From: a virus
IMG/VR virus record: IMGVR_UViG_3300009553_000027
Span: 1 to 56,552 of that record
Length of the DNA stretch: 56,552 bases
Direction: 5' to 3' (one strand)
In this document: positions 1 through 56,552 of the stretch, one piece after another
How positions within the stretch are numbered: position 1 is the stretch's first letter
Layout: each line of letters starts with the position of its first letter
The notes under the pieces: generated by a model
Seen by the model: the letters and a program-made list of their open reading frames with translations, nothing else
Databases searched by the model: none
What the model was told of the DNA's origin: nothing
Made by a program: the position numbers and the translations under genes

Positions 1-1
1 C

Positions 2-1216
2 ATCCACCAGCGCCAGATCAAGGGCGAGGAACGCCTCGTCGGCGCGATGGAGGATCTCGTGCGTCGGGGCCGCGTGAAGGGCATCGGCGTCACCCTGATC
101 TCGCAGCGGCCGGCCAGCGTCCACAAGGACGTGCTCTCGCAGGTGTCGGTGCTCGTCGCGCACCGGCTCGTCGGCCCGCAGGACCGCGCTGCGCTCGACT
201 CGTGGGTCCAGGCGCACGGCGACCGCGATCGCCGGGACCAGATGATGGCGAACCTCGCGGGGCTGCCCGCCGGGACGGCGTGGTTCTGGTCGCCGTCGTG
301 GCTCGACTTCTTCGGCCAGGTCGCCGTGAACCTCCCGTCGACGTTCGACTCGATGGCCACACCGAAGGCCGGCGCGAAGCCACTCGCCCCGAAGGTGCTC
401 GCCGCCGTCGACATCGATGCACTCCGCGAGCGGCTCGCATCCATCGTCGAGCAGGCCGAAGCGGACGACCCGAACGCCCTGAAGCGACGCATCGCTGAGC
501 TGCAGCGTCAGCTCGCCCACGCGGGCAAGCCGCTCCCCGCGAAGGTGGAGGTCGTCGAGCGCGTCGTCGAGGTCGAGCGCGTGCCCGCCGCGTTGCTCGC
601 GCAGCTGCGTTCGCTTCACGCCGTGATCGGCGATCTCCTCGGAGCTGACGGGCTCAGCGCTGTCCCTGCGACTCCCGCACGGGCACCGCGGCACGCTCCT
701 GCGCCGTCAGCACCACGACCGGCCCGCCAGGCGGCTCCTGCGGCCGCTGGTGGCGTCCCCGGCCCGCAGCGCAAGCTCCTCGCCGTGCTGGCCACGTACG
801 GCCCTCGGTCGAAGCGCCAGCTCGCCATGCAGGCCGGCTACTCGGAGAACGGGGGAGGGTTCAACAACCCGCTCGGCGCGCTGCGCTCGGCCGGCTGGGT
901 CGAAGGCGGCAAGGGCGCCGCCATCGCGATCACCGATGAGGGACTCGCCGCGCTGGGGCCGTTCGATCCGCTCCCGACCGGCCCCGAGCTGCTCGAGCAC
1001 TGGCGCGCGCAGCTGCCCGGCCCTGCGGTGCGGATCCTCGACCAGATCATCGCCGCGCACCCTCGCGTGCTGTCGAAGGACGAGCTCGCTGCCGCTGCCG
1101 GCTACTCGCCTGTGGGTGGCGGTTTCAACAACCCACTCGGTCGACTCCGGACACTCGGGCTGGTCGTCGGCACAGGACTCGGCGACGAGTTCGCTGAGGC
1201 GATCGGAGCGACATGA
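2..1216 (+). CDS. HerA-type DNA-translocase ATPase, C-terminal part (5' end outside window)
   Basis: The reading frame is open from base 2 (IHQRQIKGEERLVGAM), so the start lies outside. The visible core resembles the last third of a HerA-type P-loop ATPase: GAMEDLVRRGR, GVTLISQRPASVHKDVLSQ and HRLVGPQDRAALDSW. The Walker A half is at the other end of the window (56177). Counting from the Met at 47, a coiled coil near residues 145-190 (VVERVVEVERV) and a Pro/Ala linker follow. Two similar winged-helix-like units come next, about residues 238-304 and 325-385, each with a GYS..GGGFNNPLG.LR core. Family knowledge: these ATPases form rings that pump or remodel DNA. The role here (replication, recombination or packaging) is inference. 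It begins the same run of overlapping genes that 56177 ends. Confidence 0.8.
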   Translation: MHQRQIKGEERLVGAMEDLVRRGRVKGIGVTLISQRPASVHKDVLSQVSVLVAHRLVGPQDRAALDSWVQAHGDRDRRDQMMANLAGLPAGTAWFWSPSWLDFFGQVAVNLPSTFDSMATPKAGAKPLAPKVLAAVDIDALRERLASIVEQAEADDPNALKRRIAELQRQLAHAGKPLPAKVEVVERVVEVERVPAALLAQLRSLHAVIGDLLGADGLSAVPATPARAPRHAPAPSAPRPARQAAPAAAGGVPGPQRKLLAVLATYGPRSKRQLAMQAGYSENGGGFNNPLGALRSAGWVEGGKGAAIAITDEGLAALGPFDPLPTGPELLEHWRAQLPGPAVRILDQIIAAHPRVLSKDELAAAAGYSPVGGGFNNPLGRLRTLGLVVGTGLGDEFAEAIGAT

Positions 1217-1515
1217 CCAGCATCCAGCCTGACGAGATCGACCTCGTCCGTCTACGCCGGCGGGGTTACAACGAGGCAGCCCTAGCGCTCGGCGACGACG
1301 CGTGCAACCGGCTGATGATGGAGGCGTGCCGGTCGATGGTCGAGGCCGCTCTCGCCGCGCGCCGGTCGCTGCTCGCCGAAGGGTTCCTGCCCGAGCACCC
1401 GTTGTGCAAGCAGCTTGACGAAGCGGCGCGCGACTACGAAGACCGGTTCATCGTCCAGCGGCGCTACGTCGATGTCTCCCAGACCACCGAGACGATCTCG
1501 GACGGTGCGCCATGA
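1213..1515 (+). CDS. Hypothetical protein (100 aa)
   Basis: The start ATG overlaps the ATPase stop as ATGA, so it is probably translationally coupled. The protein is mostly helical and charged, with no cysteine pair beyond single Cys residues and no membrane segment. It contains a basic segment (LVRLRRRGYNEAALALG) that could be a short helix-turn-helix, but the signal is too weak to name. No family recognised. Confidence 0.75.
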   Translation: MTSIQPDEIDLVRLRRRGYNEAALALGDDACNRLMMEACRSMVEAALAARRSLLAEGFLPEHPLCKQLDEAARDYEDRFIVQRRYVDVSQTTETISDGAP

Positions 1516-1877
1516 GGATCTGCATGGACCACTGGGGCCGGCTCCGTGCTGCGATCGACGCACGCGGTCTCACCGCGCTGATCGCCGAGGGAGGCGAACG
1601 CGCTGCCGCGAACCTCGTCAGCGAGCTGACCGACGGACCGTCGATCGACAACTTCGACCCGCTTATGGCGGCCCACAACGCGATCATGAGCAACGCGCTC
1701 GCTACGGCTGGCCTCGAGGTGATGTACGCGAACGAGGACGGCTCGGATCGTTGCCCGCTCTGCTGGATGAACGAGCAGGCGAACAACGCCGGCAACCCGA
1801 CCCCCAACGCCTACGACGACTGGATCGATCGTGCGGCTGACGACGCCCTCGCCGTGTGGCAGGAGATGCGGCCATGA
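1512..1877 (+). CDS. Hypothetical protein with a CPLC motif (121 aa)
   Basis: It starts in an ATGA overlap with the previous gene. The protein is acidic and helical. Near residue 78 it has CPLCWMNEQANN, which could be half of a zinc knuckle, but no second CxxC is present, so a bound metal would need a partner or a dimer. No family recognised. Its position in the coupled early operon suggests an accessory early function. Confidence 0.75.
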   Translation: MRICMDHWGRLRAAIDARGLTALIAEGGERAAANLVSELTDGPSIDNFDPLMAAHNAIMSNALATAGLEVMYANEDGSDRCPLCWMNEQANNAGNPTPNAYDDWIDRAADDALAVWQEMRP

Positions 1878-2812
1878 GCGGTGACGCTTCGATGAAGGCG
1901 CTACCGTCCGACGGCGCCGTGGTGCTCGTGGTGGGTCGCGATCTTGCCGCGATCGCCAATCGCGAGCACGAGGCCGCCGTCGGCGCGGCCGTTGCCGCGC
2001 TCGATCACGCGATGGCCGCCGGTGACGCCCTGCTGGAGATCCGCCGCCAGATCCCCGCGGGCGATTGGATGGCCTGGGTCGCTGAGAACCTCGTGTTCGA
2101 GCGGACCACCGCCACGAACTACATGCGCCTCGCGACGTACCGGGAGCACGTCGTCGCATCCGGTCGTACAGCCTCGATCTCCGACGCGTTGGCGTGGCTC
2201 CGCGGTCAGAACCTCCCCGCTGTACGGCCCGCGGGAGGCGTCAACCGACTGGACATCCCCGACGAGATCCTCGACGAGATGCGCCGGCTACGCGACGAAG
2301 GTGTTGCGTGGCGCGCCATCGCCCGCAGGTTTGGCCTGACCAAGCAGGTCGTTCAGCGTCGTCTCAGCCCCGCTCATGCGGCCACCTTTGACCGGAGCCG
2401 GGCGAAGGTGAGAGCGAAGGCCGGCGCTACGCGCGCCGCACAGGCATCGACTAAGACCGCGACGACGCTCGCGTCGATCCGAGCGACATCCCGTGAGTCC
2501 GCCGATGCCTTCGAGCTCCTCAGCCGCGCGGTCGCGCTGCTCGACGGGATCGTGATAACGGACGACGCGATCCGCAGCGCCCGTCTCCGAGAGGCGGTGG
2601 TCGCGATCCGGAAAGCGATGCGGCTCATCACGCAGACCGACCCGATTCAGACCAATCCGGGGTTCGTGCTCCGCTGCGCTGACTGCCCGACGGAGGCAAC
2701 GTCGGTCGCTTCGCTCGTGACGCATGTCCGGATGCGCCACGGTCGCATCGCCACGCGCGAGGAGCGCACGCCCGCGATGTCCTCCAGGAATCGTCAGGAC
2801 GGTGCGACGTGA
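1874..2812 (+). CDS. DUF3102-like protein with HTH and C-terminal zinc finger (312 aa)
   Basis: I chose the ATG at 1874 because it overlaps the upstream stop (ATGA); an in-frame GTG at 1856 is less likely. Residues about 20-95 resemble DUF3102: LLEIRRQIPAGDWMAWVAEN, then FERTTATNYMRLA. These are phage and plasmid proteins thought to bind DNA or regulate. Residues about 130-165 form a helix-turn-helix (GVAWRAIARRFGLTKQVVQR), resembling resolvase/Hin-type HTHs. The C-terminus has a C2H2-like finger (CADC followed by HVRMRH). Three nucleic-acid-binding elements in one protein suggest a DNA-binding early regulator, which is inference. Confidence 0.75.
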   Translation: MSGDASMKALPSDGAVVLVVGRDLAAIANREHEAAVGAAVAALDHAMAAGDALLEIRRQIPAGDWMAWVAENLVFERTTATNYMRLATYREHVVASGRTASISDALAWLRGQNLPAVRPAGGVNRLDIPDEILDEMRRLRDEGVAWRAIARRFGLTKQVVQRRLSPAHAATFDRSRAKVRAKAGATRAAQASTKTATTLASIRATSRESADAFELLSRAVALLDGIVITDDAIRSARLREAVVAIRKAMRLITQTDPIQTNPGFVLRCADCPTEATSVASLVTHVRMRHGRIATREERTPAMSSRNRQDGAT

Positions 2813-3429
2813 CCGACCTCGTGATGGCCATCAGCACCGCGAAGAACAACGCCGAGCTCATCGCTCAGTGCCACCAGCTCGGCTACCTGCGCGACGAGTG
2901 GTCGACGCTCGACCCGACGTACGGCCTGGGCAGGTTCTGGGCGCTCTGGCGCCCCATCGAGCTCGTCGCGAGCGATCTCGACCCCGCCAAGTCGCCGCAG
3001 GGCGTGTCGATCGACTTCCGATCGATGCCGTGGCCCGATGGCACGTTCGACGCCGTGGTGCTCGACGGCCCTTACAAGCTGAACGGCACCAGCACCGGCC
3101 GCGGTGCGGCCACGAGCGACGCTGACTACGGCGTCACGACGTGGGCGTCCTGGCAGGACCGGCATCAGCTGATCCGCGACGGGATCACCGAATGCGCGCG
3201 CGTTCACAACGGGGTCGGGTTCCTGCTGGTGAAGTGCCAGGACCAGGTGTGCGGCGGCAAGGTCCGCTAGCAGACCCGCGAGTTCGCCGACCACGCCGAA
3301 AGCATCGGCTACCGCCTCGTCGACGTCCTCCACCTGCCCTCGTACCGCGCCCAGCCCGAGTGCCGCCGGCAGGAACACGCGCGCCGCAACTACTCGACGC
3401 TGCTCGTCCTCGAGAAGGGGAGACGCTGA
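2809..3429 (+). pseudogene. SAM-dependent DNA methyltransferase interrupted by an in-frame amber codon
   Basis: The frame starts in an ATGA overlap and meets TAG at 3268-3270 after 153 residues. Without any frame change it then continues as protein-like sequence (QTREFADHAESIGYRLVDVL, then ARRNYSTLLVLEKG) to a TGA at 3427. The first part resembles class I N6-adenine/N4-cytosine methyltransferases, including a DGPYKLNGTS segment where the catalytic motif is normally DPPY. The second part matches the family's usual C-terminus. A TGG-to-TAG change after KVR is the simplest cause. The truncated product lacks the last two strands of the fold and is probably inactive. TAG is a genuine stop elsewhere in this genome, so recoding is unlikely. 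Confidence 0.75.
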
Positions 3430-3803
3430 TGCCGCACCGCATGTCGTGCTCGATCACCGTCGACGCGGTGCGTGCTCGCACGAAGACCGTCACGCGCCGA
3501 CACATGGACACGTGGCGCGATCTGAAGGCCGGTGATCGGCTCACCCTCGTCGAGAAGGGCATGGGCCTGAAGAAGGGCGAGCGACAAGTAGTGCTCGCCG
3601 AGGTCGAGATCGTCGCCGTCAACCTGGTCCGGCTCTACGAGATCGACGACGACGAAGTTGCGCGCGAGGGCTTACCCGAGATGGAGACCAACGTGTTCGT
3701 CGAGATGTGGCTCGACTCACACCGCGTACCGCTCTTCACCGGCCAGACCGACGCCATGAACTACCGCGTCCGACGGATCGAGTGGAGATACCTCGATGCC
3801 TGA
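3429..3803 (+). CDS. ASCH-domain-like protein (124 aa)
   Basis: The ATG at 3429 shares a base with the methyltransferase stop (TGATG). The sequence reads MSCSITVDAVRARTKTVTRR, then a WRDLKAGDRLTLVEK strand and VVLAEVEIVAV. This matches phage ASCH proteins, small PUA-like beta-barrels predicted to bind RNA or modified bases. The basic TKTVTRR stretch is the usual ligand-facing element. The neighbouring methyltransferase makes a link to modified nucleotides possible, but this is inference. Confidence 0.75.
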   Translation: MPHRMSCSITVDAVRARTKTVTRRHMDTWRDLKAGDRLTLVEKGMGLKKGERQVVLAEVEIVAVNLVRLYEIDDDEVAREGLPEMETNVFVEMWLDSHRVPLFTGQTDAMNYRVRRIEWRYLDA

Positions 3804-3975
3804 CCGCTCGCCAACGAAGTGTGCACGACGCATCACGAACGCGATTGGGCTGCTCGAGCTGAGACTCGAAGGCCACCGCTCAATGCACCCCGACGTGTCC
3901 AGCGTCGACCTTTGCCGGATGCTCCTCTTGGACGCCGCCACGCTTCTCGCCCACTTCATCGAGGAGGACGAATGA
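3796..3975 (+). CDS. Small hypothetical protein (59 aa)
   Basis: A short ORF overlaps the ASCH gene by 8 bases and ends in an ATGA overlap with the next gene. The translation begins MPDRSPTKCARRITNAIG and ends AATLLAHFIEEDE, a small helical protein without recognisable motifs. The close fit between both neighbours and normal codon choice support it. Confidence 0.6.
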   Translation: MPDRSPTKCARRITNAIGLLELRLEGHRSMHPDVSSVDLCRMLLLDAATLLAHFIEEDE

Positions 3976-4268
3976 ACCCGCGCCCGATCGTCGACACCGA
4001 CCTGCGCTACTGGGCCGACCTGCACCCGCGCGTCGTCACCTACGCGGCGGATGACCCCGACACGTCGCCTTGCCCCGCGATCATCACGACCGTCCCGGAC
4101 CCATTCGGCAAGGTCGGCCCGACCGTCGTGCGGGTCCCGTGGGAGCTCTCTGAGATCGAGCTGATGCACCTCGCCAAGGGCGGGACGCTCTGGCTGTCCA
4201 CGTGGGGCGGGCTGCCGCCGCACATGCTCGAGGTGTCCGCTCCCACGAGCACCGAGGTAGCGGCATGA
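3972..4268 (+). CDS. Hypothetical protein (98 aa)
   Basis: The start at 3972 overlaps the upstream stop as ATGA; an upstream extension in this frame is arginine-rich shadow sequence. The protein is rich in Pro, Trp and Thr and seems beta-structured (DLRYWADLHPRVVTYAADD, then VVRVPWELSEIELMHLAKGG). No family recognised. Confidence 0.7.
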   Translation: MNPRPIVDTDLRYWADLHPRVVTYAADDPDTSPCPAIITTVPDPFGKVGPTVVRVPWELSEIELMHLAKGGTLWLSTWGGLPPHMLEVSAPTSTEVAA

Positions 4269-4699
4269 CAGATCATGCAACGCCGCGCCCAGCAACAGCG
4301 CGCTCGACGACACACCCGATGAACGACGTGCTCATCGACGACGGCTGGCGCTGGCCGGCGGCGCTCGTCGCAGCCCGCGCCCATTCCCGCGAACTTCGAC
4401 GGCAACTCCGCAACGAGCTCGCCTGGCAACGCGCCCGCCGGTGGCCCGTCGACCAGCTCTACCCGCACCTGGACACCATCCGCCGGCGACGCCTCGTCAC
4501 CGAGCAAGGCAACATGCCCGTCACCCGCAACATGGTCCTCGCCGACCTCTGCAACATCACCCGCGAGACAGCGCGCCGCTGGACGAACCACGGGATGCTG
4601 CTCGATCAGCAGGTCGAACAGGCAGCGTTCGCGCTTGGTCTGCACCCGGTCAACGTATGGACGAACTGGTACGACGTCGATCTCGAGGAGACCGCGTGA
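4265..4699 (+). CDS. HTH-containing early protein (144 aa)
   Basis: The start ATG at 4265 overlaps the previous stop (ATGA). The first half is basic and helical (RELRRQLRNELAWQRARRW). Residues about 80-130 look like a helix-turn-helix: MVLADLCNITRETARRWTNH, then ALGLHPVNVW, similar to small phage DNA-binding regulators. The likely role is DNA binding in the early operon, inferred from fold only. Confidence 0.7.
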   Translation: MTDHATPRPATARSTTHPMNDVLIDDGWRWPAALVAARAHSRELRRQLRNELAWQRARRWPVDQLYPHLDTIRRRRLVTEQGNMPVTRNMVLADLCNITRETARRWTNHGMLLDQQVEQAAFALGLHPVNVWTNWYDVDLEETA

Positions 4700-5100
4700 A
4701 GGCGATCGAACGTGCTGCCGCGCTCGCCGTCGGGAACGCGTCGTACGGGCCGGAGTGGGTGCCGCTCGCGCTGCCGGACGCGCACCGGGCGCGGGGCTGC
4801 ATCGCAGCGCTCCGCAACCGATGGTTCCTCGTGCAGGTGTTCGTGGAACCGTCCGGGTACACCCGGCTCTCGGTCAATCGGACCAGCCTCACTGGTGATG
4901 CCCGCCGCTGGGCCGACGGCATTACCTGGGACGAGTTGATGGTCGCCAAGGCCGCCGCTGGCTACGCCGCCCGGTGGTGCGTCGAGGCGTACCCGCCCGA
5001 CGACGCGGTCATCGACATCGCCAACATCCGCCACCTGTTCGTCCTCGACGAAGCCCCGCCGTGGGCTTGGAAGACAGCACAATCCACGAGGAGCCACTGA
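4696..5100 (+). CDS. DUF7694-like phage protein (134 aa)
   Basis: It starts with GTG in a GTGA overlap. The pattern WFLVQVFVEP, RLSVNRTSL, ITWDELMVAKAAAGY and CVEAYPPDDAVIDIANIRHL matches a widespread phage family of unknown function (DUF7694-type, named from memory). In other actinophages such genes sit among early and replication genes, as here, directly upstream of the replication initiator. Confidence 0.7.
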   Translation: MKAIERAAALAVGNASYGPEWVPLALPDAHRARGCIAALRNRWFLVQVFVEPSGYTRLSVNRTSLTGDARRWADGITWDELMVAKAAAGYAARWCVEAYPPDDAVIDIANIRHLFVLDEAPPWAWKTAQSTRSH

Positions 5101-5101
5101 G

Positions 5102-5923
5102 ATGGGCCTGTTCGTTCCACTCGACGTCGACTACCAGTTCGACCCGAAGATCATCGCGGCCGGCCCGATCGCCGGCGAATGTCTGTTCATCCGATCGCTC
5201 GCACTCGCGAAGCGGACCCTTTCCGATGGTGCGATCGACCGCACCCAGCTCGCTGCGCTCACGCTTGGCCTCCCGGGGAAGCCTGCGAGCCACGCTGCGA
5301 AGCTCGTCGAGGTCGGGCTCTGGTCGACGACCGACAACGGGTGGCAGATCTCCGCGTGGTTGAAGCGGAACAGCTCGTCGGCGTCGATCGCGGCGAACGC
5401 CGACCGCAAGCGTGACGCCGCGGTGAAAGCGAACCATGAGCGGTGGCATGTCGGACCGCAGGGACGTCCGAAACCGGACTGCCATCTCTGCACCGACCCA
5501 CTCCGAGCACGATCCGAACCGGACTCCGAACCGGATCATCATCGGAGTCCGAACGGAGATCCGACCGGAATCCACAGAGTAGAGACAGAGCAGAGGAAGA
5601 GTAGAGACAGAGCAGAGCCATCCTCGTCATCGTCTCCCAGTGACACCCACAGGACCCCACTCCGAGCCGTCGACGACGACGACGAAGGATCGTTCATCGC
5701 CGCAGTCATCGACCACATCGCCAACCTCCGCACCGCGAAACGGCTCAACCGAACCGGCAGCGACATCGGCTACCGCCTCGCCGTCACCGCCGACCTCGTC
5801 AACCACGAACGAGCGACCATCGCCGCCCAACACGCACGCTGGCCGCAGATGGACCCCGACCACCTCGCCCGCTACTACGAGGGCCACCCCGAGCTCCACC
5901 CAACCCCCGGAGCCACAGGATGA
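5102..5923 (+). CDS. Phage replication initiator-like protein (273 aa)
   Basis: Residues 1-100 look like the winged-helix N-terminal domain of phage replisome-organiser proteins: MGLFVPLDVDYQFDPKIIAA, a cluster of helices, then LVEVGLWSTTDNGWQISAWL. A charged, low-complexity linker (about residues 120-195) follows, then a helical C-terminal domain that in relatives contacts the helicase or its loader. The linker is encoded by repeated DNA (5467-5617), as in the lambda O gene where the origin lies within the coding sequence. Function is inferred from domain order and position; similarity to a named family is modest. Confidence 0.65.
   Translation: MGLFVPLDVDYQFDPKIIAAGPIAGECLFIRSLALAKRTLSDGAIDRTQLAALTLGLPGKPASHAAKLVEVGLWSTTDNGWQISAWLKRNSSSASIAANADRKRDAAVKANHERWHVGPQGRPKPDCHLCTDPLRARSEPDSEPDHHRSPNGDPTGIHRVETEQRKSRDRAEPSSSSSPSDTHRTPLRAVDDDDEGSFIAAVIDHIANLRTAKRLNRTGSDIGYRLAVTADLVNHERATIAAQHARWPQMDPDHLARYYEGHPELHPTPGATG
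5467..5617 (+). other. Candidate replication origin: iteron cluster inside the initiator gene
   Basis: Five copies of a TCCGAACCGGA-like element (itself TCCG-AAC-CGGA, a partial inverted repeat) occur at 5467-5478 (one extra A), 5513-5523, 5525-5535, 5548-5557 (one C short) and 5560-5569 (one A short). The second and third, and the fourth and fifth, start 12 bases apart, about one helical turn. Immediately downstream, a purine-rich 20-base unit (AGAGTAGAGACAGAGCAGAG) is repeated exactly at 5576-5595 and 5598-5617. The arrangement resembles lambda-type origins embedded in the initiator gene. It could also be only a repetitive linker. Confidence 0.5.
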
Positions 5924-6816
5924 ACACCACCGCGACCACGACCGACTGCGCGTGCGGCAACCCGATCACCATCGACGACGGCAGCGGCCAATGCACCCCA
6001 TGCCGCCGCGACAACCGCCGCAACAGCATCACCCCGAACAGGCTCCACGACATCGAACCCACCGCGACCACCCCCGCCGCTCGACCCGTCATCGACCGCG
6101 AACGCCACCGCACCGTCGACCGCGCCATGGCACGACTCACCGCCGTCGACGAACTCCTCACCCTCGCACGCAGCCTCCACCACGCCATCAACGTCGACGC
6201 CAGCAACCCCTCCAACCCCGACGGCTACCCGACCTCCACACCCGGAGCACGCCCCGCGACCGGCCGCACCCCAGCCGCCACCAACCCGAACTGCACCGAA
6301 TGCCGCGCCGCATCCGAACGCACACCCTGCGGCAAACACCAGACCCCCCGAGCCGACTGCGACGAATGCCGCCGCACACTCGCCGCCTGCGACGAACACG
6401 GCAACGTCACCCTCACCACTGTCGAAGCCGGCACCGCCCGCCTCCTCAACCCACCCACACGACGATCCGAAGACCGCGACCGATACCACGACCTCACCCA
6501 ACAAGCCCTCACCAACATCGAACGCGCCGGCGCCGCCATCGCAGGCGCCACCGAAGCCATCGCCCAACTCGCCAAACTCCAAGATGCGGCCGGCCTCAAA
6601 GACGGCGAACCCGGCTGCTGGGCACTCGCCCGCGTCGCATCCTGGGAACCGATCCACGCCACCGTCATCATCGACGGCGACCCCCGCCCCCTCGGAAAAT
6701 GGGCATGGGAGCTCTACCGACGCACCGGCCAACTCCCGACCCTCACCGACTGCAGACGCCACCTCGCCGGCCAACGAATCGTCACCCGCGACACCAGCAA
6801 CCCGCGCGCCTCATGA
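5920..6816 (+). CDS. Zinc-ribbon hypothetical protein (298 aa)
   Basis: It overlaps the initiator gene as ATGA. Near the N-terminus it has CACGNPITIDDGSGQCTPCR, a typical zinc ribbon with two Cys pairs. A second Cys/His-rich zone lies around residues 125-165 (CTECRAASERTPCGKH, then CDECRR). A helical segment (residues about 190-225) precedes a Trp-rich C-terminus. The codon bias is extreme: almost every third base is C, stronger than in neighbouring genes. No family recognised; two metal sites suggest nucleic-acid binding or protein contacts in replication. Confidence 0.7.
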   Translation: MNTTATTTDCACGNPITIDDGSGQCTPCRRDNRRNSITPNRLHDIEPTATTPAARPVIDRERHRTVDRAMARLTAVDELLTLARSLHHAINVDASNPSNPDGYPTSTPGARPATGRTPAATNPNCTECRAASERTPCGKHQTPRADCDECRRTLAACDEHGNVTLTTVEAGTARLLNPPTRRSEDRDRYHDLTQQALTNIERAGAAIAGATEAIAQLAKLQDAAGLKDGEPGCWALARVASWEPIHATVIIDGDPRPLGKWAWELYRRTGQLPTLTDCRRHLAGQRIVTRDTSNPRAS

Positions 6817-6899
6817 CGATGCACGTCTGTTACGACCAGAATCTGGTACGTTCCGGCAAGCTGAGCCGCAGACTCGATCAGGTCCTGCAGCGAGCATGA
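6813..6899 (+). CDS. Possible 28-aa peptide
   Basis: The ORF MTMHVCYDQNLVRSGKLSRR... starts in an ATGA overlap with the previous gene and ends in an ATGA overlap with the next. That geometry supports translation even though the peptide has no recognisable features. It may act mainly as a coupling leader for the next gene. Confidence 0.4.
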   Translation: MTMHVCYDQNLVRSGKLSRRLDQVLQRA

Positions 6900-7148
6900 C
6901 GGTCGACGAGATCCTCAACGACCCGCTCGCAGCACTCGACCTCCCCGACGGATCGATCCCAGTGTCCGTCATCGTGCTCTGCGAGTACGCCGAACCCGGC
7001 TCAGACATCCGACCTGGCGCCCGACGCCTCGCGCTCACCAGCGACGACGACCTTCCACCCATGGACATCGATCGGGATGCTCCGCTTCGCCACCCAGCTC
7101 GAACTCAACGGCGTCGAAGACCACCGCGACGACGACGAGGACGACTGA
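6896..7148 (+). pseudogene. Small phage protein with an apparent frameshift near 7059
   Basis: The frame begins MTVDEILNDPLAALDLPDGS and reads well to DDLPP at 7060, then becomes Arg/Pro-rich. Dropping one C from the CCC at 7058-7060 gives DDLPPWTSIGMLRFATQLEL, then an acidic tail ending at a TGA (7146-7148) that shares a base with the next ATG. That reading is more protein-like and restores normal spacing. As written, the frame instead runs into the downstream HNH gene as an artificial fusion. Real indel, sequencing error and recoding are all possible. Confidence 0.5.
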
Positions 7149-7495
7149 TGGCAAGCCGGGTCTGCAACTTCATCGACCCGCACACGAAACGCAGCTGCCC
7201 GAACCTCATCAGCAAGGACGCCCGCGGCGGCAAATGCCCAGAACATCAGGCCGTCATCCGCGCCGAACGATGGCAGACCCACGACCGCCACGTCTACACC
7301 GCCGAACACCGCGCCGAACGACGCCGATGGCAACGACGCATCGACCGCGGCGAACCCGTCCACTGCTGGCGATGCAAGACCCCCATCCGACCCGGCGACA
7401 CCTGGCACTTCGGCCACCGCGACGGCCTCCCATCCCTTCCCGAATGCCCACCCTGCAACACCCGCGACGGCGCCCAACGACGCCACCGCACCTGA
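7148..7495 (+). CDS. HNH-nuclease-like protein (115 aa)
   Basis: Two Cys/His clusters are present. The N-terminal one is CNFIDPHTKRSCPN with CPEH. The C-terminal one is CWRCKTPIRPGDTWHFGHRD with CPPCNTRDGA, which resembles HNH endonucleases found beside phage terminase genes (normally GHDD followed by HxxCNRA). HNH partners often nick DNA during headful or cos packaging. The last zinc-finger half has C where H is more usual, so activity is uncertain. The start at 7148 was chosen from the TGATG junction; the upstream frame is continuous only because of the suspected frameshift. Confidence 0.65.
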   Translation: MASRVCNFIDPHTKRSCPNLISKDARGGKCPEHQAVIRAERWQTHDRHVYTAEHRAERRRWQRRIDRGEPVHCWRCKTPIRPGDTWHFGHRDGLPSLPECPPCNTRDGAQRRHRT

Positions 7496-7507
7496 ACGGA
7501 GAACCCC

Positions 7508-7849
7508 ATGGCCCGCACCGCGCTCGTCCCCACCAAGATCACCGTCGCCGGAGTCGTCTCCACGCTCGCCGCCGCCAACGTCGACGGACACGTCGTCCCG
7601 CTCACCGACGGCACCTACATCGAAGTGAAGAACGACAGCGTCGCGTCCATCAACGTCACCGTCCAAACCCCCGTGACCGTCGGCGGCCGCGCAGTCGCCG
7701 ACGACGTCATCGCAGTCGCAGCAGGCGCCACCAAGAAGATCGCGCTCGACAAGGCCGTCCACGGCCAAACCGCCGGCGCAGACCGCGGCAAGGCCTACGT
7801 CGACTTCTCCGCCGTCACCACCGTCACCTGCGCCGCCTTCGACCGCTGA
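7508..7849 (+). CDS. Small beta-rich putative virion protein (113 aa)
   Basis: The start ATG follows an RBS-like GGAG. The protein is Val/Thr/Ala-rich with a repeating strand pattern (GTYIEVKNDSVASINVTVQT, then AYVDFSAVTTVTCAAF). Such small beta-sandwich proteins in the head region of actinophages are usually head fibres or decoration proteins. The position just before packaging genes agrees, but no specific family is recognised. Confidence 0.65.
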   Translation: MARTALVPTKITVAGVVSTLAAANVDGHVVPLTDGTYIEVKNDSVASINVTVQTPVTVGGRAVADDVIAVAAGATKKIALDKAVHGQTAGADRGKAYVDFSAVTTVTCAAFDR

Positions 7850-8143
7850 CCCAACCAGCAGGGTGGGGAGGAGGGGTAAACCCACAAGGGGTGCAGCAGC
7901 GCCGGGGAGGGCGCTCGTTGGTGCGGCAGGTTCATAGGATCCCAGGGGACCGGGGTCAGTCGCTCGTCATCATGAGCCAGAGGGTGACGATCTGGGCGAG
8001 TGCGGCGAGACGGGTGAGCAGCAGGTCGAACGACATGGCGATCCTCGGGGTAAGCGATGGAGGACCGCGGTGGCCCTCATCGTTTCCCCCCGGACGCGTG
8101 CCGTCGGACAGGACTGAGGGCCGGAAAATCGAGGAGGTTCGCG
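7850..8143. other. Longest intergenic gap in the packaging region
   Basis: This 294-base gap breaks the otherwise overlapping gene order. It holds a 6-bp GC hairpin at 7898-7915 (AGCGCC/GGCGCT, no T-run), a G-rich stretch just before it, a small minus-strand ORF at 7956-8036, and the RBS of the small terminase. A cos or pac site would fit this place, upstream of the terminase, but no diagnostic motif is visible. Confidence 0.4.
7956..8036 (-). CDS. Possible 26-aa membrane peptide
   Basis: On the minus strand a GAGGA sequence sits 5 bases before an ATG that encodes MSFDLLLTRLAALAQIVTLW followed by LMMTSD and a stop. The middle is a plausible single membrane segment. It is the only minus-strand reading in the rightward late region that has its own ribosome site, and it lies in a gap free of plus-strand genes. 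Confidence 0.35.
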   Translation of the reverse strand: MSFDLLLTRLAALAQIVTLWLMMTSD

Positions 8144-8773
8144 ATGCCCAAGGGCGGAGCACGGGTCCACTCCGGCCCACCACCGGATCCCAACGCGCTG
8201 CGTCGGGAGCGGGCGAAGGACAAGGACGGCTGGACGACACTGCCGGCCGAAGGTCGCAAGGGCGCGCTGCCGAAGTGGCCGCTGCCGCCCGAGGTCCGGA
8301 CAGCGGCGGCGCTCGAGGCGTCGATCGATCAGCGCGAGATGCTCGAGGCGCAGATCGATGGCGGCGTCGCGCCGAAGGGTGCGGTCGCGCGGCTGGCGAA
8401 GCTCGATCAGCTGATCTCCACGTTGCGCGCGACGATCAAGGCCGCGGCGAAGATGGAAGCGACGCTGTGGAAGGACCTGTGGTCGACTCCGCAGGCGGTC
8501 GCGTGGGAGACGCTGCGCTGGACGCGTGAGGTTGCGCTGTACGTTCGCTGGCAGGTCCTTGCCGAGCTCGGCGATCTCGATGCCGGGAAGGAGGCGCGGC
8601 AGTGGTCGGATCGGCTCGGGCTGAATCCGGCGGCGATGCTGCGGAACCGGTGGCGGATCTCGCGCGACGAGGTGGCCGCCCAACGGCAGACCAGGCCGGC
8701 GGCGCCCGCTGAGGATGCTTCCGGCCGGTCGATGCGTGACCGGTTGAAGGCGGTCACCGGTGGAGGTGCGTGA
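8144..8773 (+). CDS. Terminase small subunit (209 aa)
   Basis: A strong RBS (GAGGAGG at 8131-8137) decides the ATG at 8144 over the GTG/ATG codons upstream. The start MPKGGARVHSGPPPDPNALR, then GWTTLPAEGR and LPKWPLPPEV, is the typical N-terminus of actinophage small terminases. Helical segments follow (about residues 55-130) and a tail rich in basic residues. The protein recognises the packaging site and loads the large subunit, whose gene overlaps by 14 bases. Confidence 0.8.
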   Translation: MPKGGARVHSGPPPDPNALRRERAKDKDGWTTLPAEGRKGALPKWPLPPEVRTAAALEASIDQREMLEAQIDGGVAPKGAVARLAKLDQLISTLRATIKAAAKMEATLWKDLWSTPQAVAWETLRWTREVALYVRWQVLAELGDLDAGKEARQWSDRLGLNPAAMLRNRWRISRDEVAAQRQTRPAAPAEDASGRSMRDRLKAVTGGGA

Positions 8774-9815
8774 GCCGCAGACGATGACGGTCGTCCCGGC
8801 GTGGATCGAGCAGCACTGCGTGATCCCGGACGGTTTCCGGCGAGGGGCACCGTTCCGGCTGTACGACTACCAGCTGCGGTACTTCTCGAACTTCTACCTG
8901 GTCCGCGGTGACGTCGAGCAGGACCTCGACGACCCGGTGCTCGGGCCTGCGTTCGTGTACCGGCGCGGGATGCTCGTCGGACCTCAGAAGGTCGGCAAGT
9001 CGCCGCACACCGCGGCGCACATCTGCCTTGAGGGTGTCGGCCCGGCGTTGTTCGCTGGCTGGGCTCGCGACGGTGACGGATACGTGTGCGCCGATCACGG
9101 GTGCGGCTGCGGCTGGGAGTGGGCGTACGAGCCGGATGAGCCGATGGGGATGGCCTGGCCGACCCCGCTGATCCAGATCACCGCGGTGTCGGAGGAGCAG
9201 ACCGACAACATCTACGGCGCGTTGCGCCCGATGATCGACCACGGTCCGCTCACCGATCTCGTCACGAAGACCGGCGAGGAGTTCATCAGGCTTCCTGGCG
9301 GCGGACGGATCGACATCGTCACGTCATCCGCACAGTCCCGGCTCGGTCAGCGAGTCACGTTCGTCCCGCAAGACGAGGTCGGCCTCTGGACGCCGACGAA
9401 CAAGATGACGAAGGTCGCCGACACCCAATACCGCGGCCTCGCCGGGATGGGTGGCCGCGCGAGTTTGTCGACGAACGCGTGGGACCCCGCGGAGAACTCG
9501 GTCGCGCAGCAGCAGTTCGAGTCACGAGCGAAGGACATCTACCGCCAGCTCAAGCAGCCGCCGGCGACGCTGTCGTACCGCAACAAGCGGGAACGCCGAC
9601 AGATCCACCAGGCCGTCTACGGCGAGGCGCTGAAGCAGAACGGCGGCCACGTCGACCTCAACTCGATCGAGGCCGAGGCCGCCGATCTCCTCGAGCGTGA
9701 CCCGGCGCAGGCCGAGCGGTTCTTCGGGAACCGGCTCGTCGCCGGTGCCGGCGCCTGGCTGCCGGACGGCCTGTGGGCCGCCGCTGAGAGAGCGGACCGA
9801 TCGGCGGTCGCATGA
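8760..9815 (+). CDS. terL: Terminase large subunit, ATPase domain (351 aa)
   Basis: This domain powers DNA packaging at the portal. The P-loop-like segment is GMLVGPQKVGKS; VTFVPQDEVGLW occupies the Walker B position, and the final part (ERFFGNRLVAGAGAWLPDGL) is the usual linker into the nuclease domain. A complete actinophage TerL is roughly 500-570 residues; this ORF stops at 351 and the nuclease half continues in a second gene that overlaps as ATGA. The GTG at 8760 is the longest start; ATG at 8784 (MTVVPAWIEQHC) is also possible. Confidence 0.85.
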   Translation: MEVREPQTMTVVPAWIEQHCVIPDGFRRGAPFRLYDYQLRYFSNFYLVRGDVEQDLDDPVLGPAFVYRRGMLVGPQKVGKSPHTAAHICLEGVGPALFAGWARDGDGYVCADHGCGCGWEWAYEPDEPMGMAWPTPLIQITAVSEEQTDNIYGALRPMIDHGPLTDLVTKTGEEFIRLPGGGRIDIVTSSAQSRLGQRVTFVPQDEVGLWTPTNKMTKVADTQYRGLAGMGGRASLSTNAWDPAENSVAQQQFESRAKDIYRQLKQPPATLSYRNKRERRQIHQAVYGEALKQNGGHVDLNSIEAEAADLLERDPAQAERFFGNRLVAGAGAWLPDGLWAAAERADRSAVA

Positions 9816-10429
9816 CACGAGCTCCTGAACGACCACGCCTCGATGTGTGTGGCGGTTTCGACGGATCCGACTCGTCGGACTTCACCGCGATCCGGTTGGA
9901 GACCATCGACGGATGGCAGCTGACCCCCACCTACGGCCCGGACAGCCGGCCGACGGTGTGGAACCCGGCCGAGTGGCCGAACCATCGGATCCCACGTGGC
10001 GAGGTGCACGTCGCGGTCCGGCACATCTTCACCGTGTACCGAGTCGAGCGGTTCTACTGCGACCCGCGTGACTGGCAGACCGAGATCGAGGAGTGGGCGC
10101 TCGAGTACGGCCCCGAGCATGTCGTGGAGTGGGACACCGGTCGAGGTTCGACCAGAATCCCCGCGGTCCACGCCGCGCTCGAGCGGTTCGTGACCGATCT
10201 ACGGACCGGCGCGCTCACCCACGACGGATGCCCGATCACGGCAGCGCACATCGCAAACGCCCGGAAGGTCGCGAAGCCCGGCGACCGCTACATCCTCGGC
10301 AAGCCCAACGAGCACCAGAAGATCGACGCAGCGATGGCCTCGCTGCTCGCCCACGAGGCCAAGTGCGACGCGATCGCAGCGGGTTGGACGCCGACGAAGC
10401 CTCGGGCGCGGATGATCGTGCGGAGGTAG
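9812..10429 (+). CDS. Terminase large subunit, nuclease domain as a separate gene (205 aa)
   Basis: The sequence starts directly with the RNase H-like nuclease fold: CGGFDGSDSSDFTAIRLET (first catalytic Asp), then RVERFYCDPRDWQTEIEEW, and HIANARKVAKPGDRYILGKP followed by KIDAAMASLLAHEAK (last acidic residue). Together with the 8760-9815 product this equals one TerL. The reading frame is -1 relative to the ATPase gene. It may be a natural split made through the coupled ATGA junction, or one protein broken by a single-base error. Confidence 0.8.
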   Translation: MTRAPERPRLDVCGGFDGSDSSDFTAIRLETIDGWQLTPTYGPDSRPTVWNPAEWPNHRIPRGEVHVAVRHIFTVYRVERFYCDPRDWQTEIEEWALEYGPEHVVEWDTGRGSTRIPAVHAALERFVTDLRTGALTHDGCPITAAHIANARKVAKPGDRYILGKPNEHQKIDAAMASLLAHEAKCDAIAAGWTPTKPRARMIVRR

Positions 10430-10446
10430 AAGCGCCCGGAGGTGGC

Positions 10447-11820
10447 ATGGAACCCGACGAACTCGTCGTGCGCCTCGAGCGCCAACTTCAGGGCCGTGAG
10501 CGTCAGCGAGTGCTCCGGTACGACGCGTACGTCGAAGGCAACCAGCCGTTGCGGTACATGGCTCCGGCGATCGAGGCCGAAGTGGGTGAGCGCATCGCGC
10601 AGGTGGTGCTGAACTGGCCGCGGATGATCGTCGACGCGTACGAGAACCGGTCAGACCTCGAAGGGTTTCGGTACCAGAAACAGGACTCCGGCGACGCCGA
10701 GCTGTGGGCGATGTACCAGGCGAACGACGGCGACGAGCAATCGCAACAGGCGCACACGGAAAGCCTCGCCCTCGGCCGGTCCTACGTGATCGTCGGTTCA
10801 CCCGACGACGAGGACGATCCGCCAGTGATGACGGTCGAGCATCCGTTGCAGGTCGCCGTGGTGCGCGACCCAAAGACCAGGAGAGTGTCGGCCGCGTTGA
10901 AGCGTTGGAAGGACGACGACGGCGCCCAATGGGCGACCCTGTACGTCCCCGACTCGACAATCACCTACGTGCGAAGCAGCAGAAGCAGCCGGACATGGTC
11001 CGAGAACGACCGGGACGACCACGAACTCGGCGCTGTGCCCGTGGTGCCGTTGGTGAACCGTGGCCGGATGCTCAACCAGCTCGGTGTGTCGGAGTTCCAC
11101 GACATCATCCCGATCGCGGATGCGGCCAACAAGATGGCGACGGACATGATGCTGTCCGGAGAGTTCCATGCGGCGCCACGCAGATGGGCGCTCGGATTCG
11201 ACGAGGAAGACTTCACCGACGAGGACGGCAAGCCGTTGTCGACGTGGTCGGCGATCATGGGCCGGATCTGGGCGACGTCGAAGAAGCCGTCGGACGCCCA
11301 GGTCGGTCAGTTCCCCGAGTCGGACTTGGCCGTGTTCCACAACACGATCAAAGTCCTCGCGCAGCTCGCCGCGCAGCTTGCGTTCCTGCCACAGGACTAC
11401 ATGTCGTTCACGTCGGACAACCCCACTTCGGCGGACGCGATCCGCGCCTCCGAGGCACGGCTGGTGAAGCGGTGCGAGCGGAAGCACACGACATGGGGTG
11501 GCGGCTGGGAGCAGGTGATGCGACTCATGATCCGCTTCCAGACTGGCGAGTGGAGCAAGGAAGCGAAGTCCCTCGAGACGCTGTGGCGTGACCCGTCGAC
11601 GCCGACCGTCGCTCAGAAGGCGGACGCGACGGTGAAACTCGTCCAGGCCGGGATCATCCCAGTCGAGCAGGGCCGCGAAGACCTCGGATACTCGGCGATC
11701 CAACGGGCCCGGATGGCGGAAATGGACCAGCGCGCGACGGACAGCGGTCTTCTCGGGTCGATCGCCGAGCAGATCCGCCGCGACGCCACACCGGCGGCGG
11801 GCAGTGGCTCAGCCGCCTGA
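10447..11820 (+). CDS. Portal protein (457 aa)
   Basis: The length and pattern fit the SPP1 gp6/HK97-type portal family (Phage_prot_Gp6). The N-terminus reads RLQGRERQRVLRYDAYVEGN without gaps to residues of the wing domain, then VVRDPKTRRVSAALKRWKDD (clip region), DIIPIADAANKMATDMM and SFTSDNPTSADAIRASEARL (crown/stem helices). Portals form the dodecameric channel at one capsid vertex. The ATG at 10447 lies 17 bases after the terminase stop; the upstream in-frame region is a shadow of the terminase gene. Confidence 0.85.
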   Translation: MEPDELVVRLERQLQGRERQRVLRYDAYVEGNQPLRYMAPAIEAEVGERIAQVVLNWPRMIVDAYENRSDLEGFRYQKQDSGDAELWAMYQANDGDEQSQQAHTESLALGRSYVIVGSPDDEDDPPVMTVEHPLQVAVVRDPKTRRVSAALKRWKDDDGAQWATLYVPDSTITYVRSSRSSRTWSENDRDDHELGAVPVVPLVNRGRMLNQLGVSEFHDIIPIADAANKMATDMMLSGEFHAAPRRWALGFDEEDFTDEDGKPLSTWSAIMGRIWATSKKPSDAQVGQFPESDLAVFHNTIKVLAQLAAQLAFLPQDYMSFTSDNPTSADAIRASEARLVKRCERKHTTWGGGWEQVMRLMIRFQTGEWSKEAKSLETLWRDPSTPTVAQKADATVKLVQAGIIPVEQGREDLGYSAIQRARMAEMDQRATDSGLLGSIAEQIRRDATPAAGSGSAA

Positions 11821-12712
11821 CGAAGCGGTCCGGCACTACCTGGCCATGGTCGCGATCGCCGCGTCCATCGCAACGACCGCACGGCGGATCTGGGGGGAGC
11901 TCGAACCGGCACGACTCGACCAGTCCTGGGCGTCGAAGAGGATCGGACAGCGCATCGCGGTGACCGTCGGAGCCGGGCAGATGCTCGCCGCCCAACAGGC
12001 CGACAGCTACCTCGACGGTGTGCTCGCCGCCCAAGGGATCGACATCGATCGGGCAGCGTCCGTGCAAGCGCGCAGTTTCGCCGGTGTCGCGTCAGACGGC
12101 AGGAGTCTCGGCACCCTCTTCTACGAACCAGTGATCGCGACAAAGACCGCGATCGAAGCAAAGGCCGGTACCGATGCTGCGCTCGCCCGCGGCGAGCACG
12201 CGCTGCTGCGAGCCGTCTCCACGCAGCTCGCCGACGCCGGACGAACCGCTGTCGGCGTCGGCATGGTTGCCCGACCCGCTGTCACCCGATGGGCGCGGAT
12301 GCTCAACCCGCCCTCATGCTCTCGCTGTGCGGTGCTCGCCGGCCGCACGTACCGGTGGAACGCCGGCTTCGACCGACACCCGCTCTGTGACTGCATCGCG
12401 ATCCCGTCGACCGATCAGCTCGCACCCGATCTGACCACAGATCCAGCGTCCTACTTCGACTCGCTCGACGGCGCGGCGCAGGACCGCTACTTCAGCGCAG
12501 CGGGCGCCCAAGCGATCCGCGACGGCGCCAACATCCCCCAGGTCGTGAACGCCAGCCGTGCCACCGCGGGACTCTCGAAAGCGAACGGGCGCACAGCAAC
12601 ATCGCATCAGCCGTCCAGCACCGCACGGCTGATGCCCGAGACGATCATCGAGGACGCCGCAGACCGCGCCGACGCCATCGCGCTGCTGCGATCGAACGGA
12701 TACCTCGTCTGA
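11804..12712 (+). CDS. MuF-like minor head protein (302 aa)
   Basis: It starts with GTG 17 bases inside the portal gene. The helical N-terminal two thirds and the motif CSRCAVLAGRTYRWNAGFDR followed by HPLCDCIAIP near residues 168-200 are typical of MuF-type head morphogenesis proteins of actinophages (VG15-type). These sit just after the portal, are present in a few copies inside the head, and may be ejected with DNA. No added toxin domain is visible at the C-terminus. Confidence 0.75.
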   Translation: MAQPPDEAVRHYLAMVAIAASIATTARRIWGELEPARLDQSWASKRIGQRIAVTVGAGQMLAAQQADSYLDGVLAAQGIDIDRAASVQARSFAGVASDGRSLGTLFYEPVIATKTAIEAKAGTDAALARGEHALLRAVSTQLADAGRTAVGVGMVARPAVTRWARMLNPPSCSRCAVLAGRTYRWNAGFDRHPLCDCIAIPSTDQLAPDLTTDPASYFDSLDGAAQDRYFSAAGAQAIRDGANIPQVVNASRATAGLSKANGRTATSHQPSSTARLMPETIIEDAADRADAIALLRSNGYLV

Positions 12713-12782
12713 ACTCCTCGCGCTGAGCGGGGATGCGCGCACGGCCAGCGCACCAACGGCCGGCACTCCTCGGAGGACTCTA

Positions 12783-13451
12783 GTGACAACCCCCACGATG
12801 CTCGACGGGATCCCCGTCACCGCACCGACCCTCACCGCCATCAACGGCCGCATGGTGTGGCTGTGCCCCGACGGACGGCTGCTCCCGCACGTGCGCGGCG
12901 GCGACACCGACACCGACGACAAGACGTTCACACAGGCCGATGTCGACCGGATCGTCCAGGAACGACTCGCCCGCGTGAAGACCGAGCCGCCAGCCGACTA
13001 CGAGGCGTTGAAGGCCGCGAAGAAGGAACTCGACGACCTGAAGGCGAAGGACCAGACCGAGCTCCAGGCGGCGCTCGCGAAGATCGAGACCCTCACCGTC
13101 GAGCGCGACAAGGTGGTCGCCGAACGCGACGGCGCTGCTGGCGCGGTGAAGGAACTGCAGCTGCGCAACGCGGTCGTTGCGGCGGCAGCGAAAGCGAAGG
13201 CAGTGGACCCGGACGACATCTGGGCGCTGCTCCCGAAGGACGCGGTGACCATCGGCGACGACGGCCAGGTCACAGGAGCGGAGAACGCCGTCAAGGCGCT
13301 CCTCGAGGCCAAGCCTCATCTCGTCGGCAAGACCACCGTTCCCCGCCCCGATCCGGCGCAGGGGCAACGCGGAGACGCCAAGGACTACGGCTCAGCCGGC
13401 AAGGCCGAAGCGCAACGCAGGTTCGGCACCGCCGACCAGCAGCAGAAGTAG
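12783..13451 (+). CDS. Capsid scaffolding protein (222 aa)
   Basis: A GTG start follows GGAGG at the right distance. After a short N-terminal beta segment, residues about 40-125 form a long charged coiled coil (VQERLARVKTEPPADYEAL, KKELDDLKAKDQTELQAAL), then an Ala/Lys helix and an acidic/Gln-rich tail. This is the usual layout of internal scaffold proteins, and it lies directly upstream of decoration and major capsid genes. Confidence 0.8.
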   Translation: MTTPTMLDGIPVTAPTLTAINGRMVWLCPDGRLLPHVRGGDTDTDDKTFTQADVDRIVQERLARVKTEPPADYEALKAAKKELDDLKAKDQTELQAALAKIETLTVERDKVVAERDGAAGAVKELQLRNAVVAAAAKAKAVDPDDIWALLPKDAVTIGDDGQVTGAENAVKALLEAKPHLVGKTTVPRPDPAQGQRGDAKDYGSAGKAEAQRRFGTADQQQK

Positions 13452-13488
13452 CGGCCACCCGGCCGCGCCACCCTGAAAGGACCAACCG

Positions 13489-14202
13489 ATGACCGACATC
13501 AGCTTGTCGACGACGTCCTACCAGGTCGAAAACCGGTCGTGGCTGCTCAGCCCGCACGGGACCGAGCCTGGTACGACCCCGTCGATCACCCTCGACATCT
13601 CCGGCTTCACCTCCGGCACGCACTACCCGAACGGCTTCATCCCGTCCGGCACCCCGCTCGCGAAGGTCACATCGTCTGGGCTGTACATCCCGTACGTGAA
13701 CCAGACCGACGAGTCGGCTGTGATCACGCGCACCGCAACCGGTGGCACCGTCACCTTCACCCTCGACGGTGAGACCACAGCGGCCACGGCCGTCGTGGCT
13801 GCGACGACCGCCGCGCAGATCAAGACGGCGCTCGAGACGCTCTCGAACGTGAACGTCGGCGACATCACTGTCACCGGCTCCGCTGGCGGCCCGTTCACCG
13901 TCACGTTCGTCGCCGGCGACTACTCCGGGATCGATGCACCGAACCTGTCGGTCGACGCGACGAACGCGACCGGTGGCACAGTCACCATCGCGATCACCGC
14001 CGGCGCCGTCGAATCCCCGGCGGGTGAAGGCGCCGCAGCAGGTCTGCTGTTCTCGACTGTGAAGGTCCCGAACCTCCTCGACACAACGGTCGACGTCGGC
14101 GCAGCGATGCTCGTCCACGGCTTCGTGTCGCTGTCCAAGCTGCCGTTCGCGCTCGACGCGGCCGGGCAGGCCGACCTCAAGCACATCATCTTCACCGCCT
14201 GA
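13489..14202 (+). CDS. Head decoration protein with an inserted beta-sandwich module (237 aa)
   Basis: The ends match lambda gpD-type decoration proteins: an extended N-terminal arm, GFIPSGTPLAKVTSSGLY, and at the C-terminus AAAGLLFSTVKVP followed by AMLVHGFVSLSKLP. Between them, about residues 82-178, is a Thr/Val/Gly-rich module (ATTAAQIKTALETLSNVNVG, then GPFTVTFVAGDYSG) of the sort found repeated in large phage and surface proteins. A normal gpD is near 110-140 residues, so the insertion explains the extra length and would project from the capsid surface. Confidence 0.75.
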   Translation: MTDISLSTTSYQVENRSWLLSPHGTEPGTTPSITLDISGFTSGTHYPNGFIPSGTPLAKVTSSGLYIPYVNQTDESAVITRTATGGTVTFTLDGETTAATAVVAATTAAQIKTALETLSNVNVGDITVTGSAGGPFTVTFVAGDYSGIDAPNLSVDATNATGGTVTIAITAGAVESPAGEGAAAGLLFSTVKVPNLLDTTVDVGAAMLVHGFVSLSKLPFALDAAGQADLKHIIFTA

Positions 14203-14229
14203 TCCGGCCGAGAACCAGGAGACATCACC

Positions 14230-15270
14230 ATGGCCATCTTCTTCGACGCCCCGGTCAGCCCCGACGACATCACCGTGTTCGTCCGGGAGGTCCCGATCCC
14301 GGCGAACCTCACCCTGTCGAACCTGTTCCCGCGCCGATACGTGGCGGACAACAAGGTCGACTTCATGGAGATCGTGCACACCAACCGCACTGCGAAGTTC
14401 CGCAGCTACGACGGCCGGATCCACGTCTCGTCCCGCGACACCGGCTCCGAGAAGTTCGTGAAGCTCCCGCCGCTGTCCTCGTCGCTGAACATGGGCGAGT
14501 ACGAGCGCCTGCAGCTCGAGTTCGCCCGCAACGGCGGCACGAACCAGCAGGCGCTCGCCGCAGCGATCTACAACGACGCGCAGAACCTCACGCAGGAGGT
14601 CCTGAACCGGATGGAGCTCGCGTGGGGTGACGTGATGGTCGACGGCAAGCTGTCGATCAACGAGAACGGCCTCGTGTCCGAAGCGGACTTCGGTGTCCCG
14701 TCGACGCACATCGTCGCCCCGCTCGGCGCGCTCTGGTCGAACACGGCGGCGTCGGTTCCGCTTTCGGACATGATCCTTTGGCACGACGTGTACGTCGCGA
14801 CCAACGGGTTCAAGGCCGGGTCGATCCGCACCTCGCAGGCGGTGATGCGGCTCCTCACCCGGAACACCGAGATCATCAACGCGATCAAGGGCGCCGCGGC
14901 AACCGTGACGCGGGTGACGCTCCAGGAACTGAACGACCTGATGGCGTCCGAGGGTCTCCCGACGTTCGGTGAGCCGCTCGACGGCAGCCTCGACGTCGAC
15001 GGCGTGACCACCCGCGTCACGCCCGACGACAGGGTGTTCTTCCTGCCGCCGACGATCGCCGACCTCGGCTACACCGCGTACGGGCTCTCCGCGACCGCGC
15101 TCGAGCTCGTCAACGCGAACGAGGCCGACATGTCGTTCGAGGAGGCGCCCGGCATCGTCGGTGTCGTCGAGAAGATCGGTCCTCCGTACCGGCAGTTCAC
15201 CTTCGTAGACGCGGTCGGGATGCCGATCCTCGTCAACGCGAAGCGTCTGCTGGTCGCGGACGTCAAGTGA
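14230..15270 (+). CDS. Major capsid protein, HK97 fold (gpE family, 346 aa)
   Basis: Length and order fit the lambda gpE-like major capsid family, as does the partner decoration protein upstream. Recognisable parts are LFPRRYVADNKVDFMEIV near the N-terminus, a spine-helix region (YNDAQNLTQEVLNRMELAWG), WHDVYVATNGFKAGSIRTSQ, and the C-terminal EEAPGIVGVVEKIGPPYRQF with VDAVGMPILVNAKRLLVADV. It forms the icosahedral shell. The RBS-like AGGAGA precedes the ATG. Confidence 0.85.
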   Translation: MAIFFDAPVSPDDITVFVREVPIPANLTLSNLFPRRYVADNKVDFMEIVHTNRTAKFRSYDGRIHVSSRDTGSEKFVKLPPLSSSLNMGEYERLQLEFARNGGTNQQALAAAIYNDAQNLTQEVLNRMELAWGDVMVDGKLSINENGLVSEADFGVPSTHIVAPLGALWSNTAASVPLSDMILWHDVYVATNGFKAGSIRTSQAVMRLLTRNTEIINAIKGAAATVTRVTLQELNDLMASEGLPTFGEPLDGSLDVDGVTTRVTPDDRVFFLPPTIADLGYTAYGLSATALELVNANEADMSFEEAPGIVGVVEKIGPPYRQFTFVDAVGMPILVNAKRLLVADVK

Positions 15271-15623
15271 TGACCCGCCGGCTCCGGTACACCGTCCACG
15301 GGATCGACGCGAACGGGCAACCGTTCGCGTACGGCCCAGCGGACGTGGTGCCCGACTGGGCGCAGGCGATGATCACCAACCCGGACATCTGGATCGACGA
15401 CACGCCCGCGCCCGGCTCCTCCGTGGCCGAGGAAAGCTCTGCCCCTGCCGGCGACATCACGTCGCCGGCAGGCGGCGGCGCGCCCGAACGGCCACCGGCT
15501 GCCGGGCCCGGCTCCGGGCTCGACGCCTGGCGGGCCTACGCGGCTGCGATCGGCGTCGAGCACGACGAGCACGCGACACGCGCCGACATCATCGCCGCGG
15601 TCGAAGCCCACCAGCCCGACTGA
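15270..15623 (+). CDS. Head-associated protein with SAP/HeH-like C-terminus (117 aa)
   Basis: The ATG at 15270 shares a base with the capsid stop (TGATG); a GTG at 15267 is an alternative start. The N-terminus is beta-like, a Pro/Gly/Ala linker follows (about residues 45-80), and the C-terminus (LDAWRAYAAAIGVEHDEHAT, RADIIAAVEA) resembles the two-helix SAP/HeH fold seen in small proteins after phage major capsid genes. Function is unknown. Confidence 0.7.
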   Translation: MTRRLRYTVHGIDANGQPFAYGPADVVPDWAQAMITNPDIWIDDTPAPGSSVAEESSAPAGDITSPAGGGAPERPPAAGPGSGLDAWRAYAAAIGVEHDEHATRADIIAAVEAHQPD

Positions 15624-15652
15624 CACCCGGGCCGCTGCGAGGAGGGCACGCC

Positions 15653-16075
15653 ATGGCCGACCCATTCGCCACCTACGCCGACATCGAGAACGCGTGGCGT
15701 GCCCTCACCAGCGACGAGCAGACCGTCGCCACCTCAAGCCTCGCGTTCGCATCGGCGATCATCCGCAACGACATCCGCACCGTCGACTCACGGATCGCCG
15801 CCGGCAAGCTCGACGTCGACCTCGTCAAGCACATCGCGGTCGCAATGGTGCTCCGCAAGATGCGCAACCCCGACGGGCTCCGCACCGAACAGCTCGAGGA
15901 CTACGCGTACACGCGCGACAGCGCGCTCTCGGACGGGTCGATCTACCTGTCGGCCGATGAACGGCGGATGCTGCTCGGTCGCGGCGCAGGCGCGTTCTCG
16001 ATCGCGCCCGGCGACGATCCGCCGTCATATGCGACGGTCGCTACCGCACAGGCGTGGCGGGACAGCTGGCGATGA
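15653..16075 (+). CDS. Head-tail connector, Gp19/Gp15/Gp42-like (140 aa)
   Basis: The sequence MADPFATYADIENAWRALTS, then ASAIIRNDIRTVDSRI and HIAVAMVLRKMRNPDG matches the helical adaptor proteins that bind below the portal. A GAGGAGG RBS precedes the ATG. Its place, first in the connector series after the capsid genes, supports the role. Confidence 0.75.
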   Translation: MADPFATYADIENAWRALTSDEQTVATSSLAFASAIIRNDIRTVDSRIAAGKLDVDLVKHIAVAMVLRKMRNPDGLRTEQLEDYAYTRDSALSDGSIYLSADERRMLLGRGAGAFSIAPGDDPPSYATVATAQAWRDSWR

Positions 16076-16467
16076 TCACCGGTGCCGTCACCGGCGGCCG
16101 CCAGCTCGCCGCACGCCTGATGGTCGACAGCGGCCGGATCAGCCGCCCGTCGACCGACCCGCCCACCCTCGATCTTGACACCGGCATCTCCTCACCACCC
16201 GCGCCGACCGTGATCCACGAGGGCCCCTGCCGTGTGAAGGCGCGCGCGTCGCTCGAGCAGGACGCTGTGTCCGGCGACGCGAACGTCACCGCGGTCCGGT
16301 TCGTCATCAACTGGCCGCACGACATCCCCGACATCCACGTCGACGACATCATCGAGATCGTCACCTCCGACGACCCGCACATCGCAGACCGAACGTTCCG
16401 GGTCACAAGCGTCCCATCGAAGACGTTCCTGATCCACCGGCAGATCGGCGCCGAGGTGATCGAGTGA
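16072..16467 (+). CDS. DUF6093-like head closure protein (131 aa)
   Basis: It starts in an ATGA overlap. GPCRVKARASLEQDAV, then VDDIIEIVTSDDPHIADRTF and RVTSVPSKTF match actinophage DUF6093 proteins, which occupy the head-closure/stopper position between connector and tail-completion genes. The fold is predicted as a small beta-barrel. Confidence 0.7.
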   Translation: MITGAVTGGRQLAARLMVDSGRISRPSTDPPTLDLDTGISSPPAPTVIHEGPCRVKARASLEQDAVSGDANVTAVRFVINWPHDIPDIHVDDIIEIVTSDDPHIADRTFRVTSVPSKTFLIHRQIGAEVIE

Positions 16468-16691
16468 ACGTCGCCGGCGTCGAGTTCCGGGTGCCGACCC
16501 GTTTCGTGCATTTCGAGGCGCCCGACTTCCACGTCGACCCCGCCCATCCAGTCGTCGGACGCGTCGCTGCGATCGACCTCGAGCGCCCCGGCCGCGCTGG
16601 CGTCGAGCGGCATGTCGGAACGATCGTCGAGGCCGGCGACGGCTTCTTCGTGATCGAGGTCGTCGACAGCGCGGCAGCGAGGTGGAACTGA
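16464..16691 (+). CDS. Small connector-region protein (75 aa)
   Basis: It has a GTG start in a GTGA overlap. The protein is short and beta-rich (GRVAAIDLERPGRAG, then GTIVEAGDGFFVIEVV). No family recognised; position in the neck module suggests a structural role. Confidence 0.6.
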   Translation: MNVAGVEFRVPTRFVHFEAPDFHVDPAHPVVGRVAAIDLERPGRAGVERHVGTIVEAGDGFFVIEVVDSAAARWN

Positions 16692-16695
16692 CCAC

Positions 16696-17073
16696 ATGAC
16701 CACCGTCAACGGGATCACGATCGACACATCCGACCTGAAGCGGCTCTCGGAGATCTTCGAGCACGCCGCGCGTGACGCGCCACGCGAATCGGAAGCGGCG
16801 CTCGACCGTGCCGTGATCAAGGTCCACGCCCTCGCCGTGCTCAACGCGGCGAGGGTCCGCGACACCGGCGCGCTGATGGAGTCCGTCGACTACGACACCG
16901 AGATCCTCGCCGGCAGCTCCACGCGGCGGGTGTTCTCCGACGTCCGCGAGGCATGGTTCCAGGAGTTCGGCTCGCCGCACACCGGCGCCCCGAACCCGTG
17001 GCTCACCGGCCCCGCATACATCGTCGTGCCCGAGCTCGTCCGCGACATCGAACGCCTCGGATCGCTCTGGTGA
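16696..17073 (+). CDS. HK97 gp10-like tail completion/neck protein (125 aa)
   Basis: The pattern of an N-terminal helix (LKRLSEIFEHAARDAPRESE), HALAVLNAARVRDTGALMES, a strand pair, then AWFQEFGSPHTGAPNPWLTG is typical of HK97 gp10-type proteins. These bridge head and tail during joining. Confidence 0.75.
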   Translation: MTTVNGITIDTSDLKRLSEIFEHAARDAPRESEAALDRAVIKVHALAVLNAARVRDTGALMESVDYDTEILAGSSTRRVFSDVREAWFQEFGSPHTGAPNPWLTGPAYIVVPELVRDIERLGSLW

Positions 17074-17498
17074 CCCACCTCGCCCGCACGCTCACCACCG
17101 CGGTCATCGCGACACTCGAAGACGCTGGGATCACCGTCGGCGACGGCGAACAACCCGCCGGCTCCGGCTGGCAAGCCGGGCCCGACAACTCAGCGTTCGT
17201 CGGCTACGCCGTGGTCCACCCCGTCGGTGGCGGCGACAGCTACGGCCCGATCGACGGACCCGATCAGGACTTCGAGCCCGTTTACCAGATCTCTGCGTAC
17301 GGCGCGACTCGCGCCCAGGCCGAACTGATCGGCGACCTGGCCCGGACAGCGATGGTCAACACCCCGATCATCGTCACCGACCGCAGAGTCGTGCTCGTGT
17401 CGATCGAGCTGCTCGGCGGCTGCCGACGCGACGACCAAGTGCTGCCGCCGGTCTGGCAGGCCGTTGACCGGTTCCGTGTCCTCACCGTGCCCACCTGA
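17070..17498 (+). CDS. Tail terminator-like protein (142 aa)
   Basis: The GTG at 17070 overlaps the previous stop (GTGA). The sequence has an N-terminal helix (ARTLTTAVIATLEDAG), PVYQISAYGATRAQAELIGD and a strand/Arg pair before VWQAVDRFRV, consistent with lambda gpU-like tail terminators that cap the tail tube. The identification rests mainly on gene order. Confidence 0.65.
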   Translation: MTHLARTLTTAVIATLEDAGITVGDGEQPAGSGWQAGPDNSAFVGYAVVHPVGGGDSYGPIDGPDQDFEPVYQISAYGATRAQAELIGDLARTAMVNTPIIVTDRRVVLVSIELLGGCRRDDQVLPPVWQAVDRFRVLTVPT

Positions 17499-17523
17499 CG
17501 CACCCGTCCCACAGGAGGCGAAC

Positions 17524-17826
17524 GTGACAACGAAGAAGATCAACATCCGCCACCCCGCGCTCGGAACCGAACGTGACATCACCCCCGGAGGCGCCAAGGC
17601 GGCGCTCGCAGCCGGCTGGGAGATCGTCGGCGAAGCAGCGCCGCACGGCATCTGGCACCCGCCCGCCGAGAGCGGCGACCCGGGCCTCGACCAGTGGACC
17701 GAGATCTCCGGTCGCACACCGACCGTGACCCGGACACAGCGCGATCTCGGTGCCGCATCCGGCGACACCGAACAACCCCCTGCGGGGGACAGCACCACAG
17801 ATCCCCACAAGGAGGGACCATCATGA
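17524..17826 (+). CDS. Small tail-region protein (100 aa)
   Basis: AGGAGG precedes a GTG start at 17524. The N-terminal half (KINIRHPALGTERDITPGGA, KAALAAGWEIVG) looks like a compact domain found next to tail tube genes. The C-terminal half is Pro/Asp/Thr-rich and probably disordered. No function assigned. Confidence 0.65.
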   Translation: MTTKKINIRHPALGTERDITPGGAKAALAAGWEIVGEAAPHGIWHPPAESGDPGLDQWTEISGRTPTVTRTQRDLGAASGDTEQPPAGDSTTDPHKEGPS

Positions 17827-18293
17827 GCCGCACCGTCTACGAAGGCAACAACAAGGTCGTGTTCTGCCCATCCGTCGCCGACAAGGACGCACCCACCGTC
17901 GCCGAGCTCGGCGCCGCCACCGTCTGGACGCCGTTCATCTCGAAGGACGGCATCACCGTCCCGTCGACCCAGAACATGGTCGACTCCGCCACCATCGAAG
18001 ACGTCTTCGACGCGCAGCAGGTCGGCTCCTGGGGCGGCGGACCGCTCACCCTGTCGATGTTCCGCGACGACACCGACGAGACCGACTGCTACGACATGAT
18101 CGAGTACGGCCTCGAAGGGTTCATCGTCATCTCCCGCTTCGGCGCCCCGATCGCCGGATCGAAGGTCGAGGTGTGGCCCGTCGAGGCACACGAGCCGACG
18201 CTGATGCAGAGCGCGGCGAACACGATGCAGAAGTTCAACGCATCGTTCGCGGTCACCTCGGCGCCGTCGATGCGCGCCGTCGTCGCCGCCTGA
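17823..18293 (+). CDS. Major tail (tube) protein (156 aa)
   Basis: It starts in an ATGA overlap. The protein reads as a small beta-sandwich (GNNKVVFCPSVADKD, STQNMVDSATIEDVFDAQQV, FIVISRFGAPIAGSKVEVWP, FNASFAVTSAPSM), matching siphovirus tail tube proteins in size and in position directly upstream of the tail chaperone pair. It polymerises around the tape measure protein. Confidence 0.75.
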   Translation: MSRTVYEGNNKVVFCPSVADKDAPTVAELGAATVWTPFISKDGITVPSTQNMVDSATIEDVFDAQQVGSWGGGPLTLSMFRDDTDETDCYDMIEYGLEGFIVISRFGAPIAGSKVEVWPVEAHEPTLMQSAANTMQKFNASFAVTSAPSMRAVVAA

Positions 18294-18889
18294 TGCCCGC
18301 CGAGACCACGATCGACGACATCCTGTCGGAGATCACCGCACGGACCATCACCGCGCGCGTGCTGCTCCGACAGGATCTCGTCGAACGCCACGCCGAGCTC
18401 GTCGCCGCGCTCCAGACCGCGATCACGGCCGACGCACGCGAGGCCAGCATGGAAGGCGGTGGCGCGGCTCCCGCCGCGGCGCAAGCCGTCGTCGACTTCG
18501 AAGCCGAGATCGACCACGCGATGCGCGACTTCGTGTTCAAAGGCATCGGCAAGCGCGGCTGGTCCGACCTGCTGAAGCAGCATCCGCCGACGAAGGAACA
18601 GCTGAAGCTCCAGCCGCGGCTCGACCACAACCCCGAGACGTTCCCGGCGGTCGCCGTCGCCAAGTCGTGCCTCTCGCCCGCGATGACGGTCGAACAGGCA
18701 CGGCAGCTCGAGGAACGGCTCGATCTCACCCAGTGGTCGCAGATCTGGCAGGCGTGTCTCTCCGCGAACATCGGAGATCCGACTGCCCCAAAATCGTCAG
18801 TCGCTGGTGGGATTCTCCGAGCGAGCGCGGCATTCGCGACTACTGCTGCCAGCGAGGCATCCCCCGATCAGTTTTCCTTGGACGGATAG
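18293..18889 (+). CDS. Tail assembly chaperone G (198 aa)
   Basis: This is the zero-frame product of the two-frame chaperone gene. It is helical and acidic with an Ala-rich middle; LLKQHPPTKEQLKLQPRL and TQWSQIWQACLSANIGDPTA are typical of actinophage tail chaperones. The ATG at 18293 shares a base with the tail tube stop. Its last 32 codons lie after the slippery site and are specific to the unshifted form. Confidence 0.8.
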   Translation: MPAETTIDDILSEITARTITARVLLRQDLVERHAELVAALQTAITADAREASMEGGGAAPAAAQAVVDFEAEIDHAMRDFVFKGIGKRGWSDLLKQHPPTKEQLKLQPRLDHNPETFPAVAVAKSCLSPAMTVEQARQLEERLDLTQWSQIWQACLSANIGDPTAPKSSVAGGILRASAAFATTAASEASPDQFSLDG

Positions 18890-19179
18890 TCGAACCGGGC
18901 GAGCCTGAGTGGCTCGACGAGGACACGCAGGCTGCTCTCGAATGGCAGGCCCGCCAGCAGTCGCTGTGCTCCGGATGCGGGCAGCCACGCGACGAGTCGT
19001 TCGCGATGCGAGGTGTCGAGTACACGGCCGAGGCGCTCGAGTGCCGCGCGTGCGCAGCCCGCGACCGCAAGGCCCATGCGTGGCGTGAGAGCCCGAACGC
19101 CGAGCCGTTCGGGATCCAGTTCATCGTCCGACCAGAAACCAGCGACCACGACGAACACGAGCAAGTCGACGGCATGTGA
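18293..19179 (+). CDS. Tail assembly chaperone G-T fusion made by -1 frameshift (295 aa)
   Basis: After codon 167 a -1 slip gives IVSRWWDSPSERGIRDYCCQ and so on to a TGA at 19179. The added T part has a WxxSPS...DYCCQRGIPRSVFLGR helix-turn region, then WLDEDTQAALEWQARQQ. It ends with two Cys pairs (CSGCGQPRDES and ECRACAARDRK) that look like a zinc ribbon. The fusion is made in small amounts and helps load tail tube subunits onto the tape measure protein. The frame of the downstream ORF, its continuity with the slip site and its position all support this reading. Confidence 0.8.
18787..18793 (+). promoter_or_regulatory. Programmed -1 ribosomal frameshift site (CCCAAAA)
   Basis: The heptamer reads C CCA AAA in the chaperone G frame and CCC AAA after a -1 slip, an X XXY YYZ site. 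It lies inside the region where both frames are open, at the position where lambda-like G/T genes shift. No clear downstream pseudoknot was identified by eye. Confidence 0.8.
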
Positions 19180-19194
19180 GGAGGCGAACCGGTC

Positions 19195-22100
19195 ATGGAG
19201 AAGGGGTTCGCTGTCCGGTTGTCGGCTTCGGTCGACCAGTACGTCGCGGCGATGGCGAAGGCGCGTGGCGCGACCGAAGCTGTCGGCGCGTCGAGCGTCA
19301 AGAACTTCGAGAAGCTCGGCACGTCGATGTCGCAGATTGGCGGCAAGCTGACCCGTTCCGTGACGTTGCCCGTGATCGCCGCTGGCGCGGGGATGGTCGC
19401 GGCGTCGCTCTCGTGGGAGTCGAGTTTCGCCGGCGTCGCGAAGACCGTCGACATGTCCGCGGCCGGGCTGCAGCGTCTCGAAGGTCAGCTGCGAGCGATG
19501 GCACGTTCGATGCCAGCAACACACGGGGAGATCGCGGCGGTCGCTGAGGCTGCCGGCCAACTCGGCGTGCAGGCCGACAACATCGCCGACTTCACGAAGG
19601 TGATGGTCGAGCTCGGTGCCACGACGAACCTGTCGTCCGAGGAAGCCGCAACCTCGATCGCTCAGATGGCGAACATCATGGGGACCGCGCCGCGGGACAT
19701 CGAGCGGCTCGGTGCCGCACTCGTCGATCTCGGCAACAACGGCGCGTCGACAGAGCGGGACATCATTCAGATGGCCCAGCGGATCGCCGGTGCGGGCGAC
19801 GTGATCGGCCTGTCCGAGGCGGACGTGCTCGGCTTCGCCAATGCGCTCGCGTCGGCGGGCATCGAAGCTGACGCCGGTGGTACCGCGATCTCGACGACGA
19901 TGATCTCGATCGCCAAGGCCGTCCAGACCGGCGGTGAGTCGCTCGACTCGTTCGCGTCAGTCGCCGGGATGTCGTCGACAGCGTTCGCGGCCGCGTTCCG
20001 TGAGGACGCCGCCGGTGCGATCACTCAGTTCATCGCCGGGCTCGGCGGGATCTCCGAGGCGGGCGGGAACGTCTTCGGGGTGATGGACCAGCTCGGCCTG
20101 TCCGACGCCCGTGTCTCACGCGCACTGCTCTCGATGGCCGGCGCGGGCGACCTGCTGCGCAATTCGCTCGATCTCGGAACGCAAGCCTGGAACGACAACA
20201 CCGCGCTGCAGGAGGAGTACGCGAAGCGTGCCGACACGAGCGCGTCGAAGCTCGCTGTGCTGCGCAACCAGATCGTCGACGTCGCGATCGACCTCGGCAA
20301 CCAGATGGTTCCGGTCCTCCTCGATGTCGTCGGTGGCGTCGCTTCGCTGGTCAAGTGGTTCGGAAATCTCCCTGCGCCCGTGAAGGACGTCGCGCTCGGC
20401 CTGCTCGCGGTGACCGCGGCGGCGGGCCCGCTGCTGATGGTCGGCGGCTCGCTGGTCAGGAACTTCATGCTGATCCAGTCGACGTTCAAGAAGCTGACGG
20501 ACACGATGAGCATGAACCCGTGGCTGATCGCTGCGGGCGCGGCTGTCGCCGCGATCGGGATCCTGACCGCCGCCGGCGGTGACCAGTCGCAGGTTCAGCA
20601 GGAGATGGAGATGCGGGCGCAGGACGTCGCGACCGCGCTCGACACCGAGATCGATCAGATCGTCCGGCTCGGTGTCGAGTCCGGCCAGGCCGTCGACCCC
20701 GTCAAGTTCCTCGCAGACGCGCAGGGTGCCCTGTCGAAGGCGCTGATCGCCGGCGATGACGTCGACGATCTCACCAAGGCCCTCGGCGCGCTCGGCTTCA
20801 CCACACAGGACACCGCCGAGGTGTTCCGGATGCTCAACGGCATGAAGCTGTCGCCATCTGGCGGAGTGGTCGAAGGCTGGTATGCCCTGACGAGGGCGAC
20901 GCTCGAGGCGAAGGGCATCTCGGAGGACGTCGCGCACGTCCTCGCCGACACAGCGTCCGAAGTCCTGACCACGGGCGGAGTGTGGGACATCACGTCCGAA
21001 GCGACCCGGGGCTGGACGACCGAGCAGCTCGCCCTGTTCGACGCGATGAAGCTGATCGCCGGCCAGGTCGACAAGACCGACATGAACAAGGTCGCCGCCG
21101 ACTACCTCAACGCCCAGGTCGCTGCCGGCGGGCTGACAGCGGAGCTCGTCACTCAGGCCGAGGCCCTGACAGGCGTGTCGCGCAACGGCGACACCTCGAC
21201 CGCCGTCTACGAGAAGTACCTTGAGCTGCTCTCCCAACTCACACCGGAGCAGCAGGCCCTCGCCGCGGGGGTCAAGGAGACCACGACTGCCGTCGAGCAG
21301 AACACTCCGGCGCTCGTCGACCAGGAGGAGCAGCTGAAGCGGCAGAAGGCCGCGCTGGACGCCGTGAAGAAGGCGCTCGCCGACAGCCGGAACGAGTTCC
21401 AGCGCCTCGCCGACGAAGCCGGTGTGCTCGAGCAGGCGCTGTCCGACGTGTTCGGCGGTCCGGCGGACCTCGAGCAGGCCCAACGCAACTACCAGGCCGG
21501 GCTGCACGATCTACGCGACGCGTTCAAGGAGAACGGCCGCACCCTCGACATGTCGACGGAGAAGGGCCGCGCGAACCGCGAGGAGATCGAGAAGCAGCTC
21601 GACGCGATCGCCGACTGGGGCGTCGCGATGGTGAAGAACGGCACCTCGACCGAGGACGCTGCGAACGCGGTGAACTTCCTCACCGAGGACCTCGTCAAGC
21701 AGATGGTTCAGGCCGGCTTCACCGAAGACGCGGCACGCGCCTACATCGAGCAGCTCGGCCGCACCCCGGAGGACGTGACGACCGCGCTGCAGCTGGTCGG
21801 CGACGAGAAGATGAAGGCCGACCTGCAGGATCGCCTCGATCAGCTCGACTCGATCGACGAGGGCGCGGCGGCGAAGATCGAGGCCTTGATCGACGCGGGG
21901 TCGTTCGACGAGGCGCGCCGCATGTTGGACGATCTCACGGGCACGCGCGATGTGAACGTCACGGTGCACAGCAGCGGCCGCCACTTCGTGTCGGCAGCCG
22001 GTCGATTCGTGCCGGCGGGGTCGAACATGCTGACGACCGTCGGCGAACGCGGTCCGGAGGTGATCCTCCCGCTCGACGATCCCGCACGGATGCGCGCGCT

Positions 22101-23358
22101 GATGTCCGATCCTCGCGTCAGCGGGCCGATGGCTCGACTGTTCGGCGCCGGCGAACCTGGCCCCGGGCAGGGAGCCAAGACGGGCGCCGCGAGCTCCGTC
22201 GGCGCGGCGAACGATTGGAACGCGTACGAGCAGTCGCATCTGCTCGACCAGTACGTGGTCCAGCCCCCCGCGCCGTCGACCACCGAGGCGACCTCCGAAG
22301 ACGACGTCATGGAGAACCGCTACAAGCGCCACGATCTGTCGGCCGCGGACTACGACGCCTACCTCGCGCACAAGCAGGAAGGGCTCGTGAAGTACTCCGA
22401 CGAGGAAGAGGCCGTCTTCGAAAGGCGGCAGCAGCTCGCCGAGGACGAGAAGCGCGCGAACGACGACCGGATCGAAGAAGAGCGCGAGGTGATGCGCTTC
22501 AAGCTCGACTCCGGCGAGATCACGCTGCGCGAGTACCGCGAATATCTGAAGGGGCAGCTCGAATCGACCGACGCCTACTCGGCGGATCACCGCAAGATCT
22601 GGGGCGAGCTGCACGATGTCGAGCTGGACATCGCCGAAGAACAGCAGGCCAAGATCGACGCGATGCGTGACGCCGCGGAGAAGGCTGAGAAGGCGCGGCT
22701 CGACCGCATCGAAGACGCGTACGAGAAGGCGGGGGAGCGGCGGTCGGCGGCGGATGCGTCGCGTGCTGCTGATGAGGCGATGTCGGATCTGTCGGCCGCG
22801 GCTGCGACGGCGGAGTGGTATGCGCATGATCGGAAAGCGACCGATCAGGAACGTGCCGATGCGAACGCCGACCTGGAACGCGCGAAGGAGCGTGCTGCGC
22901 AGGCGTTGTATGAGCGGGCAGACGCGAACGCGAACAACGCTGGGATCGAGGACAAGACGCCGGAGTGGTCGGCTGCGGTTCGTGCTGCACTGCTCGCCGA
23001 CGAGCAGAATGCCCCGGCGCTGGCGCCGTACATCGATCGCATCCTCGACGGCATCCCGACCTTCGCGGCCGGCGGCTACGTGCCGGCGACGGTTGGCGGC
23101 CAGGTCATCCGGGTTGCCGAGGCCGGGCGCGGCGAGTGGGTCATGGACGATCCGAAGCTGCAAGGGCTCCTCACCGCAGCTGCATCGCAGGCGTACCATC
23201 CGGCCGGCCCTGGCGCGATGGCGGCACCTTCGGTCGCGATCGGCGACACGGTGGTGCGGGTCTTCATCGGGAACGAGGAGATCTCCCGGATCGCCCGGAT
23301 CGAGATCGACCGTGCCGACCGGGAAAGCGACGCCCGACTGTTGGCGGGCGTCAGGTGA
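19195..23358 (+). CDS. Tape measure protein (1387 aa)
   Basis: This is the largest gene. GGAGG precedes the ATG. The N-terminus (SVDQYVAAMAKARGATEAVG, LTRSVTLPVIAAGAGMVAAS) and AEAAGQLGVQADNIADFTKV match the phage tail tape measure core domain. A hydrophobic stretch near residues 400-470 may be the membrane-crossing segment. Long coiled coils follow (about residues 700-830 and 1050-1230). Two segments with a GRFVPAG...VGERGPEVILPL and GGYVPA...VAEAGRGEWVM pattern occur near residues 940 and 1290, usual in actinophage tape measures. The length predicts a tail near 0.2 micrometre. Confidence 0.9.
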   Translation: MEKGFAVRLSASVDQYVAAMAKARGATEAVGASSVKNFEKLGTSMSQIGGKLTRSVTLPVIAAGAGMVAASLSWESSFAGVAKTVDMSAAGLQRLEGQLRAMARSMPATHGEIAAVAEAAGQLGVQADNIADFTKVMVELGATTNLSSEEAATSIAQMANIMGTAPRDIERLGAALVDLGNNGASTERDIIQMAQRIAGAGDVIGLSEADVLGFANALASAGIEADAGGTAISTTMISIAKAVQTGGESLDSFASVAGMSSTAFAAAFREDAAGAITQFIAGLGGISEAGGNVFGVMDQLGLSDARVSRALLSMAGAGDLLRNSLDLGTQAWNDNTALQEEYAKRADTSASKLAVLRNQIVDVAIDLGNQMVPVLLDVVGGVASLVKWFGNLPAPVKDVALGLLAVTAAAGPLLMVGGSLVRNFMLIQSTFKKLTDTMSMNPWLIAAGAAVAAIGILTAAGGDQSQVQQEMEMRAQDVATALDTEIDQIVRLGVESGQAVDPVKFLADAQGALSKALIAGDDVDDLTKALGALGFTTQDTAEVFRMLNGMKLSPSGGVVEGWYALTRATLEAKGISEDVAHVLADTASEVLTTGGVWDITSEATRGWTTEQLALFDAMKLIAGQVDKTDMNKVAADYLNAQVAAGGLTAELVTQAEALTGVSRNGDTSTAVYEKYLELLSQLTPEQQALAAGVKETTTAVEQNTPALVDQEEQLKRQKAALDAVKKALADSRNEFQRLADEAGVLEQALSDVFGGPADLEQAQRNYQAGLHDLRDAFKENGRTLDMSTEKGRANREEIEKQLDAIADWGVAMVKNGTSTEDAANAVNFLTEDLVKQMVQAGFTEDAARAYIEQLGRTPEDVTTALQLVGDEKMKADLQDRLDQLDSIDEGAAAKIEALIDAGSFDEARRMLDDLTGTRDVNVTVHSSGRHFVSAAGRFVPAGSNMLTTVGERGPEVILPLDDPARMRALMSDPRVSGPMARLFGAGEPGPGQGAKTGAASSVGAANDWNAYEQSHLLDQYVVQPPAPSTTEATSEDDVMENRYKRHDLSAADYDAYLAHKQEGLVKYSDEEEAVFERRQQLAEDEKRANDDRIEEEREVMRFKLDSGEITLREYREYLKGQLESTDAYSADHRKIWGELHDVELDIAEEQQAKIDAMRDAAEKAEKARLDRIEDAYEKAGERRSAADASRAADEAMSDLSAAAATAEWYAHDRKATDQERADANADLERAKERAAQALYERADANANNAGIEDKTPEWSAAVRAALLADEQNAPALAPYIDRILDGIPTFAAGGYVPATVGGQVIRVAEAGRGEWVMDDPKLQGLLTAAASQAYHPAGPGAMAAPSVAIGDTVVRVFIGNEEISRIARIEIDRADRESDARLLAGVR

Positions 23359-24998
23359 CGATCGCGACCCTGCGGCCAACCGGGACGGTAGCGGTCGACG
23401 GATGGACCGTGTCCGGTGCCGCATCGGTGCACGCGGCGACGAAGGACGACTCCGACACCAGCTTCGTCGCCGGTGCAGTCGGCGGGCAGCTTGCGGTGAC
23501 GATCAACGCGTTCAGCGTCGACGTGTTCATCCTGCCGGCTGGCGCGCTGACGAAAACGATCCGGCCCCGGTGCCGCGCCCGCGCGGTGACATCGACGTCG
23601 CAGCTGTCGTTGAGCGTCGCGCAGCCCGCGTCAGCTGACCGGACGCCGGTCGGCACGTTCTTCGTCGACTCGTCGCAGATCGCCGTCGCGACGATCCCGC
23701 TGACCGCGACGATCTTCGACGGATCCGGCGCGCCGACCGCGTGGACCGGAACCCAGGAACAGCTGCAGGCGCTCGTCATGTCGGTGCTCGTGTCCGGCGC
23801 CGACGCCGTCCGGGTCTACGAGCTGTACGTCGACATCGACTACGCCGAGCAGCCGACGACGACGGTCCTGGGGCCGACCGGCACGATCATCGACTCGACG
23901 TCGGTGACGTTGGAGTGGCAGCACGTCGCCGGCGAGGGCGGCGGACCGCAGGCCTACTACCAGTCCCGTGTGTTCTCGACCGCGCAGCGATCGATCTCCG
24001 GGTTCGATCCGGCCACGTCGCCGGCGACGCTCGACACGAGCGTGCTACTGGGCACTGCCCGCGCGTTGAAGGTCGGGCCGCTTCCGAACAACACCGCCTA
24101 TCGGGCGTACGTGCGGACCGCGCAGTCGATCAACGGGCAGGCGCACTGGAGCCCGTGGGCGTCGTTCTCCGACTTCACCGTTGACGCCCCTGCGCCGACG
24201 GTCCTGTCGGTCTTCGCGGCCGGCCAGGACGGCGACTTCCGCGTGAGGCTGACCGTCACCCGAGACACCGCCGGCGAGCCGTGGGATCTGCTCGAGGTCG
24301 AACGATCCGACGATGCGATGCTCACCTGGGTGCCGGTGCGTGGCGCGACGCTCACCGACCCGCCCGGTGACGTGTGGATCGGCTACGACTTCGAGGCCGG
24401 CAACGGCGTCACGGTCCGCTACCGGGCGCGTGGCGTCGCGATCCTCGGCACGTCGCAGCTGGCGGGCGAGTGGAAGGTGTCCCAGTCGACGATCTGGTCA
24501 TCGGACGTCGCGATCCTGAAGGACCTCACGTTCCCTGCGAACAGCCGCACCGTCCGGATCCGCAAGCTTCCGGAGCCGACCCGACCGATCGTCGAGTCGA
24601 AGCACAAGGTCCTCGGTGCGAACTTGAAGACGAGGGTGTCCGACGTCCGCGACGGCGAAGAGGGCGACTTCGTGATCCAGACCTCCACCTTCCAGGAGGC
24701 GCTCGACCTCGAGCTGCTGCTCGACCAGCCCGTGCTGCTGCTGCAGCTCCCCGCGGCATGGGATCTGCACCCGAACCGGTACATCGGACCTGGCACCTAC
24801 CAGCGGCAGAACCCGTCGGGCAAGATCTGGGGACGCGCCGCTCAGATGCGCCGCTACCAGATCCCGTACACCCAGGTCGGCCGGCCTGTCGACAACGGCG
24901 TGTTCATCCCAGGCCTCACCTGGGAGGACATGGCGGACCAGGCGGTCACGTGGGCCGCCATCCTCGCTGATGGCACGACGTGGGGGGATCTGCTGTGA
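23355..24998 (+). CDS. Minor tail protein with fibronectin-III-like domain, distal-tail type (547 aa)
   Basis: The GTG start overlaps the tape measure stop (GTGA). Residues 1-170 are a beta-sandwich with repeated Ser/Thr/Val strands. Residues about 175-280 resemble a fibronectin type III domain (TSVTLEWQHVAGEGGG, PNNTAYRAYVRTAQSINGQA). The C-terminal part (NSRTVRIRKLPEPTRPIVES, EEGDFVIQTSTFQEALDLEL) resembles actinophage distal tail/minor tail proteins. Position right after the tape measure gene supports a role at the tail tip. Confidence 0.65.
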   Translation: MTIATLRPTGTVAVDGWTVSGAASVHAATKDDSDTSFVAGAVGGQLAVTINAFSVDVFILPAGALTKTIRPRCRARAVTSTSQLSLSVAQPASADRTPVGTFFVDSSQIAVATIPLTATIFDGSGAPTAWTGTQEQLQALVMSVLVSGADAVRVYELYVDIDYAEQPTTTVLGPTGTIIDSTSVTLEWQHVAGEGGGPQAYYQSRVFSTAQRSISGFDPATSPATLDTSVLLGTARALKVGPLPNNTAYRAYVRTAQSINGQAHWSPWASFSDFTVDAPAPTVLSVFAAGQDGDFRVRLTVTRDTAGEPWDLLEVERSDDAMLTWVPVRGATLTDPPGDVWIGYDFEAGNGVTVRYRARGVAILGTSQLAGEWKVSQSTIWSSDVAILKDLTFPANSRTVRIRKLPEPTRPIVESKHKVLGANLKTRVSDVRDGEEGDFVIQTSTFQEALDLELLLDQPVLLLQLPAAWDLHPNRYIGPGTYQRQNPSGKIWGRAAQMRRYQIPYTQVGRPVDNGVFIPGLTWEDMADQAVTWAAILADGTTWGDLL

Positions 24999-26221
24999 TG
25001 CAACGCTCCCCACGCTGGGACGCGGCGATCGCGTCGTCGGGCCGGATGGTCACCCTCGCGTCGATCCTGTACGGCGGCGTGCCGGTGCTCCGCGATCTGT
25101 CGATCGTGGCCGGCTCCGTGGTGCAAGACACGACAGCGGCGTCGCGCGGCCGGTGTGATGTGCAGCTCGCCGAACCGACGCTGATCCCTGCAGATCTCGG
25201 TGACCCGCTGTCACCGGACGGTTACGAGATCGTGCTCGAACGCGGCGTCGTCTACCGCTCAGCCCGGGCGGCGTCGTCACGCGCGACGCTCACCGCGCTT
25301 GTCACCGAAGACGGCGACGTGCTCGTCACCGAGGACGGCGACGTCATCGGCTGGCCGCTCATCCGGTATTCGCCGGCGATCGACGCTGTGATCGAGACCA
25401 AACCGCTCGGCGTGTTCCCCATCCAGGACTCGCTCATCGACGGCGTCACGCTTCTCACCTCGATCTCGGCACTCGACCGGTCGCAACGAGTCCGCGACGC
25501 GATGCTCGAAGACGACTACCCGATCGCCGGCGGGACACCATTCACCGACGCGATCCGCACACTGATCGACTTCTGCGTGCCCGGCCTCGAGTTCGACTTC
25601 GTGGACTGCCCTCACGTCACCCCGCCGCTGGTGCTCCCGGCGTTCAGCGACCCGTTCGACCACGCGCAGCTGATGGCCCGCTCGGTCGGCATGGAGCTGT
25701 TCTTCAACGGCTACGGGCGGCCTGTGCTGCGCCCCGAGCTCGACGTGCGCACCGCCGCCCCGGTGACGACGATCGCCGAGGGCGACGGGCAGACGCTGAA
25801 GGCGATCAGCATGAGGCGTGATCGGACGAAGTCGTACAACCGGTGGATCGCGATCGGGAACAACTCGGCGAACACCACCCAGTACCGCGGTGTCGCAACC
25901 GACGACGATCCGTCGTCGCCGAGCTACTACTACGGCCGGTTCGGCCGCAAGCCGGCGCCGCCGTTCAAGTCGACGCTCATCGGATCGCAGGCGCAGGCCG
26001 AAGCCGCGGCGTACGCCAAGCTGATCGGTGGGCTCGGGATCGCCCGCGAGCTGTCCGCCGAAGCGACGACGAACCCGGCGCTCGAAGCCGGCGACCCGAT
26101 CCTGTTCAAGCGTGAGCGGATCGGGGTCAACGAGGTCCACATCGCCGACAGCATCACCACCGGTCTCGGCGCCGAAGAAGGCCAGACGTTCCAATGCCGG
26201 GCGCGACAGCTCGCGGCATGA
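24998..26221 (+). CDS. DUF5047-like baseplate hub/tail protein (407 aa)
   Basis: The ATG at 24998 shares its A with the upstream TGA; a GTG at 24995 is possible. The start MQRSPRWDAAIASSGRMVTL, LRDLSIVAGSVVQDTTAASR and RCDVQL is characteristic of DUF5047 proteins of actinophages. The later part, MRRDRTKSYNRWIAIGNNSA and EATTNPALEAGDPILFKRER, resembles hub proteins (gp27/Tal-like fold). It likely forms the baseplate centre that anchors the fibres. Confidence 0.75.
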   Translation: MQRSPRWDAAIASSGRMVTLASILYGGVPVLRDLSIVAGSVVQDTTAASRGRCDVQLAEPTLIPADLGDPLSPDGYEIVLERGVVYRSARAASSRATLTALVTEDGDVLVTEDGDVIGWPLIRYSPAIDAVIETKPLGVFPIQDSLIDGVTLLTSISALDRSQRVRDAMLEDDYPIAGGTPFTDAIRTLIDFCVPGLEFDFVDCPHVTPPLVLPAFSDPFDHAQLMARSVGMELFFNGYGRPVLRPELDVRTAAPVTTIAEGDGQTLKAISMRRDRTKSYNRWIAIGNNSANTTQYRGVATDDDPSSPSYYYGRFGRKPAPPFKSTLIGSQAQAEAAAYAKLIGGLGIARELSAEATTNPALEAGDPILFKRERIGVNEVHIADSITTGLGAEEGQTFQCRARQLAA

Positions 26222-26448
26222 CCGGCAAACGACACACCGACCGTCTCCTCGAAGCCCTCGCCCGTCTCAACGAGACCCCGCGCCTCGAGTACGGCACCGT
26301 GACGTCGACCGCACCGTTCAAGGTGCTGCTCGACGCCGCAGAGACGCCCGCGCCGGCCACGAAACCGGCCGCCTACGCGCCCGTGAACGGTGATCGTGTC
26401 GCGCTGCTGCTGACCGGCGCGGACCGCCTCGTCCTGTTCAAAATCTGA
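26218..26448 (+). CDS. Small OB-fold-like baseplate protein (76 aa)
   Basis: It starts as ATGA. The pattern YGTVTSTAPFKVLLDAAETP, then APVNGDRVALLLTGADRLVLF reads as a small OB barrel, the type of cap/spike accessory often encoded after the hub gene in actinophages. Function is inferred from fold and position. Confidence 0.65.
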   Translation: MTGKRHTDRLLEALARLNETPRLEYGTVTSTAPFKVLLDAAETPAPATKPAAYAPVNGDRVALLLTGADRLVLFKI

Positions 26449-26467
26449 TGAGAAGGGGAGTGATGCG

Positions 26468-29341
26468 ATGCCGGTGACGACCGTGACGGCGATCCTCGAT
26501 CTCGACGACGCCGATGCCCTCGACGGTGAGGAGTTCGTCGCCGGCGTGCAGAACGGGCAGACGGTCAAGATTCGGACCGGAGATCTGGTGCCGCTCGCCG
26601 ACACACCCACCGCACAGCGGTACACCGCGCCGATCCTGTTCGAGCTCGGCTCCGACACCGCGCCGCTCACGACCGGCACGAAGTGGACCGGACGGATGCC
26701 GTTCGGTCTGATCCCGACCGCGGTGAAGGCCAGCTCGATCACCCCGTCCACATCAGGGCAGTGGACCGTCGACATCCTGATCGCCGGCGTGTCGATCTTC
26801 TCGACGCCGTTGACGGTCGACGCCGGTGACACCACCTCGCTCGACGCCACCATCCCCGCCGTGATCTCGTCGACCGGGATCGCGGACGACACCGAGATCA
26901 CGGTCGTGGTCACCGCGGCCGGCTCCGGAATGCTCGGCGCGAAGGCGTGGCTGATCGGCACCCGCGACGACACGATCGTCTCCACACCGCCGGTGGTCGA
27001 TACGTCGAGGATCGCCGAGAGCTTCGACAGCGGCACCGACGGCGAAGAAGCGAACGAGCTCACGACCAGCTGGGACTCGTCGTCCGGTTCAGGGACGCTG
27101 ACGCACACGTCGCTCGATTCGATCGACGGTGGCTCCGCGCTGCGAATCTTCGGCGATACCGAGCATCGCGGACGCTGGGTGCTTCCCGTCGATCCAGTCC
27201 GGCGCAAGCGCCACTACTGGCAGCTCCGTCAGGCACCGTCCGAGCAGACATTCAACGTGCAGGTCTACGCGGGCGACCACACGACCGTCGCCTACCAGTT
27301 CGGCGTCGACGAGAACCGCCACGTCTACCTGCAGGACGGCACCACCGGCACCGGAACCCACGACGACCTGTCGGCGTTCGGGCTGTCGCTCGGCGACTGG
27401 TACGCCATCGAAGAGAACGCCGTCGGCGGCGACGAGGTCCGGATCGCGTTCTACACCGGCGCGAACATCAACAACACCGGCGAGGTCGGCGCCGTCGGGG
27501 TCCTGTCGATCGACGTCACCGCGGTCAGCTTCTCCGACGTCGAAGTCGGGCTGATGGACGACATCCCGGGCGGCGGCACCGTGGTGCCAGCGAACCTCGT
27601 CAACGAGCCGTTCACCCACACCGTGAACGGCACGACGGTCACCGCGGCATTGCTCACCGCGACCGACATGACCGGCACCGGGGTCCTCACCTTCGCTGTC
27701 GGATCGTTCCTCAACGGCGACACCTCCGGCCTCCTCATCAACATCACCGGATCCCGCTATGCCCGCTACAACAAGCCGCTCCACACCCACCACTTCGCCC
27801 GCGGCCGCATCCTCTACACGTCGGCACCGACAGGTTCGACGAGCTGGTTCAACCAGATCCGCAACGGCGACAACTCGCTCACCGCCTACCAAGTCGGCAT
27901 CGGCACCGACGGCAAGCTGAAGCTCCGCGACCTCATCTCAGGCACCGGATCCAGCGCGATCACCGCAACGACAGCGTTCACCACCGCCACCGAATACGAG
28001 ATCCTGATCGACGCCCCCGGCGGCGGCAAGCCGACGATCACCATCTACGACGGCGCCACGATCGACGCCGACCCGTCCGGCGCCACCCCGCTCGAGACGC
28101 ACACGATGGTCAACGACCTCACCGAGGCCGACTTCAGCAACGAGCACCTCGGCCAGATGTCCGCCGTCACCGGTGCCCCGAGCTACAAGATCCTCCGCTG
28201 GGCGTCATCGGACACAGCGATGCCGTCGCATCCGAACGTGATCGGTTCCAGCCCGATCGATCTCCTCATCGATCACTGGTTCGAAGACGCCAACGTGATG
28301 CCCGACCCCTATCCGGTGAGCATCCCCGACGATCCCGGCAACACCTTCGTCGACTCCAACAACATGCCCGTCACCGGCTGCTGGTGGGGCGCACACACAC
28401 CCCCGGCCGGCGCCCAAGGGATGACCCAAGCCGGGCTCAACCTGTGGATGGCGTTCGCGCGCCGCCGGCCCGACGTGCTGCACTTCTACAAGTCCGGCGC
28501 GAACTGGGACGGCATCCTCACCGCGAACGAACGCTCGATGCTGGAACCCGCCGGCGCCGCCCGGGCGATCCCGATGTTCAACTGGAAGATCGCCAGCAAT
28601 CGCAGCTTCGCGTCGGTCGCTGCGGGCGGAAACGACGCGATCATCACCACCTGGGCGGGCAACATCAGCCAGTACCCGTGGATCGTGCTGATCGCTCTCG
28701 AACACGAGCCCGACAACAACTCGAACCGCGGCGACCCGGGCTACACCGACGCCGACTACGTCGCGATGTGGCGGCACATCGTGCAACTCGCCCGCGCGAA
28801 CGGTGCGACGAACGTCCGCTGGGTTTGGAACATGACCGGCTACTCGTCGTGGGCCCTCACTGCGGACGGCGACGGCTACATGGCGCTGTGGCCCGGCGAT
28901 GACGTCGTCGACATCATCGCCGGCAACCCGTACTTCCAGTCGACCAACCGGATCGACTTCGGGCTCGGCACCAGCGGCGGCTCACCACGATCGCTCATCA
29001 ACGAGAACGTCGACGGGCCATCGGGCTGGCCCGGGTTCTACACGTTCGCGACCACCGCACACCCTGCAGTCGGTGGCGGCTACTCGTACTCGGGCACGAA
29101 ACCGTTCGCGCTGCTCGAGTGGGGCACCTGGTTCGACGTGATGACCGACACGCAATGTGCGGATCGGATCCGCACGATCGCCGACCAGATCGAGCTGTTC
29201 CCGCGCTGCAAGATGCTGCTCCACTGGAACAACAACCAGGACCACATGAACCACATCGACGGGCACACGCTGTCTGAGGACGCGTTCGGTGACGTCGGCG
29301 AGCTCGCCTGGTTCAACGTGGGCACGGTGAACGCACGATGA
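26468..29341 (+). CDS. Tail spike with GH26-type glycoside hydrolase domain (957 aa)
   Basis: The N-terminal 180 residues resemble a fibre-to-baseplate attachment domain. Two similar jelly-roll modules follow (about residues 180-370 and 375-590), each with an F..Y..GVD/GTDG...L.D motif and a VSFSDVEVGLM or ADFSNEHLGQM end. Residues about 600-957 look like a clan A (beta/alpha)8 enzyme of family GH26: ALEHEPDNN (candidate acid/base Glu747), VRWVWNMTGYSSW, WPGDDVVDIIAGNPY, and ALLEWGTW (candidate nucleophile Glu884). GH26 enzymes cut beta-mannan or related glycans, so this spike probably degrades a host surface polysaccharide. The substrate is unknown. Confidence 0.75.
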   Translation: MPVTTVTAILDLDDADALDGEEFVAGVQNGQTVKIRTGDLVPLADTPTAQRYTAPILFELGSDTAPLTTGTKWTGRMPFGLIPTAVKASSITPSTSGQWTVDILIAGVSIFSTPLTVDAGDTTSLDATIPAVISSTGIADDTEITVVVTAAGSGMLGAKAWLIGTRDDTIVSTPPVVDTSRIAESFDSGTDGEEANELTTSWDSSSGSGTLTHTSLDSIDGGSALRIFGDTEHRGRWVLPVDPVRRKRHYWQLRQAPSEQTFNVQVYAGDHTTVAYQFGVDENRHVYLQDGTTGTGTHDDLSAFGLSLGDWYAIEENAVGGDEVRIAFYTGANINNTGEVGAVGVLSIDVTAVSFSDVEVGLMDDIPGGGTVVPANLVNEPFTHTVNGTTVTAALLTATDMTGTGVLTFAVGSFLNGDTSGLLINITGSRYARYNKPLHTHHFARGRILYTSAPTGSTSWFNQIRNGDNSLTAYQVGIGTDGKLKLRDLISGTGSSAITATTAFTTATEYEILIDAPGGGKPTITIYDGATIDADPSGATPLETHTMVNDLTEADFSNEHLGQMSAVTGAPSYKILRWASSDTAMPSHPNVIGSSPIDLLIDHWFEDANVMPDPYPVSIPDDPGNTFVDSNNMPVTGCWWGAHTPPAGAQGMTQAGLNLWMAFARRRPDVLHFYKSGANWDGILTANERSMLEPAGAARAIPMFNWKIASNRSFASVAAGGNDAIITTWAGNISQYPWIVLIALEHEPDNNSNRGDPGYTDADYVAMWRHIVQLARANGATNVRWVWNMTGYSSWALTADGDGYMALWPGDDVVDIIAGNPYFQSTNRIDFGLGTSGGSPRSLINENVDGPSGWPGFYTFATTAHPAVGGGYSYSGTKPFALLEWGTWFDVMTDTQCADRIRTIADQIELFPRCKMLLHWNNNQDHMNHIDGHTLSEDAFGDVGELAWFNVGTVNAR

Positions 29342-29604
29342 CCACCCACATGGAACCGATCAGCGTCGACGAAGCCGTCTCGGCCATCGCCGCGGCCAAC
29401 ACCGTCGAGCGGCTCGTCTGGGCCGAGGGCACCGCGAGAGGAGCAGCGCTGGCCGCGATGACCGTCGACGAGGTCGTCGCTGTCGCGCGAGCCGCGACTG
29501 TCCGTCAGTGGGTGATGGTCGGCCGCGGCCGATTCCAGCTGCGCATGGAGACCGCCGACGAAGCGTTCCTGCTTCCCACGGTCACAGCGCCCGCCGACAC
29601 CTGA
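29338..29604 (+). CDS. Hypothetical protein after the spike gene (88 aa)
   Basis: It overlaps the spike stop as ATGA. The protein is helical with repeated Ala-Val helices (SVDEAVSAIAAANTVERLVW, TVDEVVAVARAATVRQWVMV): each half begins with (S/T)VDE(A/V)V, suggesting an internal duplication. No family recognised; it may be a spike chaperone. Confidence 0.65.
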   Translation: MTTHMEPISVDEAVSAIAAANTVERLVWAEGTARGAALAAMTVDEVVAVARAATVRQWVMVGRGRFQLRMETADEAFLLPTVTAPADT

Positions 29605-29660
29605 ACGAACTCCGCCACGCGTTCGCGCCGTGGTGATGACCATCGACAGAGGAGCTCTCC

Positions 29661-30320
29661 ATGGCCACATCGGCACTCGCCGGCGTCCCGTACCCCGACG
29701 CGACCGATCTCGTCGGCTACGGGCCTGGCGCGTTCGAAACGATGATCGAGGCGCTCGAGAAGCTGTCGCTGCTCCGCTTCGCGACCGCGGTCGCGCGTGA
29801 CGCTGCGATCCCTTCGCCCGAGGCAGGGATGTTCACGTTCCTCACGACGCCGAAGCAGATCACCCTGTACGACGGGAGCGTCTGGATCATCATCGCCGAG
29901 AAGACGCGGCCGGTGGTTGGTCTCCGCAAGTCCACTCTTCAGTCGATCCCGAACACCACCGCGACCGCGGTCACGTTCGACGTCGAGGACGGCGACGCGC
30001 AGGCGATGCACGCGTCCGGATCGGCGACGATCACGATCCCACGGACTGGGCTGTGGCTGGTCGGATACCAGTTCGAGTTCGCAGGCAACAACAACGGCAC
30101 CCGCGCCACCTGGATCGACTTCAACGCGCTCGGCGTCCGCTACGCCTACAGCGAGCAGACGAACGGGTCGGTCACTGCGAACACCGTGAACACGGCGATG
30201 GGCATGTTCGCATTCAACGCTGGCGACACGTTCCAGCTGATCGCGTACCAGTCTTCGGGTGGGGCGCTCAACGGCGGAGCCTATGCATGGCTCACCGCGA
30301 CGTGGATCGGCGGCCTATGA
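29661..30320 (+). CDS. Tail fibre/receptor-binding protein with C1q-like domain (219 aa)
   Basis: An RBS-like GAGGAG precedes the ATG. The N-terminal 85 residues (DLVGYGPGAFETMIEALEKL, then FTFLTTPKQITLYDGSVWII) are a short fibre-type module. Residues 90-219 read as a ten-strand jelly roll of C1q/TNF type (AVTFDVEDGDAQAMHASGSA, TIPRTGLWLVGYQFEF, FNAGDTFQLIAYQSSGG), common at fibre tips. Likely a trimeric receptor-binding tip. Confidence 0.65.
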   Translation: MATSALAGVPYPDATDLVGYGPGAFETMIEALEKLSLLRFATAVARDAAIPSPEAGMFTFLTTPKQITLYDGSVWIIIAEKTRPVVGLRKSTLQSIPNTTATAVTFDVEDGDAQAMHASGSATITIPRTGLWLVGYQFEFAGNNNGTRATWIDFNALGVRYAYSEQTNGSVTANTVNTAMGMFAFNAGDTFQLIAYQSSGGALNGGAYAWLTATWIGGL

Positions 30321-31207
30321 CCGCGCTGCCGATCGTCCAAGTCGTCCGACCCTCCGACCTACTCGGTGTCACCAACGGCCAGCTCGACCCGTCCCTGCTC
30401 GTCACGATCGGCCCGCGTGGGCAGCTCCACCATCTCGCCGCCCGCGCGTGGCGTGCACTGGTCGCCGCGGCGACCGCCGACGGGGTGCCGCTCACCTACA
30501 GCTATGGCGGCACCTACCGCACGCTCGCCGACCAGGCCACGCTGTTCCGCCAGCGGTACACGCTCAACCTCCTCGTCGGCCGCCCGACGAAGCTGTGGAA
30601 CGGGCAGCTCTGGTACCAGCTCCCGAACACCGCGATGGCCGCAGTGCCTGGCACCTCGAACCATGGGCTCGGTCTCGCCGTCGACACGGCCACCGATTCC
30701 GACTGGTCCGACGGGCTCGGCCCCGACGACGCCGTATCGATCGCACCGCATCTCGGCTGGCTCGCGGCGAACGCGCCGCGCTTCGGGTGGTCATGGGAGA
30801 ACACCGAGATCTGGCACATCCGGTACGTCGTCGGTGACCGCATCCCCGACGCCGTCGCAGCGTTCGAGAAGGCCACCAACCCACGACCGGCGCCAACCCC
30901 CGCTCCGCCCCCCGACGAACACGAGGACGACGACGACATGTACCAGCTGATCCGGTTCAAAGGCTTCTGGCTCGAAATCCTGCAGACCCCGAGCGGGTTC
31001 CTGTGCGGCTCCCGCGAGCAGGCACCCGAGTGGCGGCGTAAGTACGGCGTCACCGCGGACCCGCCCTCCGCTCATGCCGACCTCGCGACCGACGGCAAGA
31101 TCGCGCTCCCCATCGACCCCACCGCGAATCCGGCCATGTTCAAGTCGGCGAAGACGCTGCTCGGCCTCGACGACAGCGATCTTGCGCCGAACGGCGCCAA
31201 CGTCTGA
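30317..31207 (+). CDS. Endolysin, M15 D-Ala-D-Ala carboxypeptidase type (296 aa)
   Basis: The zinc peptidase signature is present: SNHGLGLAVD (SxHxxGxAxD, two metal ligands) and the later WENTEIWHIRY (third His). YSYGGTYRTLADQATLFRQR is the usual substrate-side helix and matches VanY/M15 endolysins. A Pro-rich acidic linker (about residues 195-210) leads to a C-terminal module (DMYQLIRFKGFWLEILQTPS) that may bind the cell wall. It cleaves peptidoglycan peptide stems at lysis. It starts in an ATGA overlap and is followed by membrane proteins, forming a lysis cassette. Confidence 0.8.
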   Translation: MTALPIVQVVRPSDLLGVTNGQLDPSLLVTIGPRGQLHHLAARAWRALVAAATADGVPLTYSYGGTYRTLADQATLFRQRYTLNLLVGRPTKLWNGQLWYQLPNTAMAAVPGTSNHGLGLAVDTATDSDWSDGLGPDDAVSIAPHLGWLAANAPRFGWSWENTEIWHIRYVVGDRIPDAVAAFEKATNPRPAPTPAPPPDEHEDDDDMYQLIRFKGFWLEILQTPSGFLCGSREQAPEWRRKYGVTADPPSAHADLATDGKIALPIDPTANPAMFKSAKTLLGLDDSDLAPNGANV

Positions 31208-31216
31208 GCCGAGCGG

Positions 31217-31624
31217 GTGAACAACTGGCTCCCGTACGCCGCAGCGATCCTGTCCGGTGTCGCAGCGGTCATCGGCAGTGTCGCCGGCTGGCAGACCTAT
31301 CGGACGAAGAAGCTCGCAGACGCCCGCGCCGCACAGGTCGCCGAGGTCCAGATCGGGCTGACTGCGTTGAAGGCCGCGCTCGAACGATCCGACACCGAAC
31401 GCGCCCAGCTGCTCGCCGACCGCGACGATCTGCGCGCCCGGCTCGACCAGGAAGAGCGCCGCACAGCACGGCTCGGCGGAGAGCTGCGCAACGTCCGCGG
31501 TGAACTCGCCAGCCAACGCGACTCGTTCACCCAGCAGCTGAAAGCGCAGACAGCCATCATCGACGCCCTCGCGGCGCAGGTCATCAGTCTCGGCGGGCAA
31601 CCCATCAACGGAGGTACCCGATGA
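31217..31624 (+). CDS. Membrane-anchored coiled-coil protein of the lysis cassette (135 aa)
   Basis: A GTG start is followed by one membrane segment (WLPYAAAILSGVAAVIGSVA), then a long coiled coil (residues about 30-120, many Glu/Arg/Leu heptads). One N-terminal membrane span plus a long coiled coil resembles the inner-membrane spanin/Rz architecture, but also generic holin-associated proteins. An outer-membrane partner is not expected in a monoderm host, so a holin-regulatory role is as likely. Confidence 0.6.
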   Translation: MNNWLPYAAAILSGVAAVIGSVAGWQTYRTKKLADARAAQVAEVQIGLTALKAALERSDTERAQLLADRDDLRARLDQEERRTARLGGELRNVRGELASQRDSFTQQLKAQTAIIDALAAQVISLGGQPINGGTR

Positions 31625-32253
31625 CCGATGATCGCCGCGTCGAAGACAGCGGTCCCGCCGACGGCGTCGAGCGCCGCATACGCCAGCGCCGTGCCGGGGC
31701 CCGGACCGGACCGGAGTTCACCGACCAGCTCCTCACCGAAGCCGGCGCCGTCGAACTCGAGCAGCACGTTCGGATCGCACAGGCCTCGGCCAGACGGTGG
31801 ATGGCGATCTTCGGTGTCTGCGGCGGAGTCTGCGTCGCGCTGGCGCTCGTGATCTCGGTGTGGGTGATCCAGGATCGCAACAGCAGCGGCCGCGAGACAC
31901 GCCACACCGTCCAGAACCTCACCGACCAGGTCGAGACGCTCACAGGGCAGCTGAACGAGGCGCAACGGACCCTCGACGCGTCGCGGGTCAACGAGACAGA
32001 GCAGGGCCAGTGCGAACTGAAGTGGGCGGCGCTCACGAGGATCGCTTCGCAGGACTACTTCGCGGCGCTCGGCGATCTCGTTGTCACCGGTGTCAGCACA
32101 CCACGCGACGAGGCGAGGATCACGGCGGCGATCAACGAGCTCGTCGACAAGTCCGCCGACTACCACGACGCCGTCGAACGCATCAACGCGTGGGCCGCGC
32201 TGCCGACCGAGTCGCAGCTGCCGTGCCCGGTCACTGACGACCAACTCCGCTGA
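31621..32253 (+). CDS. Single-pass membrane protein of the lysis cassette (210 aa)
   Basis: It starts as ATGA. The first 55 residues are charged and probably cytoplasmic (ERRIRQRRAGARTGPEFTDQ). One membrane segment follows at about residues 60-82 (WMAIFGVCGGVCVALALVIS), then a coiled coil and a helical outer domain with two Cys (QGQCELKW and LPCPV) that could form a disulfide. No family recognised; the location between endolysin and holin suggests a lysis role. Confidence 0.6.
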   Translation: MTDDRRVEDSGPADGVERRIRQRRAGARTGPEFTDQLLTEAGAVELEQHVRIAQASARRWMAIFGVCGGVCVALALVISVWVIQDRNSSGRETRHTVQNLTDQVETLTGQLNEAQRTLDASRVNETEQGQCELKWAALTRIASQDYFAALGDLVVTGVSTPRDEARITAAINELVDKSADYHDAVERINAWAALPTESQLPCPVTDDQLR

Positions 32254-32275
32254 CCCTCCGGAAGGGGACCAGATC

Positions 32276-32527
32276 ATGAAGAAGCTGATCGCACGTATCC
32301 GCGTTCTGCTCACCGCCGCACCGACCTGGCTCGCTGCAGCCGGCGCCGGCGTCGAGGTCGTCGTCCAGGAGGTCGCCGACGAGCTCCCACACGGATGGCA
32401 GGACGACTGGCTCCGATGGGGCGGCGGGGTCCTCGTCGTGATCGGCGTCGCGCAACGCATCGTCCGCCGAGTCACCCCAGTCCCGCCGGCACAACGCGGT
32501 CTCCTGCCAACATCCGACGAAGGCTGA
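32276..32527 (+). CDS. Holin-like protein (83 aa)
   Basis: GAAGGGG precedes the ATG. The protein has a basic N-terminus (MKKLIARIRVLL) and two hydrophobic segments, TAAPTWLAAAGAGVEVVV and WGGGVLVVIGVAQRIV, separated by a short acidic amphipathic stretch, with a basic tail. Small two-span proteins with this charge pattern after an endolysin gene are usually holins that open the membrane at lysis. Confidence 0.65.
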   Translation: MKKLIARIRVLLTAAPTWLAAAGAGVEVVVQEVADELPHGWQDDWLRWGGGVLVVIGVAQRIVRRVTPVPPAQRGLLPTSDEG

Positions 32528-32538
32528 GCGCGCCCGCC

Positions 32539-34713
32539 GTGGAGTTCGCGTACATGTACAACTCCGTGCTCGACGTCACCATCATGGTGACGATCGGCGC
32601 GGTCAACGCGCTCGAGGCGTCCGGCTGGGTTGTCGTTGACCCGCCGGCAACGATCACGACGGTCCGGCCCCGCGGGCTCACGATCCCGAACGCGTCGACC
32701 ACCGTCGCCGGCAAGGTCGAGCTCGCCACGAACAACGAGGCGATCACCGGCACCGATACTGTCCGCGCGAACACACCGGCCGGGACGAAGGCGGCGTTCA
32801 CGAGTTGGCTGCCGGTCTTCCCCGTCGAAGCGTCCTACGCGACCGGCGTCGTGGACGCCACCGCGCGCATCACGGCACAGATCGCCGCCGCGACCGCCGC
32901 CGGCGGCGGCATCGTCGAGCTGCCAGCCGGCGTGCTGTCGCACACCGGGTTCGTGTGGCCGACCGGCGTCCACGTGTGGGGCAAGGGCGAACAGGTCACC
33001 ACCCTCCACCTCGCGAACGGTTCGAACACCGACTCGATCGTCTCCACGAACTTCGCTTCGCTCACCGGCTCCGGCTCCACGGGCGGGATCCACGACTGCT
33101 CGCTCGCGATGCTCACCGTCGACGGAAACAAGGCCCACCAGACCGGCACCTCGTACGGGATCCGCGCCTACGGCTACTCGATGATGATCCGCGACGTCAC
33201 CGTCCGCGACGCCCTCACCGACGGCGTCGCGACCGAGTGGAAGGGCGGTGGATCATCGCCGGCGGCGCCGCACTACAACATGGAGTCGCACTTCGAGCGA
33301 ATCACCGTGCTCACCTGCGGCCGCCGCGGGTTCGACAACCTCGGTCCGCACGACTCGATCTGGCGGGACTGCACCGCGATCAAGAACGCCGCCGAAGGCT
33401 TCTACCCGCGCAACGCCGGCTCATCCGGCGCGGCAGGCGCCCAGTACTACGGATGCCACGCGTGGGGCAACGAGCACACCTACGGGTTCCGGCTCGGCTG
33501 TGCCGTGTTCGGAATCGGCAACTACGCCGAGGGCGCGTCCGTCGCGAACGTGTCGATCGAAGCAGGCGGCCAAGCTCACTGGCTCGGCGCGATCGTCCTC
33601 GGTGCCGGCGCCACCACACCAGTCGGCATCTCGGTCGGTGTGATCGGTGGAACAGCCATCTCTGGGTGGGACATCCAAGGCGTGATCGAGGACTGCACCT
33701 CCGGCGCGGTCGCGTTCGTGAACGACTCCGACAACCGGTACAAGCTGTTCGTCAACCAGTCCTCAGGCACCGTCCAATCCGGCACAGCTGGAGCGTCGTC
33801 AGAGGTCGTGATCCACGCGATCGGCCAGTCGTCGACGGTGAACACGCAGGAGTCACGCAACATCACCCGTGGCAAGACGACGGTCCGAGCGACCGGCGGC
33901 AACGGGTTCCTCGTCACCGACCCGAGCGGGCTCGACGCGTTGAACGTGAACCTCACGAACGGCCGCGTCGAGATCCCACGCGGACGGATCCTGCGCTTCT
34001 TCTCGGACAGCTACACCACCGAGACCGTCGAGATCGACGGCTCGACCGGGCGAATCACGTTCGGCGACAACACCGCCGGCCCCGTCGTCCTCGCTGGCTC
34101 CGGCACACCAGAAGGTGTGATCACCGCCCCGGTCGGCTCATGGTTCCTCAGATCCGATGGGGGCGTCGCGACCGTCGTCTACGTGAAGCAGACCGGCACC
34201 GGCAACACGGGCTGGCACGCGCTCCCCGGCGCCATCGACGGGCCACTCGGCGCAGCGCGAACGATCGACGCCCGCGTGGCCACCGCGGTCGCGGCGTTCT
34301 CTGCCGCGAACCAGTGCCGCTACGTACGGATGCGCGGCGCTCATGCCGGCGCGACCGGCCTGTGGATTTGGGTGGGCACCCAGTCCGGGAACATCTCGGT
34401 CGGGATCGTGCCGAACAACGGTTCATCCGGGGTCGACGCCCTCCCGTCGGGTAACAGGAAGGCGACGAGCGGCACAGTCGCGTGCCCGACCGGCGGACAG
34501 CTGAGCTTCGTGCCGTTTACGGCGGCGTGCAACATCGACGACGGCGACTGGGCCGTCCTCACCGCCGACAACACCACGGTCACCTTCGGTCGGGCGACGA
34601 TGATCATGGACGGCTCCGGCGTCGCTTACAAGGAAGCCTCCGCGCATCCCGTCCCGTCCACGGTGGGGACGCTCACGACGTCGAACAACGCGTTTTTCGC
34701 GTCCAGCCGCTAA
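32539..34713 (+). CDS. Beta-helix tail spike (724 aa)
   Basis: Residues about 110-420 have the repeated short strands of a right-handed parallel beta-helix of the pectate lyase type (GGGIVELPAGVLSHTGFVWP, VHVWGKGEQVTTLHLANGSN, CSLAMLTVDGNKAHQTGTSY, IRDVTVRDALTDGV). The C-terminal part (residues about 480-724) is beta-rich with Gly/Thr-rich turns, as in spike trimerisation domains. Such proteins bind or cut surface glycans. The GTG at 32539 is the best start near the holin stop; ATG at 32554 is possible. Confidence 0.7.
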   Translation: MEFAYMYNSVLDVTIMVTIGAVNALEASGWVVVDPPATITTVRPRGLTIPNASTTVAGKVELATNNEAITGTDTVRANTPAGTKAAFTSWLPVFPVEASYATGVVDATARITAQIAAATAAGGGIVELPAGVLSHTGFVWPTGVHVWGKGEQVTTLHLANGSNTDSIVSTNFASLTGSGSTGGIHDCSLAMLTVDGNKAHQTGTSYGIRAYGYSMMIRDVTVRDALTDGVATEWKGGGSSPAAPHYNMESHFERITVLTCGRRGFDNLGPHDSIWRDCTAIKNAAEGFYPRNAGSSGAAGAQYYGCHAWGNEHTYGFRLGCAVFGIGNYAEGASVANVSIEAGGQAHWLGAIVLGAGATTPVGISVGVIGGTAISGWDIQGVIEDCTSGAVAFVNDSDNRYKLFVNQSSGTVQSGTAGASSEVVIHAIGQSSTVNTQESRNITRGKTTVRATGGNGFLVTDPSGLDALNVNLTNGRVEIPRGRILRFFSDSYTTETVEIDGSTGRITFGDNTAGPVVLAGSGTPEGVITAPVGSWFLRSDGGVATVVYVKQTGTGNTGWHALPGAIDGPLGAARTIDARVATAVAAFSAANQCRYVRMRGAHAGATGLWIWVGTQSGNISVGIVPNNGSSGVDALPSGNRKATSGTVACPTGGQLSFVPFTAACNIDDGDWAVLTADNTTVTFGRATMIMDGSGVAYKEASAHPVPSTVGTLTTSNNAFFASSR

Positions 34714-34721
34714 CCAGCCGT

Positions 34722-34750
34722 GCCCGCCCGCCTGGCGTCACGTGGCGGGC
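34722..34750 (+). terminator. GC hairpin between spike genes
   Basis: GCCCGCC (34722-34728) and GGCGGGC (34744-34750) can pair around a 15-base loop, directly after the spike stop. No T-run follows, so this may be a weak terminator, a processing site, or an mRNA-stabilising stem that separates the spike from the next gene. Confidence 0.4.
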
Positions 34751-34792
34751 GCGCTTCCATCCCTGCAGCGACCTCATCAAGGAGCCGAGCCC

Positions 34793-35092
34793 ATGGCAGT
34801 CAAGAGCAGATCCGTCAGCGTCACGACTTCACCGACGAAGCTGACTGGCACCATCGGCATCGACGGTGGCGATGGTGTTCCCGGCGCGTCCGGATCGATC
34901 TTCAACGACGGCTCCGTGCGCGTGTTCCTCGGCGGCGCCGATGTCGCTGCAACGGGATCGACGAAAGGGCTACCGCTCGATCCCGGCGACACGGCGGACT
35001 ACAACACGACATCGGCGCTCGATGAGATCTACGGCGTCGTCGCGACCGGGACGTGCTCGGTGACGGTGTTCGAGCTCGGGGTGCACGCGTGA
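34793..35092 (+). CDS. Small beta-rich virion-type protein (99 aa)
   Basis: AAGGAG precedes the ATG at 34793. The protein has alternating strands (SVSVTTSPTKLTGTIGIDGG, GSIFNDGSVRVFLGGADVAA, YGVVATGTCSVTVFELGVHA). Its composition resembles the small protein at 7508, suggesting a related beta-sandwich. It overlaps the next spike gene and could be its chaperone or a tip subunit. Confidence 0.6.
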   Translation: MAVKSRSVSVTTSPTKLTGTIGIDGGDGVPGASGSIFNDGSVRVFLGGADVAATGSTKGLPLDPGDTADYNTTSALDEIYGVVATGTCSVTVFELGVHA

Positions 35093-37215
35093 GCTTCACC
35101 ATCCGCCGCAACCTTGCTTCCAAGTTCGCACCGCTGACGAGCGCAGCGGTCAGGATCAACGCCGCCGATTGGCGCGACCCGTCCGATCCGAATGGCGTCA
35201 CCATCCGCGTCGACCCGACCGGTGTGATCGACTCCACGGCGGCGTGGGCGGCCCTCATCGCCCAGTACACCGCAAGCGGCGAACCGGTCATCATCGACCA
35301 CCCGCCCGGAAGCTACGTCGGGTCGGTCGCGCCGATCACGGTGAACACCATCGGGTTCGTCGGGCCGGGCTCGCGGCTGATGATGATCAACGCGCCGGTC
35401 GGGTTCACCGGCGACGTGATGAACGCGATCCCGACAGCGTTCGATGACACGCACCGCACGTCGCCTCCGATCGGCGGGTTCACTATCGACGGAGCGAACG
35501 CCGCCCCGGGCGCGGTCGGCTTGCACTACGGGCCGCACACCGGCGCCGACATCGACCTGGTCATCCAGAACTTCACAGACAACGACTCCACGTCGATCGG
35601 CGGGACCTCGATCGGCGCCTGGTTCGATCTCACGAATCCGTTCTACGCCGCCGGGAACGCCGGCGCTGTCGCCTGGACCGAGCGCACGAAGGCGCATCGG
35701 ATCCACACCGGGAACTGCGACACCCACGTCCTGTTCGACGGCGGCGACGATTCGTACAGCGGCTACTTCTCGTTCGACTACACCGAGTGGTGGTTCTCGA
35801 TGGGCGGCTGGAAGCCCGGCGCGCGAGGTCTCCACCTCACGCGTAAGTGCGAGTTCGCCGGGGCGAAGATCACGTTGATGGCGAACGTGAAGGACGGTGG
35901 CGGCACCTCCACCGAGGGCCTCATCGTCATGGATGCGTTCACGCAGATCGACGGTGCGACGTTGCATATCGCCGCCGAGCAGAACGGCGGCACTCCGGTG
36001 CCGTGCATGGTGATCGACTCGACTGCGATCTTCACCGGCCACGGTCTGCTCCGCTTCCACGGGCTCGCCGACGCAATCTTGAACGGCTATCACCCGCGCT
36101 TCACCGGGTGGGTCCAGGTGCCCGGCCTGAACGGCGTCACGAACTCGTACCTGCTGAGCCGCAAGGTGCCGCCGCTGCAGGTCGACTCCGGGTTCTACCA
36201 GTCGTCCGCCGCCGGCACGTTCCCCGGTGTCCCCGCGCCAGTGAATGCGGGCGATCCGCCACGGCAGCAGGACGTCCCGTCGCTCCCGGCGGTCAAGGCG
36301 GTCGCCACGACTGCGCTGTCGCTGTCCGGGCTGCCGTTGATCGGGTCATACCAGACGCAGGGCAATGACCGGGTGCTGCTCACCGCCGAGTCGACCCAGT
36401 CGCACAACGGCCCGTGGCTGATCCCCACGGTGAACGGGACGCTCTCGAGTGACCTGTCGACCGGCGGGGCGATCACGACGGTCCCGATGACCGCGATCAC
36501 AGTCGCGATCGCCTCCGGTGCCCAGGTCACGCTTGACGATGGTGCCGGCCACACCCAGGTGCTGAATGTCACCTCGTCCGCAGCGGTCGGCGCGACGTCG
36601 CTGTCGGTGCTGTCGTTCACCCCGAACTTCGCGTACCCGTCCGCGTCGACGGTCGTCCGGTTCCCGTGGTCACGTCCGCCGGACTTCCCCTCCGGGTCGA
36701 CGAACAACGGCCGCACTGTGCTGTGCGGCGACGGGTCCCTGTGGGGTCTCATCACGACGTCGCCGATCACGGTCGACACTTCCTCGCAAACCTGGAAGCT
36801 GCTCGCCGGTGCCACTGCCTACAACGCGAACCATCGGACCACCGACTTCTCCGGCATCGGGACGACGCCTGTCGTGGTGCTCACCACGGGCTCCCTGGCG
36901 GTGGGCACCTGGAAGATCGACGCTCACGTTTCTGTCACGCAGAACGGAAGCCCCACACTCCCGAAGACGGCTGCCGTGCTCGGAGCAGGTTCGGCGACCG
37001 CGACGTTCGACGGGGCGTCATCCGACGAGATCATGTTGAACTCGACGACGCTGTTCGAGGGCACCCTGCACATCTCGGCGGTCGCTGTCGTCACAGTCGC
37101 CGGGACGTTGACGATCTCGGTCACGTGCAGTTCGGCGACATGCACCGCGAGGGCGGCAACGGTGTCGACGTCGGCCGCTGGTGCGACCGGGTACGTCGCC
37201 ACTCAGCTTGCCTGA
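35089..37215 (+). CDS. Second beta-helix tail spike with C-terminal jelly roll (708 aa)
   Basis: A GTG start overlaps the previous stop (GTGA). Residues about 25-330 carry beta-helix-like repeats (PITVNTIGFVGPGSRLMMIN, IGGFTIDGANAAPGAVGLHY, DIDLVIQNFTDNDSTSIGG, KCEFAGAKITLMANVKDGGG). Residues about 400-560 look like an inserted beta module, and residues 570-708 a jelly roll (STGIGTT-like strands, VGTWKIDAHVSVTQNG) comparable to the C1q-like tip at 29661. It is probably a further receptor-binding or depolymerising spike. Confidence 0.65.
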   Translation: MSFTIRRNLASKFAPLTSAAVRINAADWRDPSDPNGVTIRVDPTGVIDSTAAWAALIAQYTASGEPVIIDHPPGSYVGSVAPITVNTIGFVGPGSRLMMINAPVGFTGDVMNAIPTAFDDTHRTSPPIGGFTIDGANAAPGAVGLHYGPHTGADIDLVIQNFTDNDSTSIGGTSIGAWFDLTNPFYAAGNAGAVAWTERTKAHRIHTGNCDTHVLFDGGDDSYSGYFSFDYTEWWFSMGGWKPGARGLHLTRKCEFAGAKITLMANVKDGGGTSTEGLIVMDAFTQIDGATLHIAAEQNGGTPVPCMVIDSTAIFTGHGLLRFHGLADAILNGYHPRFTGWVQVPGLNGVTNSYLLSRKVPPLQVDSGFYQSSAAGTFPGVPAPVNAGDPPRQQDVPSLPAVKAVATTALSLSGLPLIGSYQTQGNDRVLLTAESTQSHNGPWLIPTVNGTLSSDLSTGGAITTVPMTAITVAIASGAQVTLDDGAGHTQVLNVTSSAAVGATSLSVLSFTPNFAYPSASTVVRFPWSRPPDFPSGSTNNGRTVLCGDGSLWGLITTSPITVDTSSQTWKLLAGATAYNANHRTTDFSGIGTTPVVVLTTGSLAVGTWKIDAHVSVTQNGSPTLPKTAAVLGAGSATATFDGASSDEIMLNSTTLFEGTLHISAVAVVTVAGTLTISVTCSSATCTARAATVSTSAAGATGYVATQLA

Positions 37216-37322
37216 GCGTCCACCCCGTCTCCGACGCTGCTTGCGACGTCGCCCTGCCGCGGTGAGCGAACCCTGCCGACCGTGCGCCTCCAGCGCGAAC
37301 TGACCTACCACGGGAGCACACA

Positions 37323-38336
37323 ATGGCCATCCCCCTCATCGACAACATCCGCACCGAGCTCATCGGCATCGAAGCCATCATCGACGCTGTCACCGTCGAC
37401 CGCGACACGGCGATCGCACGCGCCGACACCGCGACAGCGACCGTCGCCCGGCTCGGCGAAGAGAACGCCGCGCTGCTCGTCTCGAACCAGGCGCTCCTCG
37501 CCCGCCTCGCCGCGCTCCAGCCGGCGCCGGTGAAGGTCGACACGTGGATCGGCGCGACCATCAACGCGAAGGCCGGCCAGACCGCCGCTGCCGCGCTCAC
37601 CGCGTGGGAACAGACGAAGGGCCGATGCGGTGTCCTGCGCACCTTCAACAGCGTGCTCCCGACCAGCTTCTCGTCAGCGAGCGGCGCTTCCCAGATGCAC
37701 GGCCGCCACCGCATCATCTCCGTCAAAGGCGCAGCGACCGCCGCCTACTGGGACCGGTTCATCACCTCGATCCCCGTCGAGCACGACACCGCCGGCAACC
37801 CGATCGTCACCGTGCTCGTCATCTGGCACGAACCCGAGAACGACGGCGGCACCATGACGCCCACCGTCTACCGCGCCGCCTGCCACCTCCTCGAGCAGCG
37901 CGTCCGCGCCTCGGGCCGCGACGACGTGGTCGCCGGCGCCGTCCTCATGTCGTGGCTCGAACGCGACGCCGAGACGTTGAACACCTCGAGCGCCGACTGG
38001 TTCCCGACCGAGCACGTCGGCAACTTCGTGCTGCTCCTCGATCCGTACGACCCGAACAGCAACCGCACCCTGCGCGCCCAGACCGAGCCGACGCTCGCGC
38101 TATGGCGGCAGGCCGGCGGCGTCTGGTGGGGGATCGCCGAGACCGCGTCACATCGCACCGGCGACGACCTCGCGCGCTGGATTACCGACGGGCTCGACTG
38201 GGCACACGTCGAAGGTGCGTCGTTCGTCTGCTGGTTCCACTCCGCCGTCGGCACCGCAGCCGGGCCGACAGGCTGGTGGCTCGACGACCCGAAGGGCGCC
38301 GCCGCCTGGAAGGCCAAAGCACCCGTCATGAGGTAG
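37323..38336 (+). CDS. Coiled-coil protein with glycoside-hydrolase-like (clan A) domain (337 aa)
   Basis: Residues about 20-66 form a coiled coil, likely a trimer stalk. Residues 75-337 resemble a (beta/alpha)8 glycosidase: STLP-like first strand region, then VLVIWHEPEND with a candidate acid/base Glu170, DWFPTEHVGNFVLLLDPYD, and GGVWWGIAETASHRTGDD with a candidate nucleophile Glu273. The HEPE and AET positions match the order seen in the GH26-type spike at 26468, though sequence similarity is low. The protein probably attacks a host glycan. It is the last clear tail gene before the terminator. Confidence 0.65.
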   Translation: MAIPLIDNIRTELIGIEAIIDAVTVDRDTAIARADTATATVARLGEENAALLVSNQALLARLAALQPAPVKVDTWIGATINAKAGQTAAAALTAWEQTKGRCGVLRTFNSVLPTSFSSASGASQMHGRHRIISVKGAATAAYWDRFITSIPVEHDTAGNPIVTVLVIWHEPENDGGTMTPTVYRAACHLLEQRVRASGRDDVVAGAVLMSWLERDAETLNTSSADWFPTEHVGNFVLLLDPYDPNSNRTLRAQTEPTLALWRQAGGVWWGIAETASHRTGDDLARWITDGLDWAHVEGASFVCWFHSAVGTAAGPTGWWLDDPKGAAAWKAKAPVMR

Positions 38337-38352
38337 GGAGTACCATCGCCGC

Positions 38353-38691
38353 ATGGGCCGCAACGAGGTCGAGTGGCGGTACTTCTACAACGTGCAGCAC
38401 CGTCTGTTCTGGGCTCCCGGTGCCAAGCTCGAAGACTGGGTGCAGGACCGCCAAGAGGAACGAGGGCACCTGGCCGACGGTGGCGGTCCGCTCTGGCTGC
38501 GCGCTGCCGACAGGTTCGCGACGTGGCTCCTTCGCCGCGGTGGCGTCCGCTACCAGGGCACAGCTCGCCAGATGCGTCGGACATGGGTGAAGGCCGGCGA
38601 GTTCTGGCGGCTTGAGCCAGACGATCCGCTCTACGAGCCTCGCGGTCCGTGGGACGACAAACGCCTGACTGCCGACGCATCTCACAGCTGA
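38353..38691 (+). CDS. Hypothetical protein at the end of the late region (112 aa)
   Basis: The ATG at 38353 lies 16 bases after the hydrolase stop. The sequence is rich in Trp, Arg and Tyr (NEVEWRYFYNVQHRLFW, FATWLLRRGGVRYQGTARQM), with no membrane segment or Cys. No family recognised. It is the last gene before a strong terminator. Confidence 0.65.
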   Translation: MGRNEVEWRYFYNVQHRLFWAPGAKLEDWVQDRQEERGHLADGGGPLWLRAADRFATWLLRRGGVRYQGTARQMRRTWVKAGEFWRLEPDDPLYEPRGPWDDKRLTADASHS

Positions 38692-38704
38692 CCCTTGCCA
38701 CCGA

Positions 38705-38740
38705 GAAGGCCCGCCACTCCGACTGGGGTGGCGGGCCTTC
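38705..38740. terminator. Strong terminator at the end of the late region
   Basis: A perfect 13-bp stem, GAAGGCCCGCCAC with GTGGCGGGCCTTC, closes a 10-base loop and is followed by TTCGCGTTCC. It lies between the last rightward late gene and the 3' end of the leftward HicB-like gene, so it can stop transcripts from both sides. Confidence 0.85.
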
Positions 38741-38754
38741 TTCGCGTTCCCGAT

Positions 38755-39495
38755 CTACTCGTGCGAGCTGGCGCCGATCGGGCCGAGGCCCTCGAGCACG
38801 AGGTCGCCGTCATCACCGAGCGACGCCTTCGCGATCACTCCCGGCTGATCGTCGAGCAGCCCGCGGACCTCCGGCCCGTAGGTCGCGATCGTGCGCGCGA
38901 TCGCGCGCATCGCGGCAGCATCCGGATGGCCGGTGAACGTCCAATGCGTCTTCGTCCCTGTCACCGTGCCGCGGACGTTCACCAGGCAGCCACGGCCACG
39001 TTCGTCGCGGACCTCGATCTGCGCCAACCGCCCGCCGGGGCGGCCACCGCGGCGCGGTGTCTCGGCGAACCCGCGCACCGCGCTCTCGATGTACACCGGA
39101 CCGGAAGCGAGCTCGGCGACCGGCCGCGGGAACGTCGGGGTGCGGGTGAGCGCGTGAGCGCGCTGGCGCGACACGCCGAGGATCTCGGCCGTCTCGGTGA
39201 TCCCAACCAACGGCGGCACACGCGGCTCCTCGAGGCGCTCATCGGCGATCTCCTCGGTCAGCACCTCGATCCCGACGATCGACCACCCAGCGGGGATACC
39301 GGCGGCGGTCAGCACGGTGAGCGCCTTCTGCTGTGCGGCGGCGATGATGGCGGCCTCGACGGTGTAGTCGATGGTGATCCGCCCAGGGCCGGAACGTGCC
39401 GGCGCGCCGAGGGCCTCGACGAGCCGGCCGACGAGCTCGTCGTCGTCGACCGGGCCGTCGAGGGTGGCGGTGACCGCCCACCGGGGGCGGGTCAC
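38755..39495 (-). CDS. HicB-like antitoxin candidate with central HTH (246 aa)
   Basis: It starts with GTG in a GTGA overlap with the toxin-like gene upstream on the same strand. The N-terminal domain (RPRWAVTATLDGPVDDDELV, RITIDYTVEAAIIAAAQQKA) is an alpha/beta fold, and the middle has a clear helix-turn-helix, GITETAEILGVSRQRAHALT. The C-terminal part (GTVTGTKTHWTFTGHPDAAA, PEVRGLLDDQP) is a second compact domain, so the protein is longer than usual HicB antitoxins. Pairing with a HicA-like partner, the DNA-binding domain and the shared operator suggest it neutralises the toxin and represses the pair. Confidence 0.55.
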   Translation of the reverse strand: MTRPRWAVTATLDGPVDDDELVGRLVEALGAPARSGPGRITIDYTVEAAIIAAAQQKALTVLTAAGIPAGWSIVGIEVLTEEIADERLEEPRVPPLVGITETAEILGVSRQRAHALTRTPTFPRPVAELASGPVYIESAVRGFAETPRRGGRPGGRLAQIEVRDERGRGCLVNVRGTVTGTKTHWTFTGHPDAAAMRAIARTIATYGPEVRGLLDDQPGVIAKASLGDDGDLVLEGLGPIGASSHE

Positions 39496-39713
39496 AGGTC
39501 CGCCCCTGAGTGACGCAGGTCGCGCCTCGTGTTCTCCGGTGCCCGGTGATCGGACGGCGTCTTCGCGATCGTCACGATCTCCATGGTCTTGTCGGGCGGG
39601 TATGCCTTCACGTGCTTGCCTCCGTCGACGATCCGCCAGCCTTGCTGTTCGCACCTGGCGAGCATCTCGTTGATCTTGTCGTTGTTGGTCCACTTCTTGA
39701 TCCGTGCCATCAT
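39492..39713 (-). CDS. HicA-like toxin candidate (73 aa)
   Basis: The small basic protein has the HicA-type dsRBD pattern: GWRIVDGGKHVKAYPPDKTM with the key GxH, then VTIAKTPSDHRAPENTRRDL and a final RHSGADL. HicA toxins bind and cut mRNA; the His in GKH corresponds to the catalytic one. The start is one of two adjacent ATGs (39713 or 39710), downstream of a good promoter. Toxin first and antitoxin second is the usual hicAB order. Confidence 0.65.
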   Translation of the reverse strand: MMARIKKWTNNDKINEMLARCEQQGWRIVDGGKHVKAYPPDKTMEIVTIAKTPSDHRAPENTRRDLRHSGADL

Positions 39714-39727
39714 CCTGCCCTGTTCCC

Positions 39728-39770
39728 TTGACGTTGTCAACAGTATGGCAGAAACTAGAGACGGTGTCAA
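39728..39770 (-). promoter_or_regulatory. Promoter and palindromic operator of the HicA/HicB-like pair
   Basis: Reading leftward there is a TTGACA (-35, 39770-39765), a 17-base spacer and CATACT (-10, 39747-39742). Just downstream lies the palindrome TTGAC-AAC-GTCAA (39740-39728). The -35 contains another TTGAC half-site. The layout fits autorepression by the HTH partner. Confidence 0.7.
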
Positions 39771-39876
39771 TGGTTTAGTGATGGGACGCAGGTGCTGTAT
39801 GCCAGCCGATATCGACGGCTACGAGACGGGTCGGCTCTGAACGAGACGACGGGTGCCAGCGCGCGACGCTGACCAG

Positions 39877-40044
39877 ATGAGCCTCGACCGCGAACGACTC
39901 CGCCACGCGCGCCTCGCCGGCGCCGTACAAGCGATCGAAGATCTCACGATGCTCGACCCCGAGCGCGCCCGCGACCTCGAGACCGTCTGGCCTGAGCTCT
40001 TCGCGAAGCTTCAGGCCGCGTTCCGGATCAACCGCGGCGACTGA
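39877..40044 (+). CDS. Small hypothetical protein (55 aa)
   Basis: The ATG at 39877 gives MSLDRERLRHARLAGAVQAI followed by an acidic helix and FAKLQAAFRINRGD; a GTG at 39853 would add eight residues. It is fully helical. No family recognised; it is transcribed away from the toxin-antitoxin promoter. Confidence 0.55.
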   Translation: MSLDRERLRHARLAGAVQAIEDLTMLDPERARDLETVWPELFAKLQAAFRINRGD

Positions 40045-40119
40045 CGCGCGGCGCCGAACTGTGACAGCTGACGCGTTCGCGCCTGTCTTTCGGCTCGGTC
40101 ATGGGGGCATGATCGTGGC

Positions 40120-40398
40120 ATGACGGCAACGCGGCCGGACGGTCGGCATTCAATGCGACGCACGGCAATGGTGACGAAAGAGGTACCGTTCACACCTGTG
40201 AGCACCTATCAGGTCGTGGAACGCCGAGGCGCGGACGAGCACGAGAGGGCGCAGAGTCACGCCGAGCATCTCGTGCGCGACGGCGCGCTTGAGGAAGTTG
40301 ACGAGGTCTACGACGCGGTCGAACGCGGCGAAGACCCGTTTGACGACGCCGCCGACTGCAGCGACGTGCTCGCCCGCGCCCAGCAAATCCACCCCTAA
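40120..40398 (+). CDS. Acidic hypothetical protein, possible antitoxin (92 aa)
   Basis: The C-terminal half is very acidic (LVRDGALEEVDEVYDAVERG, EDPFDDAADCSDV), as in antitoxins that wrap around a partner. An internal Met at 40168 (MVTKEVPFTPVS) is an alternative start. It lies 12 bases upstream of the next gene, whose C-terminus looks RelE/ParE-like. No family recognised. Confidence 0.5.
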   Translation: MTATRPDGRHSMRRTAMVTKEVPFTPVSTYQVVERRGADEHERAQSHAEHLVRDGALEEVDEVYDAVERGEDPFDDAADCSDVLARAQQIHP

Positions 40399-40410
40399 TA
40401 TGGGCGCCGC

Positions 40411-40716
40411 GTGGCGCGGCAGATCAGCAACGGGCGGGTGTTGTACGACTGGCTCGCGCGCACCCACGACCCGATCCGGCGCGAGACCCTCCTGACGTGG
40501 ACACGAGCTGCGTGCATCGACCCGGACGCCGTCACCCACGGCACGGTCCAGAAGCCGCCGCCATCACGGCGCGCTCTCCGCTACGCAAGCGTGCCCGGAG
40601 CGGCAGCGACCGTGTTCTTCCTCGTGTTCGACACCCCCGTCAAGGTTCTGCACCTGGTCCGCATCTACGACGACCCGGGGCTCGACGAGCCCACGCTCTG
40701 GGTGGAGGAGGAGTGA
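40411..40716 (+). CDS. Possible RelE/ParE-like toxin (101 aa)
   Basis: It has a GTG start. The C-terminal part, SRRALRYASVPGAAATVFFL followed by VFDTPVKVLHLVRIYDDPG, has the strand pattern and the position of the final R-rich strand seen in RelE/ParE proteins. The N-terminal helix region (VLYDWLARTHDPIRRETLLT) is less typical. It is a candidate only; it could also be an unrelated small alpha/beta protein. Confidence 0.4.
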   Translation: MARQISNGRVLYDWLARTHDPIRRETLLTWTRAACIDPDAVTHGTVQKPPPSRRALRYASVPGAAATVFFLVFDTPVKVLHLVRIYDDPGLDEPTLWVEEE

Positions 40717-40738
40717 GGCCAGGGTGAGCGGTCGGTCC

Positions 40739-40762
40739 CGGCCCTATTCATGAATAGGGCCG
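40739..40762. terminator. Perfect 24-bp palindrome between convergent genes
   Basis: The arms CGGCCCTATTCA and TGAATAGGGCCG are exact complements. The element covers the last codons and the TAG stop of the leftward membrane protein and follows the rightward gene ending at 40716. A bidirectional terminator with a short loop is the simplest reading, although no T-run follows; a protein-binding site is the alternative. Confidence 0.5.
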
Positions 40763-41022
40763 CGGAGTGCGTCGATGGCCACTCCAGCGACAAAGGCGAT
40801 GACGCCCGCGAGGAAGATCGGACCGCCAAGCGCTGCACCGACGAGCAGCCGGGCGGGGAGGTCGTACCGGTCCTTGTCGAGCGCCACCAGGACCATGAAG
40901 AGCGTGAGCGCCACACCGGCGACCATCACCAGCGCACCGCGGCTCTGCAGACGTTCGGCCGGACCAGGATCTCTCATCGCCGCGAGCCGAGCGGCGCGCG
41001 CCTCGAACGACCAGCGGCTCAT
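40744..41022 (-). CDS. Small two-span membrane protein (92 aa)
   Basis: The start at 41022 (MSRWSFEARAARLAAMRDPG) was chosen over 41052 because a perfect palindrome lies between them. Two hydrophobic segments are visible, ALVMVAGVALTLFMVLVA and LLVGAALGGPIFLAGVIAFV, separated by a short charged loop. It lies alone on the minus strand next to attP. A role in superinfection exclusion or lysogenic conversion is possible but unproven. Confidence 0.6.
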   Translation of the reverse strand: MSRWSFEARAARLAAMRDPGPAERLQSRGALVMVAGVALTLFMVLVALDKDRYDLPARLLVGAALGGPIFLAGVIAFVAGVAIDALRGPIHE

Positions 41023-41026
41023 CGCG

Positions 41027-41040
41027 CCCTCACGTGAGGG
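41027..41040. promoter_or_regulatory. Palindromic operator candidate CCCTCACGTGAGGG
   Basis: This exact 14-bp palindrome lies 5 bases upstream of the chosen start of the leftward membrane protein. That position suits a repressor site or an RNA stem controlling translation. Confidence 0.4.
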
Positions 41041-41180
41041 ACCATACAGCATCGGTCAAGCGCTTTTCCGCGCCCATGTCGCTCCCATCTCTGTGGGTCA
41101 TCGGCTACCTAGCCGGCGGTTCGGCCTGCTGTCACCGTCTGTGACCACGGATGTTTGGGACGGTGGGAGAATCGCACTGT

Positions 41181-41215
41181 TGAGGCCAGGGGTTCAATTC
41201 CCCTCACCTCCACCC
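41181..41215 (+). other. attP core candidate identical in form to the 3' end of a tmRNA (ssrA) gene
   Basis: The segment forms a T-arm, AGGGG-TTCAATT-CCCCT (41188-41204), followed by an acceptor-like CACCTCC, a discriminator A and CC. No 5' partner (GGAGGTG) or remaining tRNA body is nearby, so it is not a full RNA gene. The TTCAATT loop and CTCCACC end are typical of tmRNA; a tRNA cannot be excluded. It lies 106 bases before the integrase gene, as expected for attP. Integration would rebuild the host gene's 3' end. Confidence 0.7.
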
Positions 41216-41230
41216 GAGGACACCAGGTCA

Positions 41231-41265
41231 GAGGCCCTGTCGGAGCAATCCGGCGGGGCCTCTTT
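41231..41265 (+). terminator. Terminator between attP and integrase
   Basis: GAGGCCC (41231-41237) pairs with GGGCCTC (41256-41262), with an inner CGG/CCG pair, and is followed by TTT. It starts 16 bases after the tmRNA-like end. After integration it could end transcription of the rebuilt host tmRNA and shield the integrase gene from read-through. Confidence 0.65.
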
Positions 41266-41320
41266 CGCGTCTGCGCGCCCATCTGATCCCAATGTCGCAC
41301 CCACGTGCGACGATTGGCCG

Positions 41321-42436
41321 ATGGCACGACGCGACTATGGAGCCGGCAGCATCATCCAGCGCGGCGACGCCTGGTATCTGCGCTGGTACTCCACTGACCC
41401 GCTCACCGGCCGCCGGATCCGTCGCTCCGAGACGTTCCGCGGCGCGAAGCGCGACGCATCGAAGCGGCTCGCGCAGCTCACCGCGCGCACCAGCGACGTC
41501 GACGGCACACTCGTCACCCTCGAGCAGTGCATCGACCGCTGGCGCGAAACCGTCGAGCACGAGAAGAGCACCGGCCGGAACTACGACCGCGGCAAGGCAT
41601 CGATCCCCGCGCACGTCCTAGCGATGCCGATCGCCTCGATCCGGGCATCGCACCTCGCCGAGCTCATCGACGCGATCGAAGCCGCCAGCGGCGTCCACCG
41701 CGCCCGCCTCGTGCACGCCACGATCTCCGGCGCGCTCACGCAAGCGTGGCGGTGGGAGTGGATCGCGCAGAACCCGGCACGCCGGGTCGTGCCGCCCGCC
41801 GCGCCCGGCCGCGCACCGACCCAGCCGTCGCGCGCACAGGTCCAACAGCTCCTCGCGCTGGTTGCCAATCAGCCGCAGCTGTACGCGTGGATCATGACCT
41901 CCGCCGACGTCGGCGGCCGGCCCGGCGAGGTGCTCGCGCTGCGATGGTCGAAGGTCGATCTCGAGCGGGCGCAGATCTTCGTGTCACAGGCGATCGATCC
42001 GATCGATGGCGCCGAGAAGGCGACGAAGACGAAGGGCAAGCGGACCGTCGCGGTCTCGCCGGCGACGATCGACGCGCTGACCGTCTGGCGCAAGCTGCTC
42101 GTTGAGCGCGCGGAGAGCGCAGGCGTCGAGCTCGTCGCCGATCCGTTCGTGTTCAGCGACGACCTCGCCGGCGTTCGGCCGTGGCGAACTGATCTCGCGA
42201 CGAAGCGGTTCGGCCGGCTGAAGGCGAAGGTGCCCGGCCTCGAGCGAGTGCGGCTCTACGACCTGCGCCACTTCGTCGCGACCGAGCTGATCGCGGCCGG
42301 CGTGCCGGCGAAGACCGTCTCGTCGCGGCTCGGGCACACCCGGCTCGCCACGACGACCGACACGTACAGCCATGTCACCGAAGCCCAGGACCGCGACGCC
42401 GCCGTCGTCATGGGCGACCGGTTACGCGCCGATTGA
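41321..42436 (+). CDS. int: Tyrosine integrase (371 aa)
   Basis: The ATG at 41321 gives MARRDYGAGSIIQRGDAWYL, the arm-binding domain typical of actinophage integrases. A core-binding domain spans about residues 60-150. The catalytic domain carries Arg200 (GGRPGEVLALRW), Arg316 with the next His (YDLRHFVAT), His339 (LGHTRLATT) and the nucleophile Tyr349 (DTYSHV). The usual His of the HxxR box is Tyr here, a known tolerated change. The upstream in-frame region crosses attP and its terminator and is not coding. It catalyses site-specific integration and excision. Confidence 0.9.
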   Translation: MARRDYGAGSIIQRGDAWYLRWYSTDPLTGRRIRRSETFRGAKRDASKRLAQLTARTSDVDGTLVTLEQCIDRWRETVEHEKSTGRNYDRGKASIPAHVLAMPIASIRASHLAELIDAIEAASGVHRARLVHATISGALTQAWRWEWIAQNPARRVVPPAAPGRAPTQPSRAQVQQLLALVANQPQLYAWIMTSADVGGRPGEVLALRWSKVDLERAQIFVSQAIDPIDGAEKATKTKGKRTVAVSPATIDALTVWRKLLVERAESAGVELVADPFVFSDDLAGVRPWRTDLATKRFGRLKAKVPGLERVRLYDLRHFVATELIAAGVPAKTVSSRLGHTRLATTTDTYSHVTEAQDRDAAVVMGDRLRAD

Positions 42437-42539
42437 CGTCGCGCTCGGCGCTGACGGCGCACTCGTCGAGCTGTGGCGCCGCGAGGCGTGCAGCGATCAG
42501 CTGATCATGAAGAGCGAGGCGACATCGGTGAGGTGTGGT

Positions 42540-43169
42540 TCAGCGGTCGATTGGAAGACCGAGAGCGAGCCGCATCGCGCTCGCCGCGGCGCCGCTCCGT
42601 TCCCCGGCCGCGTCAAGCGCGTCGAGCACCGGCGAGAGAGCGGATGAGGTGCCGGCGGTGTGGCTGCATTCGTAGTAGGCCCCCGCGAGCCCGGCAGCGG
42701 CCGTCACGAGCTCGGCGGCCTCGTCATCGGCGTCGGCGGGCCAGTCGTAGGCGTTGACGTCGTTCGCGAACTGCTCCTCCACGACGACGAGCTCGCCACA
42801 GAATGTCGGATATTGGCTGTACGAGATCGTCGAGGGATACCTGTTCGAGATCTCGCCAGAATCACCGTTCGCCTGTGCTGAGATGAAGAAGTAGGCCTGC
42901 TGCGCAAGGGTCAGCTCATCGATCGTGGTCGTCGGGGCAGCTGTCGTCGTGGGCGCGGCCGTCGTCGAGGTGGCCGCCGACGTGGTCGGCGCTGCAGTCG
43001 TGGCCGGCGACACGGTCGTACGCGGCACGGTCGCGGTGGTACTCGTCACCGCGGCTGCTGTGGTGACGATCGCGGACGTCGGGATCGACGTGGCGGCGTC
43101 ATCTGAGCCGGTGGTGGATGAGCAGCCTGTGGCTGCTAACAGACCGATGATCAGAAAGGTCGCCCGCAT
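42540..43169 (-). CDS. Secreted lipoprotein with Thr/Ala/Pro-rich linker (209 aa)
   Basis: The start MRATFLIIGLLAATGC is a lipoprotein signal peptide with Cys16 as the lipidation site. Residues about 20-90 are a low-complexity linker of Thr, Ala, Pro and Val, as in cell-wall-spanning actinobacterial lipoproteins. Residues 95-209 form a mainly helical domain (TLAQQAYFFISAQANGDSGE, LVVVEEQFANDVNAYDW) with two Cys (FCGEL, YYECSH) that may be disulfide-linked. It sits on the minus strand between integrase and immunity genes, so it is probably expressed in the lysogen. Lysogenic conversion or superinfection exclusion is plausible. Confidence 0.8.
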   Translation of the reverse strand: MRATFLIIGLLAATGCSSTTGSDDAATSIPTSAIVTTAAAVTSTTATVPRTTVSPATTAAPTTSAATSTTAAPTTTAAPTTTIDELTLAQQAYFFISAQANGDSGEISNRYPSTISYSQYPTFCGELVVVEEQFANDVNAYDWPADADDEAAELVTAAAGLAGAYYECSHTAGTSSALSPVLDALDAAGERSGAAASAMRLALGLPIDR

Positions 43170-43206
43170 GGCGCTGTACGGTAGCTGCCCCCGCACATAG
43201 GTCCCG

Positions 43207-43662
43207 TCAGGCTGTTCGGCGATGGGTCGACGGATGAGCTGACAGGGATGCGCGCTGCAGCTGTCCGAGCGCGCGTTCGGCGATGTCGCGTGGGACGTCG
43301 AACCACTCCGCGACCTCCCGCCACGTGACCGCTCCGCCGTCGAGCACCCGCCGGCGGACGAGTTCGTTGAGCGCGCGCTGTGGCACGAGCCGACGGCAGG
43401 TCTCCGCTTCGACGAGCGCTTCCTCTTTCGCCACCAGCGCAGGCGGAGCTTCCGCGCTGAACAGGATGTCGCGTTCGTCGTGCACGAGTTCATGCGCGAG
43501 CACAGCGCGCCGGTCGATCTGGTCCAGGCGGGCGTCGAGAGTGATGCGCCGCGATCCGTCGCCGAGATCCTCGATCTCGCCAGCGCGATCCGTGAGAAAC
43601 GCCCACGCCAACTCCACGTGCGGCCGCCTACGCAGCTCCGCCCACACCCGCCATCCCCGCAT
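43207..43662 (-). CDS. ImmA/IrrE-like metallopeptidase (151 aa)
   Basis: The zinc protease motif HELVH at residues 57-61 lies in AVLAHELVHDERD, followed by an acidic helix region that supplies the third ligand (EEALVEAETCRRL). The C-terminal part (AVTWREVAEWFDVPRDIAER) is the helical domain found in ImmA relatives. In ICEBs1 and many prophages, ImmA cleaves the immunity repressor to induce excision. Here it lies between integrase and repressor on the same strand as the repressor, which fits that job. Confidence 0.75.
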   Translation of the reverse strand: MRGWRVWAELRRRPHVELAWAFLTDRAGEIEDLGDGSRRITLDARLDQIDRRAVLAHELVHDERDILFSAEAPPALVAKEEALVEAETCRRLVPQRALNELVRRRVLDGGAVTWREVAEWFDVPRDIAERALGQLQRASLSAHPSTHRRTA

Positions 43663-43699
43663 GAGTGAACCATAACGAGGGGGTGTTACAGGGCCGGTC

Positions 43700-43709
43700 G
43701 CAACGTTGC
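43700..43709. promoter_or_regulatory. Divergent promoter region with palindrome GCAACGTTGC
   Basis: The 120 bases between the leftward ImmA-like gene and the rightward DUF5131 gene hold this exact 10-bp palindrome. Leftward, TTGCAA (within it) and TAACAC are 17 bases apart. Rightward, TTGACA at 43737-43742 gives a -35 box with a poor -10 near 43760. A regulator bound to the palindrome would affect both directions. Confidence 0.4.
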
Positions 43710-43782
43710 AACGCCGCCGGGTGTCGTCAAGTAGCGTTGACAGTGGGCGGCCGAACGCGTGTTCGATCCAGGAGGTTCACGA

Positions 43783-44526
43783 GTGGCGCAGACGGCTATC
43801 GAATGGACAGAGGCGACGTGGAATCCGACAACCGGATGTGATCGCACCAGCCCGGGGTGCGATCACTGCTATGCACTGACGCTGGCGAAGCGCCTGAAGG
43901 CGATGGGCCAACCGAAGTACCAGAACGACGGCGACCCTGTCTCGAGCGGACCTGGCTTCCGACTCACGATTCACGAGGACGCATTGAACGTTCCGCGCAC
44001 GTGGACGGCGGCGCGCAAGGTGTTCGTGAACTCGATGAGCGACCTCTTCCATCCGGACGTCCCCGAAGACTTCATCCGCCGCGTCTTCGACGTAATGGTG
44101 GACACTCCTCGTCACGAGTACCAGGTATTGACGAAGCGCTCGAAACGCCTCGCGCAGATGGCCCATCGACTGCCGTGGCCGCCCAACGTGTGGATGGGCG
44201 TATCCATCGAGAACCAGACGTATGCGTTCCGCGCCAACCACCTGCGCGACGTGCCGGCCGCAGTGCGTTTCGTCTCCGCCGAGCCACTCATCGGGCCGGT
44301 CGAGCTCGACCTCGACGGAATCGACTGGCTGATCGCCGGTGGCGAGTCCGGAGTAGGAGCGCGGCCGCTGGACATCGAATGGGTGCGCGCCCTTCGCGAC
44401 GCGTGTCTCGAGCAGCGGGTGGCATTCTTCTTCAAGCAATGGGGCGGCCGGCATCCGAAGGCTGGCGGGCGAGATCTCGATGGAAGAACGTGGGGCGAGT
44501 ATCCGCAGCCCCGCGTCGCCGCCTAG
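43783..44526 (+). CDS. DUF5131 (phage Gp37/Gp68-like) three-Cys-motif protein (247 aa)
   Basis: GGAGG seven to eight bases upstream decides the GTG at 43783. The N-terminus IEWTEATWNPTTGCDRTSPG followed by CDHCYA contains Cys19, Cys26 and Cys29 (CX6CX2C), the hallmark of the family and reminiscent of radical-SAM iron-sulfur sites. Further family segments are KVFVNSMSDLFHPDVP, YQVLTKRSKRLAQMA, WMGVSIENQ and FVSAEPLIGPVELDLDGIDW, ending with FFFKQWGG. Its biochemical function is not established. It is normally found with TcmP, as here, but in a convergent arrangement. Confidence 0.85.
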   Translation: MAQTAIEWTEATWNPTTGCDRTSPGCDHCYALTLAKRLKAMGQPKYQNDGDPVSSGPGFRLTIHEDALNVPRTWTAARKVFVNSMSDLFHPDVPEDFIRRVFDVMVDTPRHEYQVLTKRSKRLAQMAHRLPWPPNVWMGVSIENQTYAFRANHLRDVPAAVRFVSAEPLIGPVELDLDGIDWLIAGGESGVGARPLDIEWVRALRDACLEQRVAFFFKQWGGRHPKAGGRDLDGRTWGEYPQPRVAA

Positions 44527-45446
44527 AGGTCGCCGAATCCGGGCAGCTGCGTATTACGCACCGATGCCAGCGAATTGCGCTTCGCGTAGCGCATGAAGCC
44601 GTGCGCGGCGTCATGGTCCGATGCGTGCACCATCCAGTACTGTCGCCGTCCCGTCTGCGGGTCGTTGACCTCCTGCGGGATCACGTACTGGTAGCCCAGA
44701 TCCTCGAGTCGAGCGCAGTATCGCCAGAGCAATGACATTGGCGAGCGACCGTCCTGCCAATCCGGCAGCCAGACGTCGCGATCGCCCATGATTCGGTCCA
44801 GCGTCGTCGCTGCCGGTGGGAGCTGGTGCCTGGCTCGATCAGCCGGCCACAGCCGTCGGATCGCCTGCTCCAGGTTGAACAGCACCCACAGCTCGATCTT
44901 GCATTGCTTCGTGCCGGGCACGAACGGCTTGTAAGCCGCCAACGTCTCGATCGTCGACCAGGCGATCTCGGTGGAGTTCGGATCGATGAACGCGAAGCAT
45001 GGCCGATCTACCGGGACGGCGCCGCTCGAAAGCAGGCTGACCACCTCGCGGTTCGAGTCGCCCGGATGAATGGTGGCTCTGTCGCCGTGGCGATGCCGGC
45101 CAACGGCCCCCCGTAGACGGCTCAGGCACACCTGGTCGAGCTCGAAGAGGTGCAGCTGCCGGAACGCACCACTGTCGAGCGCGACGAGCGCAGAGCCCGG
45201 GCGTAGCTCATCGGCGACGCGCACTGTCCCTTCGCCTGCGAACAGATCGAGGAACGTTCCTCCTCCTGCGACGCGCGGGTAGTTCACCAGGTAGATCCGG
45301 AGGACCTCGAGTTTGTCCAGGGTCCAAGCGCCGAACTCCCGAACCTGGTCGAGGTCGGATCTCGCACGCGAGACCCTTCGGCGCCGTTTGGCGGGCTGGG
45401 TCGGCTCGTGCTCGAACAACGGCACCTCCTCCCAGGGATCCGGCAT
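44523..45446 (-). CDS. tcmP: Three-Cys-motif partner protein TcmP (307 aa)
   Basis: The N-terminal Arg-rich stretch leads into LDKLEVLRIYLVNYPRVAGG, then the Rossmann-like GTFLDLFAGEGTV and LHLFELDQVCLSRLRGAVG. PCFAFIDPNSTEIAWSTIET is the family's conserved strand at the position of a methyltransferase catalytic loop. ELWVLFNLEQAIRRLW and the C-terminal EDLGYQYVIPQEVND complete the usual length. The family is the genomic partner of three-Cys-motif proteins; its reaction is unknown. The gene starts one base after the repressor stop, so it may be expressed from the repressor promoter. Its stop shares CTAG with the DUF5131 stop. Confidence 0.8.
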   Translation of the reverse strand: MPDPWEEVPLFEHEPTQPAKRRRRVSRARSDLDQVREFGAWTLDKLEVLRIYLVNYPRVAGGGTFLDLFAGEGTVRVADELRPGSALVALDSGAFRQLHLFELDQVCLSRLRGAVGRHRHGDRATIHPGDSNREVVSLLSSGAVPVDRPCFAFIDPNSTEIAWSTIETLAAYKPFVPGTKQCKIELWVLFNLEQAIRRLWPADRARHQLPPAATTLDRIMGDRDVWLPDWQDGRSPMSLLWRYCARLEDLGYQYVIPQEVNDPQTGRRQYWMVHASDHDAAHGFMRYAKRNSLASVRNTQLPGFGDL

Positions 45447-45447
45447 G

Positions 45448-45948
45448 TCACAGCTCGGTGTCGGGCGGCGAAGGTTGTGGGCGGTTGACCCGACGGCCAT
45501 CGCCCTTCGTACCGGGCGCCTTCTTCGCTGCCTTCGGACGCGGCTGTGCCGGAGCCGCGGGCGATGGTGGCTGCGGGCGGCTCGGCCGCTGGAACGGCAC
45601 GACATCGCCACCCGCTGGCTCAACGATCTGTCGGAGCCTCGCGAGCTCAGCCTCGATGGCGTCCAGACGTTCGACGATGGGATCGCTGGTCGCCTCGGCG
45701 GGAAGCAGCTCCGGCTCGAGGCCGGCGAGCAGCCGGTTGAGCCAGTTCTCGCGCCACCCGAACTCGCGTCCGAGCTTCGCGACCTGTGCATGTCGTCGAT
45801 CGCCGGGCCGTCCTGCCATCAGTCCACTCACGAACTTGTCGGACACCCCGGCTCGCACGGCCACCTTCAGGATCGAGGACTCGGTGCGGTTGACCGCATC
45901 GGTGACCCATCGACCGACCTCTTCCCATCTCTCCGCCAGATCACTCAT
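45448..45948 (-). CDS. Immunity repressor candidate (166 aa)
   Basis: The ATG at 45948 gives MSDLAERWEEVGRWVTDAVN; an ATG at 45984 would add a basic leader. Residues 20-75 form a lambda-repressor-like HTH (KVAVRAGVSDKFVSGLMAGR, then KLGREFGWRENWLNRLLAGL). A short coiled coil (VERLDAIEAELARLRQIV) suits dimerisation, and the tail is Pro/Lys-rich. No peptidase self-cleavage domain is seen, which agrees with control by the ImmA-like protease. It lies divergent to a Cro-like gene, the standard switch layout. Confidence 0.7.
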   Translation of the reverse strand: MSDLAERWEEVGRWVTDAVNRTESSILKVAVRAGVSDKFVSGLMAGRPGDRRHAQVAKLGREFGWRENWLNRLLAGLEPELLPAEATSDPIVERLDAIEAELARLRQIVEPAGGDVVPFQRPSRPQPPSPAAPAQPRPKAAKKAPGTKGDGRRVNRPQPSPPDTEL

Positions 45949-46111
45949 CCGAGTGAATATCTGTAAACGGAATGCCGAACGCAACTCACGTTTACCGAAC
46001 CTAGCCGAATGACACCCCTGTAACTAGCAGGACTTACCCAGATCTAGCAGGGCGGATAGTTCGGGAAACTTCCCGTTGACAACTTCGGGAAACTTCCGTA
46101 AGGTCGGCCAC
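45949..46111. promoter_or_regulatory. Genetic switch: divergent promoters with repeated operators
   Basis: Rightward, TTGACA (46076-46081) and TAAGGT (46099-46104) are 17 bases apart. TTCGGGAAACTTCC occurs twice, at 46060-46073 just upstream of the -35 and at 46084-46097 inside the spacer; in the first copy CGGGAA-AC-TTCCCG is an inverted repeat. Near the repressor side, GTAAACG (45963-45969) and CGTTTAC (45989-45995) form another inverted repeat over the likely leftward promoter (TTGCGT, 17 bases, GATATT). This fits repressor and Cro competing at two operator types. Confidence 0.75.
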
Positions 46112-46363
46112 ATGGCTCGACCCAAGGGACTGCACCTGAACGCAGCGGCGTTCAACGGTGTCCTCGCTCTCCGTCTCATGAGCCGCTCCGACGTGGCCGA
46201 AGCGAGCAAGCAGAAGCTCTCGTTCATCTCCGATCTCGCTGCCGGTCGGTACGGCGCATCGCCGCACACAGCGAAGGCGATCAGCGACGCGCTGATGGTC
46301 GACCCGGGTGTCCTGTTCCCCGAGCTCGTCGGCTTCACGGCCCCGGATCGGGCAGTGGCGTGA
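46112..46363 (+). CDS. Cro-like HTH regulator (83 aa)
   Basis: The ATG at 46112 lies 8 bases after the -10 box, so its mRNA is nearly leaderless. The sequence MARPKGLHLNAAAFNGVLAL, SRSDVAEASKQKLSFISDLA and AKAISDALMVDPGVLFPELV is a five-helix XRE-type HTH domain without extra domains. It is the first gene of the rightward early operon and divergent to the repressor. Confidence 0.75.
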   Translation: MARPKGLHLNAAAFNGVLALRLMSRSDVAEASKQKLSFISDLAAGRYGASPHTAKAISDALMVDPGVLFPELVGFTAPDRAVA

Positions 46364-46566
46364 TGGACGAGCGGCTGCCGATCGATCGGAAGCTCGCGCT
46401 GTCTGCAGTGGAAGCGGGGGAGCTCGTGGGCCTGTCCGAGACCTCCATCCGGCGGATGGTCCGTTCCGGCTTCCTGAAGTCGCTACCCGGCACCGATCGG
46501 CTCCTGATCGCTCGCGTCGAGCTGGACCGCTGGATGCGCGACGGCGTGCTCGGAGCCGCGTCGTGA
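46363..46566 (+). CDS. Excisionase/MerR-type HTH protein (67 aa)
   Basis: The ATG at 46363 overlaps the Cro stop (TGATG). ALSAVEAGELVGLSETSIRR followed by MVRSGFLKSLPG is the helix-turn-helix of excisionase-family (Xis, AlpA-like) proteins, and LLIARVELDRWMRD the usual end. It may direct integrase toward excision or act as a regulator; its distance from int (4 kb) leaves both open. Confidence 0.75.
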   Translation: MDERLPIDRKLALSAVEAGELVGLSETSIRRMVRSGFLKSLPGTDRLLIARVELDRWMRDGVLGAAS

Positions 46567-46964
46567 GCGATCAGCAGGCCTTCGACTTCGCCGCGCCGAC
46601 GACACGTCGCACGGATCCGCCGACCTCGCACGGCGCGGCGATCATCGCCATGCACGGCGCACGCACCCACCGTGCGGAAGCGCTCTCCGCGCTGTGGCGC
46701 GCCGGTGAGTCCGGGCTCACCGACTTCGAACTCGCGGCGATCGTCGGGACGAAACAGACGTCGGTGGGGAAGCGCCGACACGAGCTGATGTCGCTGGGTT
46801 TGGTAGCGCCGCTCGTTGTCGAGTGCGCGCCGGACAAGCGCGCTCCGCTCGGCGTGAGGCCGGTGACGCGCCCGTCCGACACCGGATCGCCCGCCCAGGT
46901 CTGGGTCATCACGGCGGCCGGCGTCGCGTACTTCGAACAGCACGGGCTCGGAGTGGCGTCGTGA
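46563..46964 (+). CDS. Winged-helix early protein (133 aa)
   Basis: A GTG start overlaps as GTGA. DPPTSHGAAIIAMHGARTHR, then ALSALWRAGESGLTDFELAA and KQTSVGKRRHELMSLGLVAP form a winged helix of the type common in actinophage early regions, often beside nuclease genes. QVWVITAAGVAYFEQH is the wing/last helix. DNA binding is likely; target unknown. Confidence 0.7.
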   Translation: MSDQQAFDFAAPTTRRTDPPTSHGAAIIAMHGARTHRAEALSALWRAGESGLTDFELAAIVGTKQTSVGKRRHELMSLGLVAPLVVECAPDKRAPLGVRPVTRPSDTGSPAQVWVITAAGVAYFEQHGLGVAS

Positions 46965-47269
46965 AGGCGTTCGAGGTCCAGGCGATCGGTGGCCGGCTCG
47001 GCGGAGCGAGGGAACTGTTCGACGACGAGCAGCGTGCGCTCGGCTATGCCCGGTCCGTAGATCTGCGGTCGTGCGAGCAGGTGACGATCACCGGCCGGTC
47101 GATGCAGCCGGGGACGTTCGCGGTCCGCCACCTGTCATGGCAGCAGTCCGATGGTGACGGCTGTCGTGATACGGGGTGGCGGGCGTGGGTTGACGGCCGG
47201 TTCGTCGGTGCGGTCGACACGTGGCCGATCCCGAAGCCCGCGACGTCCGGACTGCGGGTCGGATCATGA
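46961..47269 (+). CDS. Hypothetical early protein (102 aa)
   Basis: It begins with GTG in a GTGA overlap. It is beta-rich with many Gly, Trp and Arg residues (VTITGRSMQPGTFAVRHLSW, GWRAWVDGRFVGAVDTW). No family recognised. It is coupled at both ends to its neighbours. Confidence 0.65.
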   Translation: MKAFEVQAIGGRLGGARELFDDEQRALGYARSVDLRSCEQVTITGRSMQPGTFAVRHLSWQQSDGDGCRDTGWRAWVDGRFVGAVDTWPIPKPATSGLRVGS

Positions 47270-47688
47270 ACGAGAACATCGCCGGCGCGTACATCGTGCA
47301 GCCGGTCGTGACGAAGTGGGCGCACGACCCGTCCCGCCAGATCTTCCCGGGCATCCATGTGCCCGCGCACTGGTGCGTGTACCTCGGCGTGCACGTGCTG
47401 ACGTTCGATTCGTTGGCGGACATGCGGACGTTCGCCGCGGCGATCAACGCCGCGGCGGACGAGATGGACCGAAGGACCCCCATACAGGATGAAGGCGAAG
47501 ACCCCGACCGTGTCGAGGGTGATGTCGCACTGCAAGCCGCCGCCGACGCTGGCACAGGCGGTCTGCGTCGGAACGACGATGGTTCCGCAGGCCAGGACTG
47601 CGGCGACACGGCGCGCGAGCTGACATCCGCCACTGACGGTGTCCGGGCCAGCGATCGGCCCGGCACCACCGTGGGAGCGCGGTCGTGA
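47266..47688 (+). CDS. Hypothetical early protein (140 aa)
   Basis: It starts as ATGA. The N-terminal half is a compact alpha/beta segment (YIVQPVVTKWAHDPSRQIFP, WCVYLGVHVLTFDSLADMRT, FAAAINAAADEMDRR). The C-terminal half is acidic and low-complexity and probably disordered. No family recognised. Confidence 0.65.
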   Translation: MNENIAGAYIVQPVVTKWAHDPSRQIFPGIHVPAHWCVYLGVHVLTFDSLADMRTFAAAINAAADEMDRRTPIQDEGEDPDRVEGDVALQAAADAGTGGLRRNDDGSAGQDCGDTARELTSATDGVRASDRPGTTVGARS

Positions 47689-47819
47689 TCCGCCGCCTGA
47701 TCCGTCGTCCGCGCCGGCTGCCGCTCGAGGTGATCGAGGCGCGTGCCCGGTGGGCAGAAACCATCGCGCTTGCCGACGCGCGTCTTTGGCAGCTGATCGA
47801 GACAGGCAAGCGGTCATGA
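47685..47819 (+). CDS. Small basic peptide (44 aa)
   Basis: A GTG in a GTGA overlap opens MIRRLIRRPRRLPLEVIEAR, then ARWAETIALADARLWQLIET and a stop in an ATGA overlap with the next gene. Double coupling and a coherent amphipathic helix support expression. Function unknown. Confidence 0.55.
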   Translation: MIRRLIRRPRRLPLEVIEARARWAETIALADARLWQLIETGKRS

Positions 47820-48427
47820 GCGGGCGTCGTCTGTTCGTCGCGCTCGTCGCTGTCCCTGCGATCGGAATGGTCGGCCTCATCGACATGCGCGACCCGGCCA
47901 CCATGAGCGAACCCGTTCTCGCTGACACGTTCCCGCCCGTCGTGTCGGCGATCGTCGAGCCCGCGACGCCTGGGATCCCACCCTCCCAGGCGTCGCGGCT
48001 CGACATCCCCACCGTGCTGATCCCGCCGGAGACGTTGGTCGCGCCGACATCGAGCTGGGTGCTGCCCGACCCGGTCCCGGCCGGACTGTGGGGACTCCCG
48101 TTCGCACCCGACGGCCTCGACGAATGCGCCGAAGCATCCTGGTACCGGCAGCAGTGGGGCCTCCCCGATGTGTTCGACGGGATCGCGTTCCGCGAGTCGC
48201 GGTGCATCGCCCGCGAGGACGTCCGCACCTCGTGCTGCGTGAGTCGCTACCAGCTGTACGTCCGGCTGCATCTGCGCGACGACACCCTCCGGCTCCGCTA
48301 CGAGGCGTGCGAAGTGTTCGACGAAACCGACCTCGACGGGCCGCAACCGATCGAGCAACAGCGCGCGGCGTGCGCCACACGCGCGCTGTTCGACCTCGCT
48401 GGCCTGGCGCCTTGGAGGCTGCCATGA
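47816..48427 (+). CDS. Secreted transglycosylase-like protein (203 aa)
   Basis: The N-terminus (MSGRRLFVALVAVPAIGMVG) is a signal peptide or anchor, then a Pro-rich linker. Residues about 100-203 resemble small lytic transglycosylase domains: ASWYRQQWGLPDVFDGIAFR, then the ES motif (RESRCI) with the likely catalytic Glu, TSCCVSRYQLYVRLH, and ACATRALFDLAGLAPW at the end. Four or more Cys suggest disulfides outside the cell. It lies in the early operon, far from the lysis cassette, so a role in lysis is not obvious. Confidence 0.6.
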   Translation: MSGRRLFVALVAVPAIGMVGLIDMRDPATMSEPVLADTFPPVVSAIVEPATPGIPPSQASRLDIPTVLIPPETLVAPTSSWVLPDPVPAGLWGLPFAPDGLDECAEASWYRQQWGLPDVFDGIAFRESRCIAREDVRTSCCVSRYQLYVRLHLRDDTLRLRYEACEVFDETDLDGPQPIEQQRAACATRALFDLAGLAPWRLP

Positions 48428-48558
48428 ACGTTGCCCGCATCATCACGCGTGTCGCTGTCTGCTGGCTCGTCGTCTCTGTCGTCGCCGGCGTGCTCATTGG
48501 CCGACTGATCGCCGTCGGTGACCACTACCGCGACATCGAAGGCGACGGCCCGCTCTAA
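48424..48558 (+). CDS. Small single-span membrane protein (44 aa)
   Basis: It starts as ATGA after the transglycosylase. ITRVAVCWLVVSVVAGVLIG is one membrane span, followed by a short acidic outer tail. Coupling to the secreted enzyme suggests they act together at the membrane, possibly as an anchor or inhibitor. Confidence 0.55.
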   Translation: MNVARIITRVAVCWLVVSVVAGVLIGRLIAVGDHYRDIEGDGPL

Positions 48559-48669
48559 CGAAATCGCTCGCCGCAGCTGCCGACTCGCTCCGGCACGGCT
48601 GAGCAGTCGGCCCCTGGCGGCGTCGCCCCCGCCGTCCGGGGGCCGATCCACCCCCGAAAGGAACCCCCG

Positions 48670-48954
48670 ATGGACATCACCACCACGATCACTGTCGACG
48701 ACCTGCATCCGCGCACAAGCCGCCACTTCGCCCGCCGGCCGGACGGACTGTTCCACGTCAACCTCGGCGGCCGCCGCACCGACCGAGACGGCCTCGCGCT
48801 CGTCGGCTACTTCACCGCCGACGACTGCCGCACCATCGCCGACCGATTCAACGAGGCCGCGGCCGAACTCGACGCCGCGGACGTCCGCGAGGACGCCATC
48901 GCCCGCGCTGAGCGCCGTCTGGAAACCGCACTGTTCTCCGGGGATGCCGCGTGA
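48670..48954 (+). CDS. Hypothetical early protein (94 aa)
   Basis: GAAAGGA precedes the ATG. FHVNLGGRRTDRDGLALVGY, then TADDCRTIADRFNEAAAELD reads as a small alpha/beta protein with a helical tail. No family recognised. It begins the recombination gene block after a 111-base gap with only GC-rich filler. Confidence 0.65.
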   Translation: MDITTTITVDDLHPRTSRHFARRPDGLFHVNLGGRRTDRDGLALVGYFTADDCRTIADRFNEAAAELDAADVREDAIARAERRLETALFSGDAA

Positions 48955-49199
48955 CCCTGCTCGCCCCGACTGACGAGCGCGCCGCGGCGATCCAACGTGG
49001 CCGCGCGCGTGCCACGGCCGAGATCGAGCTCGCCATCGCGGATGCCCGCGCCGCGATCGCGCGTGGCATCCCGGAGATCGTCGAGTCTGGTGGCGCGACC
49101 GGGAACCGGTTGCTCGTCCCGGCGCGGCAGATGGCCGTCGGGATGCTCGCGTTCATCGAGGACTCGTTCGCCCGCGCGCAGAACAGGCCGCTGCCGTGA
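48951..49199 (+). CDS. Hypothetical helical protein (82 aa)
   Basis: It has a GTG start in a GTGA overlap and ends the same way into the exonuclease gene. Ala/Arg-rich helices (ERAAAIQRGRARATAEIELA) precede a short conserved-looking segment (GGATGNRLLVPARQMAVGML). No family recognised; a recombination accessory is possible from position. Confidence 0.6.
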   Translation: MTLLAPTDERAAAIQRGRARATAEIELAIADARAAIARGIPEIVESGGATGNRLLVPARQMAVGMLAFIEDSFARAQNRPLP

Positions 49200-50200
49200 C
49201 GCTCGTCGACACCCAGCGCGACGAATGGTTGTCGTGGCGGCGTGACGGTGTCGGCGCGTCCGAGGTCGCCGCGATCGTCGGAGTGTCACCGTTCTCCACG
49301 CCCTACCAGGTGTGGCTGTCGAAGACCGCCGGCGTCGAGTTCGACGAGACAGAACCGATGCTGTGGGGCAACCTGCTCGAGACCGTGATCCTCGACGAGT
49401 TCGAGCGGCGCACCGGAATGCACGTCGCCGGCCGCCAGCTCCGTGCCGTCCACCCCGTCCATGGGCATCATCGAGCGACGCTCGACGCGTACGCCGGCGA
49501 CCACCGCGACGTCGCGCTACTCGACGCCCTCTCCGCCGTCGAGGTGAAGAACACCTCCGACTACTCGTGGACCGAGGTGCCGCTCCACTACTACCTGCAG
49601 GGCCAGTGGCAGCTGCACGTCACCGGCCTCGATCTCGTCGTGTTCGCCGTCCTCCACGCCGGCACCCGGTTGGAGCTGTACGAGATCGAACGCGACGCCG
49701 ACGACATCGGTGTGCTTGTCGACGCGGTCGACCGGTTCTGGTTCGATCACGTGCTCGCCGGCGTCGAGCCCGAGGTGGTCGGACGTGACCTGTCGGCCGC
49801 CCGCGCTGCACACGCCACCGCGACGGCGGGTTCACGGCTGGACGCTGACGAGACGATCGTCGATCTCGTCGCCCAGCTCCGCGCCGCACAGGCGACGGCC
49901 GACGACGCCGTCGAGTACGTCGACCAGTTGAAGGCCCGCCTGATCGGCCGCATCGGCGCCCACGAGCTCATCATCGACCCGGCGACCGGCGATCCGCTCG
50001 TCACCTACCGGGCTTCACGCACGTTCGATCTCGACGCCGCGGTCGACGCTCACTACGCAGCGGCGGACGCGGCGACGGTCACCGTCCGCCAGCTCGACGT
50101 CGACGCGTTCAAGAAGGCGCTCGGCCGCAAGACCGTCGACACCTTCATGCGGCCCGGCGGCTCACGCCGCCTGCTGTTCCCGACCCGAAAGGACACCTGA
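49196..50200 (+). CDS. YqaJ-type recombination exonuclease (334 aa)
   Basis: The protein matches the YqaJ/lambda-exonuclease nuclease family: RDEWLSWRRDGVGASEVAAI, then VSPFSTPYQVWLSKTAG, EPMLWGNLLETVILDEFERR (catalytic Glu region), VALLDALSAVEVKNTSDYSW (ExK motif) and YYLQGQWQLHVTGLD. It resects 5' ends to produce single strands for RecT, which is encoded two genes later. The C-terminal 120 residues add a helical region typical of phage versions. Confidence 0.85.
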   Translation: MTLVDTQRDEWLSWRRDGVGASEVAAIVGVSPFSTPYQVWLSKTAGVEFDETEPMLWGNLLETVILDEFERRTGMHVAGRQLRAVHPVHGHHRATLDAYAGDHRDVALLDALSAVEVKNTSDYSWTEVPLHYYLQGQWQLHVTGLDLVVFAVLHAGTRLELYEIERDADDIGVLVDAVDRFWFDHVLAGVEPEVVGRDLSAARAAHATATAGSRLDADETIVDLVAQLRAAQATADDAVEYVDQLKARLIGRIGAHELIIDPATGDPLVTYRASRTFDLDAAVDAHYAAADAATVTVRQLDVDAFKKALGRKTVDTFMRPGGSRRLLFPTRKDT

Positions 50201-50203
50201 CCG

Positions 50204-50557
50204 ATGGACTCCGACCGCCCCTACCGGTTCACCGACTGGCTCGCCGATCACCGCAACGGTGTCGCCGACGCCGGCCTCACCGACGCGTTCCGTGAACTGG
50301 CCGAGCGCTGCGGCCGCACCGGCAAGGCCGGCGAGATGACGATCAGGATCAAGATGTCACCGAAGGGCGACATGCTCGCCGTCACCGACAGCCTCGCCGT
50401 CAAGCTCCCGGTCGAACTCGAGGAGCGCCTCTACTGGGTCGACCTCGAAGGAAACCTGACCCGCCAGCATCCGCTGCAGCCGCGGCTCACCCGCCCGGAC
50501 GGGACCGCGCCCGACAACATGCGCGTCGGTCCACCCCCGGAGACGCCCGCCACCTGA
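50204..50557 (+). CDS. Hypothetical phage protein in the recombination operon (117 aa)
   Basis: The pattern FRELAERCGRTGKAGEMTIR, IKMSPKGDMLAVTDSLAVKL and EERLYWVDLEGNLTRQHPLQ is common next to YqaJ/DUF2303 genes in actinophages, but its function is unknown to me. It is a small alpha/beta domain with a Pro-rich tail. Confidence 0.65.
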   Translation: MDSDRPYRFTDWLADHRNGVADAGLTDAFRELAERCGRTGKAGEMTIRIKMSPKGDMLAVTDSLAVKLPVELEERLYWVDLEGNLTRQHPLQPRLTRPDGTAPDNMRVGPPPETPAT

Positions 50558-50611
50558 CCGCGGCGCGCCCGCGCGCCACCACATCGACCACAAGCCCGAG
50601 AGGACCACCCC

Positions 50612-51469
50612 ATGCCCAGCACCAACAGCGACGTCGACGACTTCGCGCCAACCACCGAAGCACAGGCCATCATCGACTTCGCCGTCGCACAGCTCGCCAC
50701 CGCACCCGAAGTGCTCGATGTCGGCGACGGCCCCGGCGTCGTGTCGTTCCTCGTCCCCGACGGATACCGGCGCGAGACCACCGACCTCGTCGACTACGCG
50801 GCCGGCCCGCGCCGCAAGACCTGCAGCGACGTCGTGATCGACACCGAGAGCATCATCGCCGTCCTCCAGCGCCACGCGAACGAGTCGACCGTCGTCTACG
50901 TCCAGCCGGAGAGGATGACCGCCCAAGCCGTGCTCGACGATCACGCGACGGCCGGACCGGGCTGGCGACAGCACCGCACGACGCTTCGCTGGCAGCCGAC
51001 CCCGTCGTGGCTGCGCTGGCAGGCGGCACATCGCAAGATGCTCGCCCAGGACGACTTCGCCGAGCTCGTCGAGGACGGCCTCACCGAGATCTCGCGCCCG
51101 GCAGGCGCCGATCTGCTCGAGCTCGCCCAGTCGATCCGTGCCACCACCAACGCGTCGTTCCGTTCCGACCGGCGCCTCGTGTCGGGCCAGGTGCAGCTGT
51201 CGTACGTGGAGGAGATCGACGCCCGCGCCGGCGCCGACGGGCAGATGACGATCCCGCAGTCGATCACCCTGATGCTCGCCCCGTTCCACGGGTCGACGCA
51301 TCGCGAGGTGTTCGCCCGGCTCCGCTACCGGGTCAACGGCGGCAAGCTCACGCTCGGCGTGATCATCGACCGCATCGAAGAGGTGCTCCTCGAGGCGATC
51401 GAGGACGAGGTCACGAAGATCCGCACCACCGTCCCACACGTGCCGGTCGTCTACGGGACTGTCGGCTGA
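50612..51469 (+). CDS. DUF2303 (YfdQ-like) protein (285 aa)
   Basis: AGAGGA precedes the ATG. SVIDTESIIAVLQRHA-like strands, VVYVQPERMTAQAVLDDHAT, GWRQHRTTLRWQPTPSWLRW and ISRPAGADLLELAQSIRATT match the DUF2303 family, which is regularly encoded beside phage recombination genes. Its biochemical role is not known. It ends one base into the RecT start (TGATG). Confidence 0.75.
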   Translation: MPSTNSDVDDFAPTTEAQAIIDFAVAQLATAPEVLDVGDGPGVVSFLVPDGYRRETTDLVDYAAGPRRKTCSDVVIDTESIIAVLQRHANESTVVYVQPERMTAQAVLDDHATAGPGWRQHRTTLRWQPTPSWLRWQAAHRKMLAQDDFAELVEDGLTEISRPAGADLLELAQSIRATTNASFRSDRRLVSGQVQLSYVEEIDARAGADGQMTIPQSITLMLAPFHGSTHREVFARLRYRVNGGKLTLGVIIDRIEEVLLEAIEDEVTKIRTTVPHVPVVYGTVG

Positions 51470-52290
51470 TGGCCCGCCTCGCCAACCAGCCCACCGCCGC
51501 CACGACCACCGCGACTCCGGGCACGTCGGTCGTGCGCGCACAGCTGAAAGCGCTCGACGGTGCAATCGCCCGCGCTGTCCCGACCGGGATGTCGCCCCAA
51601 CGTTTCCAGCGGGTTGTGCTCACCGAACTCTCGAAAAACCCGAAGCTCGAGCGCTGCGCATCCAAGACGGTCCTCGGAGCCGTGATGACCGCCGCCCAGC
51701 TCGGCCTCGAGTTCGGGCCCCTCGGCCAGGCCTACCTCGTCCCCTACAAGGACGTCTGCACCCTGATCGTCGGCTACCGCGGCTACATCGATCTCGCGCG
51801 CCGCTCCGGACAACTCCGCTCGATCGTCGCCCGCCCGGTCCACGCGAACGACATGTTCGACTTCGAGTACGGCACCGACGAACGACTCCGTCACCGCCCC
51901 GCCGACGGCGATCGAGGCCCGATCGTCCGCTACTACGGCGTCGCGCTGCTCGCCGACGGCGGCCAGGTGATCCACGTGATGTCGCTCGCCGACATCGCGA
52001 AGTACCGGGCCCGGTCGAAGGCGTCGGACAACGGGCCGTGGATCACCGATCCCGAAGCGATGTCGGCCAAGACCGTCATCCGGAGGATGGTGCCGTGGCT
52101 GCCGATGTCGGTCGAGGTCGCGCAGGCGATCGAGACCGACGAGCAGGTGATCTCCTGGGACGGCGAAGAGACCACCGTCGACCTCGACACCGACGAGATC
52201 ATCGACGTCGAGTCGAGCGAACCGACCGACCAGCCCGCGGCCCCGCAGGCGGAACCTGGACCCGTGGACGAGCCCGGCGAATCCGCATGA
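51469..52290 (+). CDS. recT: RecT single-strand annealing protein (273 aa)
   Basis: Conserved RecT segments are present: RFQRVVLTELSKNPKLERCA, VLGAVMTAAQLGLEFGPLGQ, AYLVPYKDVCTLIVGYRGYI and ARRSGQLRSIVARPVHANDM, then SAKTVIRRMVPWLPMS. The C-terminal 50 residues are acidic and disordered, as usual. It binds single strands and anneals homologous DNA, working with the YqaJ nuclease in replication-coupled recombination. Confidence 0.9.
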   Translation: MARLANQPTAATTTATPGTSVVRAQLKALDGAIARAVPTGMSPQRFQRVVLTELSKNPKLERCASKTVLGAVMTAAQLGLEFGPLGQAYLVPYKDVCTLIVGYRGYIDLARRSGQLRSIVARPVHANDMFDFEYGTDERLRHRPADGDRGPIVRYYGVALLADGGQVIHVMSLADIAKYRARSKASDNGPWITDPEAMSAKTVIRRMVPWLPMSVEVAQAIETDEQVISWDGEETTVDLDTDEIIDVESSEPTDQPAAPQAEPGPVDEPGESA

Positions 52291-52463
52291 AGGCGCCGGA
52301 CGACCGCGCCGGCACGCAACCGCGGCCATGGCGTTGCACGATGGCCAGCGCGCTGTTCTGCCCGCTGCACGGTGCGTGCACCTGCGGTCGGGACAGCAAC
52401 GGTTGCCCGCTCCACGCGCCCACCTCCGGCCATCCGTCGAACGAGGCGGTTCTCGTCCCGTGA
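52287..52463 (+). CDS. Cys-rich small zinc-binding protein (58 aa)
   Basis: It starts as ATGA. CPLHGACTCGRDSNGCPLHA holds four Cys and two His, a compact zinc knuckle known from many actinophage early genes (CPxHGxCxC...CPLHxPxS). Function unknown; the short N-terminus is basic. Confidence 0.7.
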   Translation: MKAPDDRAGTQPRPWRCTMASALFCPLHGACTCGRDSNGCPLHAPTSGHPSNEAVLVP

Positions 52464-52630
52464 ACGACCCACTGCTCTCGTTCCTGCGCCGCGCGTTCGG
52501 TACCGGGCCCTCGCTGTCGCACCGCGAGCAGTCCGCTCCGAACTGGCGGGGGGACGGACACGACGACCACCGGATCACTGCCGCCGCCGCGAACCTCCGC
52601 AACGAACACCAACGGCGAGGCCGACGATGA
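52460..52630 (+). CDS. Small hypothetical protein (56 aa)
   Basis: GTG start in a GTGA overlap; it ends in an ATGA overlap with the methyltransferase. NDPLLSFLRRAFGTGPSLSH, then HRITAAAANLRNEHQRRGRR is basic and partly helical. The double coupling is the main support. Confidence 0.55.
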   Translation: MNDPLLSFLRRAFGTGPSLSHREQSAPNWRGDGHDDHRITAAAANLRNEHQRRGRR

Positions 52631-54262
52631 CGGCGACGGTCACAGACCTGTTCTGCGGCGCCGGCGGGAGCTCGCTCGGCGCCGAGCTCGCGGGCGCGCA
52701 GCTCGTGATGGCCGCGAACCACTGGCAGACCGCGATCGATGTCCACCAGGCCCACTTCCCGGACGCCGGCCACGACTGCGCCGACATCTCGCAGGCCGAC
52801 CCGCGCCGCTACCCACGCACGGACATCCTGCTCGCCTCCCCGGAGTGCACGAACCACAGCCAGGCGCGCGGCGTCAGCCGCAAGCGTCAGGACCCGTCCC
52901 TGTTCGACTCGGCCGATCTGTCCGCCGAGCGGTCGCGGGCCACGATGTGGGACGTCGTCCGGTTCGCCGAGCAGATGCACTACGCGGCCGTGGTCGTCGA
53001 GAACGTCGTCGAGGCGACGAAGTGGGTGCTGTGGCCCGCGTGGTACCAGGCGATGCAGTCGCTCGGCTACCGGGCCACGATCCTGTCGCACAACTCGATG
53101 CACCACGGCGTGCCACAGTCGCGCGACCGGATCTACGTCGTCTGGGTCCGCGACGGCCTGCGGCCGAACCTGGAGTTGGAGCACACGGCGTGGTGCTCAC
53201 GCTGCGACCGCGCCCGCCCGGTGCGGCAGGCGTGGAAGCAGGGCCGCCGCGTCGGCCGCTACCGCCAGCAGTGGACGTGGTCGTGCACCACGTGCGGTGC
53301 CACCTGCGAGCCAGCGACCGAGGCAGCAGCCACGATCATCGACTGGGCGCTCGACTGCCCCCGCATCGGTGACCGCGCGCGACCGCTCGCCCCCGCGACG
53401 CGCGCCAGAATCCTCGCCGGCCTCGAGCGGTACGGCTGGACAGCGATCACGACATCGGGCGCCGGGAACGTGCACGAACGCACCCCCGGCAACCGGGCGC
53501 GCTCGGTCGACGAGCCACTCGCCACCCAGCAGACGACCGCGACCAGCGCCCTGGCCACCCCGCCTGGATTCCTCGTCGGCACGAACCGCACGACGCACGG
53601 GCATCGCCTCCATCCCCTCGACGCACCGCACCCCGTCGTCTGCGCGTCCGATGATCGGCTCTCGCTCGTCGTGGCCATGCGCGGGACCGATCGCAGCCAC
53701 GTCGAGTCGGCCGCCCAGCCGGTCGACCGTCCGCTTCGCACCGTTTTCGGCGAACGGTCTCCACGCCGGCCTTGTGGTCCGGAACTACGGCAACCGTGGT
53801 GGCAACCCTGGTCGACACGTCACACCGGCCTCGGAGCCGGTGCGGACCGTCACCACCCAGCCCGGGATGGCGCTGCTGATGCGCAACAACACGGACTCCG
53901 GACGTGGAGAGATGTGCACGCCTGTCGAGCAACCGGCGCGGTCGATGACCACGAAGGGCCACCAGTCGCTGCTCGTGCCCTACAACCGCACAGCGAGCGC
54001 CCAGCCCGTCGAGCAGCCGACACCCACCATGACGACGCACGACCGCGCCGGCCTCGTCGACCCCGCAACGATCGTCGACGACTGCGGGTTCAGGATGTTG
54101 GAGCCGTACGAGGTCGCCGCGGCGATGGCGTTCCCGCCCGGCTACATCCCGCGCGCTCTCCCGAAGAAGGACCAGGTGAAGCTCGCCGGCAACGCCGTGA
54201 CGCCGCCGGTGATGACGTGGATCGTCGGCCGGCTCCTGCAAGCCCTCGAGGTCGCGGCATGA
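52627..54262 (+). pseudogene. C5-cytosine DNA methyltransferase interrupted by a frameshift
   Basis: The N-terminal 370 residues carry the standard motifs: VTDLFCGAGGSSLG (SAM binding), LLASPECTNHSQARG (catalytic Cys region), VVVENVVEATKW (ENV) and GVPQSRDRIYVVW. At about 53745 the frame turns into shadow sequence, while the +1 frame continues with ANGLHAGLVVRNYGNRGGNP, target-recognition-like repeats (PVRTVTTQPG, RSMTTKG) and the final AFPPGYIPRALPKKDQVKLA followed by GNAVTPPVM. Removing one T from the TTTT at 53744-53747 joins them. As written, the first frame instead runs into the next gene. Either it is inactivated or the base is an error. Confidence 0.8.
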
Positions 54263-54414
54263 ACGCCGGCCCGGTGATCGTCCTGATCGTCATCGTCTGC
54301 CTTGGCCCGATCCTGGCGGTCGGGATCTTCCCGGGCCTGCACGAATACCTGCGCCGTCACGATCCGAGCTGCGACGACACCGCCACGACGGAGGCCGGAG
54401 ATGCTGGCGCGTGA
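54259..54414 (+). CDS. Small single-span membrane protein (51 aa)
   Basis: The ATG at 54259 overlaps the true methyltransferase stop (ATGA). AGPVIVLIVIVCLGPILAVG is one membrane span, followed by FPGLHEYLRRHDPS and an acidic tail. The same frame is open upstream only because of the methyltransferase frameshift, so the upstream part should not be added. Confidence 0.6.
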   Translation: MNAGPVIVLIVIVCLGPILAVGIFPGLHEYLRRHDPSCDDTATTEAGDAGA

Positions 54415-54641
54415 CCACCGAACTCACGTTCACCGAGATCTCCGAGCGCCAGCTCCGCTGGATGCTCCACACAGCGCTCGGCGACGAAACCCGCGTCGCG
54501 GTCGTCGCTGTCGATCGGGAGAACGAGCTGCTCCGCCGACGGCTCGCCGACACGATCTCGAACGTCGAACACGAGCGACAGATCCGCGAGCTCCACGCCG
54601 CGTACCAGCAGAAGATCCGGAAACTCGGCGGAACTCCATGA
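54411..54641 (+). CDS. Hypothetical coiled-coil protein (76 aa)
   Basis: GTG start in a GTGA overlap. FTEISERQLRWMLHTALGDE, then a charged helix RENELLRRRLADTISNVEHE and RQIRELHAAYQQKI form a short coiled coil. No family recognised; coupled to the nuclease downstream. Confidence 0.6.
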   Translation: MTTELTFTEISERQLRWMLHTALGDETRVAVVAVDRENELLRRRLADTISNVEHERQIRELHAAYQQKIRKLGGTP

Positions 54642-54994
54642 CCGCGGACGCCACGCGACGTCGCGCCACGGAGTCGGAGTGCCAGCGGACGATCATCGAC
54701 GCGGCGGGGCTCGCCGGTTGGATGTGCCACGCCGAGCGTCCCGCGGTGCGCCAATCGGGACGGTGGTCGACACCGATCGCCGGTCATCCAGGCTTCCCCG
54801 ATCTCGTGCTTGTCCACCCTGCGCGCGGGATCCTCACGTTCGTCGAGCTGAAACGGCGGCCCAACAAGGTCGAACCTGCGCAGGCGCGCTGGCATGGTGC
54901 GCTCGCTGCGATCGGCGCGGACGTCCGTGTCTGGTACGTCCCTGACGACCTCGACGAGATCCTCCAGTTCCTGACCCGAGGTGCTCGGCCGTGA
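54638..54994 (+). CDS. VRR-NUC domain nuclease (118 aa)
   Basis: The whole protein is one VRR-NUC domain: ESECQRTIIDAAGLAGWMCH, then GHPGFPDLVLVHPARGILTF (catalytic Asp) and VELKRRPNKVEPAQARWHGA (ExK and Gln). Stand-alone phage VRR-NUC proteins act as structure-specific nucleases, for example on Holliday junctions. It fits the recombination operon. Confidence 0.85.
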   Translation: MTADATRRRATESECQRTIIDAAGLAGWMCHAERPAVRQSGRWSTPIAGHPGFPDLVLVHPARGILTFVELKRRPNKVEPAQARWHGALAAIGADVRVWYVPDDLDEILQFLTRGARP

Positions 54995-55185
54995 CGCCCG
55001 CTGCACGTGCCGTCCTCGCACGCCTGCAGGCGCTCCCGCGCCCGCCGATCGAGGTGTGGGAAGCCCACCTCGCCCACGTCTGCGCGGACTGCGGCGGAAC
55101 GATCCCCGCCGGCGACCGGCTCGGCTACCGCACCCGCGACGGCCGCTACGTCCACCCCGACGGCTGCCCACAGGAGCCCGCATGA
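54991..55185 (+). CDS. Small zinc-binding protein (64 aa)
   Basis: GTG start in a GTGA overlap. HVCADCGGTIPAGDRLGYRT, then DGRYVHPDGCPQEPA holds CxxC plus H and C, a simple zinc ribbon. It resembles part of the protein at 55953, suggesting duplicated metal-binding genes. Function unknown. Confidence 0.6.
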   Translation: MTPAARAVLARLQALPRPPIEVWEAHLAHVCADCGGTIPAGDRLGYRTRDGRYVHPDGCPQEPA

Positions 55186-55415
55186 ACACCGCCCACATCA
55201 TCGAACTGATCGACGCCGAACTCGCCGTCCTCGACGCCCAACGCTGGGCGCTCATCGACGCACGCGCGCTCCTCGCCGAACCAGCCAGTCCGGCCGTCCC
55301 TGAACCGAAGCCAGCGACGCCGACCCCCCCCGGTCACAGACCGCGCCGAAACCCTCGACCCGCAGACCGAAGTACGACCTCGCGCAGGTCGCCGACACAG
55401 TCCGGGCCGCGATGA
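55182..55415 (+). CDS. N-terminal part of a probably frameshifted HTH protein (77 aa as read)
   Basis: It starts as ATGA with a helix (TAHIIELIDAELAVLDAQRW, then ALIDARALLAEP) and a Pro linker. At the C8 run (55324-55331) the zero frame turns Arg/Pro-rich, while the -1 frame gives PKYDLAQVADTVRAAMTAGT and continues into the next ORF. One extra C, or a -1 slip on the C run, would yield one protein spanning 55182-55651. Confidence 0.55.
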   Translation: MNTAHIIELIDAELAVLDAQRWALIDARALLAEPASPAVPEPKPATPTPPGHRPRRNPRPADRSTTSRRSPTQSGPR

Positions 55416-55651
55416 CTGCCGGCACGCCGATCTCACGCGCCGTCGCCGACCGATTCCGGGTGACGACAGCGATGGCCGGCTACCTGATCAAGAACGCCCG
55501 CACCGCGGGGCACCTCCCTGCCAGCACGACACAGCCGACCCAACGCGCGACGCCACCGGCTGCCGCACCGACAGCCCGCGCGGCGGTCACCGATGTCGTG
55601 TTCGACCTCGACGCCGCACGGGCAGCGATCGAAAGCAGCAGCACCGGATGA
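55412..55651 (+). CDS. HTH domain, C-terminal part of the preceding protein (79 aa as read)
   Basis: The ATG at 55412 is available, but the same frame is open upstream to the C8 run with good sequence (KYDLAQVADTVRAAM). GTPISRAVADRFRVTTAMAG followed by YLIKNARTAGHLP is a helix-turn-helix of the type that binds DNA in small phage regulators. The tail is Ala/Thr-rich. It was probably made as a fusion with 55182. Confidence 0.6.
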   Translation: MTAGTPISRAVADRFRVTTAMAGYLIKNARTAGHLPASTTQPTQRATPPAAAPTARAAVTDVVFDLDAARAAIESSSTG

Positions 55652-55956
55652 CCGGCGGCCGGATCACCGTCCGCGACCTCATCGAGCGGCCGACCTGGAT
55701 GGAACTGGCTGCGTGCCGCGACATGGACACCACCCGGTTCTTCCCACCATCGGCGCTCAACGGTCGCCACCATGAACGTGGCCCCGGCGCCAAGGTGCGA
55801 GCGCTCGAGCAGGTCGCCGTCGCTGTCTGCCGCACGTGCGACGTCCAGATCGAATGCCTCGCCTACGCAGTGAACAACCGCGAGGACTACGGCATCTGGG
55901 GCGGCCTCACCGAACACCAACGCCTCCGGCTCCGCCGAACCCGGAGAACCGCATGA
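55648..55956 (+). CDS. WhiB-family iron-sulfur regulator (102 aa)
   Basis: It starts as ATGA. Four Cys at positions 23 (AACRD), 61 and 64 (VCRTCD) and 70 (ECLAYAV) are the [4Fe-4S] ligands, followed by the YGIWGGL turn and a basic tail (RLRLRRTRRT) for DNA binding. WhiB proteins bind sigma factors and respond to redox state; phage versions such as that of mycobacteriophage TM4 alter host gene expression and block superinfection. It marks the host as an actinobacterium. Confidence 0.9.
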   Translation: MTGGRITVRDLIERPTWMELAACRDMDTTRFFPPSALNGRHHERGPGAKVRALEQVAVAVCRTCDVQIECLAYAVNNREDYGIWGGLTEHQRLRLRRTRRTA

Positions 55957-56180
55957 ACGCCGACGACGAATGCATCCACGGACTCGGCACCGTCGCCGCG
56001 TGCGTCATCTGCAACGGCAGAGCCGAACAGGAACACCGAGCTCGGCTCGCAGCCGACGGAGCCGAGTTCACAGCGCGCTTCGAAAGCGTCTGCCCGGCGT
56101 GCACGACCACCTGCGAGATCGGTGACCGGATCGTCCACGTCGCTGGCGGCTTCTACGTCCACATCGGATGCGCCCTATGA
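55953..56180 (+). CDS. Small two-ribbon zinc protein (75 aa)
   Basis: It starts as ATGA. CIHGLGTVAACVICNGRAEQ gives one Cys/His set and VCPACTTTCEIGDRIVHVAG followed by HIGC another. Such proteins are common near actinophage replication genes; function unknown. It ends as ATGA into the ATPase gene. Confidence 0.65.
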   Translation: MNADDECIHGLGTVAACVICNGRAEQEHRARLAADGAEFTARFESVCPACTTTCEIGDRIVHVAGGFYVHIGCAL

Positions 56181-56552
56181 CCGACCCCATAGTTCTCGCT
56201 CCGAACCTCGCCCTGCCCATCGAGGCCGTGACGGAGACGTTCGGCATCCTCGGCATCAAGGGCTCGGGGAAGAGCACCACGGCGAAGCTGCTTGTCGAGC
56301 AGCTGACCCGCGCCGGCCAACAGTGCGTGATCGTCGACCCGCTCGCCGTGTGGTGGGGCCTGAAGTCGTCACGCGACGGAACGTCCGAGGGGCTGCCGTT
56401 CACGGTGCTCGGCGGCGATCACGCTGATGTGCCGATCACGTCCGAGGTCGGCCAGGTCGTCGCCGACCTCGCGACCGACGACGCCGCGCCGCTGATCATC
56501 GACCTGTCCCGGATGCGCAAGGCCGAGCAGCGCCGGTTCATGACCTCGTTCG
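56177..56552 (+). CDS. HerA-type DNA-translocase ATPase, N-terminal part (3' end outside window)
   Basis: After a short N-terminal beta segment, FGILGIKGSGKSTTAKLLVE is a classical Walker A, then CVIVDPLAVWWGLKSSRDG, and PLIIDLSRMRKAEQRRFM is the segment that precedes Walker B. The gene runs off the window after residue 125. The next expected segment (a hydrophobic strand plus DEAD/DEAH-like Walker B) is in neither end, and the following part is at bases 2-1216. So the two fragments belong to one gene of about 540 residues. Confidence 0.85.
   Translation, partial: MTDPIVLAPNLALPIEAVTETFGILGIKGSGKSTTAKLLVEQLTRAGQQCVIVDPLAVWWGLKSSRDGTSEGLPFTVLGGDHADVPITSEVGQVVADLATDDAAPLIIDLSRMRKAEQRRFMTSF

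What the first reader, a model, noticed from the sequence alone, without database searches (positions are those of the whole stretch)
38755..39770. HicA-like toxin with an enlarged HTH partner and its own promoter
A 73-residue HicA-like protein overlaps a 246-residue partner that has an alpha/beta N-domain, a central HTH and an extra C-terminal domain, larger than known HicB. TTGACA-17-CATACT and a TTGAC-AAC-GTCAA palindrome lie upstream. The module is inverted relative to the late genes and insulated by a strong terminator, as expected for a gene expressed in the lysogen, for prophage stability or defence.
Basis: partly seen in the sequence, partly recalled or inferred. Interest (0 to 1): 0.6.

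Follow-up and report, generated by a model that had tools for sequence, protein, structure and literature searches.

The report
HicA-like toxin with non-HicB antitoxin
Next to the integration site of a temperate phage lies a two-gene module that looks like a self-regulated toxin-antitoxin pair: a small protein with the fold of the RNA-cutting toxin HicA and a larger DNA-binding partner that is not the usual antitoxin HicB; the same pair occurs in many actinobacteria, plasmids and phages, so it is a variant of a known kind and not a one-off.

Summary
On the minus strand a 72/73-codon gene (39492-39713) overlaps a 246-codon gene (38755-39495) at GTGA, behind a TTGACA-17-CATACT promoter and a TTGACAACGTCAA palindrome. 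The small protein is HicA-like: helix-strand-strand-strand-helix model, HicA complexes at Foldseek ranks 1 and 3, profile match to true HicAs, PADLOC 'HicA-like'. The partner is not HicB: no profile match, and its N-domain is modelled as a ferredoxin-like sandwich followed by an AlpA/MerR-type HTH and a variable C-domain. Its closest relative is PADLOC's defence candidate PDC-M06B. The pair recurs in order in plasmids, phages, prophages and genomes: in 296 actinobacterial genomes the six strongest partner hits all sit directly behind a small HicA-like gene. Some HicA-like genes are followed by the N-domain alone, which points to it as the antitoxin part. A second copy of the palindrome covers the -35; twin sites 26-37 bp apart lie in 10 of 19 related promoters against 2% of background. 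The module sits 1.5 kb from a tmRNA-type attP, at the attR end of the prophage. Most likely: an autoregulated type II toxin-antitoxin module expressed in the lysogen. Toxicity, neutralisation and defence are untested. New variant of a known kind.

The parts
39492..39713 (-). HicA-like small protein gene (73 codons from the first ATG at 39713, 72 from 39710), putative toxin
   Evidence: fold model pLDDT 86 helix-strand-strand-strand-helix; Foldseek PDB rank 1 5yrz_B and rank 3 6hpb_A, both HicA complexes; profile match to true HicAs, probability 93.5%; PADLOC HicA-like 2e-13
38755..39495 (-). partner gene, 246 codons, GTG start overlapping the toxin stop by 4 nt; putative antitoxin and autorepressor
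   Evidence: homologous to PADLOC PDC-M06B over residues 3-147, probability 97%
39232..39495 (-). N-terminal alpha/beta domain of the partner (residues 1-88, strand-helix-strand-strand-helix-strand, ferredoxin-like); putative toxin-binding part
   Evidence: model; ferredoxin-like S6 permutants among best PDB folds; found alone behind HicA-like genes in Gordonia phage Birdsong and L040
39139..39204 (-). helix-turn-helix of the partner (residues 98-119, HTH_17 / AlpA / MerR type)
   Evidence: weak Pfam hit; helices 99-106 and 110-117 in the model; PHROG excisionase/regulator hit; AlpA and CarH among weak PDB hits
38758..39048 (-). C-terminal extension of the partner (residues 150-246), low-confidence beta-rich fold, no relatives found
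   Evidence: pLDDT mostly below 60; no match in plasmids; relatives have other or no C-terminal extensions
39742..39770 (-). promoter TTGACA (39770-39765) - 17 - CATACT (39747-39742)
   Evidence: 10 of 12 matches, 0.1 expected
39728..39740 (-). operator 2: palindrome TTGACAACGTCAA just downstream of the -10
39758..39770 (-). operator 1: imperfect copy TTGACACCGTCTC over the -35, 30 bp from operator 2
38703..38742 (.). stable GC-rich hairpin between the convergent late genes and the module; likely bidirectional terminator without a clean T-run
   Evidence: z -4.6 and -5.6; not listed as a terminator
41189..41214 (+). attP core: 26 nt identical to a tmRNA-type 3' end
   Evidence: Rfam tmRNA fragment 41141-41215, E 1e-7, below the gathering score as expected for a fragment; the 26 nt occur exactly in two actinobacterial genomes
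41321..42436 (+). tyrosine integrase, on the other side of attP
   Evidence: PHROG integrase 1.4e-56

Best explanation
The module is an autoregulated two-gene toxin-antitoxin system of a temperate phage. The small protein has the HicA (dsRBD-like) fold and probably acts on RNA, most likely as an RNase that stops translation. The partner holds it inactive through its N-terminal ferredoxin-like domain and uses its HTH to bind two palindromic sites that flank the promoter, so that free antitoxin or the complex shuts off transcription. Sitting at the attR end of the prophage, behind its own promoter and facing the late genes, it is probably expressed in the lysogen, where it would either kill cells that lose the prophage or block incoming phages. 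Shown here: gene order and overlap, the fold class of the small protein (by model), homology of the partner to PDC-M06B, conservation of the pair, conservation of the twin sites, closeness to attP. Inferred: toxicity, RNase activity, neutralisation by the N-domain, repression, lysogenic expression and biological role.
For: Fold and profile link to HicA. Five of 17 family members hit Pfam HicA_toxin, best 3.4e-6. Pair conserved in order: 13 plasmid or phage records, viral contigs L022 and L023, Streptomyces loci L027-L032, and in 296 genomes the six strongest partner hits (E <= 2e-35) all directly behind a small-gene hit. A M. abscessus prophage pair of this type is annotated toxin/antitoxin, and the authors place such pairs among early lytic genes but often on the opposite strand, with other prophage TA pairs strongly transcribed in lysogens (PMC8092301). 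N-domain-only partners next to HicA-like genes. Twin operators in 10 of 19 pair loci against 2.2% of random stretches and in none of 6 loci without the HTH partner. attP next door.
Against: No toxicity or binding data for this subfamily. The histidine that HicA needs is replaced by W, F, Y or L in about half of the family; in the window protein (GGKH, H33) it is one residue off in the ungapped profile alignment. HicA-like genes of the same family also occur without this partner, and a phage HicA-like orphan of another subfamily was not toxic when overexpressed (PMC13148394). The partner model is only moderately confident and the two-protein complex could not be modelled.
Confidence: 0.7

Rival explanations
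1. The pair is a regulatory unit, not a toxin-antitoxin system: the HTH protein is a prophage regulator or excisionase-like DNA-binding protein and the small protein is a nucleic-acid-binding cofactor without RNase activity.
For: The partner hits PHROG excisionase/transcriptional regulator and DNA-binding families. The HicA catalytic histidine is not conserved, while another set (T51, R56, N60, L65, G69) is. Solitary small genes are tolerated in phages.
Against: The pair is found on many plasmids and chromosomes that lack this phage, always toxin first. N-domain-only partners have no DNA-binding part. Link to HicA by profile, fold and PADLOC. The operators lie on its own promoter, as expected for autoregulation.
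Confidence: 0.2
2. It is a true hicAB locus whose HicB has diverged beyond recognition (Gerdes class 3, HicB with a C-terminal HTH).
For: Same layout as class 3: toxin first, partner with N-domain then HTH, palindromic operator (PMC10865869).
Against: hhalign finds no relation of the partner profile to HicB (probability 0.1%). The N-domain model is strand-helix-strand-strand-helix-strand, unlike the published HicB fold; the partner does match PDC-M06B at 97%.
Confidence: 0.07
3. Within the toxin-antitoxin reading, the module serves as anti-phage defence of the lysogen and not as an addiction module.
For: Sister of the PADLOC phage-defence candidate PDC-M06. HicA domains are proposed to act in defence (PMC10865869). 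Prophage TA pairs are implicated in defence (PMC8092301).
Against: PDC-M06 is a candidate only; no paper naming it was found. The module is also common on plasmids, which fits addiction equally well.
Confidence: 0.4

Closest known systems
PADLOC candidate system PDC-M06 (PDC-M06A + PDC-M06B)
   Same: Small HicA-like gene followed by a partner with an alpha/beta N-domain and a HTH; partner homologous over residues 3-147 (97%, E 6e-11); same gene order.
   Different: Small proteins related only distantly (46%) and with another conserved core; the window partner has a different C-terminal extension; the window protein scores better with PADLOC's 'HicA-like' model than with PDC-M06A.
prophiGD91-4 gp36/gp35 (Mycobacterium abscessus prophage, MW584206)
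   Same: Toxin-first overlapping pair on the opposite strand to its neighbours, annotated toxin/antitoxin; partner 33% identical over N-domain and HTH.
   Different: Toxin only 19% identical and with a long C-terminal tail; no experiment on this pair found; lies in the early region, not beside attP.
hicAB class 3 (HicB with C-terminal HTH; PMC10865869)
   Same: HicA-fold toxin first, antitoxin with an N-terminal neutralising domain and a C-terminal HTH, autorepression at palindromes.
   Different: The partner N-domain is not HicB; the catalytic histidine is not conserved; not among the 14 listed contexts.
Adephagia gp91/gp90 (mycobacteriophage HicA-like/HicB-like pair; PMC11373665)
   Same: Phage-encoded HicA-fold toxin; toxicity and neutralisation shown experimentally for that pair.
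   Different: Another HicA subfamily with a small HicB and the reverse gene order.

Membership tests
HicA toxin (Pfam PF07927) | sequence match of the window protein to the Pfam family | tested here: not met
   no hit; 5 of 17 family members do hit it, best 3.4e-6
HicA toxin (Pfam PF07927) | relation to HicA by profile comparison | tested here: met
   probability 93.5%, E 2.3e-7 over 58 columns
HicA toxin (Pfam PF07927) | helix-strand-strand-strand-helix dsRBD-like fold | tested here: met
   model pLDDT 86; HicA complexes at Foldseek ranks 1 and 3, though E-values are weak (0.14 and 0.9)
HicA toxin (Pfam PF07927) | catalytic histidine after an upstream glycine | tested here: inconclusive
   window protein has G30-G31-K32-H33, but ungapped profile alignment puts HicA's His at V34; replaced by W/F/Y/L in about half of the family
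HicA toxin (Pfam PF07927) | toxicity and RNA cleavage | not testable with these tools
   needs expression and RNase assays
HicB antitoxin / hicAB class 3 | partner carries a HicB (partial RNase H) domain | tested here: not met
   hhalign probability 0.1%; N-domain modelled as a ferredoxin-like sandwich; no HicB Pfam hit
Type II toxin-antitoxin system | two overlapping or adjacent co-conserved genes | tested here: met
   4-nt overlap; six of six strongest partner hits in 296 genomes directly behind a small gene
Type II toxin-antitoxin system | DNA-binding partner and operator at its own promoter | tested here: met
   HTH; twin palindromic sites conserved; binding itself not shown
Type II toxin-antitoxin system | toxicity of one protein relieved by direct binding of the other | not testable with these tools
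   needs experiment; co-folding not available
PDC-M06 (PADLOC candidate) | partner matches PDC-M06B | tested here: met
   hmmscan 9.8e-7, HTH part; hhalign 97% over N-domain and HTH
PDC-M06 (PADLOC candidate) | small protein matches PDC-M06A | tested here: inconclusive
   E about 0.001, partial; hhalign 46%; only 1 of 17 members hits it
PDC-M06 (PADLOC candidate) | anti-phage activity | not tested
   candidate status only; no paper found that names it

The most novel reading that the evidence does not exclude
HicA-fold toxins have a second, non-HicB line of antitoxins: a ferredoxin-like domain found alone or joined to a HTH, which neutralises a divergent HicA-like subfamily with a changed active site and controls it through twin operators. 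It would unite the window module, PDC-M06 and many 'hypothetical' or 'orphan HicA-like' genes of actinobacteria and their phages.
Probability: 0.5. Interest if true: 0.55.

Novelty: new variant of a known kind. Interest (0 to 1): 0.42.

Why it matters
HicA-like genes are widely annotated in actinobacteriophages, often with no antitoxin in sight. If the ferredoxin-like domain is the antitoxin, many of these become complete, testable modules, a PADLOC defence candidate gains a mechanism, and it shows a HicA-type toxin changing its antitoxin fold while keeping the operon logic. The divergent active site raises the question whether these proteins still cut RNA.

Tried and rejected
A first list of windows for the family search had a wrong frame and was rerun. 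The idea that the partner is an enlarged HicB was rejected. The idea that the experimentally toxic Adephagia gp91 is a member of this subfamily was rejected after reading its sequence. C-terminal domain: no relatives found. No DNA relative of the region in known phages. PDC-M06 is not named in the held papers.

Full report
What is in the sequence. The window is an IMG/VR virus record of 56,552 bases, with a tape-measure protein gene at 19195-23358 and a tyrosine integrase at 41321-42436. On the minus strand, 39492-39713 encodes a 72/73-residue protein and 38755-39495 a 246-residue protein; the second starts with the GTG of GTGA at the stop of the first. The only sigma-70-like promoter found in 38000-40600 is TTGACA-17-CATACT in front of the pair. 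TTGACAACGTCAA lies at 39728-39740 and is the only such palindrome in the window. An imperfect copy, TTGACACCGTC, covers the -35, 30 bp away. A very stable hairpin separates the module from the convergent late genes, though it lacks a T-run.

The small protein. Pfam, NCBIfam and the Pfam HicA model give nothing for it alone. PADLOC's 'HicA-like' model gives 2.2e-13 and matches 16 of 17 relatives. Five of the 17 hit Pfam HicA_toxin. The profile of the family matches true HicAs at 93.5% probability. The AlphaFold2 model (pLDDT 86) is helix-strand-strand-strand-helix, and HicA complexes are ranks 1 and 3 in the PDB fold search, with weak E-values. Weak hits of the same profile in genomes are classical HicAs with HicB genes behind them (L042, L043, L046, L048, L050), so the family grades into HicA. 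The most constant residues are T51, R56, N60, L65 and G69, not the HicA histidine, which is W, F, Y or L in about half of the family. The window protein has GGKH, one residue short of the HicA His column in an ungapped alignment, so catalysis is plausible but open.

The partner. It has an N-domain modelled as strand-helix-strand-strand-helix-strand, a HTH at 98-119 and a C-terminal extension of low confidence. The N-domain resembles ferredoxin-like proteins such as S6 permutants. It has no relation to HicB by profile (0.1%). It is homologous to PDC-M06B (97%, E 6e-11), the HTH half of a PADLOC candidate defence system whose loci also start with a small HicA-like gene. The C-terminal extension differs between relatives and is missing in several.

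The pair elsewhere. The two genes lie side by side, small gene first, on plasmids of Micrococcus, Brevibacterium, Paenarthrobacter, Brachybacterium, Cutibacterium, Rhodococcus and Streptomyces, in a M. abscessus prophage where they are annotated toxin and antitoxin, in two further viral contigs and in Streptomyces genomes. In 296 actinobacterial genomes the six strongest partner matches all follow a small-gene match directly on the same strand. Exceptions: L019 is cut by transposase genes, L020 has no small gene that I could see, and L001 has the small gene followed by a separate 71-aa HTH-like protein. In Gordonia phage Birdsong a HicA-like gene is followed by the N-domain alone (profile E 1e-21; Birdsong gp50 was itself a row of that profile, so this E-value is not independent), and L040 (weak, 0.008), L039 and L045 look similar by eye. 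This suggests that the N-domain, not the HTH, neutralises the toxin. That step is inferred.

Operators. With the window's own palindrome as the query (TTGAC-3-GTCAA), two sites 26-37 bp apart occur upstream of the small gene in 10 of 19 other pair loci at a score reached by 2.2% of random stretches of the same loci, and in none of six HicA-like loci without the HTH partner (earlier version). Some Streptomyces loci are close relatives, so the independent cases are fewer, about seven; and because TTGACA is itself a -35, the first site is partly explained by the promoter. The second site, downstream of the -10, is not. The spacing limits were set after looking at the loci. L022, with only 44% and 31% identical proteins, has TTGACATCGT over the -35 and GTTTACAACGTAAAC at the second site in the same spacing. 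This is what an autorepressor that clamps its promoter would leave.

Position in the prophage. A 75-base tmRNA 3' fragment (Rfam RF00023, E 1e-7) lies between the module and the integrase; its 26-base core occurs exactly in two actinobacterial genomes. Integration there would put the module at the attR end, facing the late genes, a usual place for genes expressed in the lysogen. In M. abscessus prophages such pairs often lie on the opposite strand to their neighbours and some are strongly transcribed in lysogens (PMC8092301).

Assessment. A type II toxin-antitoxin module is the best reading (0.7). It works like class 3 hicAB (PMC10865869) but is not hicAB, because the HicB domain was tested and is absent. 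Among named systems PDC-M06 is nearest by the partner. What is new is the recognition that a HicA-like subfamily pairs with a non-HicB, ferredoxin-like antitoxin candidate with or without a HTH, plus the conserved twin operator. What is missing is any experiment on this subfamily.

Noticed in passing
window 41141-41215: tmRNA 3' fragment (Rfam E 1e-7) next to the integrase: the likely attP, so the phage probably integrates into the host ssrA gene.
   Followed up: partly
window 52372-54414: DNA methyltransferase gene (PHROG 116, E 5e-53) in the early region.
   Followed up: no
window 43759-44526: Strong match to PHROG 2045 of unknown function (E 1.5e-93).
   Followed up: no
window 40747-41052: Minus-strand ORF of about 100 residues with two hydrophobic stretches between the module and attP; possible lysogenic membrane protein (inference from sequence).
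   Followed up: no
L017 1447-1656: PLSDB lists a tet(59) resistance gene at 100% identity on what is plainly the 69-codon HicA-like gene of a Cutibacterium plasmid: almost certainly a spurious resistance call.
   Followed up: no
L002 3177-4486: prophiGD91-4 carries a second annotated toxin/antitoxin pair (gp33/gp34) convergent with the pair homologous to the window's.
   Followed up: no
L001 4929-5443: HicA-like gene closest to the window's (58% over 50 residues) is followed by a 71-residue HTH-like protein instead of the two-domain partner: a possible split arrangement.
   Followed up: no
L039, L040, L045: HicA-like proteins with a cysteine-containing insertion followed by small alpha/beta proteins without HTH, like Gordonia phage Birdsong gp51/gp50: a candidate DNA-binding-free class of the same system.
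   Followed up: partly
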